DNA from: Actinomycetales bacterium
GTDB lineage: Bacteria > Actinomycetota > Actinomycetes > Nanopelagicales > Nanopelagicaceae
NCBI GenBank assembly: GCA_018970885.1
Contig: JAGWVL010000002.1
Coordinates: 1-64,000 of the forward strand
DNA: 64,000 bases
Direction: 5' to 3'
A program made the translations under genes and the position numbers. Positions 1 to 64,000 of the stretch are shown here, one piece after another. Within the stretch, counting starts at the first letter, position 1. Every line of letters begins with the position of its first letter. The notes beneath the pieces are model-generated. The model saw only the letters and a list, made by a program, of their open reading frames with translations, did no database searches and was not told the DNA's origin.

Positions 1-336
1 ACAGGATTAGCGCGATTAGCAATCATTACCCATGCTCCTGTAATTCCAGTTGCACAATGGGGCTCTCAAATCGTTATGCCAACCTATGAAAAGAAAATTA
101 AACTCTTTCCTAGAACTCCCATAAAAATGTTGGCGGGTAAGCCCCTTGATCTATCTCCTTGGTACGGAAAAGAGAATGATCCAGATGCACTTCGAGAAGC
201 AACCGCTTTCGTAATGCGCGAGCTAACTAATCTTGTAGAAGAGCTTCGTGGTGAAAAACGCCCAGTTGAAATTTTTGATCCGCATAACTCGGATCTACCG
301 CGCACTGGAAACTTTAAGAAGGCCAAGAAGAAATGA
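1..336 (+). CDS. 1-acyl-sn-glycerol-3-phosphate acyltransferase, C-terminal part (5' end outside window)
   Basis: The frame is open from base 1, so only the last 111 residues are visible. They begin T-G-L-A-R-L-A and continue with HAPVIPVAQWG, the usual stretch that follows the EGT motif in PlsC-type lysophospholipid acyltransferases; the HX4D catalytic motif must lie upstream. The family transfers an acyl chain to lysophosphatidate at the membrane. The tail is lysine-rich. Its stop overlaps the gpsA start by 4 bases (ATGA), so the two are translationally coupled. GpsA makes the glycerol-3-phosphate backbone that this pathway acylates, which supports the assignment. Which member of the PlsC family it is cannot be settled from this part. 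Confidence 0.85.
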   Translation, partial: TGLARLAIITHAPVIPVAQWGSQIVMPTYEKKIKLFPRTPIKMLAGKPLDLSPWYGKENDPDALREATAFVMRELTNLVEELRGEKRPVEIFDPHNSDLPRTGNFKKAKKK

Positions 337-1334
337 GCAAGGTTGTTGTTCTGGGTGCGGGCCAATGGGGAACAACTATGGCCCAGGTTCTTTGCGATGC
401 GGGAAACCATGTTTTGATGTGGGGTAGAAGCCAAGAATTAGTAGATGAAGTCAATAACAAGCATACAAACTCCAAGTATTTGGATGAGAACATTTTGCCG
501 GTTGGGTTAAAGGCAACAACTGATCTAGGCGAGGCTTTTGAGTACTCCAACATTTATGTGCTCGCAGTTCCCGCACAAACCCTTCGTGAAAATCTCAACG
601 CCTGGAAATCTATGGTTCAGCCCAACGCCTTGTTCATTAGTACGCTCAAAGGTATTGAGGTAAGCACAATGTCTCGCATGACAGAGATTATCTCTGATGT
701 CATGGAGACTGAAAATATTGCAATCATTACTGGGCCAAACCTTGCAAATGAATTAATTTTGCGCCAGCCAGCAGGTGCTGTTGCTGCAGCTGCAACGGTA
801 GCAATCGCAGAAAAGGTTCAACAACTCTTTACAACCCCTTATTACCGCGTTTACACATCGGTAGATGTTTTAGGCTGCGAACTTGCTGGTGCAATCAAAA
901 GTGTAATTGCCTTAGCGGTAGGTATTTCAATTGGGATGGGTTACGGAGAAAACACCCAAGCGATGCTCATCACCCGTGGCCTCAATGAGGTAGCTCGATT
1001 ATGTGCAGCGCACAACGCGGATCCACTGAGCGCCGCAGGTCTTGCCGGTATGGGAGATCTAGTTGCTAGCTGTGGATCATCCCTTTCCCGAAACCGTACC
1101 TTTGGCCAAGTTTTAGGAAAGAGCGGTTCTATGGAGGTAGCTAAAACTCAGGTGGCAAAAACAGTCGAAGGTGTTGCCTCATCTAGTGCAGTACTTGAAA
1201 TTGCTCACCGCGTGGGAATCGAAGTTCCAGTTATTGAAGCGGTGGCAGATGTTGTTTCAGGCTCATTGACTCCGGAGCAGGCACTTGATCGTCTTATGGA
1301 GATTACTACTAAAGCAGAGAATTTCATTCGATGA
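333..1334 (+). CDS. gpsA: Glycerol-3-phosphate dehydrogenase [NAD(P)+]
   Basis: Reduces dihydroxyacetone phosphate to sn-glycerol-3-phosphate in the cytosol, the entry point of phospholipid synthesis. The 333-residue protein opens with a Rossmann motif GAGQWGTT (residues 8-15), close to the family's GxGxWG. It has the STLKGIE segment near residue 95, the catalytic-lysine segment LAGAIKSVIALAVG near residue 185, and the NTQAMLITRGLNE block typical of GpsA. Length is normal. The ATG lies in the ATGA overlap with the acyltransferase, and the gene in turn overlaps ddl by 4 bases, giving a plsC-gpsA-ddl operon as in many actinobacteria. Confidence 0.96.
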   Translation: MSKVVVLGAGQWGTTMAQVLCDAGNHVLMWGRSQELVDEVNNKHTNSKYLDENILPVGLKATTDLGEAFEYSNIYVLAVPAQTLRENLNAWKSMVQPNALFISTLKGIEVSTMSRMTEIISDVMETENIAIITGPNLANELILRQPAGAVAAAATVAIAEKVQQLFTTPYYRVYTSVDVLGCELAGAIKSVIALAVGISIGMGYGENTQAMLITRGLNEVARLCAAHNADPLSAAGLAGMGDLVASCGSSLSRNRTFGQVLGKSGSMEVAKTQVAKTVEGVASSSAVLEIAHRVGIEVPVIEAVADVVSGSLTPEQALDRLMEITTKAENFIR

Positions 1335-2371
1335 GCAAACTAACAGTTGCGATAATTTGCGGAGGCCCAAGTAGTGAACATGAGGTTTCATGTGTCTCGG
1401 GTGGAGGAGTCTTAAAGGGGTTAGATAAGAATAGCTTTACGCCGATTTTGATTGGAATTACTAAAGCAGGCAAGTGGGTTGTACTTGAAGAAGACTATCC
1501 ATTGGCAATTCACAACAAGGTGATGCCAACGATTGAAGATAATGAAACAACGGTTGAGCTTGCGCAAAGTGGGCTAGTTATAAATGGCTCTTTTGTGAAG
1601 ATTGATTGTGTCTTTTCCATTCTTCATGGGGAGTTTGGTGAAGATGGAAAAATTCAACAACTATTAGAGGATGCACACATTCCCTATGTAGGTAGCGGAG
1701 TAAAGGCTTCAGCCGATGCTATGGATAAAGCACTGGCAAAGGAGCTGTTTTCTGCTGCGGGATTAAAGGTTGCACCTGGAATTGTTGTGAATAAATCAGA
1801 TCCGCACCCAGATGCGCACTCACTTACCTACCCAGTCTTTGTTAAGCCATCTAGTGGAGGATCTAGCCGTGGCACACACAAGGTTAAATCAGCTATCGAC
1901 TTGTCAGCAGCCATTAATGATGCCTTCTTGTATGACTCAAAGGTTTTGATTGAAACCGCCATCAATGGACGTGAAATTGAGTGCGCAGTTCTAGAACGAG
2001 ATGGAACTAGTTACGCATCGGTAGTTGGCGAAATTGTTATTAATCCTCAATTTGAGTTTTATGACTTCGAGGCCAAGTACTTAGATGATGCAACAACTGT
2101 AAAGATTCCAGCTGATATTCCTGAAGCAGATGCGCAAGCGATTCAAATTGCTTCGATGCAAGCTTTTGATGCGATCGGCTGCGCAGGACTTGCCCGCTGT
2201 GACTTTTTCTATACCAATGAAAACCAGATAGTCATAAATGAGATCAACACCTTGCCGGGATTTACAGGCACTAGTGTGTACCCCAAGTTATGGCAGGCAA
2301 CAGGAGTTTCTTACTCAGATTTGATTACAGCTCTGATCGACTCTGCAATTAATAGGGCTGAACAATTATAG
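1331..2371 (+). CDS. ddl: D-alanine--D-alanine ligase
   Basis: ATP-grasp ligase that makes the D-Ala-D-Ala dipeptide for peptidoglycan precursors. The 346 residues show the N-terminal GGPSSEHEVS loop, the HGEFGEDGKIQ segment, the ATP-binding GGSSRGTH loop, and the C-terminal EINTLPGFTGTSVYPK motif with metal- and D-Ala2-binding residues. Length is typical. ATG start with 4-base overlap of gpsA. Last gene of the operon; it converges on the small Lrp-like gene 16 bases downstream. Confidence 0.97.
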   Translation: MSKLTVAIICGGPSSEHEVSCVSGGGVLKGLDKNSFTPILIGITKAGKWVVLEEDYPLAIHNKVMPTIEDNETTVELAQSGLVINGSFVKIDCVFSILHGEFGEDGKIQQLLEDAHIPYVGSGVKASADAMDKALAKELFSAAGLKVAPGIVVNKSDPHPDAHSLTYPVFVKPSSGGSSRGTHKVKSAIDLSAAINDAFLYDSKVLIETAINGREIECAVLERDGTSYASVVGEIVINPQFEFYDFEAKYLDDATTVKIPADIPEADAQAIQIASMQAFDAIGCAGLARCDFFYTNENQIVINEINTLPGFTGTSVYPKLWQATGVSYSDLITALIDSAINRAEQL

Positions 2372-2387
2372 AAAAGCTACAAAGAAT

Positions 2388-2627
2388 TTAGCTCAGGTGT
2401 GTAACAGGACAGGTCAAGGTACGTGTAATTCCAGGAACCGCTTGGACCTTTGAAAGAACTAAGCGACCAAACTCTTCCATGCTTGATGCCTCTGCACGCA
2501 TGATTACATCGTAAGGACCAGTGACGCCTTCAGACAATGTGACGCCAGGAATCTTTGCCACGGCATCTGCAACTCCAGTTGCCTTACCAACTTCTGTTTG
2601 AATCAAGATAAAAGCCTGTACTGACAT
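2388..2627 (-). CDS. Stand-alone Lrp/AsnC ligand-binding (RAM) domain protein
   Basis: A 79-residue protein matching only the alpha-beta sensor domain of Lrp/AsnC regulators (for example the GPYDVIMRAEA and VQAVPGITRTLT stretches). It has no helix-turn-helix, so it should not bind DNA by itself. Such single-domain proteins are known to form dimers/octamers and to bind amino acids; the ligand is unknown here. The start is ATG with an AAAGGA Shine-Dalgarno site 7 bases upstream (on the minus strand), one of the genes in this window with a leader. A gene of this kind between ddl and thiL is common in actinobacteria. Transcribed divergently from thiL. Confidence 0.85.
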   Translation of the reverse strand: MSVQAFILIQTEVGKATGVADAVAKIPGVTLSEGVTGPYDVIMRAEASSMEEFGRLVLSKVQAVPGITRTLTCPVTHLS

Positions 2628-2656
2628 GAGATGTCCTTTCTGGTGGATGGCAAACG

Positions 2657-2684
2657 CTACCGCAGATGAGCTCCATCGAGGTAG
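2657..2684. repeat. Imperfect nested dyad between the Lrp-like gene and thiL
   Basis: CTACC (2657-2661) and GGTAG (2680-2684) enclose a second pair, GATG (2665-2668) and CATC (2674-2677). It lies in the divergent promoter region, just upstream of the thiL -10 hexamer (2690-2695), where an operator could sit. It is short and may be chance; no regulator is suggested by the sequence. Confidence 0.25.
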
Positions 2685-2689
2685 TCGAT

Positions 2690-2695
2690 TAGGCT
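2690..2695 (+). promoter_or_regulatory. Leaderless -10 hexamer of thiL
   Basis: TAGGCT ends 7 bases before the thiL ATG and fits the TANNNT pattern found before most first genes in this window. No Shine-Dalgarno site is present, so transcription probably starts at the ATG. Confidence 0.6.
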
Positions 2696-2702
2696 AAGCG
2701 GT

Positions 2703-3623
2703 ATGAACTTCGATGAGGCTGGGGTAATTGCGGCACTTGCACGCATCTTTGGCACCTCGCAGCGTGGAGTCGAGATCGGGATCGGCGATGATGCAGCTGT
2801 TGTAAAAACATCCGCTCGATCGGCAATCACTACCGACATTGCTGTTGAAGGAACGCATTTCAATACGCAATGGTCAAGCGCCTTTGACATAGGTCGAAAG
2901 ATCACCGCAGCTAACCTGGCCGATATCTATGCGATGGGTGGCTCACCGAAATACTTGGTAGCTGCAGTAACTCTTACGGGCCAAGAGTCGATGGAATGGA
3001 TTGAAGATCTTGCAGAAGGTATGGCACACGAGGCTAGTAGTTGTGGTGTTTATATTGTCGGAGGTGATCTTGCAAAGGGTCCCTGCAAAGTTATTTCAGT
3101 CGCTGCGATCGGCCAGATCGATACCGTGATTACACGCTCTGGCGCGCAAGTGGGAGATTCCATTTACATCTCGTCACTACCCGGTTGGTCTGCAGCAGGC
3201 TTAGCAATTATAGATAAGGATCTGGAATCTGATATCGCACATTATGCAATCTCAGAGTTTTGTGCACCAACCGTTGATTACTCAGCAGCGGTGCAGTTTG
3301 CAAATGGTAAAGCGACATCGCTGTGTGATGTCAGCGATGCCCTTGTGATTCAGGCAGAGCAAATCGCTGCTGCATCAAAGGTTCAGTTAAGTATTGAAAA
3401 GGATTTGCTGAGTAAGCATCCTGAGTTTGCAACTTTGAGTGAAATTGCTGATTCGCAAGGCATTGATGTATGGCAATGGATTCTGGCAGGCGGCGAGGAT
3501 CATGTATTCCTAGCAACTGGCAAAGACTTAACTGGATTTCGAATTGGTTCAGTTCAGTCGGGAACAGGTGTCATTGGTGTAGAAATGAAAAAAGCGCCAG
3601 ATATCTGGCGCCATTTCAATTAA
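2703..3623 (+). CDS. thiL: Thiamine-monophosphate kinase
   Basis: Phosphorylates thiamine monophosphate to the active cofactor thiamine diphosphate. The 306 residues carry the N-terminal GIGDDAAVV metal/ATP motif (around residue 27), the TTDIAVEGTHF segment and the GGDLAKG motif of the PurM/ThiL fold. The usual DVSDGL motif reads DVSDAL here, a Gly-to-Ala change that may be tolerated. Start is ATG, placed 7 bases after TAGGCT, consistent with a leaderless transcript. The last codons contain the minus-strand terminator of rpmB, so the coding end is shared with a regulatory element. Confidence 0.93.
   Translation: MNFDEAGVIAALARIFGTSQRGVEIGIGDDAAVVKTSARSAITTDIAVEGTHFNTQWSSAFDIGRKITAANLADIYAMGGSPKYLVAAVTLTGQESMEWIEDLAEGMAHEASSCGVYIVGGDLAKGPCKVISVAAIGQIDTVITRSGAQVGDSIYISSLPGWSAAGLAIIDKDLESDIAHYAISEFCAPTVDYSAAVQFANGKATSLCDVSDALVIQAEQIAAASKVQLSIEKDLLSKHPEFATLSEIADSQGIDVWQWILAGGEDHVFLATGKDLTGFRIGSVQSGTGVIGVEMKKAPDIWRHFN
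3588..3612 (-). terminator. Rho-independent terminator of rpmB, inside the thiL 3' coding end
   Basis: A perfect 18-bp palindrome, GCGCCAGATATCTGGCGC (3594-3611), is followed on the minus strand by six T residues (3593-3588). This is the classical terminator layout for the minus-strand rpmB gene, which ends at 3645. The element lies within the last codons of thiL. Confidence 0.85.
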
Positions 3624-3644
3624 TATCCTTCAAAGGTAAGACAC

Positions 3645-3830
3645 TTATCGCGTAACTTTCCCAGCCTTAAGGCATGAGGTACAAATGTTTTGACGCTTTG
3701 CAGCTCCACCGACAAGGGTACGCACGCGCTGGATATTTGGATTCCAACGACGACGGGTCTTGACCTGTGAGTGAGAAACATTGTTTCCGAAGCTGGGCCC
3801 CTTGCCACAGATATCGCATGTTGATGCCAC
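3645..3830 (-). CDS. rpmB: 50S ribosomal protein L28, zinc-binding form
   Basis: A 61-residue basic protein with CDIC near the N-terminus and CTSC near the C-terminus, i.e. the four-cysteine (C+) form of L28 that binds zinc. The NNVSHSQVKTRRRWNPN block is diagnostic. Start is GTG, preceded by GGAG 7 bases upstream on the minus strand, so this highly expressed gene has a normal leader. It is monocistronic and ends in a strong terminator embedded in thiL. Position between thiL and recG matches other actinobacteria. Confidence 0.97.
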   Translation of the reverse strand: MASTCDICGKGPSFGNNVSHSQVKTRRRWNPNIQRVRTLVGGAAKRQNICTSCLKAGKVTR

Positions 3831-3980
3831 AGCGTTACTCCTTTAAATATCGGCTAGTTCCGATGGGAACAGGGCGTAAGGGTAGCGTGAATGCGGGCCG
3901 AGATGCCAATTTGAGCCTGTACAAGCAACTCTCATGGGTGGGTGGGCCGGATTGGCGTAGATGCGAGAGAGAATGCTCGG

Positions 3981-6158
3981 GTGGCCACATTAGAGAACAA
4001 GGTTTCTGCCGTTGTCGGTGACCGTACCGCCAAAGTTCTTTCAACTGTCTTTGGCATCGCCACTGTTGGCGATCTCATGCGTCACTATCCACGACGGTAC
4101 ATGGTTCGTGGTGAGTTATCTGACATCTCTGAACTACGTGAAGGTGATGAAACCACTATTTTGGCGCAGATCTACTCCACAACAAATCGACCCCTGAGAG
4201 GTCGCAAGGGAAGCATCCTTGAGGTTGTTGTAACCGATGGCACCGACAAGTTATCCCTCACATTTTTCAACCAAGCCTGGCGGGAAAAAGATTTGAAGGT
4301 TGGGCGACAGGGTTTATTTGCAGGAAAAATCGGTGTCTTTAACAATAAGAAGCAGTTAGCTCATCCTGATTATGAATTAATTCCTGATGGCTCCGATGTT
4401 GATTCTGCTGTCGAAGGCTTTGCCGGAAAATTTTTACCGGTATATCCCGCCTCATCCAAACTTCCATCCTGGAAGATTTCGCAGTGCGCGCAACTTGCTA
4501 TTGGTGCCTTAGATGAGATCGAAGATTTCCTGCCCGAATTCATTCGCAAAAAACACACTTACCCAACTCTGCATCAAGCTCTGGTCCAACTTCATCAACC
4601 TGCAGATCTAGATCAGGCAGAGACTGCACGTGAACGTTTAACCTTTGATGAAGCATTCCTTCTTCAATCACTACTGGTGATGCGCAGAAATGAGTTAAAG
4701 AAACTCAACTCAATTTCAAGAAAAAGAGTTGCAGGTGGTCTGCTAGATACCTTTGATAAATCTCTACCATTTGAATTAACGGATGGACAGGTTGCGGTGT
4801 GCAAAGAGATTGAAGGTGATTTAGCGCAACCGCATCCGATGCATCGTTTACTTCAAGGTGAGGTAGGTTCTGGAAAGACGATCGTTGCCTTACGCGCAAT
4901 GCTGGCCGTTGTGGATAGCGGGGGACAGGCCGCACTTCTTGCCCCAACCGAAGTTCTGGCAGCGCAACATCTTCGAACTATTCAAGGACAACTTGGCACT
5001 TTGGCACAGGGTGGGATGCTGGGTGGTTCTGATAAAGGCACACAAATCACTTTGATTACTGGATCGCAATCGGGGCAAGCACGCAAAGAAGCCCTGGCAA
5101 AAGCTGCTGATGGAAGTGCCGGGATTGTTATTGGAACCCATGCGCTATTGGGTGAATCAGTTGTATTCAAAGATCTTGGTCTAATAGTTGTAGATGAGCA
5201 ACACAGATTTGGTGTTGAACAACGAGATGCGTTGAAGGAGAAAGCGGTACTTCCTCCTCACTTACTTGTAATGACCGCAACTCCGATTCCTCGAACAGTT
5301 GCGATGACAGTGTTTGGTGATTTAGATGTTTCAACCCTCCGTGAACTTCCGTTGGGTCGACAACCAATTACAACCCATGTAGTTCCCGTAAAAGAAAAGC
5401 CAAATTACTTGGATCGAGCGTGGGCCAGAATTCGTGAAGAGGTTTCACAAGGCCATCAGGCCTACATAGTTGCCCCACGAATCACGGCAGATCCAGATGC
5501 AAGCGCTGATGCAGATTTAGAGTTTCTCTTTGGCGAAGAATCAGATGAAATTTCTTCAGTTGAGGAGCTTGCACCCATGCTGCATGCAGGACCACTCCAG
5601 GGGCTCAAAATAGCGGTATTACACGGCCGACTTCCAGCAGAGCAGAAAGAGGCGACGATGCAAGCCTTTTCACAAGGTGAAATCGATGTACTGGTTTCAA
5701 CAACTGTGATTGAAGTTGGAGTAGATGTTGCAAATGCAACAATCATGGTGATTATGGATGCAGATAGGTTTGGCGTCTCTCAATTACATCAGTTAAGAGG
5801 ACGTGTGGGTCGAGGAACATCACCAGGGTTATGCCTCTTGGTGACACAGTGCGAAGAGTTGACGCCAGCACGCGAAAGATTAAACGCGGTTGCCGGAACT
5901 CTAGATGGATTTGAACTTTCACGAATCGACTTAGAGCAACGACGCGAGGGCGATGTTTTAGGTCGCAATCAATCTGGAACTCGATCCCATCTTCGCCTTT
6001 TGCGAGTATTAAGGGATGAGTCACTGATTGAACAAGCCCGCGATGATGCAGAGCAACTCATCGCTCAAGATAATGAGCTAAGAGACTATCCTGCGCTTAG
6101 GAGAGAGCTTGCACAATTGCAAGCAGATCAAGCGATCGATTATTTGGATAAGGGTTAG
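3981..6158 (+). CDS. recG: ATP-dependent DNA helicase RecG
   Basis: Branch-migrating helicase that reverses stalled forks and processes Holliday junctions. About 725 residues. It has the N-terminal wedge/OB region, Walker A GEVGSGKT, the DEQH box, motif III (MTATPIPRT) and the C-terminal helicase lobe ending in ADRFGVSQLHQLRGRVGRG. The frame is open from a GTG at 3942, but the GTG at 3981 (protein starting V-A-T-L-E-N) is preferred because the 13 extra residues look non-coding and a GAGAGA purine run lies upstream of 3981. Followed after 4 bases by rsmD. The DAK-like gene often found before recG in actinobacteria is absent. Confidence 0.93.
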   Translation: MATLENKVSAVVGDRTAKVLSTVFGIATVGDLMRHYPRRYMVRGELSDISELREGDETTILAQIYSTTNRPLRGRKGSILEVVVTDGTDKLSLTFFNQAWREKDLKVGRQGLFAGKIGVFNNKKQLAHPDYELIPDGSDVDSAVEGFAGKFLPVYPASSKLPSWKISQCAQLAIGALDEIEDFLPEFIRKKHTYPTLHQALVQLHQPADLDQAETARERLTFDEAFLLQSLLVMRRNELKKLNSISRKRVAGGLLDTFDKSLPFELTDGQVAVCKEIEGDLAQPHPMHRLLQGEVGSGKTIVALRAMLAVVDSGGQAALLAPTEVLAAQHLRTIQGQLGTLAQGGMLGGSDKGTQITLITGSQSGQARKEALAKAADGSAGIVIGTHALLGESVVFKDLGLIVVDEQHRFGVEQRDALKEKAVLPPHLLVMTATPIPRTVAMTVFGDLDVSTLRELPLGRQPITTHVVPVKEKPNYLDRAWARIREEVSQGHQAYIVAPRITADPDASADADLEFLFGEESDEISSVEELAPMLHAGPLQGLKIAVLHGRLPAEQKEATMQAFSQGEIDVLVSTTVIEVGVDVANATIMVIMDADRFGVSQLHQLRGRVGRGTSPGLCLLVTQCEELTPARERLNAVAGTLDGFELSRIDLEQRREGDVLGRNQSGTRSHLRLLRVLRDESLIEQARDDAEQLIAQDNELRDYPALRRELAQLQADQAIDYLDKG

Positions 6159-6162
6159 TTCA

Positions 6163-6732
6163 TTGAGAATTATTGCTGGTGTTGCAAGAGGTCGCACTTT
6201 AGGGACTGTCGCAGGTGTAACACGTCCGACCTCTGATCGAGCTCGAGAAGGTTTATTTTCATCGTTAACCTCTGAATTTGGAAGTTTTGAGGGTTTGCAC
6301 ATTTTAGATCTGTTCGGTGGATCAGGTGCAATTGGATTAGAGTCTCTTTCACGCGGTGCAACCTTGGTGCATATTGTTGAAAGAGATGATGAAGCACAGA
6401 AAACTATTGAGACTAATTACGAATTAGTTAGAAAATCTAATCCGAGCGGAAAGGTACAACTCTTTGGGATGAGTGCAGAGCGATTCCTCAAAGATCTCCC
6501 AAAAACAAAGTATCACCTTGTGTACATCGATCCGCCGTATGATTTCAGCAATAAAGCTGTCGAAGATGTTTTGTTAGCGTTACATGATGGAGAGTTTTTA
6601 AGTAGTGATGCCTTTATTGCAGTTGAGCGCACAGCACGAGGGGCTCAATTCATTTGGCCCGATGCCTTCGCACCCGCTCGTGAGCGAAATTATGGGCAGG
6701 CGACCATTTATTACGCTAATTATCAGCCGTAA
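6163..6732 (+). CDS. rsmD: 16S rRNA (guanine966-N2)-methyltransferase
   Basis: S-adenosylmethionine-dependent methyltransferase acting on 16S rRNA G966. The 189-residue protein starts L-R-I-I-A-G-V-A-R-G, the normal N-terminus of RsmD; this requires a TTG start at 6163, four bases after the recG stop. The SAM motif LDLFGGSGAIGLES and catalytic DPPYDF are both present. Upstream in-frame residues back to 6109 lie inside recG and do not resemble the family. Co-transcribed with recG. Confidence 0.92.
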   Translation: MRIIAGVARGRTLGTVAGVTRPTSDRAREGLFSSLTSEFGSFEGLHILDLFGGSGAIGLESLSRGATLVHIVERDDEAQKTIETNYELVRKSNPSGKVQLFGMSAERFLKDLPKTKYHLVYIDPPYDFSNKAVEDVLLALHDGEFLSSDAFIAVERTARGAQFIWPDAFAPARERNYGQATIYYANYQP

Positions 6733-6771
6733 GAATGGATTACTGGGCTCCATCTTGCTAGCGTTTACGTC

Positions 6772-7251
6772 ATGAAGCGCGCGGTATGCCCAGGATCCTT
6801 TGATCCAATCACATATGGGCATCTAGATATTATTGAGCGTGCTGCTCAGCAATTTGATCATGTGGTGGTTGCGGTTCTTGAAAACCGAACTAAGTCCAGC
6901 CTCTTTACAGTTCAAGAGCGTATTTCAATGATCACAGAGGTTGTTGCCAAGGTGCCAAATGTCTCTGTTGATTCTTGGAGTGGATTGTTGGTGGATTACT
7001 GTAAGAGCAATTCGATTCAGGCAATCGTAAAGGGTTTACGCGCAGTTTCAGATTTTGATTATGAGCTACAGATGGCGCAGGTGAATTTGCAAGGCTCCGG
7101 AGTTGAAACCATGTTTATGGCAACAGCTCCGACCCATTCATTCCTTTCATCATCACTTGTAAAAGAGCTGGCCCATTACAACGGTGATGTCTCAACAATG
7201 GTCCCACCATCAATTAATGAAGCACTCAAGCTACGAATAGCGGGGAAGTAA
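6772..7251 (+). CDS. coaD: Phosphopantetheine adenylyltransferase
   Basis: Fourth step of coenzyme A synthesis (4'-phosphopantetheine + ATP to dephospho-CoA). The 159 residues contain the nucleotidyltransferase motif PGSFDPITYGH (the T/HxGH signature), the GLRAVSDFDYELQMA stretch and the C-terminal SSSLVKELA motif. Start ATG is 7 bases after TAGCGT (6759-6764), fitting a leaderless transcript. Order rsmD-coaD is conserved in actinobacteria. SepIVA follows after one base. Confidence 0.97.
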   Translation: MKRAVCPGSFDPITYGHLDIIERAAQQFDHVVVAVLENRTKSSLFTVQERISMITEVVAKVPNVSVDSWSGLLVDYCKSNSIQAIVKGLRAVSDFDYELQMAQVNLQGSGVETMFMATAPTHSFLSSSLVKELAHYNGDVSTMVPPSINEALKLRIAGK

Positions 7252-7252
7252 A

Positions 7253-7735
7253 ATGGATTCAGTTGAGAAGTTAACAGCAGCAATCACTATGGTCGAAGAG
7301 GCTCGAGGGGTCCCTTTGTCTGCAAGTTGCGTTGTTCACCGTGCTGAAATGCTCGAAGTCCTAGATGATGCTCGTGAAGCGCTTCCTTCTGATTTTGCCT
7401 CAGCGCAGAAAATTATTGAAACTCGCGATGCCATTATTGAAGAGGCACGATTGAGCGCCGAGCAAATGATTGCTATTGCTCGTGAAGAAGTTGCGCAGAT
7501 GGTGGAACAAACCTCGATTGTTCAGATTGCGCGCGATGAGGCGCGTAAAATCCTAGATGATGCACGTGAAACTGCAGAGATTGAAAAAGCTGAAGTTGAA
7601 GAGTACATCGATGGTCGTCTCGCAACTCTTGAAGTAATCCTCAACAAAACTATGGATGCTGTATCTCGTGGACGCGATCGCTTAGCTGGGGCAAATGATA
7701 AGGATGTTTTGTCTCAACTTGCAGATGAAAATTGA
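7253..7735 (+). CDS. sepIVA: SepIVA-like DivIVA-domain coiled-coil protein
   Basis: A 160-residue, acidic, almost wholly helical protein rich in A/E/R/D heptads from about residue 60 to 135. A short N-terminal part reads S-V-E-K-L-T-A-A-I-T-M-V-E-E-A-R-G-V-P, typical of the actinobacterial DivIVA-family protein called SepIVA, an essential septation/polar growth factor in mycobacteria. Mycobacteria also have this gene next to DUF177 and rnc, which supports the call. It begins one base after the coaD stop. Function in this organism is inferred from the family; in the past such proteins were loosely annotated as 'ATP synthase subunit B-like'. Confidence 0.8.
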   Translation: MDSVEKLTAAITMVEEARGVPLSASCVVHRAEMLEVLDDAREALPSDFASAQKIIETRDAIIEEARLSAEQMIAIAREEVAQMVEQTSIVQIARDEARKILDDARETAEIEKAEVEEYIDGRLATLEVILNKTMDAVSRGRDRLAGANDKDVLSQLADEN

Positions 7736-7751
7736 TTTAAAGTAGAACTTC

Positions 7752-8339
7752 ATGAGTAAACAAGTAGATACCTTTCAGCTCAATACACACGAGCTACCTC
7801 GTCGTGCAGGCGAGATGAAAGAGTACGAGTTAGACATCGTTGTCAAAGAAAAGTTTGGTGTGGAGTTAATTGCAGTTCCTGCGGGAGATCTGATCGAAGT
7901 GGATGCGCGTCTTGAGTCGGTCACTGAAGGGATTTTGCTGAGCGCAGAGGTGTATGCGGTAGCAAAGGGTGAATGCATTCGTTGTCTTGATCCGGTTGAA
8001 ATAGTTATTGATCGAAAGATTCAAGAGCTTTACAACTATGAACCCACCAATGAGCGTGGAAAACGAAAGCGGAAGCAGGAAGAAACCCTTGAAGATTTAG
8101 AGATCGAGGATGAACTCATGATGGATGGTGAGATCATGGATCTTGAAACCCCAATCCGCGATGCGCTCGTTCTCTCACTTCCTATCAATCCATTATGCAG
8201 CCAGGATTGCCTCGGTCTGTGTCCTGAATGTGGGGGCAAATGGGCCGAACTACCCGAAGATCACGCGCACGAGCGGATAGATGCTCGTTGGGCCGGTCTC
8301 GGCGGGCTCAATCTCGAGGATCCCGATTTCAAGATTTAG
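7752..8339 (+). CDS. YceD/DUF177 family protein
   Basis: A 195-residue protein of the DUF177 (YceD) family, linked in other bacteria to 23S rRNA accumulation. It is almost always encoded directly before rpmF, as here. Visible features are a GECIRCLDPVE cysteine pair near residue 75, an acidic linker (RKRKQEETLEDLEIEDE) and a C-terminal C-x3-C-x3-C-x2-C cluster (CSQDCLGLCPEC), which probably binds a metal. Start ATG; TAAAGT lies 8 bases upstream, so it may have its own weak leaderless promoter in addition to read-through from sepIVA. Confidence 0.88.
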   Translation: MSKQVDTFQLNTHELPRRAGEMKEYELDIVVKEKFGVELIAVPAGDLIEVDARLESVTEGILLSAEVYAVAKGECIRCLDPVEIVIDRKIQELYNYEPTNERGKRKRKQEETLEDLEIEDELMMDGEIMDLETPIRDALVLSLPINPLCSQDCLGLCPECGGKWAELPEDHAHERIDARWAGLGGLNLEDPDFKI

Positions 8340-8406
8340 CCCTTTTGAGGGATACTTTCCCTCTGCAGCCTTGCTGCTGCTCCATCATTGAGAAGAGGTC
8401 AGAAAA

Positions 8407-8580
8407 GTGCCAGTACCAAAGCGAAAAATGTCGCGCTCAAAGACGCGATCACGTCGTAGCCAGTGGAAAACTACTGCCGCAACTCTTTCAACCTGTGGTC
8501 AATGCCAGCAACCAAAGTTGCAGCACACCGCTTGCCCAACTTGCGGTACTTACAACCGTCGTCAGGTATTAGAGGTCTGA
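8407..8580 (+). CDS. rpmF: 50S ribosomal protein L32, zinc-binding form
   Basis: A 57-residue protein starting V-P-V-P-K-R-K-M-S-R-S (GTG start), the classic L32 N-terminus. Two cysteine pairs (CGQC and CPTC) form the zinc ribbon. A GAAGAGGT purine run lies 9-16 bases before the GTG. It lies between the DUF177 gene and rnc, its conserved position. Together with the C+ L28 above, this indicates that the zinc-dependent forms of both proteins are used. Confidence 0.96.
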   Translation: MPVPKRKMSRSKTRSRRSQWKTTAATLSTCGQCQQPKLQHTACPTCGTYNRRQVLEV

Positions 8581-8590
8581 TCTGAGCTCC

Positions 8591-9268
8591 ATGCTCAATG
8601 AGCAGCTGGGCGTAACTCTCGATCCGGCTTTGCTTGAGTTAGCCTTTACTCACCGATCATTTGCATATGAATCGGGGAGCCAAGAAACAAATGAACGCCT
8701 TGAATTTCTTGGTGATTCAGTTCTCGGATTAATTGTTACCGAAGAGCTGTACAAAAGATTTCCAGATTTTGATGAAAGTCGTTTATCTCCATTGCGTTCA
8801 GGTGTTGTCAATATGCGCGCATTGGCAGATATTGCACGTGGATTAGAACTTGGCCAGTACATTCGCCTTGGTAAAGGTGAAGAGGTCACAAATGGGCGTG
8901 ATAAAAACTCTCTGTTAGCAGATGCTTTAGAAGCATTAATTGGCGCTATTTATTTGCAGTTTGGTTTTGAACGGTGCACCGAGATCGTCCGCAGATTAAT
9001 TACCCCAACGATGGATTCAGCGGTGGCACGCGGTGCCGGACTTGATGGTAAAACTGCGCTGCAAGAATTAGCTGCCACTTTAGGTAAGGGTGCACCGGAA
9101 TACATTGTCAGTGAAGAGGGTCCAGATCACGACAAGATTTTCACTGCGGTTGCGACATTAGCTGGGCAAGCGTTGAGCACCGGTACCGGAAAAAGCAAGC
9201 GAGAGGCTGAACAAGTCGCCGCCCGCGCTGCTTATGAGGCTTTAAAAACCGCCAATCTGCAAGGCTAA
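8591..9268 (+). CDS. rnc: Ribonuclease III
   Basis: Double-strand-specific endoribonuclease for rRNA processing and mRNA turnover. The 225 residues have the RNase III signature ERLEFLGDSVLG, the second acidic site in DALEALIGAIY, and a C-terminal dsRNA-binding domain (about residues 155-222, with the GKSKREAEQVAARAAYEAL helix). ATG start 10 bases after rpmF. Catalytic residues appear intact. The fpg/mutM gene that lies between rnc and smc in mycobacteria is absent. Confidence 0.97.
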   Translation: MLNEQLGVTLDPALLELAFTHRSFAYESGSQETNERLEFLGDSVLGLIVTEELYKRFPDFDESRLSPLRSGVVNMRALADIARGLELGQYIRLGKGEEVTNGRDKNSLLADALEALIGAIYLQFGFERCTEIVRRLITPTMDSAVARGAGLDGKTALQELAATLGKGAPEYIVSEEGPDHDKIFTAVATLAGQALSTGTGKSKREAEQVAARAAYEALKTANLQG

Positions 9269-9296
9269 GTTCGCCAAAATCACGCTCAATAGGCGA

Positions 9297-9302
9297 TAGG
9301 TT
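9297..9302 (+). promoter_or_regulatory. Leaderless -10 hexamer of smc
   Basis: TAGGTT ends 6 bases before the smc GTG with no Shine-Dalgarno sequence, matching the window-wide TANNNT pattern and supporting GTG 9309 as the start. Confidence 0.55.
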
Positions 9303-9308
9303 TACCGC

Positions 9309-12300
9309 GTGTATTTGAAGAGTATGACACTCAAGGGCTTTAAGTCCTTCGCATCGGCAACCACTCTTCACCTTGAACCTGGAATTACTTGCGTGGTTGG
9401 CCCCAATGGTTCGGGTAAGTCCAATGTTGTTGATGCTCTCACCTGGGTTATGGGTGAGCAAGGCGCAAAATCACTTCGTGGCGGCAAGATGGAAGATGTC
9501 ATTTTTGCTGGAACTAGTGGGCGTGCACCACTGGGTCGAGCAGAAGTTTCACTCACGATCGATAACTCAGATGGTGCTTTACCAATTGATTACACCGAGG
9601 TCACGATTTCCAGAATTTTGTTCCGTAATGGACAAAGTGAGTACCAAATAAATGGTGAAGCCTCACGCTTATTAGACATTCAAGAACTGCTGAGTGATTC
9701 GGGTATCGGCCGCGAAATGCACGTGATTGTCGGGCAGGGCCAACTTGATGCGATCTTGATGGCAACTCCTGAAGAGCGCAGAGGCTTCATTGAAGAGGCC
9801 GCAGGAGTTCTTAAACACCGGAAACGTAAAGAGAAAGCGCTTCGCAAATTAGATTCAATGCAAGCAAATCTTGCGCGTGTACAAGATTTAACAGTTGAGC
9901 TACGCCGACAACTTCGCCCATTGGGTAAGCAAGCAGAGGTTGCAAAGAAAGCGGCCACGATTCAAGCTGATCTTCGCGATGCAAAACTTCGTCTTTTAGC
10001 CGATGACTTTATTTCGATGTCCAAGACTTTAGAGCTTGAAGTTGCAGATGAGAATGCCTTACGCGAACGCAGAACTTTAGTTGAAAATGATCTTGATGTG
10101 ATTAGGCGTCGAGAAGAAGAGTTGGATGCCCAAGCTGCACATGAAGGTCCATTACTTCTTGCTGCGCAGGAAACGTTCTACAACTTAAACTCATTACGTG
10201 AAAAGTTCCGCGGAACCCAAAGCCTGGCGCAGGAGCGTTCACGTTTCCTCAATGAAGAAGCCGAGGAAGCGCGTACTTCAGGTCGTGATCCCGAAAGTTT
10301 GGATGCAGAAGCTCGAGCACTTCGATTAGAAGAGTCCCAGTTGCGTGCTGACGTTGTTGCAGCGCAACAACAATTGCTACAAGCAACAAGTGCGCTTTCA
10401 CAAGCAGAGATCGCGCTTAAAAGCGATGAAGACACCATCGCTGCAGCAATGCGGGCTATTGCTGATGCGCGAGAGGGAACTGCCCGCCAAGAGGGACATA
10501 TCAAATCCCTTAATGCTCGACTTGAGGCAATTGCTGAGGAAATTGCTCGACTCATCAAGGCACGCGATGAGGCGCAAGCTCGCGTTGATCAAGCAAAGCG
10601 TGAGTACGCATCTTATGAACTCGAAATTGCAAGTGCAGATTCTGGTGAATTAGGTCTGGATTCACAATATGAAAACTCAAAGTCTGCGCTAGAAACCGCG
10701 AGAGCAAAGCTCTCTGATCTAGTCGAGGCAGAACGTGCTGCAGATCGTGAGCGGAATGCTGTTGAATCAAAGCTTGAAGCGATGAAGTTGACCTCGCAAA
10801 CACGTGATGGAGCTTCAGCACTTCTACGTGATTCACGCGGAGTTTCGATCCTTGGAAGCATCGCAGGGTTGATCGAAATTGATAATGGATGGGAAGCAGC
10901 AGCCGCCGCCGCGCTTGGAGCTTTGGCCGATGCGCTCGTGGTGAAGGATCTTTCATCAGCTGTTACCGCATTGACTACATTGCGTAATGAAAATCTTGGT
11001 CAAGCAGATGTACTGGTGTTTGAACAGGGACAAGGATCAAATACATCAATCCCATCTGGGCTAAATCCACTATCTGCACATGTTCGTTCATCATCAATTG
11101 GTGATTTGATCACATCGCTTTTGTCATCAACAGTTGTTGCTGAAAATGCCAACGCTGCAGAAGCAATTTTGAGGTCTCACCCTGCAGTGACAGTTGTGAC
11201 TCGTGAAGGAGATCTTGTTTCTCGTGATCGTGCGCGTGGTGGATCAAAATCCTCATCTTCACTTATCGAAATCTCGGCACTTGTCGATGAGTTGGAAACC
11301 AAACTCCAAGAGATTACCCACAAATGTGATCGCCTCAAGTTTGAAATTTCAGCTGCAAGCGCCGAAGTTGCAGCTCGTCAAGCAGATTTTGATGCTGCAC
11401 TTTCAAAGCTCAACGAGTCTGACGCTCGCATAGCCGCGCTAACGGAACAACTTGCAGTTTCTGGTCAAAATATGAAGTCTGCAATGGCAGAGGTTGAGCG
11501 TTTGAATACCTCAATCAATGAGGCAACAGCTGCAAAATCTCGCGATGAAGGAGAAATTGCAATTGCACAATCTCAACTGCAACAGCGTGGAGAGGTTGCA
11601 GAGCCAGATCACTCACGTACCGAAGTTCTTCGCAACCAAGTTTCAGTCGCTCGTACCTCTGAAGTTGAGGCACGTCTTGCAGTTCGCACCATTGAAGAGC
11701 GCGTAGATTCAGTCTCAGCACGTGCACTTGCCCTAGAGCAGTCCGCACAAGCAGAGCGCGATGCTTCAGAGCGAGCAATTGTGCGACGTAGCGCACGTGC
11801 ACGAGCCGCGGTAATTTCTCAAGCAGTAGCAGAGGCTGCTTATGAAGTTTTGATTCATATCGAACGCTCTATCGCTAAAGCTGCGACAGAGCGTGGTCGC
11901 CTGGAAGAGTCTCGTGCAGCCCGCGAGGGCGAAACTTTGACTGTCCGCACACGTGGAAGAGAGCTTGCATCTGAGCTCGAACAATTAACATCGAGTGTTC
12001 ATAAGGATGAGATTGCACGTGCTGAACAGCGATTGCGAATTGAAACTTTGGAAGCAAAGACGGTTGAAGAGTTTGGCATTGATACCACTACTTTAATCAA
12101 TGAGTATGGTCCCGAAAATGATGTTCCAACTTTCCATGAAACCGAAAATGGTGAAATCATCTCAACGGAGATGATTCCATACCGTCGCGATCAGCAAGAA
12201 AAGAGGTTGGCATCTGCTGAGCGCTCATTGAACCTGCTCGGAAAGATCAACCCGCTCGCACTTGAGGAGTACACATCACTTGAAGAGCGCCTAAAGTTCC

Positions 12301-12845
12301 TTGCTGAACAGTTAGAGGATTTGAAAAATACAAAGAAGGATCTTTTGGATATCGTCAAAGAGGTTGATGACCGAGTTCAATCAATCTTTATGGAAGCGTA
12401 TGAAGAGACTGCTAAGCATTTCGAAGATATCTTTGCTCGACTCTTTCCAGGTGGAGATGGTCGCTTAATCTTGACCGATCCAGATAACCCATTGACTACA
12501 GGAGTTGATGTTGAAGCTCGTCCACCAGGCAAGCGCATAAAGCGACTCTCCTTGCTTTCAGGTGGAGAAAAGTCCCTGACAGCCGTGGCCATGCTTGTTG
12601 CAATCTTCAAAGCTCGTCCCAGCCCCTTCTACGTACTTGATGAGGTTGAGGCCGCACTTGATGATGTAAACCTAGGCCGTTTGTTGGGCGTTTTCGAGGA
12701 ACTTCGTGAAAACTCTCAGCTGATCATCATTACCCACCAAAAGCGCACCATGGAGATTGCAGATGCTTTGTATGGCGTAACAATGCGTGGTGATGGGGTT
12801 ACTGAAGTTATTTCACAACGCCTGCGCGAATCTGACGCAAGTTAA
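9309..12845 (+). CDS. smc: Chromosome segregation protein SMC
   Basis: Condensin ATPase that compacts and segregates the chromosome. The 1178 residues follow the full SMC plan. The N-terminal head starts V-Y-L-K-S-M-T-L-K-G-F-K-S-F with Walker A GPNGSGKSN (around residue 33). A first coiled coil runs to about residue 500, and the hinge lies around 505-660 (SRGVSILGSIAGLIEI). A second coiled coil leads to the C-terminal head with signature LSGGEKSLTAVA and Walker B FYVLDEVEAALDD. Length is normal. Start is GTG. ftsY follows after 11 bases, the usual order. Confidence 0.98.
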   Translation: MYLKSMTLKGFKSFASATTLHLEPGITCVVGPNGSGKSNVVDALTWVMGEQGAKSLRGGKMEDVIFAGTSGRAPLGRAEVSLTIDNSDGALPIDYTEVTISRILFRNGQSEYQINGEASRLLDIQELLSDSGIGREMHVIVGQGQLDAILMATPEERRGFIEEAAGVLKHRKRKEKALRKLDSMQANLARVQDLTVELRRQLRPLGKQAEVAKKAATIQADLRDAKLRLLADDFISMSKTLELEVADENALRERRTLVENDLDVIRRREEELDAQAAHEGPLLLAAQETFYNLNSLREKFRGTQSLAQERSRFLNEEAEEARTSGRDPESLDAEARALRLEESQLRADVVAAQQQLLQATSALSQAEIALKSDEDTIAAAMRAIADAREGTARQEGHIKSLNARLEAIAEEIARLIKARDEAQARVDQAKREYASYELEIASADSGELGLDSQYENSKSALETARAKLSDLVEAERAADRERNAVESKLEAMKLTSQTRDGASALLRDSRGVSILGSIAGLIEIDNGWEAAAAAALGALADALVVKDLSSAVTALTTLRNENLGQADVLVFEQGQGSNTSIPSGLNPLSAHVRSSSIGDLITSLLSSTVVAENANAAEAILRSHPAVTVVTREGDLVSRDRARGGSKSSSSLIEISALVDELETKLQEITHKCDRLKFEISAASAEVAARQADFDAALSKLNESDARIAALTEQLAVSGQNMKSAMAEVERLNTSINEATAAKSRDEGEIAIAQSQLQQRGEVAEPDHSRTEVLRNQVSVARTSEVEARLAVRTIEERVDSVSARALALEQSAQAERDASERAIVRRSARARAAVISQAVAEAAYEVLIHIERSIAKAATERGRLEESRAAREGETLTVRTRGRELASELEQLTSSVHKDEIARAEQRLRIETLEAKTVEEFGIDTTTLINEYGPENDVPTFHETENGEIISTEMIPYRRDQQEKRLASAERSLNLLGKINPLALEEYTSLEERLKFLAEQLEDLKNTKKDLLDIVKEVDDRVQSIFMEAYEETAKHFEDIFARLFPGGDGRLILTDPDNPLTTGVDVEARPPGKRIKRLSLLSGGEKSLTAVAMLVAIFKARPSPFYVLDEVEAALDDVNLGRLLGVFEELRENSQLIIITHQKRTMEIADALYGVTMRGDGVTEVISQRLRESDAS

Positions 12846-12856
12846 GGCGTTGCACG

Positions 12857-13693
12857 ATGGGTCTTTTTAGTAAGTTCATCGCCAAGATAAAGGGCACCAA
12901 TGATTTTTCCCCAGCGGATTGGGCTGAACTTGAACAGGAGCTCCTTTCATCTGATGTTGGACCACGTCTTGCTCAGCAGTTTTTAGAGGCTGCAAAGAAG
13001 GTAAAGAGTGAGAACGCTGAGGAAGCGCTCCTGGAAATTTTGACAAAGAGCCTGTCTTCTAACTCTCATGAACCAATACTTGGTGAAGCAACAACGACAA
13101 TCATGGTGGTTGGGGTTAACGGCACAGGTAAAACTACATCAGTTGCAAAGTTAGCATCGTATTACAAGCGAAATGGAAAGAGCGTTGTGCTGGCAGCAGG
13201 TGACACCTTTCGAGCGGCAGCGGTTGATCAATTAATGACTTGGGGAGATCGAATTGGAGTTGCTGTTATATCCGGAAAAGTTAATGGGGATCCGGCGTCT
13301 GTCGCCTTTGATGGAGCGAAAAACGCGCAAAATTCCAACAGTGATATTTTCATCATCGATACGGCAGGTCGCTTGCATAATAAAAGTGATTTGATGGCTG
13401 AACTTTCAAAGGTAAAGCGGGTTGTCGAAAAGATTTTACCTATCAATGAAGTGCTTTTAGTAATTGATGCAACAACGGGTCAAAATGGATTAAAACAAGC
13501 AAAGATCTTCACTGAAAGTGTTGAAGTGACTGGAATTGTCCTAACTAAATTAGATGGGAGCGCTAAGGGCGGGGTAGCTCTGGCTATCGAGGCCGAGCTA
13601 GGGATTCCCATTAAGTGGGTCGGAACAGGGGAGTCCGAGGGGGATTTTGCTCCTTTTGAGGCTCAGAGCTATGTCAAGGGGCTACTGGCGTAA
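12857..13693 (+). CDS. ftsY: Signal recognition particle receptor FtsY, short form
   Basis: Membrane-side GTPase that receives SRP-ribosome complexes. The 278 residues contain only the N and G domains: N-domain helices (residues 1-75), G1 GVNGTGKTTS, DTFRAAAVDQL, G3 DTAGR and G4 TKLDGSAKGG. The acidic A domain or membrane helix that precedes NG in many bacteria is missing, so the protein begins almost directly at the NG core (M-G-L-F-S-K-F). Membrane contact would rest on this short amphipathic N-terminus. Its partner Ffh is encoded 4 kb downstream. Confidence 0.96.
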   Translation: MGLFSKFIAKIKGTNDFSPADWAELEQELLSSDVGPRLAQQFLEAAKKVKSENAEEALLEILTKSLSSNSHEPILGEATTTIMVVGVNGTGKTTSVAKLASYYKRNGKSVVLAAGDTFRAAAVDQLMTWGDRIGVAVISGKVNGDPASVAFDGAKNAQNSNSDIFIIDTAGRLHNKSDLMAELSKVKRVVEKILPINEVLLVIDATTGQNGLKQAKIFTESVEVTGIVLTKLDGSAKGGVALAIEAELGIPIKWVGTGESEGDFAPFEAQSYVKGLLA

Positions 13694-13700
13694 CCCAGAT

Positions 13701-13736
13701 GTAACACAAGAACGCTTTTTGTCACCAACCTGAAAC
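13701..13736 (+). promoter_or_regulatory. GlnR-like box upstream of amt
   Basis: GTAAC (13701-13705), GAACG (13710-13714), GTCAC (13721-13725) and GAAAC (13732-13736). The last three sites are each separated by exactly 6 bases, and the GTCAC-n6-GAAAC half matches the known actinobacterial GlnR consensus (gTnAC-n6-GaAAC) perfectly. The first site is shifted by 2 bases. The box is 90 bases before the amt start. GlnR control of amt-glnK-glnD is established in other actinobacteria; here it is inferred. Confidence 0.7.
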
Positions 13737-13825
13737 CCAGTGCGCCCTTCTTTGTAACTGGGGCTCGACAAGGTTTGCCCATCTCAATGGCGAGAAATCT
13801 CTCGACACAAATTAGGTGGTCTTTC

Positions 13826-15115
13826 ATGGAGGAAGTAGTTATCAATACCGGCGATACCGCATGGATGTTAATCAGTACAGGTCTTGTTGTTCTTATGATT
13901 CCCGGGCTTGCACTGTTTTACGGTGGCATGGTTCGTGTGAAGAGCGTTCTGAACATGATGATGATGTCATTTGGCGCTCTAGCAGTTGTCTTTGTTCTAT
14001 GGATTGCATTTGGTTTCTCGATGGTCTTTGGAGACTCAATTGGAGGAAAAGGTTTAATCGGAGATGTCAGTCAATTTTCATTTTTGAATGGACTTGATAA
14101 CTCTACAGCTTTGATTGGGACTATTCCGGCTGCGGTATTTATCGCCTTTCAAGGTATCTTCGCTGCAATTACAGTTGCCTTGATTTCTGGTTCTATTGCA
14201 GATCGCGCGAAGTTTGGCGCATGGATGGTTTTTGCAGGTATCTGGGCAACGCTTGTGTACTTCCCAGTTGCTCACTGGGTATTTGCATTTGATAACTTTG
14301 TCGCAAAAACTGGTGGCTGGATTGCAAATGATCTTGGTGCACTGGACTTTGCAGGTGGAACTGCGGTACACATCAATGCAGGAGCAGCAGGCTTAGCACT
14401 TGCTCTTATTTTAGGAAAGCGTGTGGGCTTCGGAAAGATTCCGATGCGTCCACATAGCTTGCCTTTAGTAATGCTAGGTGCTGCACTCTTGTGGTTCGGC
14501 TGGTTTGGTTTCAACGCTGGTTCGGCAGTTGCATCCAATGGAACTGCAGGTCTAGCACTTCTCAACACAATCGCTGCAACTACAGCTGCAGTTCTTTCTT
14601 GGTTACTTGTTGAAAAAATCCGAGATAGTCACGCAACAAGTCTTGGTGCAGCATCAGGCGTAGTTGCAGGTTTGGTTGCCATTACTCCAGCGTGTGCTGC
14701 TGTAAACGCAAGTGGTGCTTTGATAATTGGCGTGGTAGCGGGTGCGCTTTGTGCACTTTCAGTGGGTCTTAAGTTCAAGCTCGGATATGATGATTCTCTA
14801 GATGTTGTTGCCGTTCACCTTGTTGGCGGAATCGTCGGAACAATCATGATTGGTTTTGTCGGCGTCGATGTTGGTCTATTCAACGGTGGCGGAACAGACC
14901 AGCTTGTAAAGCAGGCTATTGGAGCGGGCGCTGTTCTCGTGTACTCCTTTATTGCAACATTGATTATCGGCAAGATTGTGGATCTAACTATCGGATTTAG
15001 AATTACCAATAATCAAGAGCTTGCGGGCATTGACGTAGCAATTCATGCTGAGCGTGCATACGAACTAACAGATAACAGCCAGGGCAGCGTCCTTGGATTC
15101 TCGAAGGGGGCATAA
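13826..15115 (+). CDS. amt: Ammonium transporter
   Basis: Inner-membrane Amt/MEP/Rh channel for ammonium uptake, 429 residues and about 11 membrane spans. The twin pore histidines lie in AVHINAGAAG and AVHLVGGIVG, and the phenylalanine gate region is conserved. The frame runs back to a TTG at 13775, but ATG 13826 is preferred: AGGTGG sits 6 bases upstream and M-E-E-V-V-I-N-T gives a normal periplasmic N-terminus before the first span. A GlnR-like box lies upstream. Three bases separate it from glnB, so PII and the transporter are co-expressed, as expected for PII-gated Amt. Confidence 0.97.
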   Translation: MEEVVINTGDTAWMLISTGLVVLMIPGLALFYGGMVRVKSVLNMMMMSFGALAVVFVLWIAFGFSMVFGDSIGGKGLIGDVSQFSFLNGLDNSTALIGTIPAAVFIAFQGIFAAITVALISGSIADRAKFGAWMVFAGIWATLVYFPVAHWVFAFDNFVAKTGGWIANDLGALDFAGGTAVHINAGAAGLALALILGKRVGFGKIPMRPHSLPLVMLGAALLWFGWFGFNAGSAVASNGTAGLALLNTIAATTAAVLSWLLVEKIRDSHATSLGAASGVVAGLVAITPACAAVNASGALIIGVVAGALCALSVGLKFKLGYDDSLDVVAVHLVGGIVGTIMIGFVGVDVGLFNGGGTDQLVKQAIGAGAVLVYSFIATLIIGKIVDLTIGFRITNNQELAGIDVAIHAERAYELTDNSQGSVLGFSKGA

Positions 15116-15457
<342 letters not shown>

Positions 15458-15467
15458 ACTTACTCTC

Positions 15468-17744
15468 ATGAGTACCCGGGAGAGACGAGATCGATCGAAC
15501 GAGAGTGATCGATTTCTATCTCAACTGTTTCACAAGGCTCTCCAAGACCTTGGTGATGCAGAACTGGGCAAGGAGATAGCACTCGCCGCGGTCGGAGGTT
15601 ATGGTCGCGGCGAGTTATCTCCCGGTTCAGATTTAGATATCTTATTTATACACTCCGGAAGAGTTTCATCGGAAAAACTCAAAGCATTTGTCAACGAGGT
15701 GCTGTACCCATTGTGGGATACCAAGAGCGTGGATCATTCTGTTAGGACCCGGAGTGAAACTAGAGATGCCGCAACATCAGATTTACGTGTAGCGACGGGC
15801 TTATTAGATATACGATGCATCACGGGTAACACCGATCTTGTAGCCCATGTTCAAAGTGATGCTTTGGAGTTATGGCGCAAAAACGCAAAAGACAATTTGC
15901 AAGAGTTACACAAGAGTTTGAAGCAGCGCCACACACGTGCAGGCGAATTGGCATATTTACTGGAGCCAGATCTGAAAGAGGCTCGTGGAGGTTTGCGAGA
16001 TATTCAAGCCCTACGTGCAATCGCTTTATCTGGGGTGGTTACTGTTCCGCTAGAGAAAATCAGTTGGGCTGAATCAACCTTAAATAATGTGCGTGAATCC
16101 TTGCATTTAGCAAGTGGTCGTGGAAAGGATCGCTTGTTATTTCAAGAGCAGGACAAAGTTGCAGATCTTCTAAAGTATGCTGATGCAGATGCAATGATGG
16201 GAGACGTTGCACGTGCTGCGCGTTCTGTAGATTATTTGCTTGATTACACCTGGCACACGCTTGAACATAAGGGCAAAGATGGACTGGGACGGATTCTGAA
16301 ACGACCTCGTGTGGTAACAGTTGCAAAAAATGTGAGTTCTTCAAATCGAGAGATTGTCATAGATCCCATTACCTCGTTCAATGATGATCCTGTAGTTGGT
16401 TTAAGGGCTGCGGCGACAGCTGCCCAACTTGGTTTGCCGCTGTCCCTCGATACCTGCACCGAATTATCAGAAGCCCTAAAAAAAGGTGAAGGTGTGCTCA
16501 GTAACCCGTGGCCTAGTGAAGCCCGTGAACTGTTAATTACTTTGATCGGTGCAGGCGAGGCGATGGTAGGTATTTTTGAAATATTAGATCAAGAGGAGAT
16601 CATCTTTCATTGGATTCCCGAGTGGATGAGCGTTAGGTCTTTGCCACAGCGCAATGCGCTGCACCGTCACACTGTGGATCGACATATGGTCGAAACCGCG
16701 GTTCATGCCGCTGCCTTAACTCGAAAGGTTCAGCGCCCCGACTTACTGTTGTTTGCTGCACTATTTCACGATATCGGCAAAGGTACTCAAGAGGATCACT
16801 CAGAACGAGGAGTTCGATTAATTGAACCAATCGCCCACCGCATTGGATTTGATGCAAAAGATATTGAGATCCTGAAGAATTTGGTGCTACATCATCTTTT
16901 ATTGTCATCGACTGCAACCCGACGCGATCTAGATGACCCAGCCACAATTGCATCTGTTGTTTCAGCAATTCCAGATGTCAACACCTTAGAGCTTCTTCAC
17001 GCGTTGAGTATCGCCGATGGCGAAGCAACCGGAAGTGCCGGTTGGAGCGAGTGGAAAGCAACTCTGGTCAATGATTTAGTGCAAAGAGTTAAACAGGCTA
17101 TGGCAGGTGCTGAAGTTGCCCAACAACCAGAGGTTAGCCAAGAACAAATTGCGCAAGCAGAAAAGGGTGTCCTGCGAGTTACGTTGGAGGAACATTCAAG
17201 TGGGTACGCGATTGAAGTTATCTCTCCTGATAAGCCAGGCCTGCTATCGATTGTTGCTGGTGTATTCAATATTTCTCGATTAGATGTTAAATCTGCTCGT
17301 ACTAAAACACTTGGAAATTCAGCGGTAATGAATTGGATCGTGACACCTGAACCGCACGCACCAGAGATCACCAATACAAAACTGCACGAATTAATCGCTG
17401 CAGCTCTTGTTGACTCTAAAAATGTTGAGGAAAAACTCTTTGCCCGAGCAGCCGCCTACGCTTCAATCCCTACAATTCCAGTCCCGGACCCTGAGGTTGA
17501 GATAATTAACGATGCCGCTACTGATGCAACCGTTATTGAAGTCCGCAGTCATGACAGACCTGGACTGCTCTTTAGAATTGGCGCTGCAATCACACAATCA
17601 AAGATTGACATTCGATCTGCCATTGTTACTACTCTCGGAGCAGAGGCGATTGATACCTTGTATGTCACAGAATTAACAGGTGGTCCACTTTCACATGAGC
17701 GTGCGAACGAGGTCGCTTCGCATCTCAAGCAGGCCTTGAAGTAG
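15468..17744 (+). CDS. glnD: [Protein-PII] nucleotidyltransferase / deadenylylase
   Basis: Bifunctional enzyme that modifies and demodifies PII at Tyr51. The 758 residues are arranged in order: nucleotidyltransferase (GGYGRGELSPGSDLDILF, around residue 45), the GlnD linker, an HD phosphohydrolase domain (HRHTVDRHMVE ... ALFHDIGKG, residues about 400-520), and two C-terminal ACT domains (about 570-650 and 680-757) that sense glutamine. All catalytic motifs are intact. ATG start, with TAGACT 7 bases upstream, suggesting an internal leaderless promoter within the amt operon. Confidence 0.96.
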   Translation: MSTRERRDRSNESDRFLSQLFHKALQDLGDAELGKEIALAAVGGYGRGELSPGSDLDILFIHSGRVSSEKLKAFVNEVLYPLWDTKSVDHSVRTRSETRDAATSDLRVATGLLDIRCITGNTDLVAHVQSDALELWRKNAKDNLQELHKSLKQRHTRAGELAYLLEPDLKEARGGLRDIQALRAIALSGVVTVPLEKISWAESTLNNVRESLHLASGRGKDRLLFQEQDKVADLLKYADADAMMGDVARAARSVDYLLDYTWHTLEHKGKDGLGRILKRPRVVTVAKNVSSSNREIVIDPITSFNDDPVVGLRAAATAAQLGLPLSLDTCTELSEALKKGEGVLSNPWPSEARELLITLIGAGEAMVGIFEILDQEEIIFHWIPEWMSVRSLPQRNALHRHTVDRHMVETAVHAAALTRKVQRPDLLLFAALFHDIGKGTQEDHSERGVRLIEPIAHRIGFDAKDIEILKNLVLHHLLLSSTATRRDLDDPATIASVVSAIPDVNTLELLHALSIADGEATGSAGWSEWKATLVNDLVQRVKQAMAGAEVAQQPEVSQEQIAQAEKGVLRVTLEEHSSGYAIEVISPDKPGLLSIVAGVFNISRLDVKSARTKTLGNSAVMNWIVTPEPHAPEITNTKLHELIAAALVDSKNVEEKLFARAAAYASIPTIPVPDPEVEIINDAATDATVIEVRSHDRPGLLFRIGAAITQSKIDIRSAIVTTLGAEAIDTLYVTELTGGPLSHERANEVASHLKQALK

Positions 17745-17756
17745 TCTTCCCTCCTT

Positions 17757-19211
17757 ATGTTTGAATCATTGACCTCACGATTTAGCGGAGCTTTTTCCTC
17801 ACTGCGCGCTAAGGGCAAGATATCTACATCAGATATCGAATCAACCTGCCAAGAGATTCGTCAGGCACTACTTGAATCCGATGTAGCTCTATCCGTCGTT
17901 GAAGATTTCATCGCAGATGTACACGAGAAATCCTTAGCTGCGCTTCCAACCCTGCAAGCCGGAACAAATCAAGCTAACGCTATTTTTGAAATTGTTAATG
18001 CCAGTCTGGTTGAGATTCTTGGGGGACAGGCTCGCAGAGTTCGCTTTGCTAAAAATCCTCCAACGGTAATCATGCTGGCAGGTTTGCAAGGTGCCGGTAA
18101 AACAACCTTGGCTGGAAAACTTGCAAAGTTTTATGCAGACCAAGGCAACACCCCATTATTAGTTGCATCTGATTTACAACGTCCTAATGCGGTAACTCAG
18201 CTGCAGGTAGTTGGTGAATCAGTAAATGTTCCGGTATTTGCACCTGAACCAGGTAATGCTAAGACTTCTGGAATCTATGGTGGTAATCCCGTAAAAGTTG
18301 CCAAAGCGGGTGTCGAGTTTGCAAAATCAAAGCTTTACAACATAGTTATTGTCGATACTGCAGGTCGTTTAGGTGTCGATGAAGATTTGATGAAACAAGC
18401 ATCTGAAATCCGTGATGCCATTAATCCAAATGAGATTTTATTTGTCGTCGATGCGATGATCGGACAAGATGCAGTCAAAACATCACAAGCCTTTTTAGAA
18501 GGTGTTGGCTTTGATGGCGTTGTACTGACAAAGCTAGATGGTGATGCGCGTGGCGGCGCGGCGCTATCAATCTCTTCCATGACCAAGCGTCCAATTATGT
18601 TTGCTTCAACTGGTGAAAAGCCCCACGAGTTCGATATCTTCTATCCAGATCGCATGGCATCTCGTATTTTGGGCCTTGGCGATGTTGCAACACTTGCCGA
18701 GCAAGCAAAAAAAGCCTTTGATACCGATACCTCAGCAAAACTTGAAGCAAAGTTTGCCAGCGGTGAAGATTTCACTTTGGAGGATTTCTTGGAACAACTT
18801 CAGGCTATGTCGAAGATGGGCAACATGTCTAAATTGCTAGGAATGCTTCCAGGTGCCGGACAAATCAAAAAGCAGATTGAAAACTTTGATGAGGGTGAAA
18901 TTGTTCGCACCAAGGCGATTGTTCAATCTATGACCCCTTCAGAGCGTCGTGATCCTAAACTTCTCAATGGTTCTCGACGAGCACGTATTGCTTTAGGTTC
19001 AGGTCGCAAAGTTTCTGATGTCAATAATTTGGTGGATCGATTTACCGCAGCACAAAAGATGATGAAACAGGTACGTAATGGGGCAACGCCCACTGGTATG
19101 CCTCCTGGAATGGCAATGCCAGCTATGCCAAAGGTCAACGCGCCGGTCACGAAGAAGAAGAAATCCAAATCTGGAAACCCCGCCAAGCGAGCCCAGGAAG
19201 AGGGCCAGTAG
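17757..19211 (+). CDS. ffh: Signal recognition particle protein Ffh (SRP54)
   Basis: GTPase that binds signal sequences and 4.5S RNA. The 484 residues contain the N domain (1-90), the G domain with GLQGAGKTTLAGKLA, VASDLQRPNAVTQL, DTAGR and TKLDGDARGGAA, then the M domain (about 300-430). The M domain includes GMLPGAGQIKKQ and the RNA-binding helix with SRRARIALGSGRKVSDVN. The tail is Met/Pro then Lys rich. ATG start. The FtsY receptor lies 4 kb upstream and the rpsP cluster follows, as in other actinobacteria. Confidence 0.98.
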   Translation: MFESLTSRFSGAFSSLRAKGKISTSDIESTCQEIRQALLESDVALSVVEDFIADVHEKSLAALPTLQAGTNQANAIFEIVNASLVEILGGQARRVRFAKNPPTVIMLAGLQGAGKTTLAGKLAKFYADQGNTPLLVASDLQRPNAVTQLQVVGESVNVPVFAPEPGNAKTSGIYGGNPVKVAKAGVEFAKSKLYNIVIVDTAGRLGVDEDLMKQASEIRDAINPNEILFVVDAMIGQDAVKTSQAFLEGVGFDGVVLTKLDGDARGGAALSISSMTKRPIMFASTGEKPHEFDIFYPDRMASRILGLGDVATLAEQAKKAFDTDTSAKLEAKFASGEDFTLEDFLEQLQAMSKMGNMSKLLGMLPGAGQIKKQIENFDEGEIVRTKAIVQSMTPSERRDPKLLNGSRRARIALGSGRKVSDVNNLVDRFTAAQKMMKQVRNGATPTGMPPGMAMPAMPKVNAPVTKKKKSKSGNPAKRAQEEGQ

Positions 19212-19236
19212 CCCTCGATTTCGCATCTGAGGGCTT
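19210..19236 (+). terminator. Possible weak terminator after ffh
   Basis: AGCCCTC (19210-19216) pairs with GAGGGCT (19229-19235) around a 12-base loop, followed only by TTAAAT rather than a T run. It may slow transcription or protect the ffh 3' end. Confidence 0.35.
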
Positions 19237-19371
19237 AAATGGCAGAATTGGCAACCTGTTGACGGGGCCCTCTACCCCCAGCAACATCCACAATTCGATA
19301 GTCATGTGAATTGGTCGCGCACCCCGCTGCGGTTGATACACATGACACACATTTACAGGAGTACAACTTTC
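19237..19371 (+). promoter_or_regulatory. rpsP upstream region with structured leader
   Basis: One of the largest gene-free stretches in the window (about 135 bases after the ffh hairpin). It contains an imperfect hairpin: TGTTG (19257-19261) plus GGGG (19264-19267), pairing with CCCC(C) (19275-19279) and CAACA (19282-19286). The Shine-Dalgarno AGGAG (19357-19361) lies before a TTG start. A promoter must lie here; the exact -10 is not clear. Possible autoregulatory leader for ribosomal protein expression, by analogy only. Confidence 0.4.
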
Positions 19372-19917
19372 TTGGCTACAAAAATTCGTTTAATGCGCAT
19401 GGGCAAAATCCGCACACCGTTTTTCCGCGTTGTAGTTACAGACTCACGCAAGGCACGTAATGGTCTATCAATCGAAGAGATTGGTCGCTACGTACCAGGA
19501 CAAGAGCCATCAATTATTGAAATCAACTCAGAGCGCGCTCTGTATTGGCTCGGTGTGGGTGCACAACCATCTGAAGCTGTAGAGGCTTTGCTGAAGGTGA
19601 CTGGCGATTGGCAGAAGTTCAAGGGTCTACCTGGAACTGAGGGAACGCTTAAGGTTGCAGCTGTTAAGCCAGGAAAGATCGTTGCTTACGAAGCAGCGAT
19701 GAAGGCTGCCGCTGCAGAGCCTGCAGAAGGTGCAACAACATTGAAGAAGAAGGCACAAGAGAAGCTAGCAGCTAAGGCAAACCCTGTTGTAGAAGTGTCC
19801 GAGCCAGTAGCAAACGAAGCTGTTGCAGAGGTTCCAGCTGTGGAAGTGACTGCAGATGCAGTGGTTGAAACAGAAGCGGTTGTTGAAACTCCAACTGAAG
19901 AAGCGGCTGCAGAGTAA
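19372..19917 (+). CDS. rpsP: 30S ribosomal protein S16 with Ala/Glu-rich extension
   Basis: Residues 1-80 ([14 protein letters not shown] onward) are canonical S16. The remaining ~100 residues form a low-complexity A/E/V/K-rich tail (for example [20 protein letters not shown]), a longer version of the extension seen in other actinobacterial S16 proteins. Start is TTG at 19372 with AGGAG 10 bases upstream; residues upstream of it in the open frame do not match the family. First gene of an rpsP-khpA-rimM-trmD operon. Confidence 0.95.
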
Positions 19918-19919
19918 CA

Positions 19920-20159
19920 ATGATAGATGAAGCCCTAGAGCACTTGGTCAAGGGAATTGTCGATAACCCTGATGATGTCATTGTCGCTGAAAAGAGCGGA
20001 CGTCGCGGGACAACTTTAGAGGTGCGTGTTCACCCTGAAGATATTGGCAAGGTCATTGGTCGTAATGGTCGTACTGCAAAGGCACTTCGCACAGTTGTCA
20101 GTGCGCTCGCAGGACGCACAGTCCGCGTCGATCTCATCGAGACCGACGAAGTTCGCTAA
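19920..20159 (+). CDS. khpA: KhpA, KH-domain RNA-binding protein
   Basis: A 79-residue single KH domain protein with the GxxG loop as IGRNGRTA (around residue 48). It is normally encoded between rpsP and rimM, as here. KhpA, often with KhpB/Jag, is a global RNA chaperone affecting cell elongation in Gram-positives. ATG start 2 bases after the rpsP stop, so translation is coupled. Confidence 0.95.
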   Translation: MIDEALEHLVKGIVDNPDDVIVAEKSGRRGTTLEVRVHPEDIGKVIGRNGRTAKALRTVVSALAGRTVRVDLIETDEVR

Positions 20160-20161
20160 CA

Positions 20162-20665
20162 ATGCGTTTGCTCGTGGGGCGAATTGGTCGCGCTCACGGA
20201 ATTCTTGGTGAGGCGACGATAGAGGTTCGTACAGATGAACCTGATCGTCGCTTTGCAATTGGTGCAACTGTTCAGACTGATACCCATGGAGATTTAAAGA
20301 TAATCTCTGGTCGGGTTCACAATGGAATTTTGTTACTCGGCTTTGATGGAATTACAGATCGAAATGGCGTCGAAAAACTGCGAAACACTTTGTTGTATGC
20401 CGAAGTAGACATTAATGAGCCAAGTGATGTTGAAGATGAGTATCACGTACTTCAGTTAGTTGGGTGCCAAGCTTTTCTGGAAAATGGAGATCTCTTTGGC
20501 GAAGTCAGTGATGTTATTAATCTGCCAGGTCAAGATCTGTTAGCAATCAAGACGGTAGATGGTGAGCAGCTTATTCCCTTCGTACATCAATTAGTTCCAA
20601 CGGTAGACATTCCAAATAAAAGGTTAGTTGTAATTCCGCCAGCAATTACGGGTGTCATGCAATGA
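20162..20665 (+). CDS. rimM: Ribosome maturation factor RimM
   Basis: Assists 30S head assembly by binding S19. The 167 residues have the N-terminal RimM barrel (M-R-L-L-V-G-R-I-G-R-A-H-G-I-L-G-E) and the C-terminal PRC-barrel (YHVLQLVGCQAF ... LIPFVHQLVPTVDI). Begins 2 bases after khpA and overlaps trmD by 4 bases. Confidence 0.95.
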   Translation: MRLLVGRIGRAHGILGEATIEVRTDEPDRRFAIGATVQTDTHGDLKIISGRVHNGILLLGFDGITDRNGVEKLRNTLLYAEVDINEPSDVEDEYHVLQLVGCQAFLENGDLFGEVSDVINLPGQDLLAIKTVDGEQLIPFVHQLVPTVDIPNKRLVVIPPAITGVMQ

Positions 20666-21330
20666 GAATTGATGTAGTAACAATCTTTCCAGATTACTTC
20701 GCACCCTTGAAGTTGTCATTACTCGGTAAGGCGCAAGAACAAGGATTAGTTGAGTTTGGAATTCATGATCTTCGTGCATTCTCAACAGATAACCACAACA
20801 CAGTAGACGACACCCCTTACGGAGGTGGTGCTGGAATGGTGATGCTTGCAGAGGTATGGGGCAAAGCGCTGGATCCAATAATGAGTGCGCAAACAGAATT
20901 GATTATTTTGACCCCTGCTGGAAAGAGATTTAATCAACCAATGGCTGCAAAGTTTGCCAAGTCAGCCCATCTCGTTTTTGCGTGTGGACGGTACGAGGGT
21001 ATTGATGATCGCGTGCGCCAGCATTATGAGTCAAAAAATTTCAGAGTCCACGAAGTTTCAATCGGAGATTATGTTTTGGGTGGCGGAGAAGCTGCATCTC
21101 TTGTCATGATTGAAGCGATTACACGATTAATCCCGGGTGTTTTAGGAAATCCTGAATCATTAGCAGAGGAATCGCATAATGAAGAGGGATATCTGGAGTA
21201 TCCAAATTTCACAAAGCCTTCTGTGTGGCGAGATCTCGAAGTGCCCGCCATTTTACTCAGCGGAAATCATGGTGAAATTGCTAAATGGCGTGCGGCCCAA
21301 GCTGCAGAGCGTGCTAAGAAGAATCTCTAG
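20662..21330 (+). CDS. trmD: tRNA (guanine37-N1)-methyltransferase
   Basis: SPOUT-class knotted methyltransferase making m1G37. The 222-residue protein starts M-R-I-D-V-V-T-I-F-P and includes DDTPYGGGAGMVM, the CGRYEGIDDRV segment and the knot motif IGDYVLGGGEAA. ATGA overlap with rimM. Unusually, rplS (L19) does not follow; the next gene is an amidotransferase with its own -10 hexamer, so the usual rpsP-rimM-trmD-rplS order is broken here. Confidence 0.97.
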   Translation: MRIDVVTIFPDYFAPLKLSLLGKAQEQGLVEFGIHDLRAFSTDNHNTVDDTPYGGGAGMVMLAEVWGKALDPIMSAQTELIILTPAGKRFNQPMAAKFAKSAHLVFACGRYEGIDDRVRQHYESKNFRVHEVSIGDYVLGGGEAASLVMIEAITRLIPGVLGNPESLAEESHNEEGYLEYPNFTKPSVWRDLEVPAILLSGNHGEIAKWRAAQAAERAKKNL

Positions 21331-21350
21331 CCATCAAGTAGAGTTACACC

Positions 21351-22073
21351 ATGTGTAGATTGCTGGCCTTTACATCCCTTGAACGTAAGAGTTTTTATGA
21401 TGTCGTAGGTGCAGATTTTGACAAATTTGTGGCCCTCTCTGTCGAGCACAAAGATGGTTGGGGAATGGCTCACGATGGCACCATTCTCAAGGATCTTAAG
21501 CCAGCAGCAGAAAGCCCAGAGCTCAATCAATCCGCCTCATCTGTATTGACAGATGGAGCACTTCTTCATCTTCGCCTTGCATCAAAAGGAATTACTATCA
21601 ATATTGATAATAATCATCCCTTCACTCATGGCACGACAACTTTTATGCACAACGGAACTATTCGACCAGGAAACACTGCCGAACAATTTATTGATGACAA
21701 ATACAAAGGATTTATTCAGGGCACTACAGATAGTGAGCGTTTCTTCTACGCAGTTTTATCGGCGGTTGATAAGCACGGCTTAGTTGAAGGTGTTCGCACC
21801 ACAGTAAATTCAATTCGAGCAATTGCAGATTACTCAGCCCTCAACATTATGGTTCAGACCCCAGATACTTTAATTGCAGTGTGTGAGTTTAATGAGGAGA
21901 ACCAAACCGAGTGGAGTGGTCCTGATCATTATGAGCTTCGCTTTACCAAGCGTGGTAATGACTTCGTTGTTGCATCAACTGGTTGGGGTAATGGGGATTG
22001 GAACCATTTGAAGAACCATCAGATGCTGATAGTAGATCGTTCAACTTTAGAGTATTTAATACAGCCTCTATGA
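21351..22073 (+). CDS. Class II glutamine amidotransferase domain protein
   Basis: A 240-residue Ntn-type glutaminase domain (YafJ/GATase_4 group). The N-terminus M-C-R-L-L-A-F puts the catalytic Cys at position 2, exposed after Met removal. Further motifs are [30 protein letters not shown] and the oxyanion-forming HNGT. No acceptor/synthase domain is fused, so the product made with the released ammonia is unknown. Start ATG lies 6 bases after TAGAGT (leaderless). The stop overlaps miaB (ATGA), so it heads the miaB-miaA operon. Confidence 0.85.
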
Positions 22074-23491
22074 GTCGTACTTACACAGTCGAGACATACG
22101 GCTGCCAAATGAATGTCCATGACTCTGAGAGAATCGCAGGACTGTTGGATGAGGCTGGTTTCATACCAGTAGCAGAAGGTGAACAGGCAGATATTGTTGT
22201 GTTCAATACCTGCGCAGTTCGGGAAAACGCAGATAACAAGTTGTACGGAAATTTGAGCTTTCTTGCTCCGATCAAGAAGGCTAATCCACATATGCAAATC
22301 GCGGTCGGTGGCTGCCTAGCACAAAAAGATCAGGCAACGATTTTGAAGAAGGCACCATATGTAGATGTAGTTTTTGGCACTCACAACGTTGGCTCCTTAC
22401 CTATATTGCTAGAGCGTGCACGCGTAGAGGAAGAATCACAGATCGAAATCCTAGAAGCACTCGAACATTTTCCATCAACCCTTCCGGCCCGCCGCTTATC
22501 CGCTTTTTCTTCATGGGTTTCGGTTTCAGTTGGTTGCAATAACACATGTACTTTTTGCATCGTCCCAGCTCTACGCGGAATTGAAAAAGATCGCAAAGAG
22601 GCTGACATTTTGTCCGAGGTTAAAGCCCTTGTCGATCAAGGTGTAATCGAGATTACTTTGCTGGGGCAAAATGTAAATGCATATGGTGTTGATTTTGGAG
22701 ATCGTCAGGCTTTTGCCAAACTGCTTCGCAAATGTGGTGAGATAGATGGTCTTGAACGAGTTCGATTTATGTCACCTCACCCACGAGATTTTACCGATGA
22801 TGTAATTGAAGCGATGGCGCAGACGCATAATGTAATGCCTCATCTGCACATGCCGTTGCAATCAGGTTCTGATCGAATTCTGCAGCAGATGCGCCGCTCA
22901 TATCGAACCGATCGATATTTAGGAATTTTGGATGGTGTGCGTAAGTCGATCCCACACGCGGCAATTACAACAGACATCATTGTGGGCTTTCCGGGTGAAA
23001 CAGAAGAGGATTTCCAAGCAACTTTGGATCTGTGCACCATGGCACGTTTTACTGCTGCATACACATATCAATATTCAAAGCGACCTGGCACTCCTGCTGC
23101 AGCTATGTCCGATCAAGTCCCAGCAGATGTTGTGGGTGAACGTTATACACGTTTGCACAATCATCAACAGGCGATCTCTTTGTCAGTTAATCAAGAGGCG
23201 ATTGGGACAACGCACAAAGTCTTGGTAGGCGATTACGAGGGTCGCCGCGATGAAGCACAAGAACGATTGACAGGTCGCAGTGAAGATTTCAGATTAGTTC
23301 ACTTCGACAATAAATTTGTTGCGCGTCCCGGTGATGAAGTTGAAGTCTCAATATTCGAAGCCTCAGCACATTACTTGATTGGTGAGCCACTATCGGTTCG
23401 CCAAACTAGGGGATCACAAGCCCATCAAGAACGAGCTGAAACCCCAGGAACTGCTGCCACACTGCTTGGTATCCCAACGGTCAAGCGATGA
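22070..23491 (+). CDS. miaB: tRNA-2-methylthio-N6-dimethylallyladenosine synthase
   Basis: Radical-SAM methylthiotransferase acting on i6A37 in tRNA. The 473 residues begin [15 protein letters not shown], with the three UPF0004-domain cysteines, followed by the radical SAM motif CNNTCTFC (around residue 160) and a C-terminal TRAM domain. An upstream in-frame start at 21998 was rejected because it lies inside the amidotransferase and adds unrelated residues. Its substrate is made by MiaA, encoded next with a 4-base overlap. Confidence 0.97.
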
Positions 23492-24384
23492 GATTAATTG
23501 TCATTTGTGGTGCCACCGCAACTGGTAAGAGTGCGCTTGCAGTTCAACTGGCAAAAGAGATTAGCGCCGAAATTATCAACGCTGATTCAATGCAGCTCTA
23601 TCGAGGGATGGACATCGGTACGGCTAAGGCAACTATTGAAGAACGCCAAGGAATTCCACATCACATGATGGATTTGCTTGAAGTTACAGAAGATGCCAAC
23701 GTTGCTTGGTATCAGGGAAATGCACGTGCGGTGATTTCAGATATTCACGCCCGAGATAAAGATGCCATCATCGTTGGTGGTACCGGGTTGTATATCAAAG
23801 CGATACTGGATGAACTCAATTTTCCTGATACAGATCCTGTTGTACGAGCTGAATTAGAGCTGGAGTTTGCCACTAAGGGAATAGCACCTTTGTTTGACAG
23901 GCTTGAAGAGTTAGACCCCGCTGCAGCTCTTGCAATTGATAAAGCTAACTCACGACGCGTTATCCGCGCATTAGAAGTCATCAAAATAACAGGTAAGCCA
24001 TTTACCGCAAATCTTCCACGTGAAGAGAGTTCAAGGTATCCAAATGCCAAGCAGTTTGGCTTAGTAATGGATCGAGACACTTTGTCCGAGAAAATCTCGG
24101 CAAGGGTCGAACACATGTGGGAAAAGGGATTAGTACAAGAGGCTGAAAAATTGTTAGCCGCCGGAATCATGCGCGGAACAACCGCTCAACGAGCTTTGGG
24201 GTATGCGCAAGTAATCGCACAGATTGAAGGCAAAGTTTCTCAGGAGGAGGCACAGGAAGAGACAAAACGTGCAACCCGTCAATATGCCCGTCGCCAGGAA
24301 ACCTGGTTTTCTCGTGATGAACGCATTACATGGATTTCACCAACACAAAATGCCCTCGAGCGCATCCTTGAATCGATAAACTAG
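23488..24384 (+). CDS. miaA: tRNA dimethylallyltransferase
   Basis: Adds the dimethylallyl group to A37 of tRNAs reading UNN codons. The 298 residues have P-loop [11 protein letters not shown], the [15 protein letters not shown] motif, the GGTGLY motif and the C-terminal R-x2-RRQETWF segment. ATGA overlap with miaB. dapF starts 5 bases after the stop. Confidence 0.97.
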
Positions 24385-24389
24385 GCTCA

Positions 24390-25187
24390 ATGATCGCAAC
24401 ATACGGCCACGGAACCGAAAATGATTTTGTGCTTGTTTTCGATCCTCATGATGAGCATTCGATTACTACAGCTCAGACCGCAGCCATTTGTAATAGAGAA
24501 TCAGGTGTTGGCGCAGATGGTTTGATCCGCATGATCAAACGTGATGGCAAATGGTTTATGGATTACCGAAACGCAGATGGCTCGCTCGCTGAAATGTGTG
24601 GAAATGGCATTCGCGTTATGGCACGTTATCTTGTGGAACGCGGGTATCAACCAGAGGGTATTTTTGCGATTAATACTCGAGATGGTGTGAAGCATTTGCG
24701 AGTTCCTTTAACAGATGACATCTCAGTCAACATGGGACAGGTTACTGATGAAGGTGAAGCAATTACTGCAGCTACCAACGGACACATTTGGAATGGATAT
24801 AACATTAGCGTTGGAAATCCGCACGCAGTTGTTTTTGTAAATGAGATGGATGAAATTGGTGCGCTCAGCCAGCCGCCGGTTGTTCGTCCCCGAGATTCAT
24901 ACCCGGAGGGTGTCAACGTAGAGTTTGTGAAGATAAATGATGACAACTCAATTCAAATGCGTGTTTATGAACGAGGTTCAGGTGAAACTCGTTCCTGTGG
25001 AACCGGAACATGCGCTGTCGCACTTGCGGCAACTCTGCACACTAAGGGGAAACTTCCGGCTACATGGATTATAAATCCGCCGGGAGGACGGCTTGAAGTT
25101 TCAATTGATGAACACTCAAATGCAACCTTAACTGGACCTGCACTCCTGATTAGAGATGTTGACATCTCGAGGTTCCTGCTTGAGTAA
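24390..25187 (+). CDS. dapF: Diaminopimelate epimerase
   Basis: Converts LL- to meso-diaminopimelate for lysine and peptidoglycan. The 265 residues carry both catalytic cysteines, in ADGSLAEMCGNGIRV and SGETRSCGTGTCAVA. The start region (M-I-A-T-Y-G-H-G-T-E-N-D-F) is typical. The ATG follows TAAACT (24377-24382) by 7 bases, so it may have an internal leaderless promoter overlapping the miaA stop. The miaB-miaA-dapF-hflX order is shared with mycobacteria. Confidence 0.96.
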   Translation: MIATYGHGTENDFVLVFDPHDEHSITTAQTAAICNRESGVGADGLIRMIKRDGKWFMDYRNADGSLAEMCGNGIRVMARYLVERGYQPEGIFAINTRDGVKHLRVPLTDDISVNMGQVTDEGEAITAATNGHIWNGYNISVGNPHAVVFVNEMDEIGALSQPPVVRPRDSYPEGVNVEFVKINDDNSIQMRVYERGSGETRSCGTGTCAVALAATLHTKGKLPATWIINPPGGRLEVSIDEHSNATLTGPALLIRDVDISRFLLE

Positions 25188-26652
25188 GGATTTTGATTTA
25201 GAGTTTGAAAGATTGCTTCAGGAAAGTACTCGAGTTGCAGCTGAATTTGATGCCAGCGAGAGAAATCAGCAAAGTGATCAATCTGAGGAGTTATCAGAAC
25301 GTCATGCCCTTCGTCGTGTTCAGGGTTTTTCTACCCAGCTTCAAGATATTTCTGAGGCTGAATATCGCCAGCTTCAACTTGAGCGAGTTGTGCTAGTTGG
25401 CGTTTGGACAGAAGGCACAATTAAAGATGCTGAAAACTCTCTATCAGAGCTCAAAGCGCTGGCAGAAACTGCCGGATCTGAAGTGCTAGAAGGATTGATC
25501 CAACGTAGAGATAAACCTGATCCAGCAACATACATTGGTTCGGGAAAGGTCATTGAACTCAAGCAGGTTGTAATGTCTACCGGAGCTGACACAGTTGTGT
25601 GCGATGGTGAATTATCACCGTCTCAACTTCGCCAGCTGGAAGATAAGTTAAAGGTTAAAGTTGTTGATCGAACCGCATTGATTTTGGATATCTTCGCTCA
25701 GCATGCAAAAAGCAAGGAGGGTAAGGCGCAGGTCGAATTGGCGCAAATTGCATATTTACTTCCTCGTCTTCGGGGTTGGGGTGATTCTTTATCACGTCAG
25801 GTTGGCGGTCGCGCTGCAGGTGGTGCAGGTATTGGTGGACGTGGACCAGGTGAAACAAAGATAGAAACCGATCGTCGTCGTATTAGAGACAAGATGGCCA
25901 AACTTCGCCGCGAAATTGCCGAGATGAAGGTATCTCGTGATACCAAACGTCAGGAAAGACGCAAATTTAATATTCCATCTGTAGCAATCGCTGGATACAC
26001 AAATGCTGGAAAGTCCTCATTGCTCAATAAGTTAACTGATGCCGGTGTACTTGTAGAAAACGCACTCTTTGCGACTCTGGATCCGACGGTACGAAAGACG
26101 CAGACCAGCGATGGAAGAATTTACACACTCAGCGACACCGTAGGTTTTGTGCGGCACTTACCCCATCAGTTGATAGATGCCTTTAAATCAACACTAGAAG
26201 AGGTTTCTGAATCTGATTTGATTGTGCATGTTGTAGATGGCTCTCATCCTGATCCATTTGAACAGATTCGAGCTGTACGTTCAGTCATCGATGAAATTGG
26301 TGGTAAAGACATTCCAGAGATCATTGCAATTAATAAGGTTGATGTTGCAGACCCACACATTGTCATGGAGATTTTGCGGAAGGAACCGAATAGCTATGCA
26401 TTTTCGGTAAGAACAGGTTTTGGAATTGAAGGTTTGTTGCATGCGATCGAAAACTCTTTACCGCGACCATCTGTAGAAATAAATGTTGTGATCCCCTATG
26501 ACAGGGGAGATTTAGTCCATGCGATTCATGAACGGGGTGAGATCTTCTCTGAGCAGTACATCTCAGAGGGAACCTCAATTCACGCCCGTGTAGATGGTGG
26601 TTTGTCGCAGAGAATTGAAAAGGCTCTGGGGATCGAAAAATCTCAGCAATGA
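25180..26652 (+). CDS. hflX: GTPase HflX
   Basis: Ribosome-associated GTPase that splits stalled or hibernating 70S ribosomes. About 490 residues: N-terminal HflX domain (residues ~60-200, with VLVGVWTEG and DPATYIGSGK), the glycine-rich linker GGRAAGGAGIGGRGPGETK, then the G domain with G1 GYTNAGKSSLLNKL, G3 DTVGF and G4 NKVD. TTG 25180 is favoured: it has GAGG 8 bases upstream and begins L-S-K-D-F-D-L. It overlaps dapF by 8 bases. ATG 25156, deeper in dapF, is an alternative. Confidence 0.94.
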   Translation: MSKDFDLEFERLLQESTRVAAEFDASERNQQSDQSEELSERHALRRVQGFSTQLQDISEAEYRQLQLERVVLVGVWTEGTIKDAENSLSELKALAETAGSEVLEGLIQRRDKPDPATYIGSGKVIELKQVVMSTGADTVVCDGELSPSQLRQLEDKLKVKVVDRTALILDIFAQHAKSKEGKAQVELAQIAYLLPRLRGWGDSLSRQVGGRAAGGAGIGGRGPGETKIETDRRRIRDKMAKLRREIAEMKVSRDTKRQERRKFNIPSVAIAGYTNAGKSSLLNKLTDAGVLVENALFATLDPTVRKTQTSDGRIYTLSDTVGFVRHLPHQLIDAFKSTLEEVSESDLIVHVVDGSHPDPFEQIRAVRSVIDEIGGKDIPEIIAINKVDVADPHIVMEILRKEPNSYAFSVRTGFGIEGLLHAIENSLPRPSVEINVVIPYDRGDLVHAIHERGEIFSEQYISEGTSIHARVDGGLSQRIEKALGIEKSQQ

Positions 26653-26696
26653 GTGGGGAATAACCCCGACACGCCGAGTGTTATAGAGCATGGAAG

Positions 26697-26727
26697 GCTT
26701 GAAGTGCGCCATGATGCGCCCGCAAGC
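26697..26727. repeat. Hairpin-forming sequence between hflX and the DUF4193 gene
   Basis: GCTTG (26697-26701) pairs with CAAGC (26723-26727), enclosing GCGC (26706-26709) and GCGC (26716-26719). No T run follows on either strand, so it is not an obvious terminator. The rest of the 120-base gap shows only a small GGGG/CCCC hairpin right after the hflX stop. Confidence 0.3.
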
Positions 26728-26772
26728 TCAATTTGAAGAGTTAAGGTCGAGATACTAAAGGCGGTGAGAGCA

Positions 26773-27069
26773 ATGGCAACAGATTACGACACACCCAGAA
26801 AGACTGATGAAGAACTTCATGAGGAGTCATTAGAAGAACTCAAGGCCAAACGTGTTGATGCTCAATCCGGACAAATCGATGTTGATGAAGCAGAAGCTGC
26901 AGAAAACTTAGAACTTCCAGGTGCAGATCTTTCAGGTGAAGAGCTAGCAGTGAGAGTTGTACCAAAGCAGGTTGATGAGTTCACATGTTCTCGATGCTTC
27001 TTGGTTCACCACATCACCCAATTAGCCAAGGGCGAAGGCGCTAAAGCTGTCTGCAAAGAGTGTAATTAA
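26773..27069 (+). CDS. DUF4193 family protein (actinobacterial zinc-ribbon protein)
   Basis: A 98-residue acidic protein beginning M-A-T-D-Y-D-T-P-R-K. The C-terminal third has two cysteine pairs, CSRC and CKEC, which probably form a zinc ribbon; the middle is Glu/Ala/Leu rich. This is the DUF4193 family, nearly universal in actinobacteria and without known function. In mycobacteria it also lies next to DUF3093 and dut. Start ATG 26773 is preferred to GTG 26764. Its stop shares four bases (TTAA) with the convergent DUF3093 gene. Confidence 0.88.
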   Translation: MATDYDTPRKTDEELHEESLEELKAKRVDAQSGQIDVDEAEAAENLELPGADLSGEELAVRVVPKQVDEFTCSRCFLVHHITQLAKGEGAKAVCKECN

Positions 27070-27088
27070 GCTTTAAGAGCCTTAATTA
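27063..27088. terminator. Possible bidirectional terminator at the DUF4193/DUF3093 junction
   Basis: TAATTAAG (27063-27070) and CTTAATTA (27081-27088) form an 8-bp A/T-rich stem with a 10-base loop across the overlapping convergent stops. The stem is weak and T runs are short, so this is tentative. Confidence 0.3.
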
Positions 27089-27512
27089 ATTCTTTAGCAT
27101 TATTACTTGTAATGAGCCAGTAAGGCGTTGGGTCTCTTGGGTCTGAAATCTGGAGTTTGAGGCCTTTGCTCGACCAAAAACGAATCGCTAAGTACGCAGA
27201 TGCATCAGCTTCTCGAGTTCTGATGGATTTCATTTCAATCGGTGTCAAAGCGATTACATCGCCTATATAGGTGTGTTCGATTCGTGCAGCGCCTACTCGA
27301 AGTACATTTTCATCAACCTCGATCGTCAATGCGGTTTTAAAATACACTACAACTACCCAGATACTCAGTAGGCCTAAACTAACAAGTGCAGGTGTATTTC
27401 CCAGAGCGGCCCAAATCGACATGACTAAAGAGAGAATCAAAAAGTACACAAAGGCGATTAGCCACAGTGGTGCACGGATCACTTCTTTATATCTCACACC
27501 TTTTTCTGGCAT
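27066..27512 (-). CDS. DUF3093 family membrane protein
   Basis: A 148-residue protein with two adjacent membrane spans near the N-terminus (about residues 17-37 and 43-62) and a soluble C-terminal domain (YIGDVIALTPIEMKSIRTRE ... PTPYWLITS). This matches DUF3093, an actinobacterial family of unknown role found beside dut. The open frame continues upstream, but M-P-E-K-G-V-R-Y is the natural start: TACGGT lies exactly 6 bases upstream (27519-27524), giving a leaderless transcript, and longer forms would run into the divergent thioesterase gene. Confidence 0.85.
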   Translation of the reverse strand: MPEKGVRYKEVIRAPLWLIAFVYFLILSLVMSIWAALGNTPALVSLGLLSIWVVVVYFKTALTIEVDENVLRVGAARIEHTYIGDVIALTPIEMKSIRTREADASAYLAIRFWSSKGLKLQISDPRDPTPYWLITSNNAKELIKALKA

Positions 27513-27518
27513 AGGATT

Positions 27519-27546
27519 ACCGTATCGGATATCTAAGGAGTAAAGT
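27519..27546. promoter_or_regulatory. Divergent leaderless promoters of DUF3093 and the thioesterase gene
   Basis: On the minus strand TACGGT (27524-27519) lies 6 bases before ATG 27512. On the plus strand TAAAGT (27541-27546) lies 6 bases before ATG 27553. Both fit the TANNNT rule, so two promoters sit back to back within 40 bases. Confidence 0.55.
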
Positions 27547-27552
27547 TCGGGT

Positions 27553-28137
27553 ATGGCACGTATTCCAAGTACGACAGCACCTGAGGGAGCGTCGATTCCG
27601 AAGCGCCATCCATTAGCTCCCATTGTCGGAAGCAAAATCCCATCTCATTTTGGCCACTGCTTTGGCTGTGGTGATCTGCATCCAACAGGTTTGCACTTAG
27701 TTGCTTATGCAGGTGCAGGTCTTGACATCACCGCTGAGTTCACCGTTAACGAAAATCATCAAGGTGCTCCTGGTCTAGCCCACGGAGGTCTCTTATCTTT
27801 AGCTTTTGATGAAGCTTTAGGAAAGTTGATGTGGTTACTTCGCGCACCTGCTGTCACTGGACGGCTAGAAACAGATTTCATAAAACCAGTTCCAATTGGA
27901 TCTACTTTGCATATCACCGCAGAGATAACTGGACAAGTCAATCGCAAGGTTTACACATCTGCTATTGGCCGATTGAACTCAATAGATGGAGAGATTGCGG
28001 TAAGGGCTGCTGCGCTCTTTATTACTGTACCAATGGATCACTTTATGAATAATGCACCCAAGGAGTATTTAGAACAGATTGCAAAAACTCCTGAACTCAT
28101 GGCCTTTGTAGATCCAACCTTTGAGGTTAATCCTTGA
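27553..28137 (+). CDS. PaaI-type hotdog-fold thioesterase
   Basis: A 194-residue protein with one hotdog domain (about residues 35-160). GAPGLAHGGLLSLAFDEALG holds the HGG motif and catalytic acidic residue of the PaaI/4HBT acyl-CoA thioesterases, and FGCGDLHPTGLHL is typical of the subgroup. It probably hydrolyses an acyl- or aryl-CoA; the substrate cannot be read from the sequence. Leaderless ATG after TAAAGT. Coupled to dut through overlapping stop and start. Confidence 0.82.
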   Translation: MARIPSTTAPEGASIPKRHPLAPIVGSKIPSHFGHCFGCGDLHPTGLHLVAYAGAGLDITAEFTVNENHQGAPGLAHGGLLSLAFDEALGKLMWLLRAPAVTGRLETDFIKPVPIGSTLHITAEITGQVNRKVYTSAIGRLNSIDGEIAVRAAALFITVPMDHFMNNAPKEYLEQIAKTPELMAFVDPTFEVNP

Positions 28138-28583
28138 GCATGAAAAATCTTCAGGTACTGATTACTCGTCTCGATGATTCGATTCCATTGCCAACTTATG
28201 CAAAGGGAGGCGATGCCGGTGCCGACATTGTCTCGCGCATAGATATCACCCTAAAGCCAGGGGAGAGAGCTCTCGTTCCCACTGGAATTTCGATAGCGTT
28301 ACCAGATGGTTACGCCGCCTTTGTGCATCCTCGCTCTGGTTTGGCGATTAAACATGGCGTAACTATGGTGAACGCCCCAGGAACAGTAGATGCAGGATTT
28401 AGGGGCGAGCTTCAATGCATCATGATTAATCATGATGCACACGAGTCAATTACCTTTAAAAAAGGGGATCGAATCGCACAACTTGTTATTCAAAAGGTTG
28501 AGCAAGCAGAGTTTGTTGAAGTGCGGGATTTGCCAGGTTCTGGTCGAGGTACGGGTGGCTTTGGATCGACGGGACGTTCATGA
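28134..28583 (+). CDS. dut: dUTP diphosphatase
   Basis: Trimeric dUTPase that keeps uracil out of DNA and supplies dUMP. The 149 residues contain all five motifs: DAGADIVS, PRSGLAIKHG, GTVDAGFRGEL, GDRIAQLVIQKV and the C-terminal GRGTGGFGSTG. TTG 28134 is favoured because GAGG lies 8 bases upstream and it overlaps the thioesterase stop; ATG 28140 is possible. Overlaps the next gene by 4 bases. Confidence 0.96.
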   Translation: MSMKNLQVLITRLDDSIPLPTYAKGGDAGADIVSRIDITLKPGERALVPTGISIALPDGYAAFVHPRSGLAIKHGVTMVNAPGTVDAGFRGELQCIMINHDAHESITFKKGDRIAQLVIQKVEQAEFVEVRDLPGSGRGTGGFGSTGRS

Positions 28584-29200
28584 GTCAACATAATGAGGAT
28601 CGTGACAAGGTAGTTAATGCCTTAGGTGGAAAAAAGGGCCTCATAGATTCTGGTGTTCCTTCAATCATTTTTCTTATTGTCTTCAACATTTCAAAAGAGG
28701 TAAACACAGCTATCATGTCGGCTTTGGCCCTTTCATTGATACTTGCGATTTTTAGATTGATTAAGAAGGACACTATCCAACACTCTGTTTCTGGAGTAAT
28801 CGGTGTCTTGATATGTGCCTACTTTGCAAATAAGAGTGGAAATGCATCAGATTTCTACATCCCAAAGTTGCTCACAAATCTGGGTTACGGAACTGTTTAT
28901 CTGATCGCAAACCTAGTGGGATGGCCAATTTTAGGTGTCGTATTAGGACCACTACTTGGTGAGAACTTTACCTGGCGCAATAACCCTGCTCGTAAGCGAA
29001 TGTATGTTAAAGCCAGTTGGATTTGGGTTGTGATGTTCTTTTCTCGTATTGCAGTTCAATACCCAATTTACAAGAGCGGCAATGTTAATCTGCTGGGAAC
29101 TGTGAACTTAGCGATGGGGTATCCATTGTTTTTTGCAGCAGCATATGGAACCTGGTTAGTGATTAAATCCGGTCCACCTGCTGTAAAAGTAAATGATTAA
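28580..29200 (+). CDS. DUF3159 family membrane protein
   Basis: A 206-residue polytopic protein with about 5-6 membrane spans and conserved polar stretches FTWRNNPARKRMYVKASW and the Asp/Lys-rich ends. It belongs to DUF3159, an actinobacterial family found beside dut and the TrkA-type regulators; its role is unknown, though the context with K+ regulators suggests ion transport. ATGA overlap with dut. The stop shares TTAA with the convergent trkA gene. Confidence 0.82.
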   Translation: MSQHNEDRDKVVNALGGKKGLIDSGVPSIIFLIVFNISKEVNTAIMSALALSLILAIFRLIKKDTIQHSVSGVIGVLICAYFANKSGNASDFYIPKLLTNLGYGTVYLIANLVGWPILGVVLGPLLGENFTWRNNPARKRMYVKASWIWVVMFFSRIAVQYPIYKSGNVNLLGTVNLAMGYPLFFAAAYGTWLVIKSGPPAVKVND

Positions 29201-29853
29201 GAGATAAAGCAAGACTTAATCAGTGCTTCAGCATCAGCAGATGCAACAAAGAGAAGTTCATCCCCAGCAGCAAATACATCGTGAGCCTTTGCGGTTATTA
29301 CCCTTCCATCTCGAACAATTGCAGCCAAAACGGCATTTTCAGGAAGTTCAATCTCCTCAACGGTCTTGCCAATACATGCAGAGCCATCTGGAAGGGTGAG
29401 TTCTACAAGATTTGCTTGGCCTTTTTTAAATGAGAAGAGTCGTACGACATCGCCGACGCTAACCGCCTCTTCAACAAGTGCGGCAATGATTCGTGGAGTT
29501 GAAACCGCAACATCTACACCCCACGATGAATCAAATAACCATTCATTCTTTGGGTGATTGATACGTGCAACCACACGCGGAACACCGTACTCAGTCTTTC
29601 CTAGAAGTGAGGTCACTAGGTTTGCCTTGTCATCACCGGTTGCCGCAACTAAAACCTGGCAATTATTGAGATGAGCGTTATCAAGTGCGGTGATTTCGCA
29701 GGCATCGGCCATGAGCCACTCTGCATCAGGGACACTTTCAAGTTTAAGCGCCTTTGGATCCTTATCGATTAATAGAACTTGATGACCATTATCTAGAAGT
29801 TCGCGAGCGATGGCTCTACCCACATTTCCAGCACCTGCGATTGCAATTCTCAT
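29197..29853 (-). CDS. TrkA-type potassium uptake regulator (CeoC-like)
   Basis: A 218-residue RCK protein: N-terminal NAD-binding Rossmann fold (M-R-I-A-I-A-G-A-G-N-V-G-R-A-I-A; acidic dinucleotide-binding residue in LLIDKD) and C-terminal TrkA_C domain (VVELTLPDGSACIG-like region, IVRDGRVITA). Such subunits gate Trk/Ktr K+ channels in response to nucleotides. It overlaps the second TrkA-like gene by 4 bases, giving the CeoB-CeoC pair known from mycobacteria. No channel subunit is encoded in the window. Confidence 0.88.
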   Translation of the reverse strand: MRIAIAGAGNVGRAIARELLDNGHQVLLIDKDPKALKLESVPDAEWLMADACEITALDNAHLNNCQVLVAATGDDKANLVTSLLGKTEYGVPRVVARINHPKNEWLFDSSWGVDVAVSTPRIIAALVEEAVSVGDVVRLFSFKKGQANLVELTLPDGSACIGKTVEEIELPENAVLAAIVRDGRVITAKAHDVFAAGDELLFVASADAEALIKSCFIS

Positions 29854-30518
29854 GCACGTTCACCTTCCGGGGTACTTGCAAGGATTTCTTCAGTGCGAGC
29901 TAAATCAGTATCAGAGACCATGACATGGATTAAGTCACCTTGCTGCAAGACGGTGTGCTCATCGGGGATTTGTCCTTCTCCGAGTCTAGTAATAAATGCG
30001 ACACGTGCAGGTGTTAAGTCATCGATCAGAAGAATTGGGCGTCCATACCAATCCTGGTGCGGATGGACTTCGCACAACTGAACCATTCCTGTTGCATCTC
30101 GCCATTCGGAGCGAGAGCCTTCCGGAACTAGTCGACGCAGAATTTGATCAGTTGCCCATAAAACAGTCGCAACCGTTGGAATACCTAAGCGTTGGTAAAT
30201 TTCTGCACGACCTGGATCATAAATTCGGGCGACAACATTTTGTACGCCATATGTTTCGCGAGCAACACGTGCCGCCAAAATGTTTGAGTTGTCGCCATTA
30301 CTTACAGCCGCAAATGCATCGGCTTCTTGGATACCAGCCTCAAGAAGTGTGTCTCGATCAAAGCCAACTCCTGTAACTGTACGTCCTTTGAAGTTTGGGC
30401 CTAAGCGACGAAATGCTTCGCGGGCCTGGTCAATGACGGAAACTGTATGTCCTGCGGCTTCGAGCTCTGTGGCCAGTGATGATCCAACTCGACCGCAACC
30501 CATGATGACTACGTTCAC
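29850..30518 (-). CDS. TrkA-type potassium uptake regulator (CeoB-like)
   Basis: A 222-residue RCK protein starting V-N-V-V-I-M-G-C-G-R-V-G-S, followed by the dinucleotide acidic residue in VSVIDQ and a C-terminal TrkA_C domain (ILLIDDLTPARVAF ... LQQGDLIHVMV). The open frame extends to 30560, but GTG 30518 is chosen: TAAGTT (30531-30526) lies exactly 7 bases upstream, the protein then begins at the Rossmann strand, and the extension would overlap the divergent methyltransferase gene. First gene of the two-gene trkA operon. Confidence 0.88.
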   Translation of the reverse strand: MNVVIMGCGRVGSSLATELEAAGHTVSVIDQAREAFRRLGPNFKGRTVTGVGFDRDTLLEAGIQEADAFAAVSNGDNSNILAARVARETYGVQNVVARIYDPGRAEIYQRLGIPTVATVLWATDQILRRLVPEGSRSEWRDATGMVQLCEVHPHQDWYGRPILLIDDLTPARVAFITRLGEGQIPDEHTVLQQGDLIHVMVSDTDLARTEEILASTPEGERA

Positions 30519-30525
30519 AGGATGT

Positions 30526-30543
30526 AACTTACACCCATAAACT
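30526..30543. promoter_or_regulatory. Back-to-back leaderless promoters of trkA (-) and the RNA methyltransferase (+)
   Basis: Minus strand: TAAGTT (30531-30526), 7 bases before GTG 30518. Plus strand: TAAACT (30538-30543), 7 bases before ATG 30551. The two start codons are only 32 bases apart, so the divergent promoters must overlap and exclude each other. Confidence 0.6.
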
Positions 30544-30550
30544 TCCTTCC

Positions 30551-31765
30551 ATGGCATCAAACAAGAGTTCAGCCCTAAAAATCGGTGATTTAATCGAACT
30601 CACTATTGAAAAAGTGGCACACGGCGGACATTTCATCGCCCGTCACGAAGGGGCTGTAATTTTCGTTCGCCATGCAATCCCTGGTGAAAAATGCATCATT
30701 GAAATTACAAGTACTGGTTCCTCCTTTATTCGCGCCGATGTTGTAGGCGTAATTGAACCTTCGCAATTTAGAGTAGAGCCGCCATGTAAATATTCCCATC
30801 GCACAGGTTGTGGCGGGTGCGATTTCCAACACATAAACACCGCCCATCAACGGACCCTGAAGTCACATGTCATCACCGAGCAATTCTCAAGAATTGCAAA
30901 GAAGGAAATAAGTGTTGAAGTTGAAGATATTGGAAGTCCTCTAGGGTGGAGAACTCGGGCTATTGCCACAACCAATGGCAGTGGAAAGTTAGGTTTCTAT
31001 AAATCACGATCTCACTCCATCGAAGCGGTAGACAATTGCTTAATCTGTGTAGAAGGTATGAATTTTTCGGAGATTTCCTCCCGAAAGTTTAAGGAAGATC
31101 TTCGCGTCGAGATAAGTGCCTCCAATTTAGGAGAAAGAAGTATTGCTCTAGCCCCAACTCATGACGAGGTAAAAGCCAGACTTACCGAAGGGCCGGCGGT
31201 TTTGCATGAGGTTGTCGCTGGAAAAACACTTGAAGTAAGCCATGAATCATTTTGGCAGAGCCATATCAAAGCTCCTGAAGTTTTAACCGCAGCTGTTCTT
31301 GATTTTGCACAATTGCAGCCGGGGGAGCATGTATTAGATCTCTACGGTGGTGTGGGTCTCTTTACCGCCGCCATGATTGATGTTGTCGGAGACAATGGTC
31401 AAGTAGATTTGATTGAAGGTAGCAAAGTAGCGACGGAGGATGCGCGTCGAAATTTCTCTGCATTTAAAAATATAACTATTGCAACTGGTGATGTCGCCAA
31501 ACATCTGCCTCGAGTATCTACTGCAGATGTTGTCGTACTTGATCCACCACGTGAAGGTGCGGGCAAGGAAGTCATTTCGCTAATTACCAGATTAAAACCT
31601 CGAGCAATTGTGTACGTGGCATGTGATCCAGCTGCTTTAGCCAGAGATACCGCCTATCTTGAAGATCACAGTTATTCACTGGCCGCTTTACGTGCTTTTG
31701 ATCTCTTTCCTATGACACATCACATTGAATGTGTTGCCCTCTACGAGCGTGCTGAGGTATCTTGA
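30551..31765 (+). CDS. RNA (uracil-5-)-methyltransferase, TrmA/RlmD family with Fe-S cluster
   Basis: A 404-residue class of m5U methyltransferase. In order: TRAM domain (about 8-65), iron-sulfur cysteines (CKYSHRTGCGGC, around 85), and a SAM-binding domain (VLDLYGGVGLFTAAM, DPPREGAGKE, catalytic VYVACDPAALARD) near the C-terminus. This resembles RlmD/RumA acting on 23S rRNA, but TrmA-like tRNA activity cannot be excluded, hence no symbol. Leaderless ATG. In mycobacteria the same enzyme lies beside ceoB/ceoC; the APC permease found between them there is missing here. Confidence 0.9.
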   Translation: MASNKSSALKIGDLIELTIEKVAHGGHFIARHEGAVIFVRHAIPGEKCIIEITSTGSSFIRADVVGVIEPSQFRVEPPCKYSHRTGCGGCDFQHINTAHQRTLKSHVITEQFSRIAKKEISVEVEDIGSPLGWRTRAIATTNGSGKLGFYKSRSHSIEAVDNCLICVEGMNFSEISSRKFKEDLRVEISASNLGERSIALAPTHDEVKARLTEGPAVLHEVVAGKTLEVSHESFWQSHIKAPEVLTAAVLDFAQLQPGEHVLDLYGGVGLFTAAMIDVVGDNGQVDLIEGSKVATEDARRNFSAFKNITIATGDVAKHLPRVSTADVVVLDPPREGAGKEVISLITRLKPRAIVYVACDPAALARDTAYLEDHSYSLAALRAFDLFPMTHHIECVALYERAEVS

Positions 31766-31798
31766 GCGCTGGTCAAGTGCATCGACGAAAGGCAGATA

Positions 31799-34441
31799 AT
31801 GAGTAAAAACTCTTTCAACGCAAAGAAGAAATTAGAAGTTGCGGGTAAGAGTTTTGAGATATTTGACATCTCGCAGATTGATGGCGCATCTAACCTTCCT
31901 TATAGCTTGAAGGTACTGCTGGAAAACCTATTGCGCACCGAAGATGGCGCGAATATCACCGTTAATCACATCAAGGCCCTTGCTGGATGGGACCCATCAA
32001 TTGAGCCAGATACAGAGATTCAATTTACGCCTGCTCGCGTAATCATGCAGGATTTCACCGGAGTTCCATGTGTTGTAGATCTTGCAACGATGCGCGAAGC
32101 GATCGTTGATCTTGGGGGAGATCCTTCAAAGGTGAACCCGCTTGCACCAGCTGAACTTGTCATCGATCACTCAGTAATCGCAGATAAGTTTGGAACTAAG
32201 GATTCATTTGAGCAAAACACAGATATTGAATACGAGCGCAATCAAGAGCGCTACCGTTTCTTGCGTTGGGGCCAGACCGCATTTGATGAGTTCAAGGTAG
32301 TTCCACCCGGAACAGGAATTGTTCACCAAGTAAACATCGAGTACCTGGCTCGTGTGGTTATGACACGAACAGTTGATGGAACTCTACGTGCATACCCAGA
32401 TACTGTTGTGGGAACAGATTCACACACAACCATGGTCAACGGACTGGGAGTCCTTGGCTGGGGTGTGGGAGGTATTGAGGCAGAGGCTGCGCTACTGGGA
32501 CAGCCGGTATCGATGTTGATTCCACGAGTTGTCGGGTTCAAGTTAACTGGTGAGCTTCCACTAGGAACAACCGCTACAGATATGGCACTTACTATTACTG
32601 AGATTCTGCGCAAGGTCGGCGTTGTAGGTAAGTTTGTCGAGTTCTTCGGCCCAGGAGTTACCTCTGTTCCCATGGCTAACCGAACAACAATCGGAAACAT
32701 GAGCCCCGAGTACGGGTCAACATGTGCGATCTTCCCAATCGATGAAGAAACTCTTCGCTACCTGCGCCTGACTGGTCGCACAGATGATCAAGTTGCATTG
32801 GTTGAAAAGTACGCAAAGGCTCAAGGAATGTGGCATGACCCAGCTGCGGAGCCACGTTTCTCACAAGTTGTAGAGCTAGATCTTTCAACTGTTGTTCCAT
32901 CTATTTCCGGACCAAAGCGCCCACAGGATCGCATTTCGTTGAGCGATTCAAAGAGCGCATTTGAAAAAATCCTTCCAACTTACTTTGGAGAAAAGACTCA
33001 AAAAAATGAGGTTGCAGCAGGTTCAACTCGTGTTAAAAATGGCGATGTTGTAATCGCTTCAATCACATCATGTACAAATACCTCAAACCCATCTGTCATG
33101 ATCGGTGCGGCTTTGCTGGCTAAAAAGGCGGTTGAGAAGGGTTTGAAATCAAAGCCTTGGGTAAAAACAACGCTGGCCCCAGGATCAAAGGTTGTTACAG
33201 ATTATTACGATCGCGCAGATCTCACTAAGTACATGGAGGCGCTGGGCTTTAACCTTGTTGGTTATGGTTGTGTTACATGTATCGGTAACTCAGGACCACT
33301 TCCTATCGAAATCAGCAAAGCGGTAAATGAAGCAGATCTTGCTGTTACAGCGGTTCTTTCTGGAAACCGAAACTTTGAGGGACGTATTAGCCCAGATGTG
33401 AAGATGAATTACCTAGCTTCGCCACCTTTGGTTGTTGCATATGCAATTGCAGGCACTATGGATCATGATTTTGAGACAGATTCACTTGGAAAGGACACAT
33501 CTGGAAATGATGTATTCCTCAAGGACATCTGGCCATCACCGCAAGAGATTCAAGCTGTTATTGATTCATCAATCTCATCTGAGATGTTTACAAAGGATTA
33601 TGCAACTGTTTTTGAAGGTGATCATCGCTGGAAGTCCCTTGCAACCCCAACGGGTAAGGTCTTTGAGTGGGATGCCAAATCAACCTACGTTCGTAAGCCG
33701 CCTTACTTTGAAGGAATGCCTAAGAACCCCACCCCTGTAACAGATATTTCAGGTGCTCGCGTCTTGGCAGTTCTTGGTGATTCAGTTACAACTGACCACA
33801 TTTCTCCAGCTGGAAACATCAAAGCTGATTCCCCAGCAGGAAAATACTTAGCAGAACATGGAATTGAAAGAGCAGATTTCAACTCGTATGGATCCCGTCG
33901 TGGAAATCACGAGGTAATGATTAGAGGAACATTTGCAAATATTCGTTTAAAGAACCTGTTGCTCAATGGCGTCGAAGGTGGATTTACACGAAACTTCCTG
34001 GCTAATGGTGAGCAAACAACTATTTACGATGCATCAGTTGCATACCAAGCAGCTGGAGTTCCACTAGTAATTCTTGCGGGCAAAGAGTATGGATCAGGGT
34101 CATCACGTGACTGGGCCGCTAAGGGAACTGCATTACTCGGAGTTCGAGCGGTAATCGCTGAGAGTTTTGAACGTATTCACCGTTCTAACTTAATTGGAAT
34201 GGGTGTTCTCCCATTGCAATTCATAGATGGCCAAACCGCTGCATCACTTGGTCTAGATGGAACAGAGATTTACTCCATTACCGGAATCACCGCGCTCAAT
34301 AATGGCGGGATTCCAAAGGAGCTCACCGTTACCGCCGGAGACAAAACATTTACTGCAAAGCTTCGCATCGATACACCAGGCGAGGCTGATTACTACCGCC
34401 ATGGTGGAATCATGCAATATGTACTGCGTTCACTCCTGTAA
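31799..34441 (+). CDS. acnA: Aconitate hydratase A
   Basis: TCA-cycle [4Fe-4S] enzyme converting citrate to isocitrate. The 880 residues show [20 protein letters not shown], two cluster motifs (SCTNTSNPS and [13 protein letters not shown]), the mobile C-terminal swivel domain with [11 protein letters not shown], and the active-site loop [14 protein letters not shown]. Length is normal for AcnA. ATG start with GAAAGG about 6-11 bases upstream, so the mRNA has a leader, unlike most neighbours. Converges on fadB with a 12-base gap. Confidence 0.98.
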
Positions 34442-34453
34442 GTGTTTTAGCTT

Positions 34454-36565
34454 TTAAGCAGGAAGGGAGGCAACTCCCTTTTCATGGAAACGTTTCCCGG
34501 TTACCGACTGGCTAATTCCTTCGCGATCTAGATAGGGCAGGATTCCCCCTAAGTGCATCGGCCATCCAGCGCCCATCAACATACACAGATCAATCTCCGC
34601 CGCCGTTGTTACAACGCCTTCATCCAACATCATGCGAGCTTCCTCAGCTAACGCCTTCAGTGCACGCGCACGAACCTGCTCGGCGGTAGATGGAGTTGAA
34701 CCCTTTTCGATCAGAGCAAGTGCTGCCGGGTTTGCACCGACTGATCCATCTTCACCTTTTATGTAGAAGTTACGAACCCCCTCTTTAACCATGCGCTGCA
34801 TAGTGGGGGAGATTCGGTAACGAGCTCCGAGGTTTTTGTGCAAGGTCTCTGACACATGTAGCGCAACACCAGGACCTACAAGATCTAACAATTGGAATGG
34901 AGACATGGGAAAGCCGATCTCCATCATTGCCGCATCGGCAATAGCAGGAGATGTTCCTTCATCAACTGCATCGGTGACTTCACCCATGAAACGAGTCAGC
35001 AAGCGATTGACGACAAAGCCAGGTGCATCCTTGCAAATAATCATTGTCTTCTTGAGCTCTTTGCCGACAGCAATAGCAGTGGCAGTTGTCGCATCATCAG
35101 TTGTTGATGTGCGGGCAACTTCTAATAACGGCATAACTGCAACTGGATTAAAGAAGTGGAAGCCAATGACGCGCTCTGGATTTTTTAATCCTTCAGTCAT
35201 ACGCTCAACTGAAAGGGAAGAGGTGTTTGTTGCTAGAACACATTCAGGAGAAATGATGGTCTCGAGCTTCTTAAATAACTCTTGCTTGAGCGAAAGCTCC
35301 TCAAAGATTGCTTCGATGACAAAGTCGCATCCAGCAAATACTGATTGATCGGCAGAACCAGAGACTAGAAGTGATAATCGCCCAGCAGATTCTGGACTCA
35401 TTTTCTTCTTCTCAACTAGCTTTGCGAGTTCATTGTGCACCCACGCAACACCCTTATCAGCACGGGCTTGATCAATATCTGTCATCACAACAGGACACTT
35501 AAGGTTGCGCACCATGAGCAGAGCCAACTGTGAGGCCATCAATCCCGCACCAACAACACCAACTTTGGTTACCTTACGAGCAAGTGCGGGTTTTGGTGCA
35601 CCCTCAACCTTCTTGCGCTTCTTCTGAATCAAATTAAATGCATACAAGGAGGCGCGTAGGGGATCAGACATTGTTAAATCAGCAAGTACCTGATCCTCAG
35701 CATCAAAACCTTCACCTAATGTGTTTGTTCGAGCCGCTGCAATAAGCTCTAGCGCTTTCGTAGGTGCTGCGATTTGCGCACCGCCGTACTTCTTGAGTGC
35801 AGCCGCCTTTCCTGTAGCTAGAGCACTTTCCCACGCAGGATCGTTGCTGTAATCAGCGCGCTCGATCTTATTGGTTCCATTTAAAACATTAACGGCAAAG
35901 CCAATAGAGCGTTCTAAGAAATCCGCTGGCTCAAACATCGCATCGACAACGCCAAGTTTCAGAGCATCCTTTGCCTTCATCATTGTGTTGTTGTTTAAAG
36001 CGTTGAGAATGATTACCTGAACTGCACGCTCCGGCCCAATTAACTTCGGCAGGATTGTCGCCCCGCCCCAGCCCGGAACTAGACCAAGAAAAACCTCTGG
36101 CAGTGCGGTAAATGCAGTTGATGCGACTGTGCGGTAGTGACAGTGAAGTCCAACTTCAAGACCACCGCCAAGGGCAAGACCATTAATAAAAGCAAAGGTA
36201 GGAATAGAACTTTCACCTAGCCGGCGAAATACATCATGACCTAACTTTCCAATTGCCAATGATTGGCTGCGTTCACTCAAAAATGAAAGCGCTGAAAGAT
36301 CAGCACCTGCGGCAAAGATAAATGGCTTGCCTGTAATTGCAATCGCTGCCGGTTTGCGTGCGATCGCATCTGTAATCGCTGCATCGAGTGCTTTTACAGA
36401 TTGTGGTCCAAAGGTATTGGGACGGTTGTGGTCATGTCCATTGTCCAAAGTAATTAAGGCCATCGATCCTTTGCCACCAAAGGCGGCAAGATCAATATCG
36501 CGAACTAAGGCATTGGTGACAACCTCTTCAGGCGCACCAGCTGGAAGAGTGATATCTGCGCTCAT
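34454..36565 (-). CDS. fadB: Fatty acid oxidation alpha subunit: enoyl-CoA hydratase / 3-hydroxyacyl-CoA dehydrogenase
   Basis: A 703-residue fusion. The N-terminal crotonase domain (about 1-280) carries FAAGADLSALSF and LALGGGLEVGLHC for the oxyanion hole and PEVFLGLVPGWGG with a catalytic Glu. Next comes the NAD-binding 3-hydroxyacyl-CoA dehydrogenase domain (VGVVGAGLMASQ, around 330) with the catalytic His in GFHFFNPVAVMPL and two C-terminal HAD domains. Start M-S-A-D-I-T at 36565, two bases after fadA, is preferred over a longer form. With the thiolase it forms the trifunctional beta-oxidation complex. Confidence 0.94.
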   Translation of the reverse strand: MSADITLPAGAPEEVVTNALVRDIDLAAFGGKGSMALITLDNGHDHNRPNTFGPQSVKALDAAITDAIARKPAAIAITGKPFIFAAGADLSALSFLSERSQSLAIGKLGHDVFRRLGESSIPTFAFINGLALGGGLEVGLHCHYRTVASTAFTALPEVFLGLVPGWGGATILPKLIGPERAVQVIILNALNNNTMMKAKDALKLGVVDAMFEPADFLERSIGFAVNVLNGTNKIERADYSNDPAWESALATGKAAALKKYGGAQIAAPTKALELIAAARTNTLGEGFDAEDQVLADLTMSDPLRASLYAFNLIQKKRKKVEGAPKPALARKVTKVGVVGAGLMASQLALLMVRNLKCPVVMTDIDQARADKGVAWVHNELAKLVEKKKMSPESAGRLSLLVSGSADQSVFAGCDFVIEAIFEELSLKQELFKKLETIISPECVLATNTSSLSVERMTEGLKNPERVIGFHFFNPVAVMPLLEVARTSTTDDATTATAIAVGKELKKTMIICKDAPGFVVNRLLTRFMGEVTDAVDEGTSPAIADAAMMEIGFPMSPFQLLDLVGPGVALHVSETLHKNLGARYRISPTMQRMVKEGVRNFYIKGEDGSVGANPAALALIEKGSTPSTAEQVRARALKALAEEARMMLDEGVVTTAAEIDLCMLMGAGWPMHLGGILPYLDREGISQSVTGKRFHEKGVASLPA

Positions 36566-36567
36566 GA

Positions 36568-37755
36568 TTACTTTGCTCCCTTGAAGTGAGGGTTTTCCCA
36601 GATAACAGTTCCACCCATGCCTAAACCGATACACATTGTTGTAATTCCATAACGCACCTCTGGGTGTGCTTCGAAGGTGCGAGCAAGGTTGAGTATTAAA
36701 CGAACACCTGATGATGCAAGTGGGTGACCGACAGCAATTGCACCGCCATATGGATTTACTCGAGGATCATCATCGGCAATTCCAAAGTGATCTAAGAAGG
36801 CAATTACTTGAACAGCAAAAGCTTCATTGATTTCAAAGGCACCGATGTCTTCGATGGTTAGGCCTGCCTGCTTAAGCGCTTTAATAGTTGATGGCACTGG
36901 TCCATAGCCCATGATCTCTGGCTCAACACCAGCAAAGGCGTAGGTAACCAGCTTTGCCTTAATTGATAATCCAAGTTCAAGGGCTTTTTCTTCACTAGCT
37001 AGCAACGCAGCTGTTGCACCATCATTGAGACCAGATGAGTTTCCTGGTGTCACGCGACCTGCGGGACGAAATGGAGTCTTCAGCCCTGCAAGTCCCTCCA
37101 TCGTTGTCTGTGGGCGAGGTGCTTCATCAGCTGTAGCAACTGTCCAACCAAGCTCTGCACTACGTGCTGCAGTTGGAATTAAATCTCTTTGAATCTTTCC
37201 ATCTGCATATGCCTTGGCAGTTTTAAGTTGCGAATTCATCGCGTAACGATCTGCGCGCTCTTTAGTTAACTGTGGAAAGCGATCATGTAGCCGCTCTGCT
37301 GTTGCTCCCATTGCAAGAGCATCCTGTTCAACGATCCGCTCTGCTAAGTACCGTGGATTTGGATCCATACCTTCACCCATTGGATGGTTGCCCATATGTT
37401 CAACACCACCGGCAATAGCGATCTCATTTGTACCCATTGCAATCGCACCTGCAATGGTTGTAACGGCAGTTAGTGCACCTGCGCACCAACGATCAATTGA
37501 ATAACCCGGAACGGTGTTGGGTAAACCTGATAACAAAGCTGCGCTGCGTCCAATGTTCATTCCCTGATCACCGGTTTGTGTTGCAGCAGCGATGGCAACA
37601 TCTTCTATAGCGGTGGGATCAATTGCAGGATTTCGTTCTAAGAGACCACGAATTGCGCGGACCATCAAATCATCTGCACGGGTTCCGGCGTAAATGCCGC
37701 CAGCCTTTCCAAATGGGGTACGAACAGCATCAACGAGAACTACGGTGCGAGACAT
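36568..37755 (-). CDS. fadA: Acetyl-CoA acyltransferase (3-ketoacyl-CoA thiolase)
   Basis: Last step of beta-oxidation. The 395 residues include the acyl-accepting cysteine in DRWCAGALTAV (around 91), NEAFAVQVIAF, GGAIAVGHPLASSG with the catalytic His, and the C-terminal CIGLGMGGTVIWE with the second Cys. The ATG has AAAGGA 6-7 bases upstream. A perfect 14-bp palindrome lies 31 bases before the start. fadB follows after 2 bases. Confidence 0.96.
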   Translation of the reverse strand: MSRTVVLVDAVRTPFGKAGGIYAGTRADDLMVRAIRGLLERNPAIDPTAIEDVAIAAATQTGDQGMNIGRSAALLSGLPNTVPGYSIDRWCAGALTAVTTIAGAIAMGTNEIAIAGGVEHMGNHPMGEGMDPNPRYLAERIVEQDALAMGATAERLHDRFPQLTKERADRYAMNSQLKTAKAYADGKIQRDLIPTAARSAELGWTVATADEAPRPQTTMEGLAGLKTPFRPAGRVTPGNSSGLNDGATAALLASEEKALELGLSIKAKLVTYAFAGVEPEIMGYGPVPSTIKALKQAGLTIEDIGAFEINEAFAVQVIAFLDHFGIADDDPRVNPYGGAIAVGHPLASSGVRLILNLARTFEAHPEVRYGITTMCIGLGMGGTVIWENPHFKGAK

Positions 37756-37786
37756 GGTTCATCCTTTGTTAGGTATGAGCCAAATG

Positions 37787-37800
37787 TTACTCGCGAGTAA
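37787..37800 (-). promoter_or_regulatory. Perfect palindromic operator candidate upstream of fadAB
   Basis: TTACTCGCGAGTAA is a perfect 14-bp palindrome in the 65-base gap before fadA. On the minus strand it overlaps TAACAT (37789-37784), a plausible -10 hexamer. The size and symmetry suit a TetR-family repressor, a common controller of beta-oxidation genes in actinobacteria. No such regulator is encoded in this window, so the protein is unknown. Confidence 0.6.
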
Positions 37801-37820
37801 GGGTTTGTAACAGTACCTAC

Positions 37821-38633
37821 TTACGCCTTCGCTGTGACCTTCGGCTTAGCTAGATAAGGGACCAAAACCGCACCGAGGTAGAGAACCCAGACTCCAAGTT
37901 GCAGCCATGAGGTTGTCGTGTCAAAGCCAATAGTTCCTGAGAGCGAGGCACCGAGGATTGAATCCTTGGCGATAAATGAGGTCACATCCCACACGTAGGC
38001 ATCAGGACCTGGCAGGTAGCCCAGCTCTTGGAACTCATGGATACCGTAGGACAAAACTCCTGCTGCAACGATGATCAATGCAACACCTGAGTACTGGAAA
38101 AACTTTGCAAGGTTGAGCTTGATTGCACTCTTATAGATCAAGAATCCGAGGGTAATTGACACTGCAAAGCCCAACACGAGGCCGGCTGTAGGGCTAGCGA
38201 CATCTTGGACAGTTTGGAAGTTTGTATACACAAATAAAGAGGTTTCTAGACCTTCACGGATAACTGCGAAAAATGCAGCAGCTGCGATTGCGATAGGTCC
38301 AACTGTTGCCGCCGCTTCAACCTTTCCTTCTAGCTCACCCTTTAAGTGACGAGCTGTGCGCTTCATCCAGAAAACCATCCATGTCACCAAGGCGACTGCG
38401 ATAAATGAGGTCACACCAGCAAATAGCTCCTGGCCGCGCTCGCTCAAAGAGACAGAGGTCAAGGTCAGGAATGCACCTAATGCGATGCTGGCAATCACCG
38501 CAATAGCCACACCGCTCCATAGTGGCTTTAAATACCCGTGGCGCTTTGTCTTGACGATATACGCAACGAGAATTCCAACGATTAAAGCCGCCTCTAGGCC
38601 TTCGCGTAGGGCGATGATGAAGGTACTTAGCAT
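37821..38633 (-). CDS. FTR1/EfeU family iron permease
   Basis: A 270-residue membrane protein with about seven spans. It has two REGLE iron-translocation motifs, REGLEAALIVG (around residue 10) and REGLETSLFV (around 145), as in EfeU/Ftr1 ferrous-iron permeases. No EfeO or EfeB partner is adjacent, so it is an orphan permease. The frame is open to a TTG at 38669, but ATG 38633 is preferred: TAGATT lies 7 bases upstream and TTGCGT a further 17 bases upstream, forming a leaderless promoter. A large inverted repeat overlaps its -35. Confidence 0.9.
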   Translation of the reverse strand: MLSTFIIALREGLEAALIVGILVAYIVKTKRHGYLKPLWSGVAIAVIASIALGAFLTLTSVSLSERGQELFAGVTSFIAVALVTWMVFWMKRTARHLKGELEGKVEAAATVGPIAIAAAAFFAVIREGLETSLFVYTNFQTVQDVASPTAGLVLGFAVSITLGFLIYKSAIKLNLAKFFQYSGVALIIVAAGVLSYGIHEFQELGYLPGPDAYVWDVTSFIAKDSILGASLSGTIGFDTTTSWLQLGVWVLYLGAVLVPYLAKPKVTAKA

Positions 38634-38640
38634 GAGAGAA

Positions 38641-38688
38641 AATCTAGGGGGTGTTTGGGAATTACGCAACTCTTATGTTGCGTAATTC
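38641..38688 (-). promoter_or_regulatory. Promoter and 12-bp-arm inverted repeat upstream of the iron permease
   Basis: The perfect inverted repeat has arms GAATTAC-GCAAC (38659-38670) and its complement (38677-38688) with a 6-base spacer. On the minus strand the arm nearer the gene contains TTGCGT (38669-38664), followed after 17 bases by TAGATT (38646-38641) and, 7 bases later, the ATG. No T run follows, so it is not a terminator. The layout suggests an operator that covers the -35, possibly iron-responsive; the distal arm overlaps the rnd stop codon. Confidence 0.65.
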
Positions 38689-39970
38689 AGCTCTCTTCTG
38701 GGGTGTTTTCGACCACTTCAACGGGCAGGGGTTCACGCTCAAGCAGGGCCGCCGCCAGCGCAGGAGCGACCAATTGGATCTGCCATTGGCGGGCCCCGAG
38801 CTCGGCTAGCCCCTTTTCAACCTCTGGAATCGACAAGGTTGTCGTTGCTCCGGCCGGAGGCTTCCAACACAAGCGACGAACATGTTCTGGGGTAATCAAA
38901 TTCTCAACTGGAATCTGATTTTCTTGTGCGATTGATTCAATCGCAGCACGTGCATGTGAAAGCGGTGCAAATTTTTCTGGAAACTTGTCTCGCCACAATT
39001 TAATGGGTGGCAAGGTGTCAGCGTTTGTTCGCATTGTTGGCCATTGTTCCTCGGGCATTGCAACCGCCGCTGCAATGGAATCTAACCACAGTTGAAGATT
39101 TTCCATCCATCGTGCACGAAGACCCAGAGGGCGCAAAGTTTTTTCAAACTCTTTCTTATTTGTTGGTACCGCAATTGCAAGTTCTATGATTGCAGAATCA
39201 TTCAGTAACTTTCCAGGTGCAATGTCTTGTCGTGCTGCAACCTCATCACGTGCTATCCATAATGATTTTATAACCGCTAATTGGTCTCGTCTTTTTATCT
39301 TATGCATCCCCGAGGTTCTGCGCCACGGATCTACACGAGGCGGTGGTTGGGGCGCCTTCAAAATGGATGCAAACTCTTCTAGCGCCCAGGGCAACTTTTT
39401 TGATTCTTCTAATATGGAATACATGCGATCGCGAAGGTCGATGAGCAATTCAACATCCAACGCTGCATAGGTAAGCCACTCTTGTGGCAAGGGACGGGCC
39501 GACCAATCCGCAGCGCTGTGCTCCTTGGCAAGTAAGACTCCCATTAATGATTCAAGTAATGGACCTAAGCCAACCCGCGGAAAACCTGCGATTCTGCCTG
39601 CTAATTCAGTGTCAAAGAGTCTGACCGGGTTAATTCCAAGTTCACGCAGGCAGGGTAAGTCTTGGGTGCTGGCGTGAAGAATTACCTCATCGGTATTAAG
39701 CAATGTGTTGAGCTCAGAAAACAATTGATGTCCAGGGCCAAATGGAATTGGATCAATTAAATGCAGCCCACCATCTTTTCGCTTTATCTGTATCAAATAC
39801 GCCCTTGCGCTATATCGAAAACCCGATGCACGTTCAGCATCAACAGCAAAGGGACCTGAGCCTTGAGACAAGGTTGCCAGCGACTCTTTGAATGCAGTTT
39901 CAGTATCAATGACCTGCGGTGTTCCATCTGCTGGTTGCAACAGAGGAGTAGCAACTACCTCTTCACTCAT
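38687..39970 (-). CDS. rnd: Ribonuclease D-like 3'-5' exonuclease with HRDC domain
   Basis: A 427-residue DEDDy exonuclease. The acidic residues lie in FAVDAERASG, LHASTQDLPCL and the YAALDVELLIDL motif. An HRDC domain follows (about residues 215-300, LWIARDEVAARQDIAPGKLL), then a helical C-terminal part typical of actinobacterial homologues. Likely trims stable RNA precursors. Starts 2 bases downstream of the DUF3000 gene end; the DUF3000-rnd pair is conserved in actinobacteria. The stop lies inside the inverted repeat of the iron permease promoter. Confidence 0.92.
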   Translation of the reverse strand: MSEEVVATPLLQPADGTPQVIDTETAFKESLATLSQGSGPFAVDAERASGFRYSARAYLIQIKRKDGGLHLIDPIPFGPGHQLFSELNTLLNTDEVILHASTQDLPCLRELGINPVRLFDTELAGRIAGFPRVGLGPLLESLMGVLLAKEHSAADWSARPLPQEWLTYAALDVELLIDLRDRMYSILEESKKLPWALEEFASILKAPQPPPRVDPWRRTSGMHKIKRRDQLAVIKSLWIARDEVAARQDIAPGKLLNDSAIIELAIAVPTNKKEFEKTLRPLGLRARWMENLQLWLDSIAAAVAMPEEQWPTMRTNADTLPPIKLWRDKFPEKFAPLSHARAAIESIAQENQIPVENLITPEHVRRLCWKPPAGATTTLSIPEVEKGLAELGARQWQIQLVAPALAAALLEREPLPVEVVENTPEES

Positions 39971-39972
39971 CT

Positions 39973-40551
39973 CTAACGCCTGCGCGCAGAAGAGATTGCC
40001 GAGACGCCTTCTGGAACTGGAGGCAACCCAGCAACTTCAGAAATCAAATTACACCAACTCTCAATATGGGTGGTGATCTCTTTCGGATCTTCTACAACAG
40101 GTGTCCATGATGCTCTTATCTCGATTTCGGTATCATTATTACGAGGTGAAAGTTTTCCAAAGGATGCACTTGTTACACGAGTAACTGTTCCGCTCGGTGA
40201 TTTGTAGGTGCAGCCGTTCACTTCGAGAGATTCCAGAAACCAGCTCCAGCCGACCTCTGGCAGTAGCGGATCCTCCTGCATTATTGGATCTATATCTGCG
40301 CTGACAAAGGTGACACAACGAAACTCGCCATCCCAAGTAGCTTGACCACCTGGTTCATGTAAAAGTACAAAACGGCCATTGGCTATTTCCTCCTCTTGAT
40401 CCCCAACTAACCCATTTGAAACATCGGCGGAAAATGCAAAGGCAAAGGTTGCAAGTTTTTGAGGGGCAGGAACCTCGGTCAGAGTGAGTTCGGCTCGAGG
40501 TGTAACTGTGCGTAGGTGATCAATTAAACCTTCAAAACCATTCGCATCCAC
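39973..40551 (-). CDS. DUF3000 family protein
   Basis: A 192-residue soluble protein of the actinobacterial DUF3000 family, always found beside the RNase D gene; function unknown. Recognisable stretches are RFVLLHEPGGQATWDGEFR and PEVGWSWFLESLE. The frame is open to 40614, but GTG 40551 (V-D-A-N-G-F-E-G) is chosen because TATCCT (40563-40558) lies exactly 6 bases upstream and the longer version would run into the divergent EamA gene. Confidence 0.82.
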   Translation of the reverse strand: MDANGFEGLIDHLRTVTPRAELTLTEVPAPQKLATFAFAFSADVSNGLVGDQEEEIANGRFVLLHEPGGQATWDGEFRCVTFVSADIDPIMQEDPLLPEVGWSWFLESLEVNGCTYKSPSGTVTRVTSASFGKLSPRNNDTEIEIRASWTPVVEDPKEITTHIESWCNLISEVAGLPPVPEGVSAISSARRR

Positions 40552-40557
40552 ACTCCT

Positions 40558-40605
40558 AGGATAAAGATGAGTATCACCTTTTCTTGGGAGGCGGGGCTGT
40601 AGCCT
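40558..40605. promoter_or_regulatory. Divergent leaderless promoters of DUF3000 (-) and the EamA gene (+)
   Basis: Minus strand: TATCCT (40563-40558), 6 bases before GTG 40551. Plus strand: TAGCCT (40600-40605), 7 bases before ATG 40613. Both start choices rest on this spacing. Confidence 0.5.
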
Positions 40606-40612
40606 TGCGCCC

Positions 40613-41452
40613 ATGGCATCACTGTTGGCCCTTATTTCAAGTGCGATGTGGGGGACAGCAGATTACTTCGCGGGTCGGATAAGTAAACAACACCATCCAT
40701 TTGCAGTTCTTGGTTTGTCCCAAATCTTTGGACTGATTGTTGGTGTATTAATTGTTCTCGTATCCGGAGATTGGCATGGACAAGCTCTTGGCTTCGATGG
40801 ATATCTCTTGTACGGAGCCCTTGCCGGATTGTTTGGTTACATAGGTTTAGCCTGTTTATACGAAGGTTTATCAACGGGACGTATGGGTGTTGTCTCGCCA
40901 ATTAGCTCTATGAGCGCGGTAATACCGGTCGCATTTGCATTACTCACCGGAGATGCGTTAACCGCCATCACCTCGATCGGAATCGTAATTGCATTAGTAG
41001 GTGTTTTTTGTGCAAGTGGCCCCGAACTTTCCAATGGTTTGCCGCTAAAGCCATTGTTATTGGCCCTAGGTGCAGCCGCTGGTTTTGGATTAGCCCTCAC
41101 CTTTATCTCAATCGGTTCGCGGGAAAGTGCATTGATGACAATGGTCTCAATGCGTGGAGCAACTTTCTTTGTGACGATTGCACTAGCTATGAGATTTAAG
41201 ACAACGGGCGGGTTTTCAAAGAAGGAGATGCCGCTGTTAATATTTATCGGCGCTGCCGATTTTATTGCAAATCTTTTGTTGGGAGTAGCGACTACAAAGG
41301 GCTTGGTCTCGGTTGCTATGGTTTTTGGATCTTTGTATCCAATTGCAACAGCGCTGCTAGCCTTTAAGTTTCTTCATGAAAGATTACACAGAGTTCAATA
41401 TGTTGGAATTGTTTTAGCAGTAACAGGTGTATCCATAATCTCAGCCTTTTAA
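40613..41452 (+). CDS. EamA/DMT family transporter
   Basis: A 279-residue protein with about ten membrane spans in two repeated EamA halves (boundary near residue 140). The N-terminal ISSAMWGTADYFAGRISK and the C-terminal FGSLYPIATALLAFKFLHERL are family signatures. The drug/metabolite transporter superfamily mostly exports amino acids or other metabolites; the substrate is unknown. Leaderless ATG. Converges on the RibD-like gene with a shared TTAA at the stops. Confidence 0.85.
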   Translation: MASLLALISSAMWGTADYFAGRISKQHHPFAVLGLSQIFGLIVGVLIVLVSGDWHGQALGFDGYLLYGALAGLFGYIGLACLYEGLSTGRMGVVSPISSMSAVIPVAFALLTGDALTAITSIGIVIALVGVFCASGPELSNGLPLKPLLLALGAAAGFGLALTFISIGSRESALMTMVSMRGATFFVTIALAMRFKTTGGFSKKEMPLLIFIGAADFIANLLLGVATTKGLVSVAMVFGSLYPIATALLAFKFLHERLHRVQYVGIVLAVTGVSIISAF

Positions 41453-41940
41453 TTGTGTGCTGAGTAAAAAACCGTTCCCGATTCCTCTCGTTTTTTAACC
41501 GTTGTAAAATGTGACAAGAGTTGTTGAATATCTATTTTGTCCTCGCCACCTGAAGCGGGCGTGACGCTCAGCTCCAACTGATCAATCAAAGAATGAGCGA
41601 GTAACTCATTTATCATTGACACTCCACCCTCGATCAAGATTTTCTCGCCAAACAGGGTACGGGCTTTTTCAATTGCGCTAACGGGAGAGCAGTTCCAAAA
41701 AAGGGCTAAGTGATTTCCCTGTACTGGATTTACCAAAGAGCGAGAGATGACAATGAGCGGGACCGGGGTTCGGTTGTATGGCTCCTGTCGGGCGGTATTA
41801 CCTCCAACAATGATCACATCAACCTCGCGGCGTCGTTGTAAAAAGGCTTTGCGATCTTCAGGTGAACTCACACCCGCTGATCTGCTCTCTTTAGAGGTTG
41901 AACCATCGCTGCCAACTACCAAAGTTGCAACGACGCTCAC
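41449..41940 (-). CDS. RibD C-terminal-type reductase
   Basis: A 163-residue protein with a single RibD_C/dihydrofolate-reductase-like domain: REVDVIIVGGNTARQ, PLIVISRS, and ILIEGGVSMINELLAHSLIDQLELSVTP. This domain reduces the ribose of pyrimidine intermediates in riboflavin or deazaflavin synthesis, but stand-alone versions often have other substrates. It is shorter than full reductases (about 220 residues), because the N-terminal strand is abbreviated (M-S-V-V-A-T-L-V-V-G-S-D-G). GTG start. Confidence 0.78.
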   Translation of the reverse strand: MSVVATLVVGSDGSTSKESRSAGVSSPEDRKAFLQRRREVDVIIVGGNTARQEPYNRTPVPLIVISRSLVNPVQGNHLALFWNCSPVSAIEKARTLFGEKILIEGGVSMINELLAHSLIDQLELSVTPASGGEDKIDIQQLLSHFTTVKKREESGTVFYSAHN

Positions 41941-42001
41941 GCCACCAAGTATTGCTCAGTGCCTTGAATTCTTGTCAGTGACGCTCTGTACATTTGAGAA
42001 C

Positions 42002-42175
42002 ATGATCATTGATTGCTCAACTTGCACCATGGCCGCTATCGCATGTGATACATGTGTAGTCTCCTTTTTCCTCGATAACACCTCACAGCTCAGTGATGAA
42101 ACCGTTGATGCACTCTCTGTGTTGGCTGAGAGTGGATTAACACCGCCGCTTCAATTCAACGCTCGCGGAGCGTGA
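42002..42175 (+). CDS. Small conserved cysteine-rich actinobacterial protein
   Basis: A 57-residue protein with CSTC near residue 5 and CDTC near residue 15 (C-x2-C-x6-C-x2-C), followed by VVSFFL and an acidic helix ending P-P-L-Q-F. Similar tiny proteins with this layout lie upstream of NlpC/P60 genes in many actinobacteria; function unknown, a small zinc site is likely. The frame is open further upstream, but the upstream part is antisense to the RibD-like gene. ATG 42002 is 7 bases after TACATT (41989-41994), supporting this start. Confidence 0.75.
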   Translation: MIIDCSTCTMAAIACDTCVVSFFLDNTSQLSDETVDALSVLAESGLTPPLQFNARGA

Positions 42176-42237
42176 GACGGGGCAAATTCACAGCCGATTT
42201 ACCCTGATTGAGGTTGAGCGGTGGGTATAGGCGCGGT

Positions 42238-42243
42238 TAGCCT
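42238..42243 (+). promoter_or_regulatory. Leaderless -10 hexamer deciding the NlpC/P60 start
   Basis: TAGCCT ends exactly 7 bases before ATG 42251. This matches the window-wide rule and argues for ATG 42251 rather than GTG 42221. Confidence 0.55.
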
Positions 42244-42250
42244 TGCCCTT

Positions 42251-43255
42251 ATGTCAAAGTGGATGCGCATCCTTACCGCTATTGCGGTAGTTGCAGGTGT
42301 TTTAGCACCCATTGCAGCCTCAGGTGCACAGACCTTGGCGCAGGTTCAAGCCAAGGTTCGCCAGTTAGAAGAGGATGCAACCGCTGCAGCTGAAGGTGCC
42401 CAAGAGGCAAAGGTGAAGTTAGCCGCCCTTACTAAGACACTCAATGGAATCAAGGCAAAGGCTGAGCTTCAAGGTCAAACAGTCTCAACTCTTCAAAAAT
42501 CTTTAGGAAGTATCGCCGTTGAGCAGTACAAATCTGGCGGCTTTGGTCAAAGCTTCGAACTTCTCTTCTCTGCAGATCCATCTTTGTACTTATCATCTGC
42601 TGGTGCATTAGATGCAATTACTCGACATAAATCCGCCCAACTGCGAAAGTTTGAAACAGCCCAGCAACGATTGAATGCAACAACCTTGACAGTTAATGAC
42701 AAGATGGCGTTGGTAGCAGCGGCGCAAAAAAAGTTAACGGCGCAATCAGAGCTTGCCCAGAAAAAATTGGCAGAGGCTGAAAAACTCCTTTCGAAGCTAA
42801 CTAAGGCAGAGCGTGAACGTCTGGCGCGATTGGCGGAGGAAGAGGAGAACGCTGATCAGGCCTCCTCACTTAAGGCTGCGCAAAGTGCAAGCGGAGTTTC
42901 AGGCCGAGCCGGAACAGCCCTTAAGTATGCGCTGAAGCAAATCGGAGATCGTTACGTATTCGGTGCGGCGGGGATGGTTACCTGGGATTGTTCGGGATTA
43001 ACAATGCGCGCCTTTCAAGCAGCAGGTGTCTCCTTGCCACACTCATCTGCAGCACAATCTCGACTAGGTAAGAAGGTTTCGCTCAACTCATTAAAGCCAG
43101 GAGATCTCTTGTTCTTTGGTCGGCCGGTATCTCACGTTGGAATTTACTTAGGTGGCGGAAAAATGGTTCATGCTCCGCGATCTGGTTCTCGTGTCAAAGT
43201 TGCACCCAGTGGTTCTTTGGGAAGAAAACCATTAGTTGGAGCTCGACGTTTCTAG
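42251..43255 (+). CDS. Secreted NlpC/P60 peptidoglycan endopeptidase (RipA-like)
   Basis: A 334-residue exported cell-wall hydrolase. It has a signal peptide (M-S-K-W-M-R, hydrophobic core, cleavage near ASGA), a long coiled coil (about residues 30-205, Ala/Lys/Glu rich) that holds the enzyme inactive in RipA-type proteins, then the NlpC/P60 domain with catalytic WDCSGL, SHVGIYLG and MVHAP (Cys-His-His). The GTG at 42221 has an upstream GAGG, but ATG 42251 gives a cleaner signal peptide and fits the leaderless rule. Order with pimB and fadD15 is as in mycobacteria. Confidence 0.92.
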   Translation: MSKWMRILTAIAVVAGVLAPIAASGAQTLAQVQAKVRQLEEDATAAAEGAQEAKVKLAALTKTLNGIKAKAELQGQTVSTLQKSLGSIAVEQYKSGGFGQSFELLFSADPSLYLSSAGALDAITRHKSAQLRKFETAQQRLNATTLTVNDKMALVAAAQKKLTAQSELAQKKLAEAEKLLSKLTKAERERLARLAEEEENADQASSLKAAQSASGVSGRAGTALKYALKQIGDRYVFGAAGMVTWDCSGLTMRAFQAAGVSLPHSSAAQSRLGKKVSLNSLKPGDLLFFGRPVSHVGIYLGGGKMVHAPRSGSRVKVAPSGSLGRKPLVGARRF

Positions 43256-44387
43256 TCCAGTTCTCTTTGTCACTAATGACTTTGGTCCACGTGCTGGTGG
43301 AATTGAAACCTTTGTTATTGGTTTAATCGAACGCAGGCCCGTCGGTTCAACGATTGTGTACACATCAGCACAAGAGGGTTCAGCCGATTATGACGCTCAA
43401 TGGTTGCGCACATATGGTGTTGTTGTTATTCGTGATCGCGCAAAGATTTTGCTTCCAACACCACGAGTAGCCTTAAACCTTGCTCGAATCATTAAAGAAC
43501 AAGATATCAAGGTCGCAGCCTTTGGTGCGGCAGCCCCCTTAGCTTTGTTGTCGGCTTCAATGAAGCGTGCAGGGGTCATCAAAACCGTTGCTCTTACCCA
43601 TGGACATGAGGTGTGGTGGGCAAAGGTATTTCCATTTACTTGGTTGATCCGTCGCATCGGTTCTACCGTTGATACTCTTACATATTTAGGTGAGTTTACT
43701 CAACGCGCTATTTCACACTCATTAAGCGCTCAGGCAAGTAAAGCTATGGTTAAGATTGCACCCGGTATCGATGTCGATCACTTTACCCCGGTTGATTCAA
43801 CACAGTTGAGAAAAGAGCTTAGCCTCGAGGGTAAAAAGGTGATCGTCTCTGTTGGACGTTTAGTTCATCGAAAGGGTCAAGATCACCTCATTGAGTCGAT
43901 GCCACAAATCCTTAAGAGCGTGCCGGATGCTCATCTCTTGATTGTCGGTACCGGACCTTACTTAACCCATCTTTCCAAATTGGTTGCGCGCAATAAATTA
44001 GAAAACCATGTCTCCTTTATTGGAAGAATTCAATATGCTGAACTTCCGCGATTTATTTGTGCAGGAGACATCTTTGTGATGCCATCACGCTCGCGTCTTG
44101 CTGGCCTTGAAGTTGAAGGCTTAGGAATTGTTTACCTAGAGGCAAGTAGCTGCGGCTTACCTGTAATTGCAGGTTCATCTGGGGGAGCACCCGATGCCGT
44201 ACTTGATGGAGTTACCGGTTTTGTTGTGAATGGGACCGACAATGAGCAAATTGCACAGACCGCGATAGAACTTCTTAATAATCCAGAAAAGGCTAGGGCG
44301 ATGGGAGCAGCTGGACGTCAATGGATCATTGACAATTGGCGTTGGGAAATCTGGTCGGCGCGTTTTAATGAGCTACTAAGGCAGTAG
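43236..44387 (+). CDS. PimB-like alpha-mannosyltransferase (GT4)
   Basis: A 383-residue GT-B glycosyltransferase with the GT4 motifs GPRAGGIETFV (N-terminal loop), HGHEVWWAKV, VGRLVHRKGQDHLIE and the C-terminal nucleotide-sugar motif EGLGIVYLEASSCGLP. In mycobacteria and corynebacteria the equivalent PimB mannosylates phosphatidyl-inositol monomannoside at the membrane; ino1 in this window would supply the inositol. TTG start, overlapping the NlpC/P60 gene by 20 bases. It converges on the response regulator with a 12-base overlap. Confidence 0.88.
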   Translation: MELDVSSPVLFVTNDFGPRAGGIETFVIGLIERRPVGSTIVYTSAQEGSADYDAQWLRTYGVVVIRDRAKILLPTPRVALNLARIIKEQDIKVAAFGAAAPLALLSASMKRAGVIKTVALTHGHEVWWAKVFPFTWLIRRIGSTVDTLTYLGEFTQRAISHSLSAQASKAMVKIAPGIDVDHFTPVDSTQLRKELSLEGKKVIVSVGRLVHRKGQDHLIESMPQILKSVPDAHLLIVGTGPYLTHLSKLVARNKLENHVSFIGRIQYAELPRFICAGDIFVMPSRSRLAGLEVEGLGIVYLEASSCGLPVIAGSSGGAPDAVLDGVTGFVVNGTDNEQIAQTAIELLNNPEKARAMGAAGRQWIIDNWRWEIWSARFNELLRQ

Positions 44388-44978
44388 ACCTTTTTCCCTG
44401 GCTACCTTCATAGCCATGGTTCTATTGCTGGATTCAAGCTTTCTTAAAATCGAAGAGATATGAGTTTTTACTGTCGAAATACTTAAATACAAAGTAGATG
44501 CGATCTCTCGGTTGCTTGCTCCTTTAGCCAGTAAGTGCAGCACATCAATTTCCCGGGGAGTTAGCACTACTAAACTCATCTCTGCAGCGGTTAATGAGCT
44601 TGTAAAAGAACCAGGGTTGGCAGTGGCAAAATTCAGGGTCGCGACAATCTCATCGATCGGCCGACTCTTTGAAATATATGCGTTTGCTCCAGCGCTTCGG
44701 GCTAAGTGGGCAAACAAAAATGGTTCATTAAGGGATAAAACAATGATTGCGACATTGGTGCTGATTTTTCTGACCCACTGAACTAACTCCAACCCTGATC
44801 CATCAGGCAAATTAATGTCAACAATCATCGCTTCAGGATTGAATGCCGCCACTTTGGAACGAGACTCTTTAATGGTTGCAGAGGTTTCTACAGCTGAATA
44901 TCCGTAAAGCTTAAGCGAGGCAACAAGACCCTGTCTAACAACATCATGATCATCTACTACTAAGAGTCGGGTCATCAC
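44376..44978 (-). CDS. NarL/LuxR-type response regulator
   Basis: A 200-residue regulator. The receiver domain (1-115) has acidic pocket VVDDHD, phospho-acceptor Asp in MIVDINLPDGSG and a conserved Lys in YISKSRP. A LuxR-type helix-turn-helix follows (about 135-200; LTPREIDVLHLLAKGASNREI, STVKTHISSIL). It overlaps the histidine kinase by 4 bases and is the last gene of a fadD15-kinase-regulator operon. Targets unknown. Confidence 0.93.
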   Translation of the reverse strand: MMTRLLVVDDHDVVRQGLVASLKLYGYSAVETSATIKESRSKVAAFNPEAMIVDINLPDGSGLELVQWVRKISTNVAIIVLSLNEPFLFAHLARSAGANAYISKSRPIDEIVATLNFATANPGSFTSSLTAAEMSLVVLTPREIDVLHLLAKGASNREIASTLYLSISTVKTHISSILRKLESSNRTMAMKVAREKGLLP

Positions 44979-45448
44979 CTATCCAATGGGATCGTTACTC
45001 CAATCTTTGTACCTTGCGAGTTTGAATCAATACTGATTTCCCCATTGAGTTTTTCAACTCGCTCTTGTATGCCACGCAACCCATAGGATCCTTCCTTCAG
45101 GCCCGCTCCGCCACTTCCATCATCTTGAATTTGTATCTGTACCTGGCTTGCACCCGAATGTTGTTTGATGTTTCGCAGTAGCTCTTGAACAATTCGAAGG
45201 GTTTCATGCATCGTATCCATGGATGTATTCATACTTTGTAACGGTTGCGCCCCTCTTAGCTGATGCATCTCGGCTCGCACCTTTTCAATCAACGCAGTTG
45301 TTGTAAAACGAATCTGGCGAAGTGAGTTTTTTAAATCGAGATCCTGACATTGAGCAATTGCCTGATCAATGGAAAAGCCCAGGGCCACGAGGTCCTGGGC
45401 AATCCCATCATGTAACTCTTGTGCGAGGGTCACTCGCTCATTGTTCAT
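44975..45448 (-). CDS. Minimal HisKA_3-type histidine kinase without sensor domain
   Basis: Only 157 residues. It starts directly at the dimerisation helix with phospho-acceptor H13 (QELHDGIAQDL), followed by a second helix and a shortened HATPase domain: N box around E89/N93, D box QDDGSGG (109-114), G box YGLRGI and GTKIGV. No sensor or membrane part. Only about 16 residues separate the N-box Asn from the DDG motif, where typical NarL-type kinases have about 26, so one beta-hairpin appears missing. Overlaps fadD15 and the response regulator by 4 bases each. It may need a partner protein, or be inactive. Confidence 0.85.
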   Translation of the reverse strand: MNNERVTLAQELHDGIAQDLVALGFSIDQAIAQCQDLDLKNSLRQIRFTTTALIEKVRAEMHQLRGAQPLQSMNTSMDTMHETLRIVQELLRNIKQHSGASQVQIQIQDDGSGGAGLKEGSYGLRGIQERVEKLNGEISIDSNSQGTKIGVTIPLDR

Positions 45449-47235
45449 TTAGTGAAAAGGGCTTCAATTTCTTTAGCAAACTCCTTGGCAACCACATGTC
45501 GTTTAACTGATAGCTTCGCAGTCAAGTGTCCACCAGCGATCGTGAAATCTGTTGGCAGCAGAGTGAATTTACGAATTGATTCAGCCTTGCTTACCGCCTT
45601 ATTCGCATCATCAACTGCGGTTTGAATTACCGCGATGAGGTCAGGATCCTTTACTAAATCCGCCATTGATGCGCCATCCTTCTTGTTGTTTGCAACCCAA
45701 GCTTTGAGTGCATCTTGGTCGAGAGTCACAAGCGCTGCGATAAATGGTTGATTGTCACCAACTACCATGCATTGGCTAACTAATGGGTGAGCACGAAGTC
45801 TGTCTTCTAGAACAGCTGGTGCGACATTTTTTCCACCAGCGGTAACGATGAGTTCCTTCTTGCGTCCGACGATGTACAAGAAACCTTCATCATCTAACTT
45901 TCCTAGATCGCCAGATTTAAACCAACGCTCTGAATCAAAGACTTCATCATTTGCCGCTTGATTTTGCCAATAACCTTCCATGACAATCGGACCACGAAGC
46001 AGAACTTCGCCATCTTCTGCAATCTTGACCGATGTGCCAGGGATTGGTCGACCTACTGAACCAACCCGGTGGGCACCCATCAAGTTAAGGGTTGCTCCAG
46101 CGGTTGTTTCAGTTAATCCATACCCTTCAAGAACTGTCACTCCTGCACCACGGTAGAAGTGGCCTAGGCGAACACCAAGAGGTGCTCCACCTGAAATCGC
46201 AGCTTCAACTTTTCCACCCATACCGGCACGAATTTTGCTGTAGACCAACTTATCAAAGAGGCCGTGCTTGAGTTTAAGGATAGGAGACATCTTCTTTTTA
46301 TCGAGGGCCTCTGAATACGCGATAGCAACCTCTGCTGCTTTACGGAAAATCTTTCCCTTACCTGCAGCTTCTGCTCGGGCTTCAGCTCCGTTGTAAATCT
46401 TTTCAAAAATGCGAGGAACTGCCAACACAAATGTTGGCTTGAAAGAGGCAAGATCCATCGGCAAACGACCTACCGGATCGCTGCAGTGCGCCATGTGTAA
46501 TCCAGCAGAGATAGAACCGATTTGAACCATACGACCAAAGACGTGTGCAACCGGTAAGAACAACAAGGTTGATCCACCAGGCTTGAGGAATAACTCACTT
46601 GCACCTTGAACAACATTTCCGCACTCAGATAAAAAGTTGCTATGTGTGAGTTGAACACCCTTTGGCTTACCTGTTGTTCCAGATGTGTAAATAAGGGTTG
46701 CAAGTGAAGCGGGGGTTAACGCATTACGTCGGCGATCAATCTCATCATCACCGATGTGCTTTCCTGCCTCGCGCAAAACAGTTAGAACATCATCTGTCAT
46801 CGTCCACATGTGACGGGTATGAGCAGGCTGCACCGTCTTGACAAGATCAGCTAAAGCAGGAGTTTCAACAATAATTGCAACGGAGTGCGAATCATTAAGG
46901 ATCCAGTCGATCTGCTCGGCAGATGATGTGTCGTAAATTGGAACCACAACCCCGCCTGCAAACCAGGTTGCAAAATCTAAAATCGTCCATTCGTACCGAG
47001 TACGGGCCATGATCGCTACGCGATCACCAATTTGAACTCCGGATGCGATTAAACCCTTCGCAGTTGCGCGAACCTCTTCTTCAACTTCACGTGCTGTAAC
47101 AGGTTGCCATCCCTCGCCCAGTGGGCGAGACATAGTGATGCGCTCTGGTTCAAACCATGCGCGTTCAGCGATCAGATTTGTGAGATTCCCGGCGGTTGCG
47201 GCGGGAACTAGCGGAGGGATTGAGATTTCATTCAT
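45445..47235 (-). CDS. Long-chain fatty-acid--CoA ligase (FadD15-like)
   Basis: A 596-residue AMP-forming ligase that activates fatty acids to acyl-CoA. Motifs: P-loop YTSGTTGKPKGVQLTHSN, the GYGLTETTAG motif, YWQNQAANDEVFDSERWFKSGD, the VGRKKELIVTAGGKNVAP hinge and the C-terminal catalytic Lys region (TAKLSVKRHVV). Closest in context to mycobacterial FadD15, which also neighbours PimB and an SRPBCC gene. Leaderless ATG, 6 bases after TAGCGT (47247-47242). It heads an operon with the two-component genes. Confidence 0.93.
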   Translation of the reverse strand: MNEISIPPLVPAATAGNLTNLIAERAWFEPERITMSRPLGEGWQPVTAREVEEEVRATAKGLIASGVQIGDRVAIMARTRYEWTILDFATWFAGGVVVPIYDTSSAEQIDWILNDSHSVAIIVETPALADLVKTVQPAHTRHMWTMTDDVLTVLREAGKHIGDDEIDRRRNALTPASLATLIYTSGTTGKPKGVQLTHSNFLSECGNVVQGASELFLKPGGSTLLFLPVAHVFGRMVQIGSISAGLHMAHCSDPVGRLPMDLASFKPTFVLAVPRIFEKIYNGAEARAEAAGKGKIFRKAAEVAIAYSEALDKKKMSPILKLKHGLFDKLVYSKIRAGMGGKVEAAISGGAPLGVRLGHFYRGAGVTVLEGYGLTETTAGATLNLMGAHRVGSVGRPIPGTSVKIAEDGEVLLRGPIVMEGYWQNQAANDEVFDSERWFKSGDLGKLDDEGFLYIVGRKKELIVTAGGKNVAPAVLEDRLRAHPLVSQCMVVGDNQPFIAALVTLDQDALKAWVANNKKDGASMADLVKDPDLIAVIQTAVDDANKAVSKAESIRKFTLLPTDFTIAGGHLTAKLSVKRHVVAKEFAKEIEALFTK

Positions 47236-47288
47236 GGGCGAACGCTAGCGCGGGGGCGGACAAAAGGGGAAGAGGGTAGCCTTGCCAC

Positions 47289-47726
47289 ATGGCCAATTTC
47301 AGTAAATCCGTAATCACAATTGATGCACCAATCGAGCAGGTTCAACGCACTCTCTTTGAGTTGGATAAGTACCCCGAGTGGTCCACCCAAATCAAAAGCT
47401 CTGAAGTGCTTGACCGTGATGATCAAGGCCGTGTGACAAAGGTAAAGATGAGCATCGATGCAGGGATGATGAAGGACCGACTCACCCTTGATTACGACTG
47501 GAGCCAAGCTCCCAGCAAACTTTCATTTTCACTGGAGGATGCAGATCTGCTGACCGGCATGGATGGCATTTACACAATTACAAGTGTTGACGAAGACACC
47601 ACTGAAGTTACATACGAACTTGAAGTTTCTTTATCCATGCCAATTCCAGCGATGATGCGCCAAAAGGCAGAGAAGGCAACAATTGACGCCGCACTTGCTC
47701 AACTGAAATCACATCTAGAGGCCTAA
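47289..47726 (+). CDS. SRPBCC (START/polyketide-cyclase fold) protein
   Basis: A 145-residue single-domain protein with the SRPBCC pattern: TIDAPIEQVQRTLFELDKYPEW at the N-terminus, beta strands, and a C-terminal helix (MRQKAEKATIDAALAQLKSHL). Such proteins bind hydrophobic ligands. The conserved position beside fadD15 suggests lipid handling. ATG is 6 bases after TAGCCT (47277-47282). Divergent from fadD15 with a 53-base shared promoter region. Confidence 0.82.
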   Translation: MANFSKSVITIDAPIEQVQRTLFELDKYPEWSTQIKSSEVLDRDDQGRVTKVKMSIDAGMMKDRLTLDYDWSQAPSKLSFSLEDADLLTGMDGIYTITSVDEDTTEVTYELEVSLSMPIPAMMRQKAEKATIDAALAQLKSHLEA

Positions 47727-47733
47727 CTCCCGC

Positions 47734-48678
47734 ATGGGTAACGCGATCGGAATTGATGTTGGAGGCACCAAGGTTCTTGGTGGCGTTGTTGATGAGAATG
47801 GAAAAATTCTTGCAACTGCGCGCAAAGAAACTCCACGTCAAGGAGGTGCTGCGTTAACTCGCACAATTGCTGAGACTGCAAAGGAGTTGATGGAAAAGTT
47901 TGATGTAAGTTCTGTTGGCGTATCCGCGGCAGGATTTGTTTCCTCTGATCGAAAAACAATGCTTGCAACTCCCAACATCGCCGATTGGAATGGTGTCAAT
48001 CTCGATTCAGAGTTAACTGTGCTGATTGGTTTACCAGTAGTAATCGAAAATGATGCCAACGCTGCAGCATGGGGCGAGGCAAAGTTTGGTGCGGGAAGAA
48101 ATCAAAACCACATGATGATGCTTACCGTGGGAACTGGTATCGGTGGTGGAATTGTTGTAAATGGTTCCTTGTACCGTGGTGCTTATGGAATTGCAGCAGA
48201 GTTTGGTCATCTTCGCGTTGTTCCCGATGGCCATTTATGTGGTTGTGGGGCTCGCGGATGTTTCGAACAATACGCATCCGGAAACGCTCTTTTGCGGCAT
48301 GCTCGCGAAGCGATTAGTGCAAGCCCGGAAATTGCTCGAAACTTATTAGCTCGTGGTGATGGCACCGTTGCTGGGCTTACCGGTCAAGCGATTACAGAAG
48401 CAGCTCGCGCAGGTGATCCCGTTGCACTTGCCGCATTTAACACAACTGGTCAATGGCTAGGTGCAGGTATCGCATCATTGTCAGTGCTGTTAGATCCAGC
48501 GTGTGTTGTTATTGGCGGTGGAGTCATTGATGCTGGTGAGATTTTATTGAAGCCAACTCGCGAGGCACTTGAGCGCACAATGCCTTTTGCTGGAAAGCAC
48601 CCATACCCTGAACTTATTGCTGCGCAGTTGGGTAATGAGGCAGGTTTAGTTGGGGTTGCAGATTTAGCTCGTGCCTAA
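47734..48678 (+). CDS. glk: ROK family glucokinase
   Basis: A 314-residue sugar kinase. ATP motif GIDVGGTKVLGGVVDENG at the N-terminus, END-containing sugar site VVIENDANAAAWGE, GTGIGGGIVVNG, and the ROK zinc motif GHLCGCGARGCFEQY. Phosphorylates glucose, or possibly a related hexose, feeding glycolysis. It starts 7 bases after the SRPBCC gene, so the two are co-transcribed. The stop shares CTAA with the convergent oxidoreductase. Confidence 0.9.
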   Translation: MGNAIGIDVGGTKVLGGVVDENGKILATARKETPRQGGAALTRTIAETAKELMEKFDVSSVGVSAAGFVSSDRKTMLATPNIADWNGVNLDSELTVLIGLPVVIENDANAAAWGEAKFGAGRNQNHMMMLTVGTGIGGGIVVNGSLYRGAYGIAAEFGHLRVVPDGHLCGCGARGCFEQYASGNALLRHAREAISASPEIARNLLARGDGTVAGLTGQAITEAARAGDPVALAAFNTTGQWLGAGIASLSVLLDPACVVIGGGVIDAGEILLKPTREALERTMPFAGKHPYPELIAAQLGNEAGLVGVADLARA

Positions 48679-49655
48679 TTTTCAAATGGATATTTCAGAC
48701 CAATCTGGCTTCGGACTGTATCCATACTTTTCATGATATCTACACTGTCTTTCCAGGTCAGAATCTTTGATTCAAGTGCACCCGATTGAACAATTTGCTT
48801 AAAAGCTATCGCTTGTTCGCGCAAACCATGTCCGGTGTAGGCACTTGGGTACTCACTTATAGTTCCATCATTAAGAACCACACGCATACTGGCTGGGTTA
48901 TAAAAGGTTCGATCGATCTCTAGCCAACCGTGTAATCCCGCAACAACTGCGCGACATGGAGTCTGTTCAATCATGGTTGTTGTTAAAACTGCTTGCGCAT
49001 CATTGTCATAAGTAAAGACCATCGAAGTTTGCGCATCAACACCTCGGTCAGTCATTACCGCTTTAGAGGTAATAGCTATGGGGTTTCCTAAAATCATATG
49101 GGCAAAGGAAATCGGATAAATTCCTAAATCTAAAAGTGCACCTCCTGCTAACTGCGGATCAACTAAACGTGCAATCCCTTGATCTGCTAACCGTTGACCA
49201 TGATCTGCATAAATCGACAAAATTGGTCCTAAAACACCGCTCGCCACAATTTCTCGCACCTTTGCATAATGTGGCAAAAACCGAGCCCACATCGCCTCCA
49301 TGAGCGCAACCTTATTTTTTGCGGCAGCATCTACCATCGCTTGGGCTTGCTCGGCATTTACCGCAAATGGTTTTTCACATAAAACTGGCTTACCAGCGTT
49401 GAGCGCCAAGATGACATTGTCATGGTGAGCAGGATGGGGTGTTGCAACGTAAATTGCATCGATTTGTGCATCTTCAACTAAATCTTCATAACTTCCGTAT
49501 GCGACACCACCAAAGGTGTTGGCAAAGTTTTGCGCATTAGTAAGAGATCGCGATCCAACCGCACCAATTGAGTGGCCATCAATAAAGGTCAAATCCTTTG
49601 CAAATGCTTGCGCAATTCCGCCTGGTCCTAAAATTCCCCAGGAAAAGTTACTCAA
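48675..49655 (-). CDS. Gfo/Idh/MocA family oxidoreductase
   Basis: A 326-residue NAD(P)-dependent dehydrogenase. N-terminal Rossmann fold (WGILGPGGIAQAFAKDL; EKP motif in VLCEKPFAVN) followed by the C-terminal GFO_IDH_MocA domain (LLDLGIYPISFAHMI). Members oxidise or reduce sugars, inositols or cyclohexane derivatives; the substrate cannot be deduced. Overlaps the upstream 87-aa gene by 4 bases. Confidence 0.87.
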   Translation of the reverse strand: MSNFSWGILGPGGIAQAFAKDLTFIDGHSIGAVGSRSLTNAQNFANTFGGVAYGSYEDLVEDAQIDAIYVATPHPAHHDNVILALNAGKPVLCEKPFAVNAEQAQAMVDAAAKNKVALMEAMWARFLPHYAKVREIVASGVLGPILSIYADHGQRLADQGIARLVDPQLAGGALLDLGIYPISFAHMILGNPIAITSKAVMTDRGVDAQTSMVFTYDNDAQAVLTTTMIEQTPCRAVVAGLHGWLEIDRTFYNPASMRVVLNDGTISEYPSAYTGHGLREQAIAFKQIVQSGALESKILTWKDSVDIMKSMDTVRSQIGLKYPFEN

Positions 49656-49915
49656 AGCGCAGCTCCATCATCATCGCGATCGTTGCGATGTAACCATCGC
49701 TTTATTGAGTTGCGAGCAGAGTCAAAAAATCCTCGTGGAGTTTGACGCTCAGGGTTGGGATGCACAAAACCTTCGCGATCGATTCGATCGAGATCATCAA
49801 GGTATGTAGAAGGAGATGATTGATCCAGGTTTAATCCGGAGACGATGGAATCAAACTCTGAGCGGATCAACTCCTCTTCATCGAAGCCATCGGACTCTTT
49901 TTTCTCTTTACTCAC
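49652..49915 (-). CDS. Hypothetical protein, acidic N-terminus and basic C-terminus
   Basis: I do not recognise this 87-residue protein. Residues 1-50 are rich in Glu/Asp/Ser and look disordered. Residues 60-80 (RGFFDSARNSIKRWLHRND) form a possible basic amphipathic helix that could touch membrane or nucleic acid. GTG start; it overlaps the oxidoreductase by 4 bases (ATGA), which argues that it is a real gene and co-translated. No cysteine clusters or membrane spans. Confidence 0.6.
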   Translation of the reverse strand: MSKEKKESDGFDEEELIRSEFDSIVSGLNLDQSSPSTYLDDLDRIDREGFVHPNPERQTPRGFFDSARNSIKRWLHRNDRDDDGAAL

Positions 49916-49959
49916 CCTCAGATAGTGTCATAGTCGTCAATAGCCACTAAATTAGACTC

Positions 49960-50652
49960 GTGTTGAACAACCTGCCCTACGGAACCTTGCGAGCATTCCT
50001 GACCCCAATTTTAATGCTTGCCTTCCGTCCCAAGGTTCGAGGCTTGCGACATGTCCCATCAAAGGGTCCAGTGATCATCGCATCCAATCACCTGTCATTT
50101 AGTGATTCAATCTTTATGCCCCTGGTTGTTCCCCGAAAAGTTACCTTTCTTGCAAAGAGTGAGTATTTCACCTCTCCTGGACCAAAGGGTCTACTTAAGA
50201 AATTGACCTTTATCGCCTTAGGACAAGTTCCAGTAGATCGCTCAGGTGGTCGTCGAAGTGAGGCCGCTTTAATTACTGGACTTAAACTCCTTGCAGATGG
50301 TGATTGCATTGGAATTTATCCAGAGGGAACGCGTTCTCCTGATGGCAGGTTGTACAAAGGCCGCACCGGTATTGCGCGGTTAGCAATTGAATCTGGTGCA
50401 CCAGTTGTTCCAGTAGCGATGTTTAACACCGACAAGATTCAACCAACTGGAAAGATCATTCCCAATGTAAAACGTGTGGGAATGCACTTTGGTGAACCGA
50501 TGTTCTTTGATGGAGATTCAACTGATCTGCAACATCTTCGTGATGTCACTGATCAGATCATGAATGCGATTCATGCAATGTCAGGCCAGGAGTACATCGA
50601 CATCTATGCGCCAAAGAAAGCAAAGCTAGGTGAGGTTCAGGAAGAGGATTAA
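49960..50652 (+). CDS. 1-acyl-sn-glycerol-3-phosphate acyltransferase family protein
   Basis: A 230-residue PlsC-type acyltransferase. Catalytic HX4D as ASNHLSFSDS, substrate motif YPEGTRSPDG, and VVPVAMFNTDKI; a hydrophobic N-terminal segment anchors it to the membrane. GTG start lies 6 bases after TAAATT (49948-49953). It is the last gene in the NlpC-PimB-fadD15-SRPBCC-PlsC block seen in mycobacteria. A separate PlsC is encoded at the window start and a third before lipA, so several acyl-transfer steps are covered. Confidence 0.9.
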   Translation: MLNNLPYGTLRAFLTPILMLAFRPKVRGLRHVPSKGPVIIASNHLSFSDSIFMPLVVPRKVTFLAKSEYFTSPGPKGLLKKLTFIALGQVPVDRSGGRRSEAALITGLKLLADGDCIGIYPEGTRSPDGRLYKGRTGIARLAIESGAPVVPVAMFNTDKIQPTGKIIPNVKRVGMHFGEPMFFDGDSTDLQHLRDVTDQIMNAIHAMSGQEYIDIYAPKKAKLGEVQEED

Positions 50653-51326
50653 TCCAAGGCGTTGCGTGCCGTTAAGTAGGTACAGGTTTGGCACTCACTT
50701 CCCGCATCGGGAAGCTCTCCCTCTAGAACTTCGATGAACTCACCGATGACCTTCAAAAAGTTTGCTTGATCTCTTTCAACTGGGACATACTTTTGCATGA
50801 CTGCAAAGCCATACTCATCAGCGTTGCTACCGATCGCTGTTGTTGGCCGCCACACCAATAAACCCATAGAAGCTACTGATTGAGCCTTTCCTGCTGCTGG
50901 ATTTTCTAAAGCATAGGCATAGGCTTCAAGTTGGGGAGAGTAGAACTGACCACTATCTCGTTGACTATCAGAGACTTTGCAATCAATCAAACCGATTGTT
51001 CCATCCTCATTTGTTGAGACAAGATCGTACTTTCCAAGAATTCTCCACCGGCTTTCTACACCATTTACAACAAGTGGCTTGCTCTTTACCCATTCGCCCC
51101 ACTTGGTGACCTTGCCGGCACGAAGTGATGGATCAATTGTTGGCATATCTGCACCTTGAAAATGCTCCTCCTGCAATGCAGCCATAGTTCCAACAAGTGG
51201 AAAGGCACCGGGCATCGTTACCTTGAACCAGTACTTAATCCATAAACATCTTTTGCAGGTGGATAAACCAAAGGTCAAATCTGAGGGAGAGATATTTTCG
51301 CGGGCAGGTTTGGCTGGTTTAATCAT
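50649..51326 (-). CDS. Stand-alone PD-(D/E)XK nuclease of the RecB/Cas4-like group
   Basis: A 225-residue single-domain nuclease. D101 (GKYDLVS), D115-x-K117 (GLIDCKVSD) and the RecB-type QxxxY motif (Q132 to Y136, PQLEAYAYAL) make the active site. Two cysteine pairs frame the domain, C24/C27 near the N-terminus and C212/C215 near the C-terminus, which resembles the iron-sulfur staple of AddB/Cas4 nucleases in a 2+2 arrangement. No cas genes or recombination partners are nearby. Probably a DNA exonuclease for repair; exact role unknown. Confidence 0.82.
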   Translation of the reverse strand: MIKPAKPARENISPSDLTFGLSTCKRCLWIKYWFKVTMPGAFPLVGTMAALQEEHFQGADMPTIDPSLRAGKVTKWGEWVKSKPLVVNGVESRWRILGKYDLVSTNEDGTIGLIDCKVSDSQRDSGQFYSPQLEAYAYALENPAAGKAQSVASMGLLVWRPTTAIGSNADEYGFAVMQKYVPVERDQANFLKVIGEFIEVLEGELPDAGSECQTCTYLTARNALD

Positions 51327-51341
51327 GAGCTTATTGTGTAC

Positions 51342-51986
51342 TTAGGCGCTGACAATTGCAGAAATCAAAACCGAAATTCCCAAAATAATCATGATGGTTC
51401 CACCGGTTGCGCGTAATCGTTCTAACCTTTTGGCATCTGTTGCCAGCCAATTACGTGCTGTTCCAGCTAGCATTCCCCATGAGCCATCTGAAAAAAAGGC
51501 AAGAATTGCAAAGATAGCCCCTAAGAAAATTAATTGTGCTGTTACGCTGCCTCGTTCACGATCAATAAATTGCGGCAAAACCGCGGCAAAGAAAACCACA
51601 CCCTTTGGATTAAGTGCACCTACCCAAAAGCCATCGCGAATAGAGCGAGGAATTGTTGGTGCGATCTCGCCTTGGTTGGTCATATCGGCGGCATGTACGC
51701 TTCGTTTTCGAATTGCATCAATGCCGAGGTACACCAAGTACAAGCCGCCACCCCATTGCACAGCGACATAGGCAAGCTCTGATCGTTGCAGAATCGGTCC
51801 AAGTCCCAGAGCAACAAAGACTGAAAGAGAGAAGGCTCCGGTGACATTGCCGGCAACCGTGAAGACCGCCGTTGCTCGACCCCAGGCGATCGCACGAGCG
51901 ATGACAAAGAGCACGCTGGGCCCAGGGGCGAGGATGATCACCATGGCGGCTATCAGGTACTCAGGCAGGCGTGAGGGAATGACCAC
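51342..51986 (-). CDS. LysE/RhtB family amino-acid exporter
   Basis: A 214-residue membrane protein with six predicted spans and the LysE pattern: LAPGPSVLFVIARAIAWGR at the N-terminus, GLYLVYLGIDAIRKR and GFWVGALNPKGVVFFAAVLPQF in the middle. Exports amino acids or their analogues; substrate unknown. GTG start 6 bases after TAAACT (51998-51993) with no Shine-Dalgarno, hence leaderless. The 136-base gap between it and padR holds both promoters. Confidence 0.87.
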   Translation of the reverse strand: MVIPSRLPEYLIAAMVIILAPGPSVLFVIARAIAWGRATAVFTVAGNVTGAFSLSVFVALGLGPILQRSELAYVAVQWGGGLYLVYLGIDAIRKRSVHAADMTNQGEIAPTIPRSIRDGFWVGALNPKGVVFFAAVLPQFIDRERGSVTAQLIFLGAIFAILAFFSDGSWGMLAGTARNWLATDAKRLERLRATGGTIMIILGISVLISAIVSA

Positions 51987-52012
51987 ATGGGGAGTTTAGG
52001 GGTGGGTTCGGG

Positions 52013-52069
52013 TTGCGCGAAGTAGGTATATCCCTCTAGATTACGGGTCGATGTATCGAATAGATACAT
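52013..52069 (+). promoter_or_regulatory. padR-ino1 promoter with palindromic PadR-type operator
   Basis: A -35 TTGCGC (52013-52018), 18-base spacer and -10 TAGATT (52037-52042) place the transcription start near 52049. Immediately downstream is ATGTATC-N5-GATACAT (52051-52069), a perfect inverted repeat of the ATGT...ACAT type bound by PadR repressors. Its position over the start site suits repression. Inferred to be autoregulation by the PadR protein encoded next. Confidence 0.7.
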
Positions 52070-52122
52070 TCCACGAAGCACCGCTGAGCTGGGAAATAGA
52101 CAGGTAGAAGAAAGGGGATCAG

Positions 52123-52653
52123 ATGCGCTCGCGTTCAGAATCCCTCGAATTCGCACTTCTGGGTCTGCTCTCTCAAGCACCGTTGCATGGGTATGAGCTT
52201 CGCAAACGTATAGGAACCATCTTCGGTCCATTCCGCGCACTTTCATTCTCCGTTTTGTACCCACAACTTCGCCGCATGATGGAGGCGGGTCTTATTGAGG
52301 AGTCTGTTACAGAGACAACCTCGCGCAGATCTCGCATCGTATATGCGATCACCGAAAAAGGCGCTCGCCGTTTTGAGGATCTCACTGAATCGGTAACACC
52401 TGAAACATGGGAGGACGAGGGCTTTGAAATTCGTTTTGCCTTCTTCTCACCAACATCAGCGAAGAACAGAGTAAGAATTCTTGAGGGGCGCCATCGTCGC
52501 CTTAAGGAGAAAGCCGAAATCCTTCGTGGTGAACTCGAGAAGTCACCTGTTGGAATCGACAAATATCTAGAGGAGTGGCGACGTCATTCACTGGAAACAG
52601 CTGATCGAGAGATCGCTTGGCTGGAAGACATGATCAAAACCGAGAGGAAATAG
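52123..52653 (+). CDS. PadR family transcriptional regulator
   Basis: A 176-residue regulator. N-terminal winged helix-turn-helix (about 10-85; [18 protein letters not shown] and [19 protein letters not shown]) and C-terminal helical dimerisation domain (about 95-175). ATG with AGGGGA 4-9 bases upstream. It lies directly before ino1 (1-base gap); this padR-ino1 pair is conserved in mycobacteria and other actinobacteria, so it most likely controls inositol synthesis. An operator-like palindrome lies at its promoter. Confidence 0.93.
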
Positions 52654-52654
52654 A

Positions 52655-53752
52655 GTGAACATCACAACCGGTAAAGGCGACATCCGTGTTGCAATTGTTG
52701 GAGTAGGAAACTGCGCTAACTCATTAGTTCAGGGCGTTGAGTACTACAAGAACGCTGCTGTTGATCAAGAGATCCCAGGTCTTATGCACGCAGTTGTTGG
52801 GGGTTACCACATCTCTAGCATCAAGTTTGTTGCAGCCTTTGATGTCGATGCCAAGAAGGTCGGACTCGATCTTGCAGATGCAATCTGGGCAAGTGAGAAC
52901 AACACCATTAAATTTAGTGATGTCCCAAAGACTGGTGTTCCAGTTCTTCGCGGCGTAACAAATGATGGTCTCGGAAAGTATTACCGCGAGACAATCAAAG
53001 AATCAGATGCACCAGCTGTAGATGTTGTGCAGGTTCTTAAGGATGAGCAGGTCGATGTTTTGATTTGCTACCTACCTGTAGGTTCAGAGGAAGCCGCTAA
53101 GTATTACGCACAATGTGCAATTGATGCAGGATGTGCATTTGTTAACGCACTCCCAGTATTTATCGCCTCAGATCCTGTCTGGGAGAAGAAGTTTGCAGAT
53201 GCCGGTCTTCCTATCGTTGGAGATGACATTAAGAGCCAAGTTGGTGCGACTATCACTCACCGCATCATGGCTAAGTTGTTTCAGGACCGTGGAGTACACC
53301 TAGATCGCACCTACCAGCTCAATGTTGGTGGAAACATGGACTTCAAGAACATGCTCGAGCGTGATCGTCTTGAATCCAAGAAGATTTCAAAGACAAACTC
53401 GGTTACATCTCAGCTACATCATGATCTTGGAGACAAGAATGTTCACATCGGACCATCGGATTACATCCCATGGCTAGATGATCGCAAGTGGGCCTACGTT
53501 CGCCTCGAAGGCCGCGCTTTTGGCGATGTTCCGCTCAACCTTGAATACAAGTTGGAGGTGTGGGATTCACCAAACTCAGCTGGTGTGATCATCGATGCGC
53601 TTCGTTGCGCAAAGATCGGTCTGGATCGCAAGATCGGTGGAGCGTTGCTTTCACCATCTAGCTACTTTATGAAGACTCCTCCAACTCAGTACACAGATGA
53701 GGCAGCTCATGCAAAGACTGAGGATTTCATTTCAGGAAAGCTAGATCGCTAA
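52655..53752 (+). CDS. ino1: Inositol-3-phosphate synthase
   Basis: Converts glucose-6-phosphate to myo-inositol-1(3)-phosphate using NAD, the precursor of phosphatidylinositol, PIMs and mycothiol. The 365 residues have the Rossmann motif [15 protein letters not shown], the active-site block [15 protein letters not shown] and the [12 protein letters not shown] segment typical of the short actinobacterial enzymes. GTG start with GAGAGGAAA upstream, inside the padR 3' end. The transcript ends in a strong terminator. Confidence 0.97.
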
Positions 53753-53783
53753 AGATTGGTAGCAGAAAAGTAAATCTGCAAGG

Positions 53784-53819
53784 AAAGCGCCCCTGGGATA
53801 AACCCAGGGGCGCTTTTTT
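53784..53819 (+). terminator. Rho-independent terminator of ino1
   Basis: A 14-base stem (53784-53797 with 53803-53816; core GCGCCCCTGGG / CCCAGGGGCGC), 5-base loop ATAAA and a T run (53814-53819). The clearest terminator in the window. Confidence 0.93.
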
Positions 53820-53875
53820 CCCATCGATGGCGTAGCAGATGTATTTTCTGAGTCCTCACCCCATAAGATGCGCAG

Positions 53876-54619
53876 ATGAGCGAAATTTTGAGCAGCCTAG
53901 AAAATAGAGTGCTAACCCTCACCTTCAATCGCCCCGAAAAAATGAACGCCCTGACTCGATCCATGTACTCAGGATTGGCTAAAGGTCTCAACGATGCGGT
54001 GGGGGATTTTGGTATTAGAGCGGTGGTTTTAACCGCATCAGGGGATCACTTCACCGCCGGAAACGACATAGTGGATTTCATGGACAACCCACCTACATCT
54101 GATGACTCAGAGGTAGCTCAATTTTTAGCGGCACTTTTAAACTTCCCAAAACCTCTTATTGCTGCGGTTAAAGGAAATGCCGTTGGTGTTGGAACAACCA
54201 TGTTGCTGCATTGCGATGTTGTAATTGCAGGACCGACGGCAAAGTTTTCCATGCCATTTGCATCCCTTGGATTAGTTCCCGAAGCCGGTTCTAGCTATTT
54301 GTTTCCGCAACTTGTCGGCTACCAAAGAGCGGCCAGAATCTTCATGACCGGTGAAAGCTTTGACACCGATTCTGCGATTGAAATGGGATTGGTGACTGCA
54401 AATGATCCTGACCCATTGGCACACGCAATGAGAGTTGCCGAGCAGATTGCCGAACAACCCCCACAAGCAATTATCAACACCAAGGCACTCCTAAAAGCTC
54501 GGAACCATGACTCTGTTGCAGCTGTCATGAAGGCCGAATTTGAAATCTTTGCGATGGCTTTGCAATCCGAAGAGGCTATGGAGGCCTTCATGAAGTTCAT
54601 GTCCAAGAAGGGTAAGTAA
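53876..54619 (+). CDS. Enoyl-CoA hydratase/isomerase family protein
   Basis: A 247-residue crotonase-fold protein. Oxyanion-hole motifs TAGNDIVDF and AVKGNAVGVGTTMLLHCD, and PFASLGLVPEAGSSYLFPQLVG with one acidic residue. It may be a hydratase or a delta3-delta2 isomerase; the usual second catalytic glutamate of hydratases is not obvious, so isomerase is possible. ATG is 6 bases after TAAGAT (53864-53869). Followed directly by an SDR gene, suggesting a joint acyl-CoA pathway. Confidence 0.86.
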   Translation: MSEILSSLENRVLTLTFNRPEKMNALTRSMYSGLAKGLNDAVGDFGIRAVVLTASGDHFTAGNDIVDFMDNPPTSDDSEVAQFLAALLNFPKPLIAAVKGNAVGVGTTMLLHCDVVIAGPTAKFSMPFASLGLVPEAGSSYLFPQLVGYQRAARIFMTGESFDTDSAIEMGLVTANDPDPLAHAMRVAEQIAEQPPQAIINTKALLKARNHDSVAAVMKAEFEIFAMALQSEEAMEAFMKFMSKKGK

Positions 54620-55450
54620 ATGTCACTAGCCGGTAAGAGAGTTTTCATCACAGGCGGTTCCCGTGGGATCGGTTTAGCGATTGCACTTCGAGCAGCACGC
54701 GATGGTGCATTGATTGCAATCGCCGCGAAGACATCCGATCCCAACCCGAAGCTTCCCGGCACGATTCACACAGCTGCTGCTGATATTGAGGCTGCAGGTG
54801 GCAAAGCACTTGCTATTCAATGCGATCTTCGCGATGAAAATCAGATCGAAGCGGCGGTTGTTCAGGCTGCCGAAGCATTTGGTGGCATCGATATTTTGGT
54901 CAATAATGCAAGTGCAATTAACTTAACTCGCACCGATCAAACACCAGCAAAGCGTTTTGACCTGATGTTTGATGTTAATGTTCGTGGAACTTTTCTCACG
55001 TCCCAGGCCGCGCTACCTTATTTACGCAAGTCAGCAGCTGATGGTCGTAACCCCCACATCCTTAACCTATCTCCACCGCTTTCGATGAAGCCGGTTTGGT
55101 TTAAAAACCATGTCGCTTACACAATGGCCAAGTACGGAATGAGTATGTGTGTCCTAGGTATGGCTGAGGAGTTCAAGCGTGATGGAATCGGTGTCAACGC
55201 GCTATGGCCACGCACAGTGATTGATACCGCAGCACTTCAGATGATTCCGGGTGTCGATGCATCAGCCGGTCGAACACCAGAGATCTTGGCAGATGCTGCT
55301 TACATTATCTTCAACAGGGATGCAAAGGTGTGTACCGGAAATTTCTTTGTCGATGATCTAGTACTAGCAAGTGAGGGTATAACAGATTTAGAAAAGTATT
55401 CTGTTACCCCTGGAACTAAAGATTTCTTACTCGACTTCTTTCTGGATTAA
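54620..55450 (+). CDS. Short-chain dehydrogenase/reductase (HSDL2-like)
   Basis: A 276-residue SDR with the TGxxxGIG motif (FITGGSRGIGLAIA), NNAS motif and catalytic S/Y/K (NLSPPLS ... YTMAKYG). The insertion KTSDPNPKLPGTIHTAA after the second strand is typical of HSDL2-like members that act on acyl substrates. It starts with the base after the enoyl-CoA hydratase stop, so the pair is coupled. Substrate unknown. Confidence 0.87.
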   Translation: MSLAGKRVFITGGSRGIGLAIALRAARDGALIAIAAKTSDPNPKLPGTIHTAAADIEAAGGKALAIQCDLRDENQIEAAVVQAAEAFGGIDILVNNASAINLTRTDQTPAKRFDLMFDVNVRGTFLTSQAALPYLRKSAADGRNPHILNLSPPLSMKPVWFKNHVAYTMAKYGMSMCVLGMAEEFKRDGIGVNALWPRTVIDTAALQMIPGVDASAGRTPEILADAAYIIFNRDAKVCTGNFFVDDLVLASEGITDLEKYSVTPGTKDFLLDFFLD

Positions 55451-55460
55451 GATCCCCACT

Positions 55461-55973
55461 ATGCGTAAATTACTGAGCGTCCTGTTTGTAGCTTTTCTAG
55501 GATTTGCTACAACCCCTCAAGCTTTTGCACATGTGGAGGTCGTAAACTCCTTTCCAGAGCAATTTTCCAATGTCAATCCAATCCCAACGCAGGTTTGGAT
55601 TGAATTTAGCGGAAATCTGCAAACCCTTGATGGGCAAGCGGTCAACACGCTTGAAGTTGTTGATTCAACTGGTATTGCTGTGAACTATGAGGATCCAATC
55701 ATTAGTGGTGGACGAATCACAACCAAGATTTCAGGACAAAGTGCACCGGGAGCTTTCACCGTTAAATATCGAGTTGTTGGTGATGATGGGCATGTAATCG
55801 AAGGTGAATACAGTTTTAACGCTTCGCCAGATTACGCAGAAGGTCAATCTCCGATGCCAATAAGTGCTGGGCCGGAGAAAGCTGAATTCTCCATAGGAGC
55901 GATCGTGCTTGCAGTGTTTTTGGTGATCTTTGCAATTGGATACTTCATAAATCTCAAAAAAGATAAAAGGTAG
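55461..55973 (+). CDS. CopC-domain secreted/membrane-anchored protein
   Basis: A 170-residue exported protein: signal peptide (M-R-K-L-L-S-V-L-F, cleavage after QAFA), then a CopC/YobA-type Greek-key domain beginning with the copper-binding His at the mature N-terminus (AHVEVVNSFP) and a second His in GDDGHVIEGEYSF, then a C-terminal membrane span. CopD, usual fusion or neighbour partner, is absent. Role in copper handling is inferred. ATG is 7 bases after TAAGAT (55448-55453). Confidence 0.85.
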   Translation: MRKLLSVLFVAFLGFATTPQAFAHVEVVNSFPEQFSNVNPIPTQVWIEFSGNLQTLDGQAVNTLEVVDSTGIAVNYEDPIISGGRITTKISGQSAPGAFTVKYRVVGDDGHVIEGEYSFNASPDYAEGQSPMPISAGPEKAEFSIGAIVLAVFLVIFAIGYFINLKKDKR

Positions 55974-55975
55974 AA

Positions 55976-57397
55976 ATGCCTGTATTTGATCTCGAGATCA
56001 ACGGCCCCAATGTAATTGCAGAGTCTGAACGATCAGGAAAAGCCCATTCCTTGTTTTGGCCTTGGGCTGGTGCAAATGTGTCATTGCTTGCCCTTTCGTA
56101 TGGAGCTTTCTTTTTAGGGTTTGGAATCTCATTGAGGCAAGCAACAGCCGCAGCCTTTATCGGGACAATCGGATCTTTTCTCTTGGTAGGAATTAGCTCA
56201 TTGGCTGGAAAAAGATCCAACGCCCCAACGATGGTTTTGTCGAGGGCTTCATTTGGCGTTAAAGGTAGCCGTCTTCCAGGAGCACTCTCCTACTTGATCT
56301 TTGTGGGATGGGAGACTGTTTTAGTCTCACTCGCAACACTTGCAACGGGAACTGTTTTCGCTCGCATCGGGGGAGTAGCTAACAATGTGGCTTTAATTCT
56401 TGGTTTCATTATCGCGGTCTCCCTGACCGTTTTTGGTGGTGTTTTAGGTTTCACAGTTATTATGAAACTTCAAAAGTTACTTACCATCACGACAATTGTT
56501 ATGACTTTGATCTATGTCTTACTGACCGTTGATAACATTAATTGGAACACTATCAATGCGATTCCAGATGGTTCACTTCAGAGTTTCATTGGAGCAATTA
56601 TTTTTGGCGTCACCGGCATTGGTCTGGGGTGGGTGAACGCAGCAGCGGATTACTCTCGTTATCTACCCCGAAACGTTTCTAGCAAGGCTGTGGTTGGTTG
56701 GACAGTTTTAGGTGCATCGATTGTTCCAATTGTTTTAGTCATTTACGGTGCTGCCTTATCTGGAAGCAGTAAAGAGCTCAGTGATGCGATCTCCATGGAT
56801 CCAATCGGCGCTTTAACCACGTTGTTGCCAACTTGGTACCTCATTCCTTTTGCACTAGTGGCAATTTTGGGTTTAGTGGGGGGCGCGATTTTGGATCTTT
56901 ACTCATCTGGTCTGGCGTTAGTTTCGATCGGGGTGCCGATTAAGCGTCACCAGGCTGCGATTATCGATTCGGTCATCATGCTTGCAGGAACTATTTATAT
57001 CGTGTGGGTTGCAGATAATTTCTTTTACCCTTTCCAAGGTTTCTTAATTACCCTTGGGGTACCAGTTGCTGTGTGGTCGGCAATATTTGTTGCTGATGTT
57101 GTTATGCGCAAAAAGGCTTATTCAGAGAAGGATCTCTTTGATTCCAAAGGTTTATACGGATCTGTTAATAAAGGTTCGCTCCTTTTGATGGGTGTTGGCT
57201 CGATTATTGGCTGGGGTTTTGTGACAAACACCTTTGCACCCTGGCTGGAGTGGCAAGGGTATCTTTTGCGTTTCATCGGCGGAAAAGATGGAGCGTGGGC
57301 GTACTCCAATATTGGCGTTATCTTCGCCTTGTTAATCGGCTTTTTTGGCCACATAGTCCTGGCGCGAAAAACTATCGTGAAGCAGGAGTCCTTCTAA
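55976..57397 (+). CDS. NCS1 family purine/cytosine permease
   Basis: A 473-residue membrane protein with about 12 spans, of the cytosine/purine/allantoin permease family (CodB/PucI group): FGISLRQATAAAFIGTIGSF, GIGLGWVNAAADYSRYLPR and FALVAILGLVGG. Takes up a nucleobase or related compound by cation symport; exact substrate uncertain. AAAAGG Shine-Dalgarno inside the copC 3' end, 2 bases after its stop, so the two genes are co-transcribed. Its 3' end overlaps the convergent nhaA gene by 26 bases. Confidence 0.88.
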   Translation: MPVFDLEINGPNVIAESERSGKAHSLFWPWAGANVSLLALSYGAFFLGFGISLRQATAAAFIGTIGSFLLVGISSLAGKRSNAPTMVLSRASFGVKGSRLPGALSYLIFVGWETVLVSLATLATGTVFARIGGVANNVALILGFIIAVSLTVFGGVLGFTVIMKLQKLLTITTIVMTLIYVLLTVDNINWNTINAIPDGSLQSFIGAIIFGVTGIGLGWVNAAADYSRYLPRNVSSKAVVGWTVLGASIVPIVLVIYGAALSGSSKELSDAISMDPIGALTTLLPTWYLIPFALVAILGLVGGAILDLYSSGLALVSIGVPIKRHQAAIIDSVIMLAGTIYIVWVADNFFYPFQGFLITLGVPVAVWSAIFVADVVMRKKAYSEKDLFDSKGLYGSVNKGSLLLMGVGSIIGWGFVTNTFAPWLEWQGYLLRFIGGKDGAWAYSNIGVIFALLIGFFGHIVLARKTIVKQESF

Positions 57398-58169
57398 GCC
57401 AGACATATCCGATTATTCCCGACAGGATTGCTGAGACAAAAAGGCCTAAGCGAACCTGATCGAGTTCGGCTTGATTCTTGGCGGCAATTTCTGCAATTAC
57501 CAAGGAAACTGTCATTCCCATTCCGGCTAGGGCACCGATTCCAGCTATAGCTTTAAGGTTTATCTGCGTCTTGCCTCCGAGTTTGATTGCTATCCAAGCA
57601 AAAAGTGTAATTCCTAGAATTTTTCCAATAGATCGTGCAATTACTAAAGCAACCATCGTTGTAGATGTAAAACTGTTGAGATCAATATCCAGGGGAATAT
57701 TGATAGCAATAATCACAGGCACAATGAAATAAGTTGAAAAAGGGGTGAGCACCTTGATCGCTCTATTTGAGTGAGATTTACTCAATGGAAGCAGAGCGCC
57801 AAGCGCTGCAGCACCTAGAGTTGAAAGCGCTTTTTCGGGATTTAGGTCATCTCCGTAGAAGGCTCCTAAAATCATCAGAGAGAAAAGATCATCAGCTATG
57901 GCAAGAGTCAACAGAAATATTCGCGCCTGGGGATGAACGCGATTTCCCAAAAGCGATAAAACACCTAAAGCCAATGCGATATCCGTTGGCATTGCCGTTG
58001 CCCAGACATGTGAATTGGGATTTAAAACAAGAAAGATGAATGCAGGAAAAATCATTCCGCCTAGCGCTGCAACAATCGGAACAATTACAGATTTGAAATC
58101 CTTCAATCCATGTCTAATCTCTAGACCAACCTGAAAGAAAAAGATGGCGATTAAGAGATTGATGAACAT
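57372..58169 (-). CDS. NhaA-family Na+/H+ antiporter, strongly shortened
   Basis: Only 265 residues against about 390 in classical NhaA. The start (FINLLIAIFFFQVGLEIRHG) matches the second membrane span, so roughly 70 N-terminal residues are missing. The key acids are present: D63 in MPTDIALALG and D93/D94 in LAIADDLF, equal to E. coli D133 and D163/D164. A further ~50 residues seem absent after GALLPL, where spans VI-VII should lie, and the K300 site reads Arg (QVRLGLFV). The ATG is 6 bases after TAGATT, and an in-frame stop lies just upstream, so this start is real. Confidence 0.85.
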   Translation of the reverse strand: MFINLLIAIFFFQVGLEIRHGLKDFKSVIVPIVAALGGMIFPAFIFLVLNPNSHVWATAMPTDIALALGVLSLLGNRVHPQARIFLLTLAIADDLFSLMILGAFYGDDLNPEKALSTLGAAALGALLPLSKSHSNRAIKVLTPFSTYFIVPVIIAINIPLDIDLNSFTSTTMVALVIARSIGKILGITLFAWIAIKLGGKTQINLKAIAGIGALAGMGMTVSLVIAEIAAKNQAELDQVRLGLFVSAILSGIIGYVWLRRTPASR

Positions 58170-58175
58170 GGTTCC

Positions 58176-58181
58176 AATCTA
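58176..58181 (-). promoter_or_regulatory. Leaderless -10 hexamer of the short nhaA
   Basis: On the minus strand TAGATT (58181-58176) lies 6 bases before the ATG at 58169. An in-frame TAG starts 12 bases before the ATG (part of this hexamer), so no longer product is possible from this frame. Confidence 0.55.
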
Positions 58182-58194
58182 CTGCAGATAGATA

Positions 58195-58222
58195 CAACAA
58201 AACCCGCCTTTTTAGGGGCGGG
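58195..58222 (-). terminator. Rho-independent terminator of glnA
   Basis: On the minus strand CCCGCC (58222-58217) pairs with GGCGGG (58208-58203) around an 8-base loop, followed by TTTTGTTG. It lies 36 bases after the glnA stop and before the nhaA promoter. Confidence 0.8.
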
Positions 58223-58257
58223 CTCTGTTCTTACGGGACTATTTAATTACATTAGGT

Positions 58258-59691
58258 TTAGATGTCGTAATACAGTTCGAACTCAGCTGGGTGTGGACGT
58301 AGTCGAACATAATCAACTTCGTTCTTACGCTTCCATTCAATCCACGTAGAGATTAAATCCTCAGTAAATACTCCACCCTTAGTTAAAAATGCATGGTCCT
58401 TTTCCAATGAGTTCAAAACTGCATCTAGAGAACCAGGAACCTGCGGGATTGATGCAGCCTCTTCGCCTTCTAGCTCGTAAAGATCCTTATCAACTGGGGC
58501 AGGTGGTTCGATCTTATTGACGATTCCATCAAGACCAGCCATCAACATCGCTGCAAAGGCTAGATATGGATTTGATGATGGATCTGGGCAACGGAATTCG
58601 ATGCGCTTGGCCTTTGGATTGGATCCGGTAATTGGGATGCGGATACAGGCAGAGCGGTTACGAGCGGAGTAAACAAGGTTTACAGGTGCTTCGTACCCTG
58701 GAACCAAGCGACGGTATGAGTTCACTGTTGGGTTAGTGAAGGCTAAGAGTGATGGCGCGTGCTTCAAAAGACCACCGATGTACCAACGAGCCATTTCTGA
58801 AAGATCGCCATATGTACCTGCCTCGAAGAACAGTGGCTTCCCATCTTTCCACAGTGATTGGTGAACGTGCATACCTGAGCCGTTGTCGCCGAAGAGTGGC
58901 TTTGGCATGAATGTTGCTGTCTTTCCACCTTGCCATGCGGTGTTGCGAATGACGTACTTAAACTTCATCACATCATCACCTGCATGCAAAATATCGGAGA
59001 AGCGGTAGTTAATCTCCATCTGACCTGCAGTTCCCACCTCATGGTGTGAACGCTCGACGAGAAGTCCTACCTTGCCTAACTGCATCACCATTTCATCACG
59101 AAGATCTGCATACTGATCAGTTGGCGAAACGGGGAAGTAACCACCCTTCACACGTGTTCGGTAACCACGGTTAGGAGTTCCATCTGCATCGTATTCAACG
59201 CCCGTGTTCCAGGCACCTTCGTATGATTCAATCTCATGAACTGATGTATTGATGCCGGTCTTGAAGCGAACACTGTCAAAGACATAGAACTCAGCCTCTG
59301 GTGCAAAGAAAGCTGTATCTGCAAATCCCAAAGAACGCATGTAGTCAACAGCTTTTGCAACAACTCCACGTGGGTCTCGACTATATGGCGAATTATCAAC
59401 TGGATTGTGAACTGAGAAAATAATGATGAGGGTTTTTTCCTTGCGGTAAGGATCAATGTAAGCAGATTCCGGTACCGGCAAAAGTTTCATATCTGATTCG
59501 TCAATTGATTGGAAACCTCGAATAGAGGAACCATCAAACATTAAGCCATCGGTAAACACAGCTTCATTAAATGATTCAACAGGAACGTTGAAGTGATGCT
59601 GAATACCCGGTAAATCTGTAAAGCGGACATCAACTAATTTGACATCCTCTTTCTTAATGTAAGCAAAAATTTCTGCTGCGTTCTTAAACAT
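58258..59691 (-). CDS. glnA: Glutamine synthetase, type I
   Basis: Assimilates ammonium into glutamine; works with Amt and PII encoded at 14-15 kb. The 477 residues show the N-terminal beta-grasp ([12 protein letters not shown]), latch DGSSIRGFQ, the metal-site [30 protein letters not shown], and a C-terminal DKDLYEL tyrosine equal to the adenylylation site of GSI-beta enzymes. An upstream in-frame start at 59790 was rejected; ATG 59691 has GGGAG about 5 bases upstream. A GlnR-like box and -10 hexamer lie upstream. GlnE is not in the window. Confidence 0.98.
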
Positions 59692-59761
59692 GCTTCTCCC
59701 AATTTCACATGTGATGCGCAGACCCCTCATCATTGAGTTTCTGGCGCTTTTAGGTAGTTGA

Positions 59762-59815
59762 ACCCTAGGTCCACATGGTGAAAATGACATAACCCGCTTG
59801 TTAAATTCATGTTAC
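59762..59815 (-). promoter_or_regulatory. glnA promoter with GlnR-like box
   Basis: Minus strand, reading toward glnA: GTAAC (59815-59811), TTAAC (59804-59800), GTTAT (59793-59789) and TTCAC (59782-59778), each separated by exactly 6 bases as in the GlnR consensus (a-n6-b-n6-a-n6-b). The first site matches fully, the others partly. A TANNNT -10, TAGGGT (59767-59762), follows; the box would cover the -35 region. Predicted leader about 60 bases. The register is striking, but individual sites are degenerate. Confidence 0.6.
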
Positions 59816-59846
59816 GTCTGAGGGGTTTGAGCGTTAGGCTTGTCAC

Positions 59847-60218
59847 ATGAGCGCTCAATTCACCCGCGTCACTCTGGGACGTCGAATGTCGGCTTTGATG
59901 GTTGATTGGCTGGCTTGTTACTTCATCGTTGCCGCCTCAGCTGGTGGGCTCGGCAAGATGGCCCCCAACCGTTCTTGGACCGTTTTAGCGCTCTTTTTTG
60001 CCGAGGTCGCAATCCTCTCAGCCTTACAAGGTGCTTCCCTGGGTCACCGAATTTTTGGAATCAAGATTATTCGTTTTGCCGACGGGGGAGCAATTACTCC
60101 TGTTCAAGCGCTCATAAGATCTGCGCTGTTGGTTACTGTGATTTTTGCAATCACCTTTGATGAAAATGGCAGAGGCATGCATGAGCGCTTCAGTGGAAGC
60201 GTTTTAACGCGAGCTTAA
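59847..60218 (+). CDS. RDD family membrane protein
   Basis: A 123-residue protein with three predicted spans and the RDD pattern: GRRMSALMVDWLACYF (R and D of the first span) and GASLGHRIFGIKIIRFADG. It lies divergently from glnA and next to DUF4191, as in mycobacteria; members have been linked to ion transport or membrane anchoring but the role is unsettled. ATG 6 bases after TAGGCT (59835-59840), leaderless. Confidence 0.83.
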   Translation: MSAQFTRVTLGRRMSALMVDWLACYFIVAASAGGLGKMAPNRSWTVLALFFAEVAILSALQGASLGHRIFGIKIIRFADGGAITPVQALIRSALLVTVIFAITFDENGRGMHERFSGSVLTRA

Positions 60219-60235
60219 AGTTAAGGATTCCCGGG

Positions 60236-60910
60236 TTAGCGGATTTTTGGAGCACGAGTAGGCATTGGTCCCTTTGGAATTGGCATCGACATACCGCCAA
60301 CAGCCTTAAGACGTGCACGAACCTCACGCATTTGGTGCGGTGTTAACTTTTTTGGAAGTCGACGCAAATGCTTTTGCAGTTTACGAATTGGCACTCGACC
60401 ATCTTCGTTGCCAACAAGAATCTCAGTGATCGGGACGCCAGGGGCAAAGCGCTCCGCCTTCTTGCGCTCATCAGCGAGCATCTGGCGAACTGCGTTAGAA
60501 CCCTCGCCAGTTAAAACAATTCCGGCACGGCCAACACTGCGATGAACCATGTCCTGGTTTCTCGCAACTGCTACAGCGGGAGTAGTTGTCCAACCTTTGC
60601 GAATTGCCATCAAGACACTCGCACCCGCTCCAATCTGACCTTCAATTGATGTGTAAGCCGCTGTTCCCGCTTGACGTGTAAAGAACAAAAGAGTGATGAG
60701 AAGAGCCAATGGAAAAAAGATAAAGCCGAAATAAATAGGATGACCAATAGCGGCTCCGATACTGATACCTATCGCCCAAGAAATGGCAAAGATTCCTATC
60801 AGCGCGACGGTGATCCAAGGTTTTACTTGCTTGGTTACTTTGTAAGCATCCCGGAAGGTTTGGAATCGAGGGGTCTTAATCTTCTTTTCTTTAGCTTTTC
60901 TCTTAAACAT
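60236..60910 (-). CDS. DUF4191 family membrane protein
   Basis: A 224-residue protein with a basic N-terminus (M-F-K-R-K-A-K-E-K-K), two membrane spans (about 35-55 and 62-80), then a soluble basic domain (QIGAGASVLMAIRKGWTTTPA, HRSVGRAGIVLTGEGS). This is DUF4191, an actinobacterial family usually placed between glnA and lipA; function unknown. ATG 6 bases after TAAACT (60922-60917). Downstream neighbour RDD is convergent. Confidence 0.86.
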   Translation of the reverse strand: MFKRKAKEKKIKTPRFQTFRDAYKVTKQVKPWITVALIGIFAISWAIGISIGAAIGHPIYFGFIFFPLALLITLLFFTRQAGTAAYTSIEGQIGAGASVLMAIRKGWTTTPAVAVARNQDMVHRSVGRAGIVLTGEGSNAVRQMLADERKKAERFAPGVPITEILVGNEDGRVPIRKLQKHLRRLPKKLTPHQMREVRARLKAVGGMSMPIPKGPMPTRAPKIR

Positions 60911-60914
60911 GGCT

Positions 60915-61625
60915 TTAGTTTAGTGGTGCAGGAGCGGTTCCACCAAGACGAACTGGTGCCCAACGCTGGCCCACATGACTATCAGGGTATTTCTCCTGAA
61001 CTTCATGAAGCATCGTGGTCATCACCTGTCGTAAATGAATTTCGGCTGCCTCGATATCTACATCTTGATCTACAGGTTTTGAATAATTAATCGCTTCGCC
61101 AAAACGTACCGTTATAGGTGTTTTACCACGCTTGAAATTTGGCTTTACACCCTTTGTATAAACGCGCTGGCCTCCCCATACGATGGTGGGAATAATTGGA
61201 ACATCAGCTCCTGCAGCAAGACGGACCGCTCCAGATTTCAACCCCTTGATTTCAAAGCTAGTAGAGATAGTGCCTTCAGGAAAGATTCCAATTATTTCTC
61301 CAGCTTTCAATGCTCGTAGAGCTGTAACAAATGATGCCGAACCATTACTGCGATCGACATTAATGTGGTGCATACCGCGCATAAGTGGTCCGGCAATCTT
61401 GTTATCAAAGATCTCTTTCTTTGCCATAAATCGAACATATCTCTTGACCGGAAGCACACCAGTGCCAGCTATCGCAAAATCCAAATAACTCACATGATTA
61501 ATTGCGAGGATCGCTCCACCCTTACGCGGAATATTTTCTTGACCCTGAAAATCAAATTGAAAACCTAGGTACCTCCAAAAACCTTTAACCAGAGCGATTA
61601 CAGGTGGGTAAACAAGATCAGCCAC
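60915..61625 (-). CDS. 1-acyl-sn-glycerol-3-phosphate acyltransferase family protein
   Basis: A 236-residue PlsC-type enzyme with HX4D as [18 protein letters not shown] and the [12 protein letters not shown] segment; an N-terminal hydrophobic stretch ([19 protein letters not shown]) anchors it. GTG 61625 overlaps the lipA stop by 8 bases; the longer frame is rejected because it lies inside lipA. In mycobacteria lipA is followed directly by DUF4191, so this gene is an insertion in the conserved block and forms a lipB-lipA-plsC operon. Third PlsC-type gene in the window. Confidence 0.88.
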
Positions 61626-62550
61626 GAGCAGATTTCTTTTCCATCGCTTGCTTATACAAGCGGCCCGCACGGTAAGAAGAGCGAACTAGAGGTCCACTCA
61701 TTACTCCGAGGAAACCAACTTGTTCGGCTTCTTGAGATAGCTCAACAAACTCTTCTGGCTTCACCCAACGCTCTACTGGGTGGTGCTTATTTGTTGGGCG
61801 TAAATATTGAGTAATCGTTATTAGGTCGCAACCCGCATCATGTAAATCAACTAAGGCTTGAGATATCTCGGCACGGGTTTCACCAAGACCTAGAATCAAG
61901 TTTGATTTTGTAATTAATCCAAACTCCTGTGCCATACCAATTACCTTGAGTGATTTTTCATAGGTAAAGGCGGGGCGGATCTGCTTGAAAATACGGGGAA
62001 CAGTTTCAAGGTTATGTGCGAAAACCTCAGGACGAGTTTCGAAGATTGGAAGAAGTAGTTCTGGTTTAGCGTTGAAGTCAGGTGCAAGCATCTCTACTCC
62101 AGTACCAGGGTTGAGTTCATGCACAACACGAATGGTTTCGGCGTATAACCAAGAACCCTCATCTTCAAGATCATCGCGAGTTACACCTGTGATAGTTGCA
62201 TAGCGAAGTCCCATAGCTTTAACGGATTCAGCAACTTTGCGTGGCTCTTCACGATCAAGTGGAAGCGGTTTTCCAGTATCAATGTTGCAGAAATCGCAGC
62301 GCCGCGTGCAGCGATCACCTCCGATTAAGAAAGTTGCTTCTTTATCTTCCCAACATTCAAAGATGTTTGGACAGGCCGCCTCTTGGCACACAGTGTGCAA
62401 ACCTTCGCTCCTCACCAAGGATCTTAAGCGAGTGTATTCAGGACCCATGTTGGCACGTGTTTTGATCCACTCTGGCTTGCGCTCAATTGGGGTGAGAGCG
62501 TTACGGGCTTCAATGCGCAGAAGTTTTCGTCCTTCTGGTGCCATTGTCAT
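61618..62550 (-). CDS. lipA: Lipoyl synthase
   Basis: Radical-SAM enzyme inserting two sulfurs into octanoyl groups to give lipoate for pyruvate and 2-oxoglutarate dehydrogenases. The 310 residues contain both clusters: [12 protein letters not shown] (auxiliary, C-x4-C-x5-C) and CTRRCDFC (radical SAM), plus the conserved RSSYRAG near the C-terminus with the serine ligand. ATG overlaps lipB by 4 bases. Length is normal. Confidence 0.97.
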
Positions 62551-63203
62551 GCGCTGACCCTTTTCAATGATTCAAATATGTGTCGTTCGACTAGCGGTAC
62601 AACCTCATCAATTGTGATCAATCGCTGTAATTCGATCTCTAAAGATGTGACCCCAGCATCTGAAATGCCACAGGGAATAATGCTTTTGAAGGCGGTAAGG
62701 TCGGGAGAAACGTTGAGTGCAAAACCATGCATCGTTACCCCCTTTGCAACTCTAATTCCGATAGCTGCGATCTTGCGGTCACCCTGACTATCCTGAACCC
62801 AAACTCCAGAACGTCCCTCGATGCGTTGAGTTTCTAATCCCAAATCAGAGCACACCTCAATTAATCCTGATTCGATCTCTCGGACAAATCCAACCAGATC
62901 GGTTGGTTTTGATAACTTCACAATTGGATAACCGACGAGTTGGCCAGGGCCATGCCATGTAATTCGACCACCACGATCTACATCTATAACGGGGGTGCCA
63001 TCAGTTGGTCTTTCAGAATCATCTGTTCTGCGGCCTGCGGTATAAACCGATGGATGCTCAAGCAATAAAAGTGTATTGGGACGTTTTCCATCAACCACAT
63101 CTTGATGGATAGCTCGCTGAGATTCCCATGCTTTGTGGTACTCGACTAACCCATGACGAGATAGCGCGATCGCCGAATCTGAAGGAGTTTCCAATAGGGG
63201 CAC
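62547..63203 (-). CDS. lipB: Lipoyl(octanoyl) transferase
   Basis: Moves octanoyl from acyl carrier protein to the lipoyl domains, one step before LipA. The 218 residues include [38 protein letters not shown] with the catalytic Lys, and the catalytic Cys in [10 protein letters not shown]. The frame has an ATG at 63209, but TAGGCT (63215-63210) abuts it directly, while GTG 63203 is exactly 6 bases from the hexamer, so GTG (V-P-L-L-E-T-P) is preferred. Divergent from the MMPL gene. Confidence 0.94.
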
Positions 63204-63209
63204 GCCCAT

Positions 63210-63282
63210 AGCCTAAAGGTAGGATCGCCACCTAACCAACTGAGGGCCGTAAGGCCATTTGAAGGCTGAAAGGTCCATCTAC
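63210..63282. promoter_or_regulatory. Divergent region between lipB and the MMPL gene
   Basis: Contains the lipB -10 TAGGCT (63215-63210, minus strand), a short GGCC-GTAA-GGCC hairpin, and GAAAGG about 8 bases before the MMPL ATG at 63283. The MMPL gene thus has a Shine-Dalgarno leader; its -10 is not clear to me. Confidence 0.45.
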
Positions 63283-64000
63283 ATGTCCAGCACATTGAGT
63301 AAGAAAAGTCGTCGTCCAGTCGTATACGCCCTGCTTGTAATCTTCCTATGGATCGGTGCCAGCGGTGTTTTTGGCCCACTTTTTGGAAAGCTCTCAACGG
63401 TTCAAGAGAATGACAACTCTGCATTTTTGCCAGATAGCGCAGAATCAACTCAGGCGGCAAAGATCATTGCGAAATTTAACGCTGATGCCAATCAAAACCT
63501 TCCAACCTTGGTTCTTTACTTGGGTGAAGTAAATCCAGAAAAAATCGCAGCACTTAATGAACACCTTGCACAGTTGGGCCCCAAGAAGATCATCGGCACA
63601 GATGTTCCCATTTCAAAGTATTTGACTCCGGGTGAGCAGATTTTTGCATTCCCATCTCAAGATGGAAAGGCGTTGTTAGTAAACCTTCCCTTTAAATCCG
63701 ATATCGCAACAGATCTGCTGCCCAACAATAAACCAGCTCTTCCGGAAGTCATTGAAACACTTCGCGAGGACTCCGCTGAGTTTGCCAAGAGTGTTGGACT
63801 TACATCCAATGTGACTGGAATTGGTGCACTACTGGGAGATTTGTTTGGAGCATTCGAAGGGATTGACTCATCACTTCTGCTCACAACTCTTGGAGTCGTT
63901 TCAATCATTTTGATCATCGTGTATCGCTCACCATTTCTTTGGATCCTGCCGCTATTTGCTGCGGTGATCGCGTTGTCTACAGCAGGTGGACTTGTTTACC
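63283..64000 (+). CDS. MMPL family transporter, N-terminal part (3' end outside window)
   Basis: About 239 residues are visible before the window ends with no stop. A first membrane span (VYALLVIFLWIGASGVF, around residues 14-30) is followed by a large extracytoplasmic domain (about 35-185, with ENDNSAFLPDSAEST typical of YdfJ-type MMPL proteins) and the start of the span bundle (SLLLTTLGVVSIILIIVYRS). RND-like exporter of lipids or drugs driven by the proton gradient; cargo unknown. ATG with GAAAGG upstream. Confidence 0.88.
   Translation, partial: MSSTLSKKSRRPVVYALLVIFLWIGASGVFGPLFGKLSTVQENDNSAFLPDSAESTQAAKIIAKFNADANQNLPTLVLYLGEVNPEKIAALNEHLAQLGPKKIIGTDVPISKYLTPGEQIFAFPSQDGKALLVNLPFKSDIATDLLPNNKPALPEVIETLREDSAEFAKSVGLTSNVTGIGALLGDLFGAFEGIDSSLLLTTLGVVSIILIIVYRSPFLWILPLFAAVIALSTAGGLVY

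Follow-up and report, generated by a model that had tools for sequence, protein, structure and literature searches.

A nine-helix short form of NhaA, probably a functional antiporter, in the family Nanopelagicaceae

A 265-residue member of the NhaA family, called mini-NhaA here, is encoded in the window (the whole stretch of 64,000 nucleotides that was analysed, from contig JAGWVL010000002.1 of Nanopelagicaceae assembly GCA_018970885.1). It is probably a functional Na+/H+ antiporter of nine helices whose six-helix core is intact and which acts either as a monomer or by way of a new interface. If true, antiport in abundant freshwater actinobacteria takes place without the dimer elements or most of the proposed pH-sensor residues of NhaA.

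Gene, start site and neighbourhood

The gene, its landmarks and its neighbours have the following positions in the window.

57372..58169, minus strand: mini-NhaA coding sequence, 265 aa, start ATG at 58169-58167 (open reading frame; PF06965 at 185 bits; PDB NhaA matches at E 1e-36; same start in 64 orthologues)
58176..58181, minus strand: TAGATT -10 box, 3' end 6 bases before the mini-NhaA ATG (sequence; TANNNT conserved in orthologues)
57981..57986, minus strand: T62-D63, equivalent to E. coli T132-D133, in broken helix IV (invariant in 139/139; AF2 break at residues 60-63)
57888..57893, minus strand: D93-D94, equivalent to E. coli D163-D164 (invariant in 139/139)
57819..57854, minus strand: junction of the internal deletion, residues 106-117 GDDLNPEKALST, where the end of helix V runs directly into helix VIII and VI-VII are absent (alignments; AF2 helices 80-108, then 111-129)
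57621..57623, minus strand: K183, equivalent to E. coli K300 (alignment of the IGK motif; invariant in 139/139)
55976..57397, plus strand: NCS1-type permease gene (PF02133), tail-to-tail with mini-NhaA with a 26-base overlap of the ends; one border of the slot
58258..59790, minus strand: glnA, glutamine synthetase, upstream of mini-NhaA on the same strand; the other border of the slot
58203..58222: GC-rich hairpin CCCGCCTTTTTAGGGGCGGG in the gap between glnA and nhaA, probably the glnA terminator (sequence)

The open reading frame (58169-57372, minus strand) spans 265 codons and is uninterrupted. An in-frame TAG stop is located four codons 5' of the ATG, and it is the TAG of the TAGATT box itself (58181-58176). 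Coordinates, length and open frame, as well as the upstream stop and the box 6 bases before the ATG, had been described in the first-pass annotation and were all found again in the sequence, the strand being minus. The same annotation had called the promoter clean, and comparison with orthologues gave stronger grounds for this than first claimed. Among the orthologues from the window's clade, all 64 have a TANNNT box that ends 6-7 bases before the start codon; hexamer and spacing together occur in 15 different states, while the background at that spacing was 7 out of 535 internal ATG/GTG codons. In all 64 the start codon also lies 16 codons before the conserved equivalent of E78. Since both the start and the box are conserved, the start site can be regarded as fixed, and so can the lack of helix I. 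A mis-called start that hides an upstream helix I was considered and rejected, because the window has a stop four codons before the ATG; even where relatives have longer open frames, the same start codon is preceded by the TANNNT box.

A generic sigma-70 scan returned nothing at the mini-NhaA promoter because the scan demands a -35 box. TANNNT centred 7-12 bases before the transcription start is the mycobacterial -10 motif and accompanies abundant leaderless mRNAs (PMC3898074), and the position of the box implies that the mini-NhaA mRNA is predicted to be leaderless too. At the other end of the gene, an overlap similar to the 26 bases shared with the NCS1 permease gene (57372-57397) was seen in nearly all genomes of the genus with a mini-NhaA, not in those with the longer 'midi' form described below. 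The glnA frame (58258-59790, 510 aa) is overlong at its 5' end, as relatives have a stop within the first ~29 codons, and the true start is probably an internal Met about 29 codons into the frame.

Homology, kept residues and predicted structure

Mini-NhaA matches PF06965 in two stretches flanking the deletion, with 185 bits against a Pfam gathering score of 23.5, and this was the only family found in the Pfam search, without a match to PF00999 or the BASS/SLC10 family. The cut-off of the NCBIfam equivalog for full-length NhaA, TIGR00773, was missed (147 versus 254 bits). Judged by these matches, mini-NhaA is a member of the wider NhaA family, outside the equivalog as defined. In a phmmer search against the PDB, residues 5-124 were aligned with residues 66-190 of E. 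coli NhaA and residues 114-260 with residues 224-382. By this alignment mini-NhaA lacks about 61 residues at the N-terminus, where E. coli NhaA has helix I and the beta-hairpin, and about 44 in the interior, which correspond to helices VI-VII; the loop between II and III is shorter by a further 5 residues. The helix labels follow the boundaries of 1ZCD. The first-pass annotation had put the losses at about 70 residues (span I and lead-in) and about 50 residues (around spans VI-VII); both losses are confirmed, at about 61 and about 44 residues.

The missing parts are the reason for considering a split protein, in which a separate small gene supplies helix I and/or VI-VII. No support for it was found. 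A single NhaA match is present in the gene's own assembly (84% complete) and complete relatives also have a single match, while the gap of 88 bases between glnA and mini-NhaA is occupied by the terminator-like hairpin and the promoter, which makes a split gene exceedingly improbable.

The equivalents of T132, D133, D163, D164 and K300 were invariant in 139/139 aligned sequences; that the three aspartates are kept in mini-NhaA had been stated in the first-pass annotation. Lysine 300 had been reported as replaced by Arg, which proved incorrect: E. coli IGK(300)PLGI aligns with IGK(183)ILGI of mini-NhaA, and the Arg four positions upstream of K183 had probably been taken instead. A K300R exchange, with a CPA1-like mechanism, was therefore dismissed. 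The equivalent of E78 is kept as well. Neither E82 nor H225 has been retained, R245 is missing, and hydrophobic residues stand at the position of E252. The proposed pH-sensor cluster is mostly lost, together with a shortening of the VIII-IX loop, so the regulation of mini-NhaA must differ. The existence of this cluster in E. coli NhaA is itself disputed (PMC9408914). A second group of nine-helix proteins (L120, L124-L133; genera g25, g32, g35) has Gln in place of E78 with the whole catalytic site kept.

AF2 was run with eight sequences, a shallow alignment in which only some loci were usable. The model of mini-NhaA shows nine transmembrane helices (pLDDT 77, pTM 0.76), with helix breaks exactly at the motifs of IV (60-63) and XI (216-219), and is poor in the panel region VIII-IX (residues 111-160, pLDDT ~50-65). 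The model of a homologue with 52% identity was weak (pLDDT 59); its helix pattern matches that of mini-NhaA, and nothing beyond the pattern is usable. The best Foldseek match of the mini-NhaA model was E. coli NhaA with E 1.4e-12 and a TM of 0.80 (query length). By prediction, the six-helix core with two crossing broken helices is present, and the nine helices fall short of the twelve-helix layout with its six-helix interface domain and beta-hairpin. The N-terminus is predicted to lie outside.

Far behind NhaA, Foldseek listed ASBT, SbtA, NapA and NTCP. Those to ASBT, SbtA and NTCP are in line with the alternative of an NhaA-derived transporter with another substrate, enabled by the smaller panel and performing, for example, K+/H+ exchange or Na+-coupled symport of a small organic solute as in SLC10/BASS. 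Its helix count would fit, as NTCP has nine helices and bacterial ASBT ten (PMC9242859), and the panel-side lining residues of mini-NhaA differ from those of NhaA. However, ASBT-type matches were far weaker than the NhaA match (E ~1e-3, TM ~0.5), none of the core residues needed for Na+/H+ exchange, K300 among them, varies, and sister species carry a full-length NhaA in the same slot. A change of substrate is therefore rather unlikely, and Na+/H+ antiport stays the preferred function.

Distribution, selection and stepwise reduction

Short NhaA proteins were found in more than 100 species of the order in a search of 296 genomes, all of them within the window's family. They come in two sizes, about 265 residues (mini) and about 335 residues (midi), and other species have a full-length protein of about 400 residues. 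Many genomes in this study are MAGs, but an assembly artefact was rejected because the short form occurs in complete single-contig genomes: a match was present in 17 single-contig genomes of the family, of which 15 had one short gene only, two a full-length gene only and none had both. A 76%-complete MAG (G004) contains a short fragment at a contig end and a full-length NhaA. In a sample of the class (395 genomes), matches outside the family were split around VI-VII as in full-length NhaA, and four genomes with a single match outside the family were discarded as short forms, being ordinary NhaA at contig ends or truncated at an end. A sample of the phylum (297 genomes) gave one further case, a 359-aa frame in G833, of another class, encoding an NhaA without VI-VII. 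This protein (L191; G833:C1:178746-179717) has a shortened hairpin and keeps helix I, in a genome of 1.8 Mb, and is possibly an independent reduction.

The midi form has helix I and is without the hairpin and VI-VII, and in the mini form helix I is lost too. In a tree built from core columns without the trait columns, the main group of short forms was monophyletic (support 100/100), with midi paraphyletic inside it and mini arising at least two times. As midi keeps helix I without VI-VII, the reduction is, by sequence comparison, stepwise from 12 to 10 to 9 helices, with a clade-wide loss of VI-VII and a loss of helix I that came later and more than once. In a few deep branches of short forms (L134, L136-L139, L191) the borders of the deletion differ slightly, and these may represent independent losses; a single origin of all VI-VII losses was neither shown nor rejected (AU p 0.34).

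The small genome, the missing helices and the lack of any NhaA in some congeners might suggest a decaying, truncated gene that a streamlined genome is in the process of losing. For the clade as a whole this was rejected. The median pairwise omega among 26 close orthologues (dS 0.2-1.5) was 0.058 and the codon-model estimate 0.067, about equal to the neighbouring NCS1 permease (0.057) and with glnA at 0.036. Frames were intact in 64/64 orthologues, the promoter is conserved, the short form is spread over more than 100 species and the features of a pseudogene were not found. The window's copy itself is 77-79% identical to its nearest relatives at dS >1.5 (nearest 1.6), which makes the omega of its own branch imprecise. 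The short NhaA is under strong purifying selection at clade level, and decay has next to no probability. The earlier statement that simple decay does not explain the gene is borne out by these numbers, the proposed dN/dS comparison having given no sign of relaxed selection.

Within the genus, the mini and midi genes follow glnA in the same orientation and meet the NCS1 permease gene tail-to-tail. A full-length NhaA occupies the same slot in opposite orientation in six of the seven full-length genes compared; in L156, L154 and L147 the inverted gene comes 12-46 bases after the NCS1 permease gene, in an operon-like arrangement. With an identity of only ~28% between full-length and mini proteins, this points to displacement by another NhaA lineage and not to trimming in place. 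No NhaA was found in two 99%-complete congeners (G239 and G237), so not every member of the genus depends on the function. G239 has an MscL-like ORF (L176) behind glnA and, in another part of the genome, a CPA1 antiporter; in G237, none of the four antiporter families searched was present. Of the 13 genomes searched, 11 were without a CPA1 antiporter and all were without NhaC and Mrp, and mini-NhaA is the only CPA-type antiporter found in its own assembly. One shared slot, no co-occurrence in complete genomes and few other antiporters point to the short and long forms doing the same job. For this reason the first option of the first-pass annotation, a minimal antiporter, is preferred to its second, an NhaA-derived protein with another role, the short form being conserved and every catalytic residue kept in the alignments.

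Proposed function and comparison with known systems

NhaA-fold antiporters are textbook dimers, in which the core moves against the panel that holds the dimer together. In E. coli NhaA, ion transport is the task of the core, helices III-V and X-XII, and I, II, VI-IX and the hairpin form the interface domain; dimer assembly needs the hairpin and VI-VII, and the monomer is functional (PMC9408914; PMC10928194). Because the hairpin and VI-VII are missing, mini-NhaA should be a monomer or use a new interface, the first being suggested by the missing elements, as transport activity is by the conserved residues. The nine helices kept would be II, III, IV, V, VIII, IX, X, XI and XII, in a protein of the Asp-Asp plus Lys type, electrogenic and CPA2-like. 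The six-helix core (III-V, X-XII; IV and XI broken and crossing) would bind Na+ or H+ at D163/D164 with K300 and move against a panel cut from six helices to three (II, VIII, IX), in the usual alternating access. In the proposed course of events, loss of VI-VII and the hairpin would have given a ten-helix (5+5) form first, after which a promoter now directly before helix II would have fixed the nine-helix form. Mini-NhaA would take the place of full-length NhaA in these cells.

An obligate homo-oligomer with a new interface, for example through the exposed II, VIII and IX, is a narrower version of this antiporter reading, and its probability overlaps with that of the whole. The CPA antiporters studied are dimeric in the membrane, loss of helix I and VI-VII exposes new surfaces, and NhaM, an exchanger of very few helices, is active only as an oligomer (PMC9408914). 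On the other hand, mini-NhaA has neither of the two dimer elements known from E. coli, where NhaA is active as a monomer (PMC9408914), and no new interface motif was identified, so that obligate oligomers are a possible but doubtful form of the antiporter. We see an even chance for the most far-reaching version of the antiporter reading, a naturally monomeric NhaA that has shed its interface domain in two steps (12 to 10 to 9), has independently reached a panel of the NTCP type of SLC10 and works without dimer elements or most of the proposed pH-sensor residues.

In a topology survey of the CPA/AT proteins, PF06965 has a single topology of ten straight and two broken helices, and helix gains and losses within a fold type are confined to the N-terminal scaffold (PMC8396727). 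The short NhaA proteins, which have lost VI-VII, do not follow this rule. No report of a short NhaA in Nanopelagicales or Planktophila was found in the open-access literature, which is weak evidence of absence. The bacteria with this protein, probably of the acI type that is abundant in freshwater, offer a natural test of how much of NhaA is needed. Mini-NhaA makes it testable whether transport needs a dimer-grade scaffold, and whether pH dependence needs the sensor cluster or competition between Na+ and H+ suffices; its small size may also be of use in structural and synthetic studies.

E. coli NhaA (PDB 1zcd, 4au5, 7s24; PF06965; TC 2.A.33) is the best match of mini-NhaA in both sequence and fold. 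The two have in common helices III-V and X-XII, with IV and XI broken, and T132, D133, D163, D164, K300 and E78. With nine helices against twelve, mini-NhaA is without I, the beta-hairpin, VI and VII and without E82 and H225; it further differs in its shortened VIII-IX loop with the loss of pH-sensor residues, and in an N-terminus predicted outside. The full-length NhaA of sister species (~402 aa, e.g. L154, L156) shares the slot and the catalytic residues, but has twelve helices, is reversed in the slot and is ~28% identical to mini-NhaA. Closer is the midi NhaA (~335 aa, e.g. L018, L107), with 43-50% identity, the same internal deletion, hairpin loss and slot, which keeps helix I and a KREF stretch after helix II and so has ten helices.

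Outside the family, NapA and NhaP (CPA2 and CPA1) share the overall fold and the elevator-type scheme with mini-NhaA, but have 13 helices, and the CPA1 antiporters (NhaP/NHE type) have Asn and Arg at the positions of D163 and K300, where mini-NhaA has Asp-Asp plus Lys. ASBT and NTCP (BASS/SLC10) have a six-helix core with a reduced panel of four helices in ASBT and three in NTCP, like the short NhaA, and NTCP is without its first helix as mini-NhaA is without helix I (PMC9242859). They differ in being Na+-coupled bile-acid symporters and in having no sequence-family match with mini-NhaA. As far as the model goes, the likeness to BASS/SLC10 in nine or ten helices and a reduced panel is convergence, not membership.
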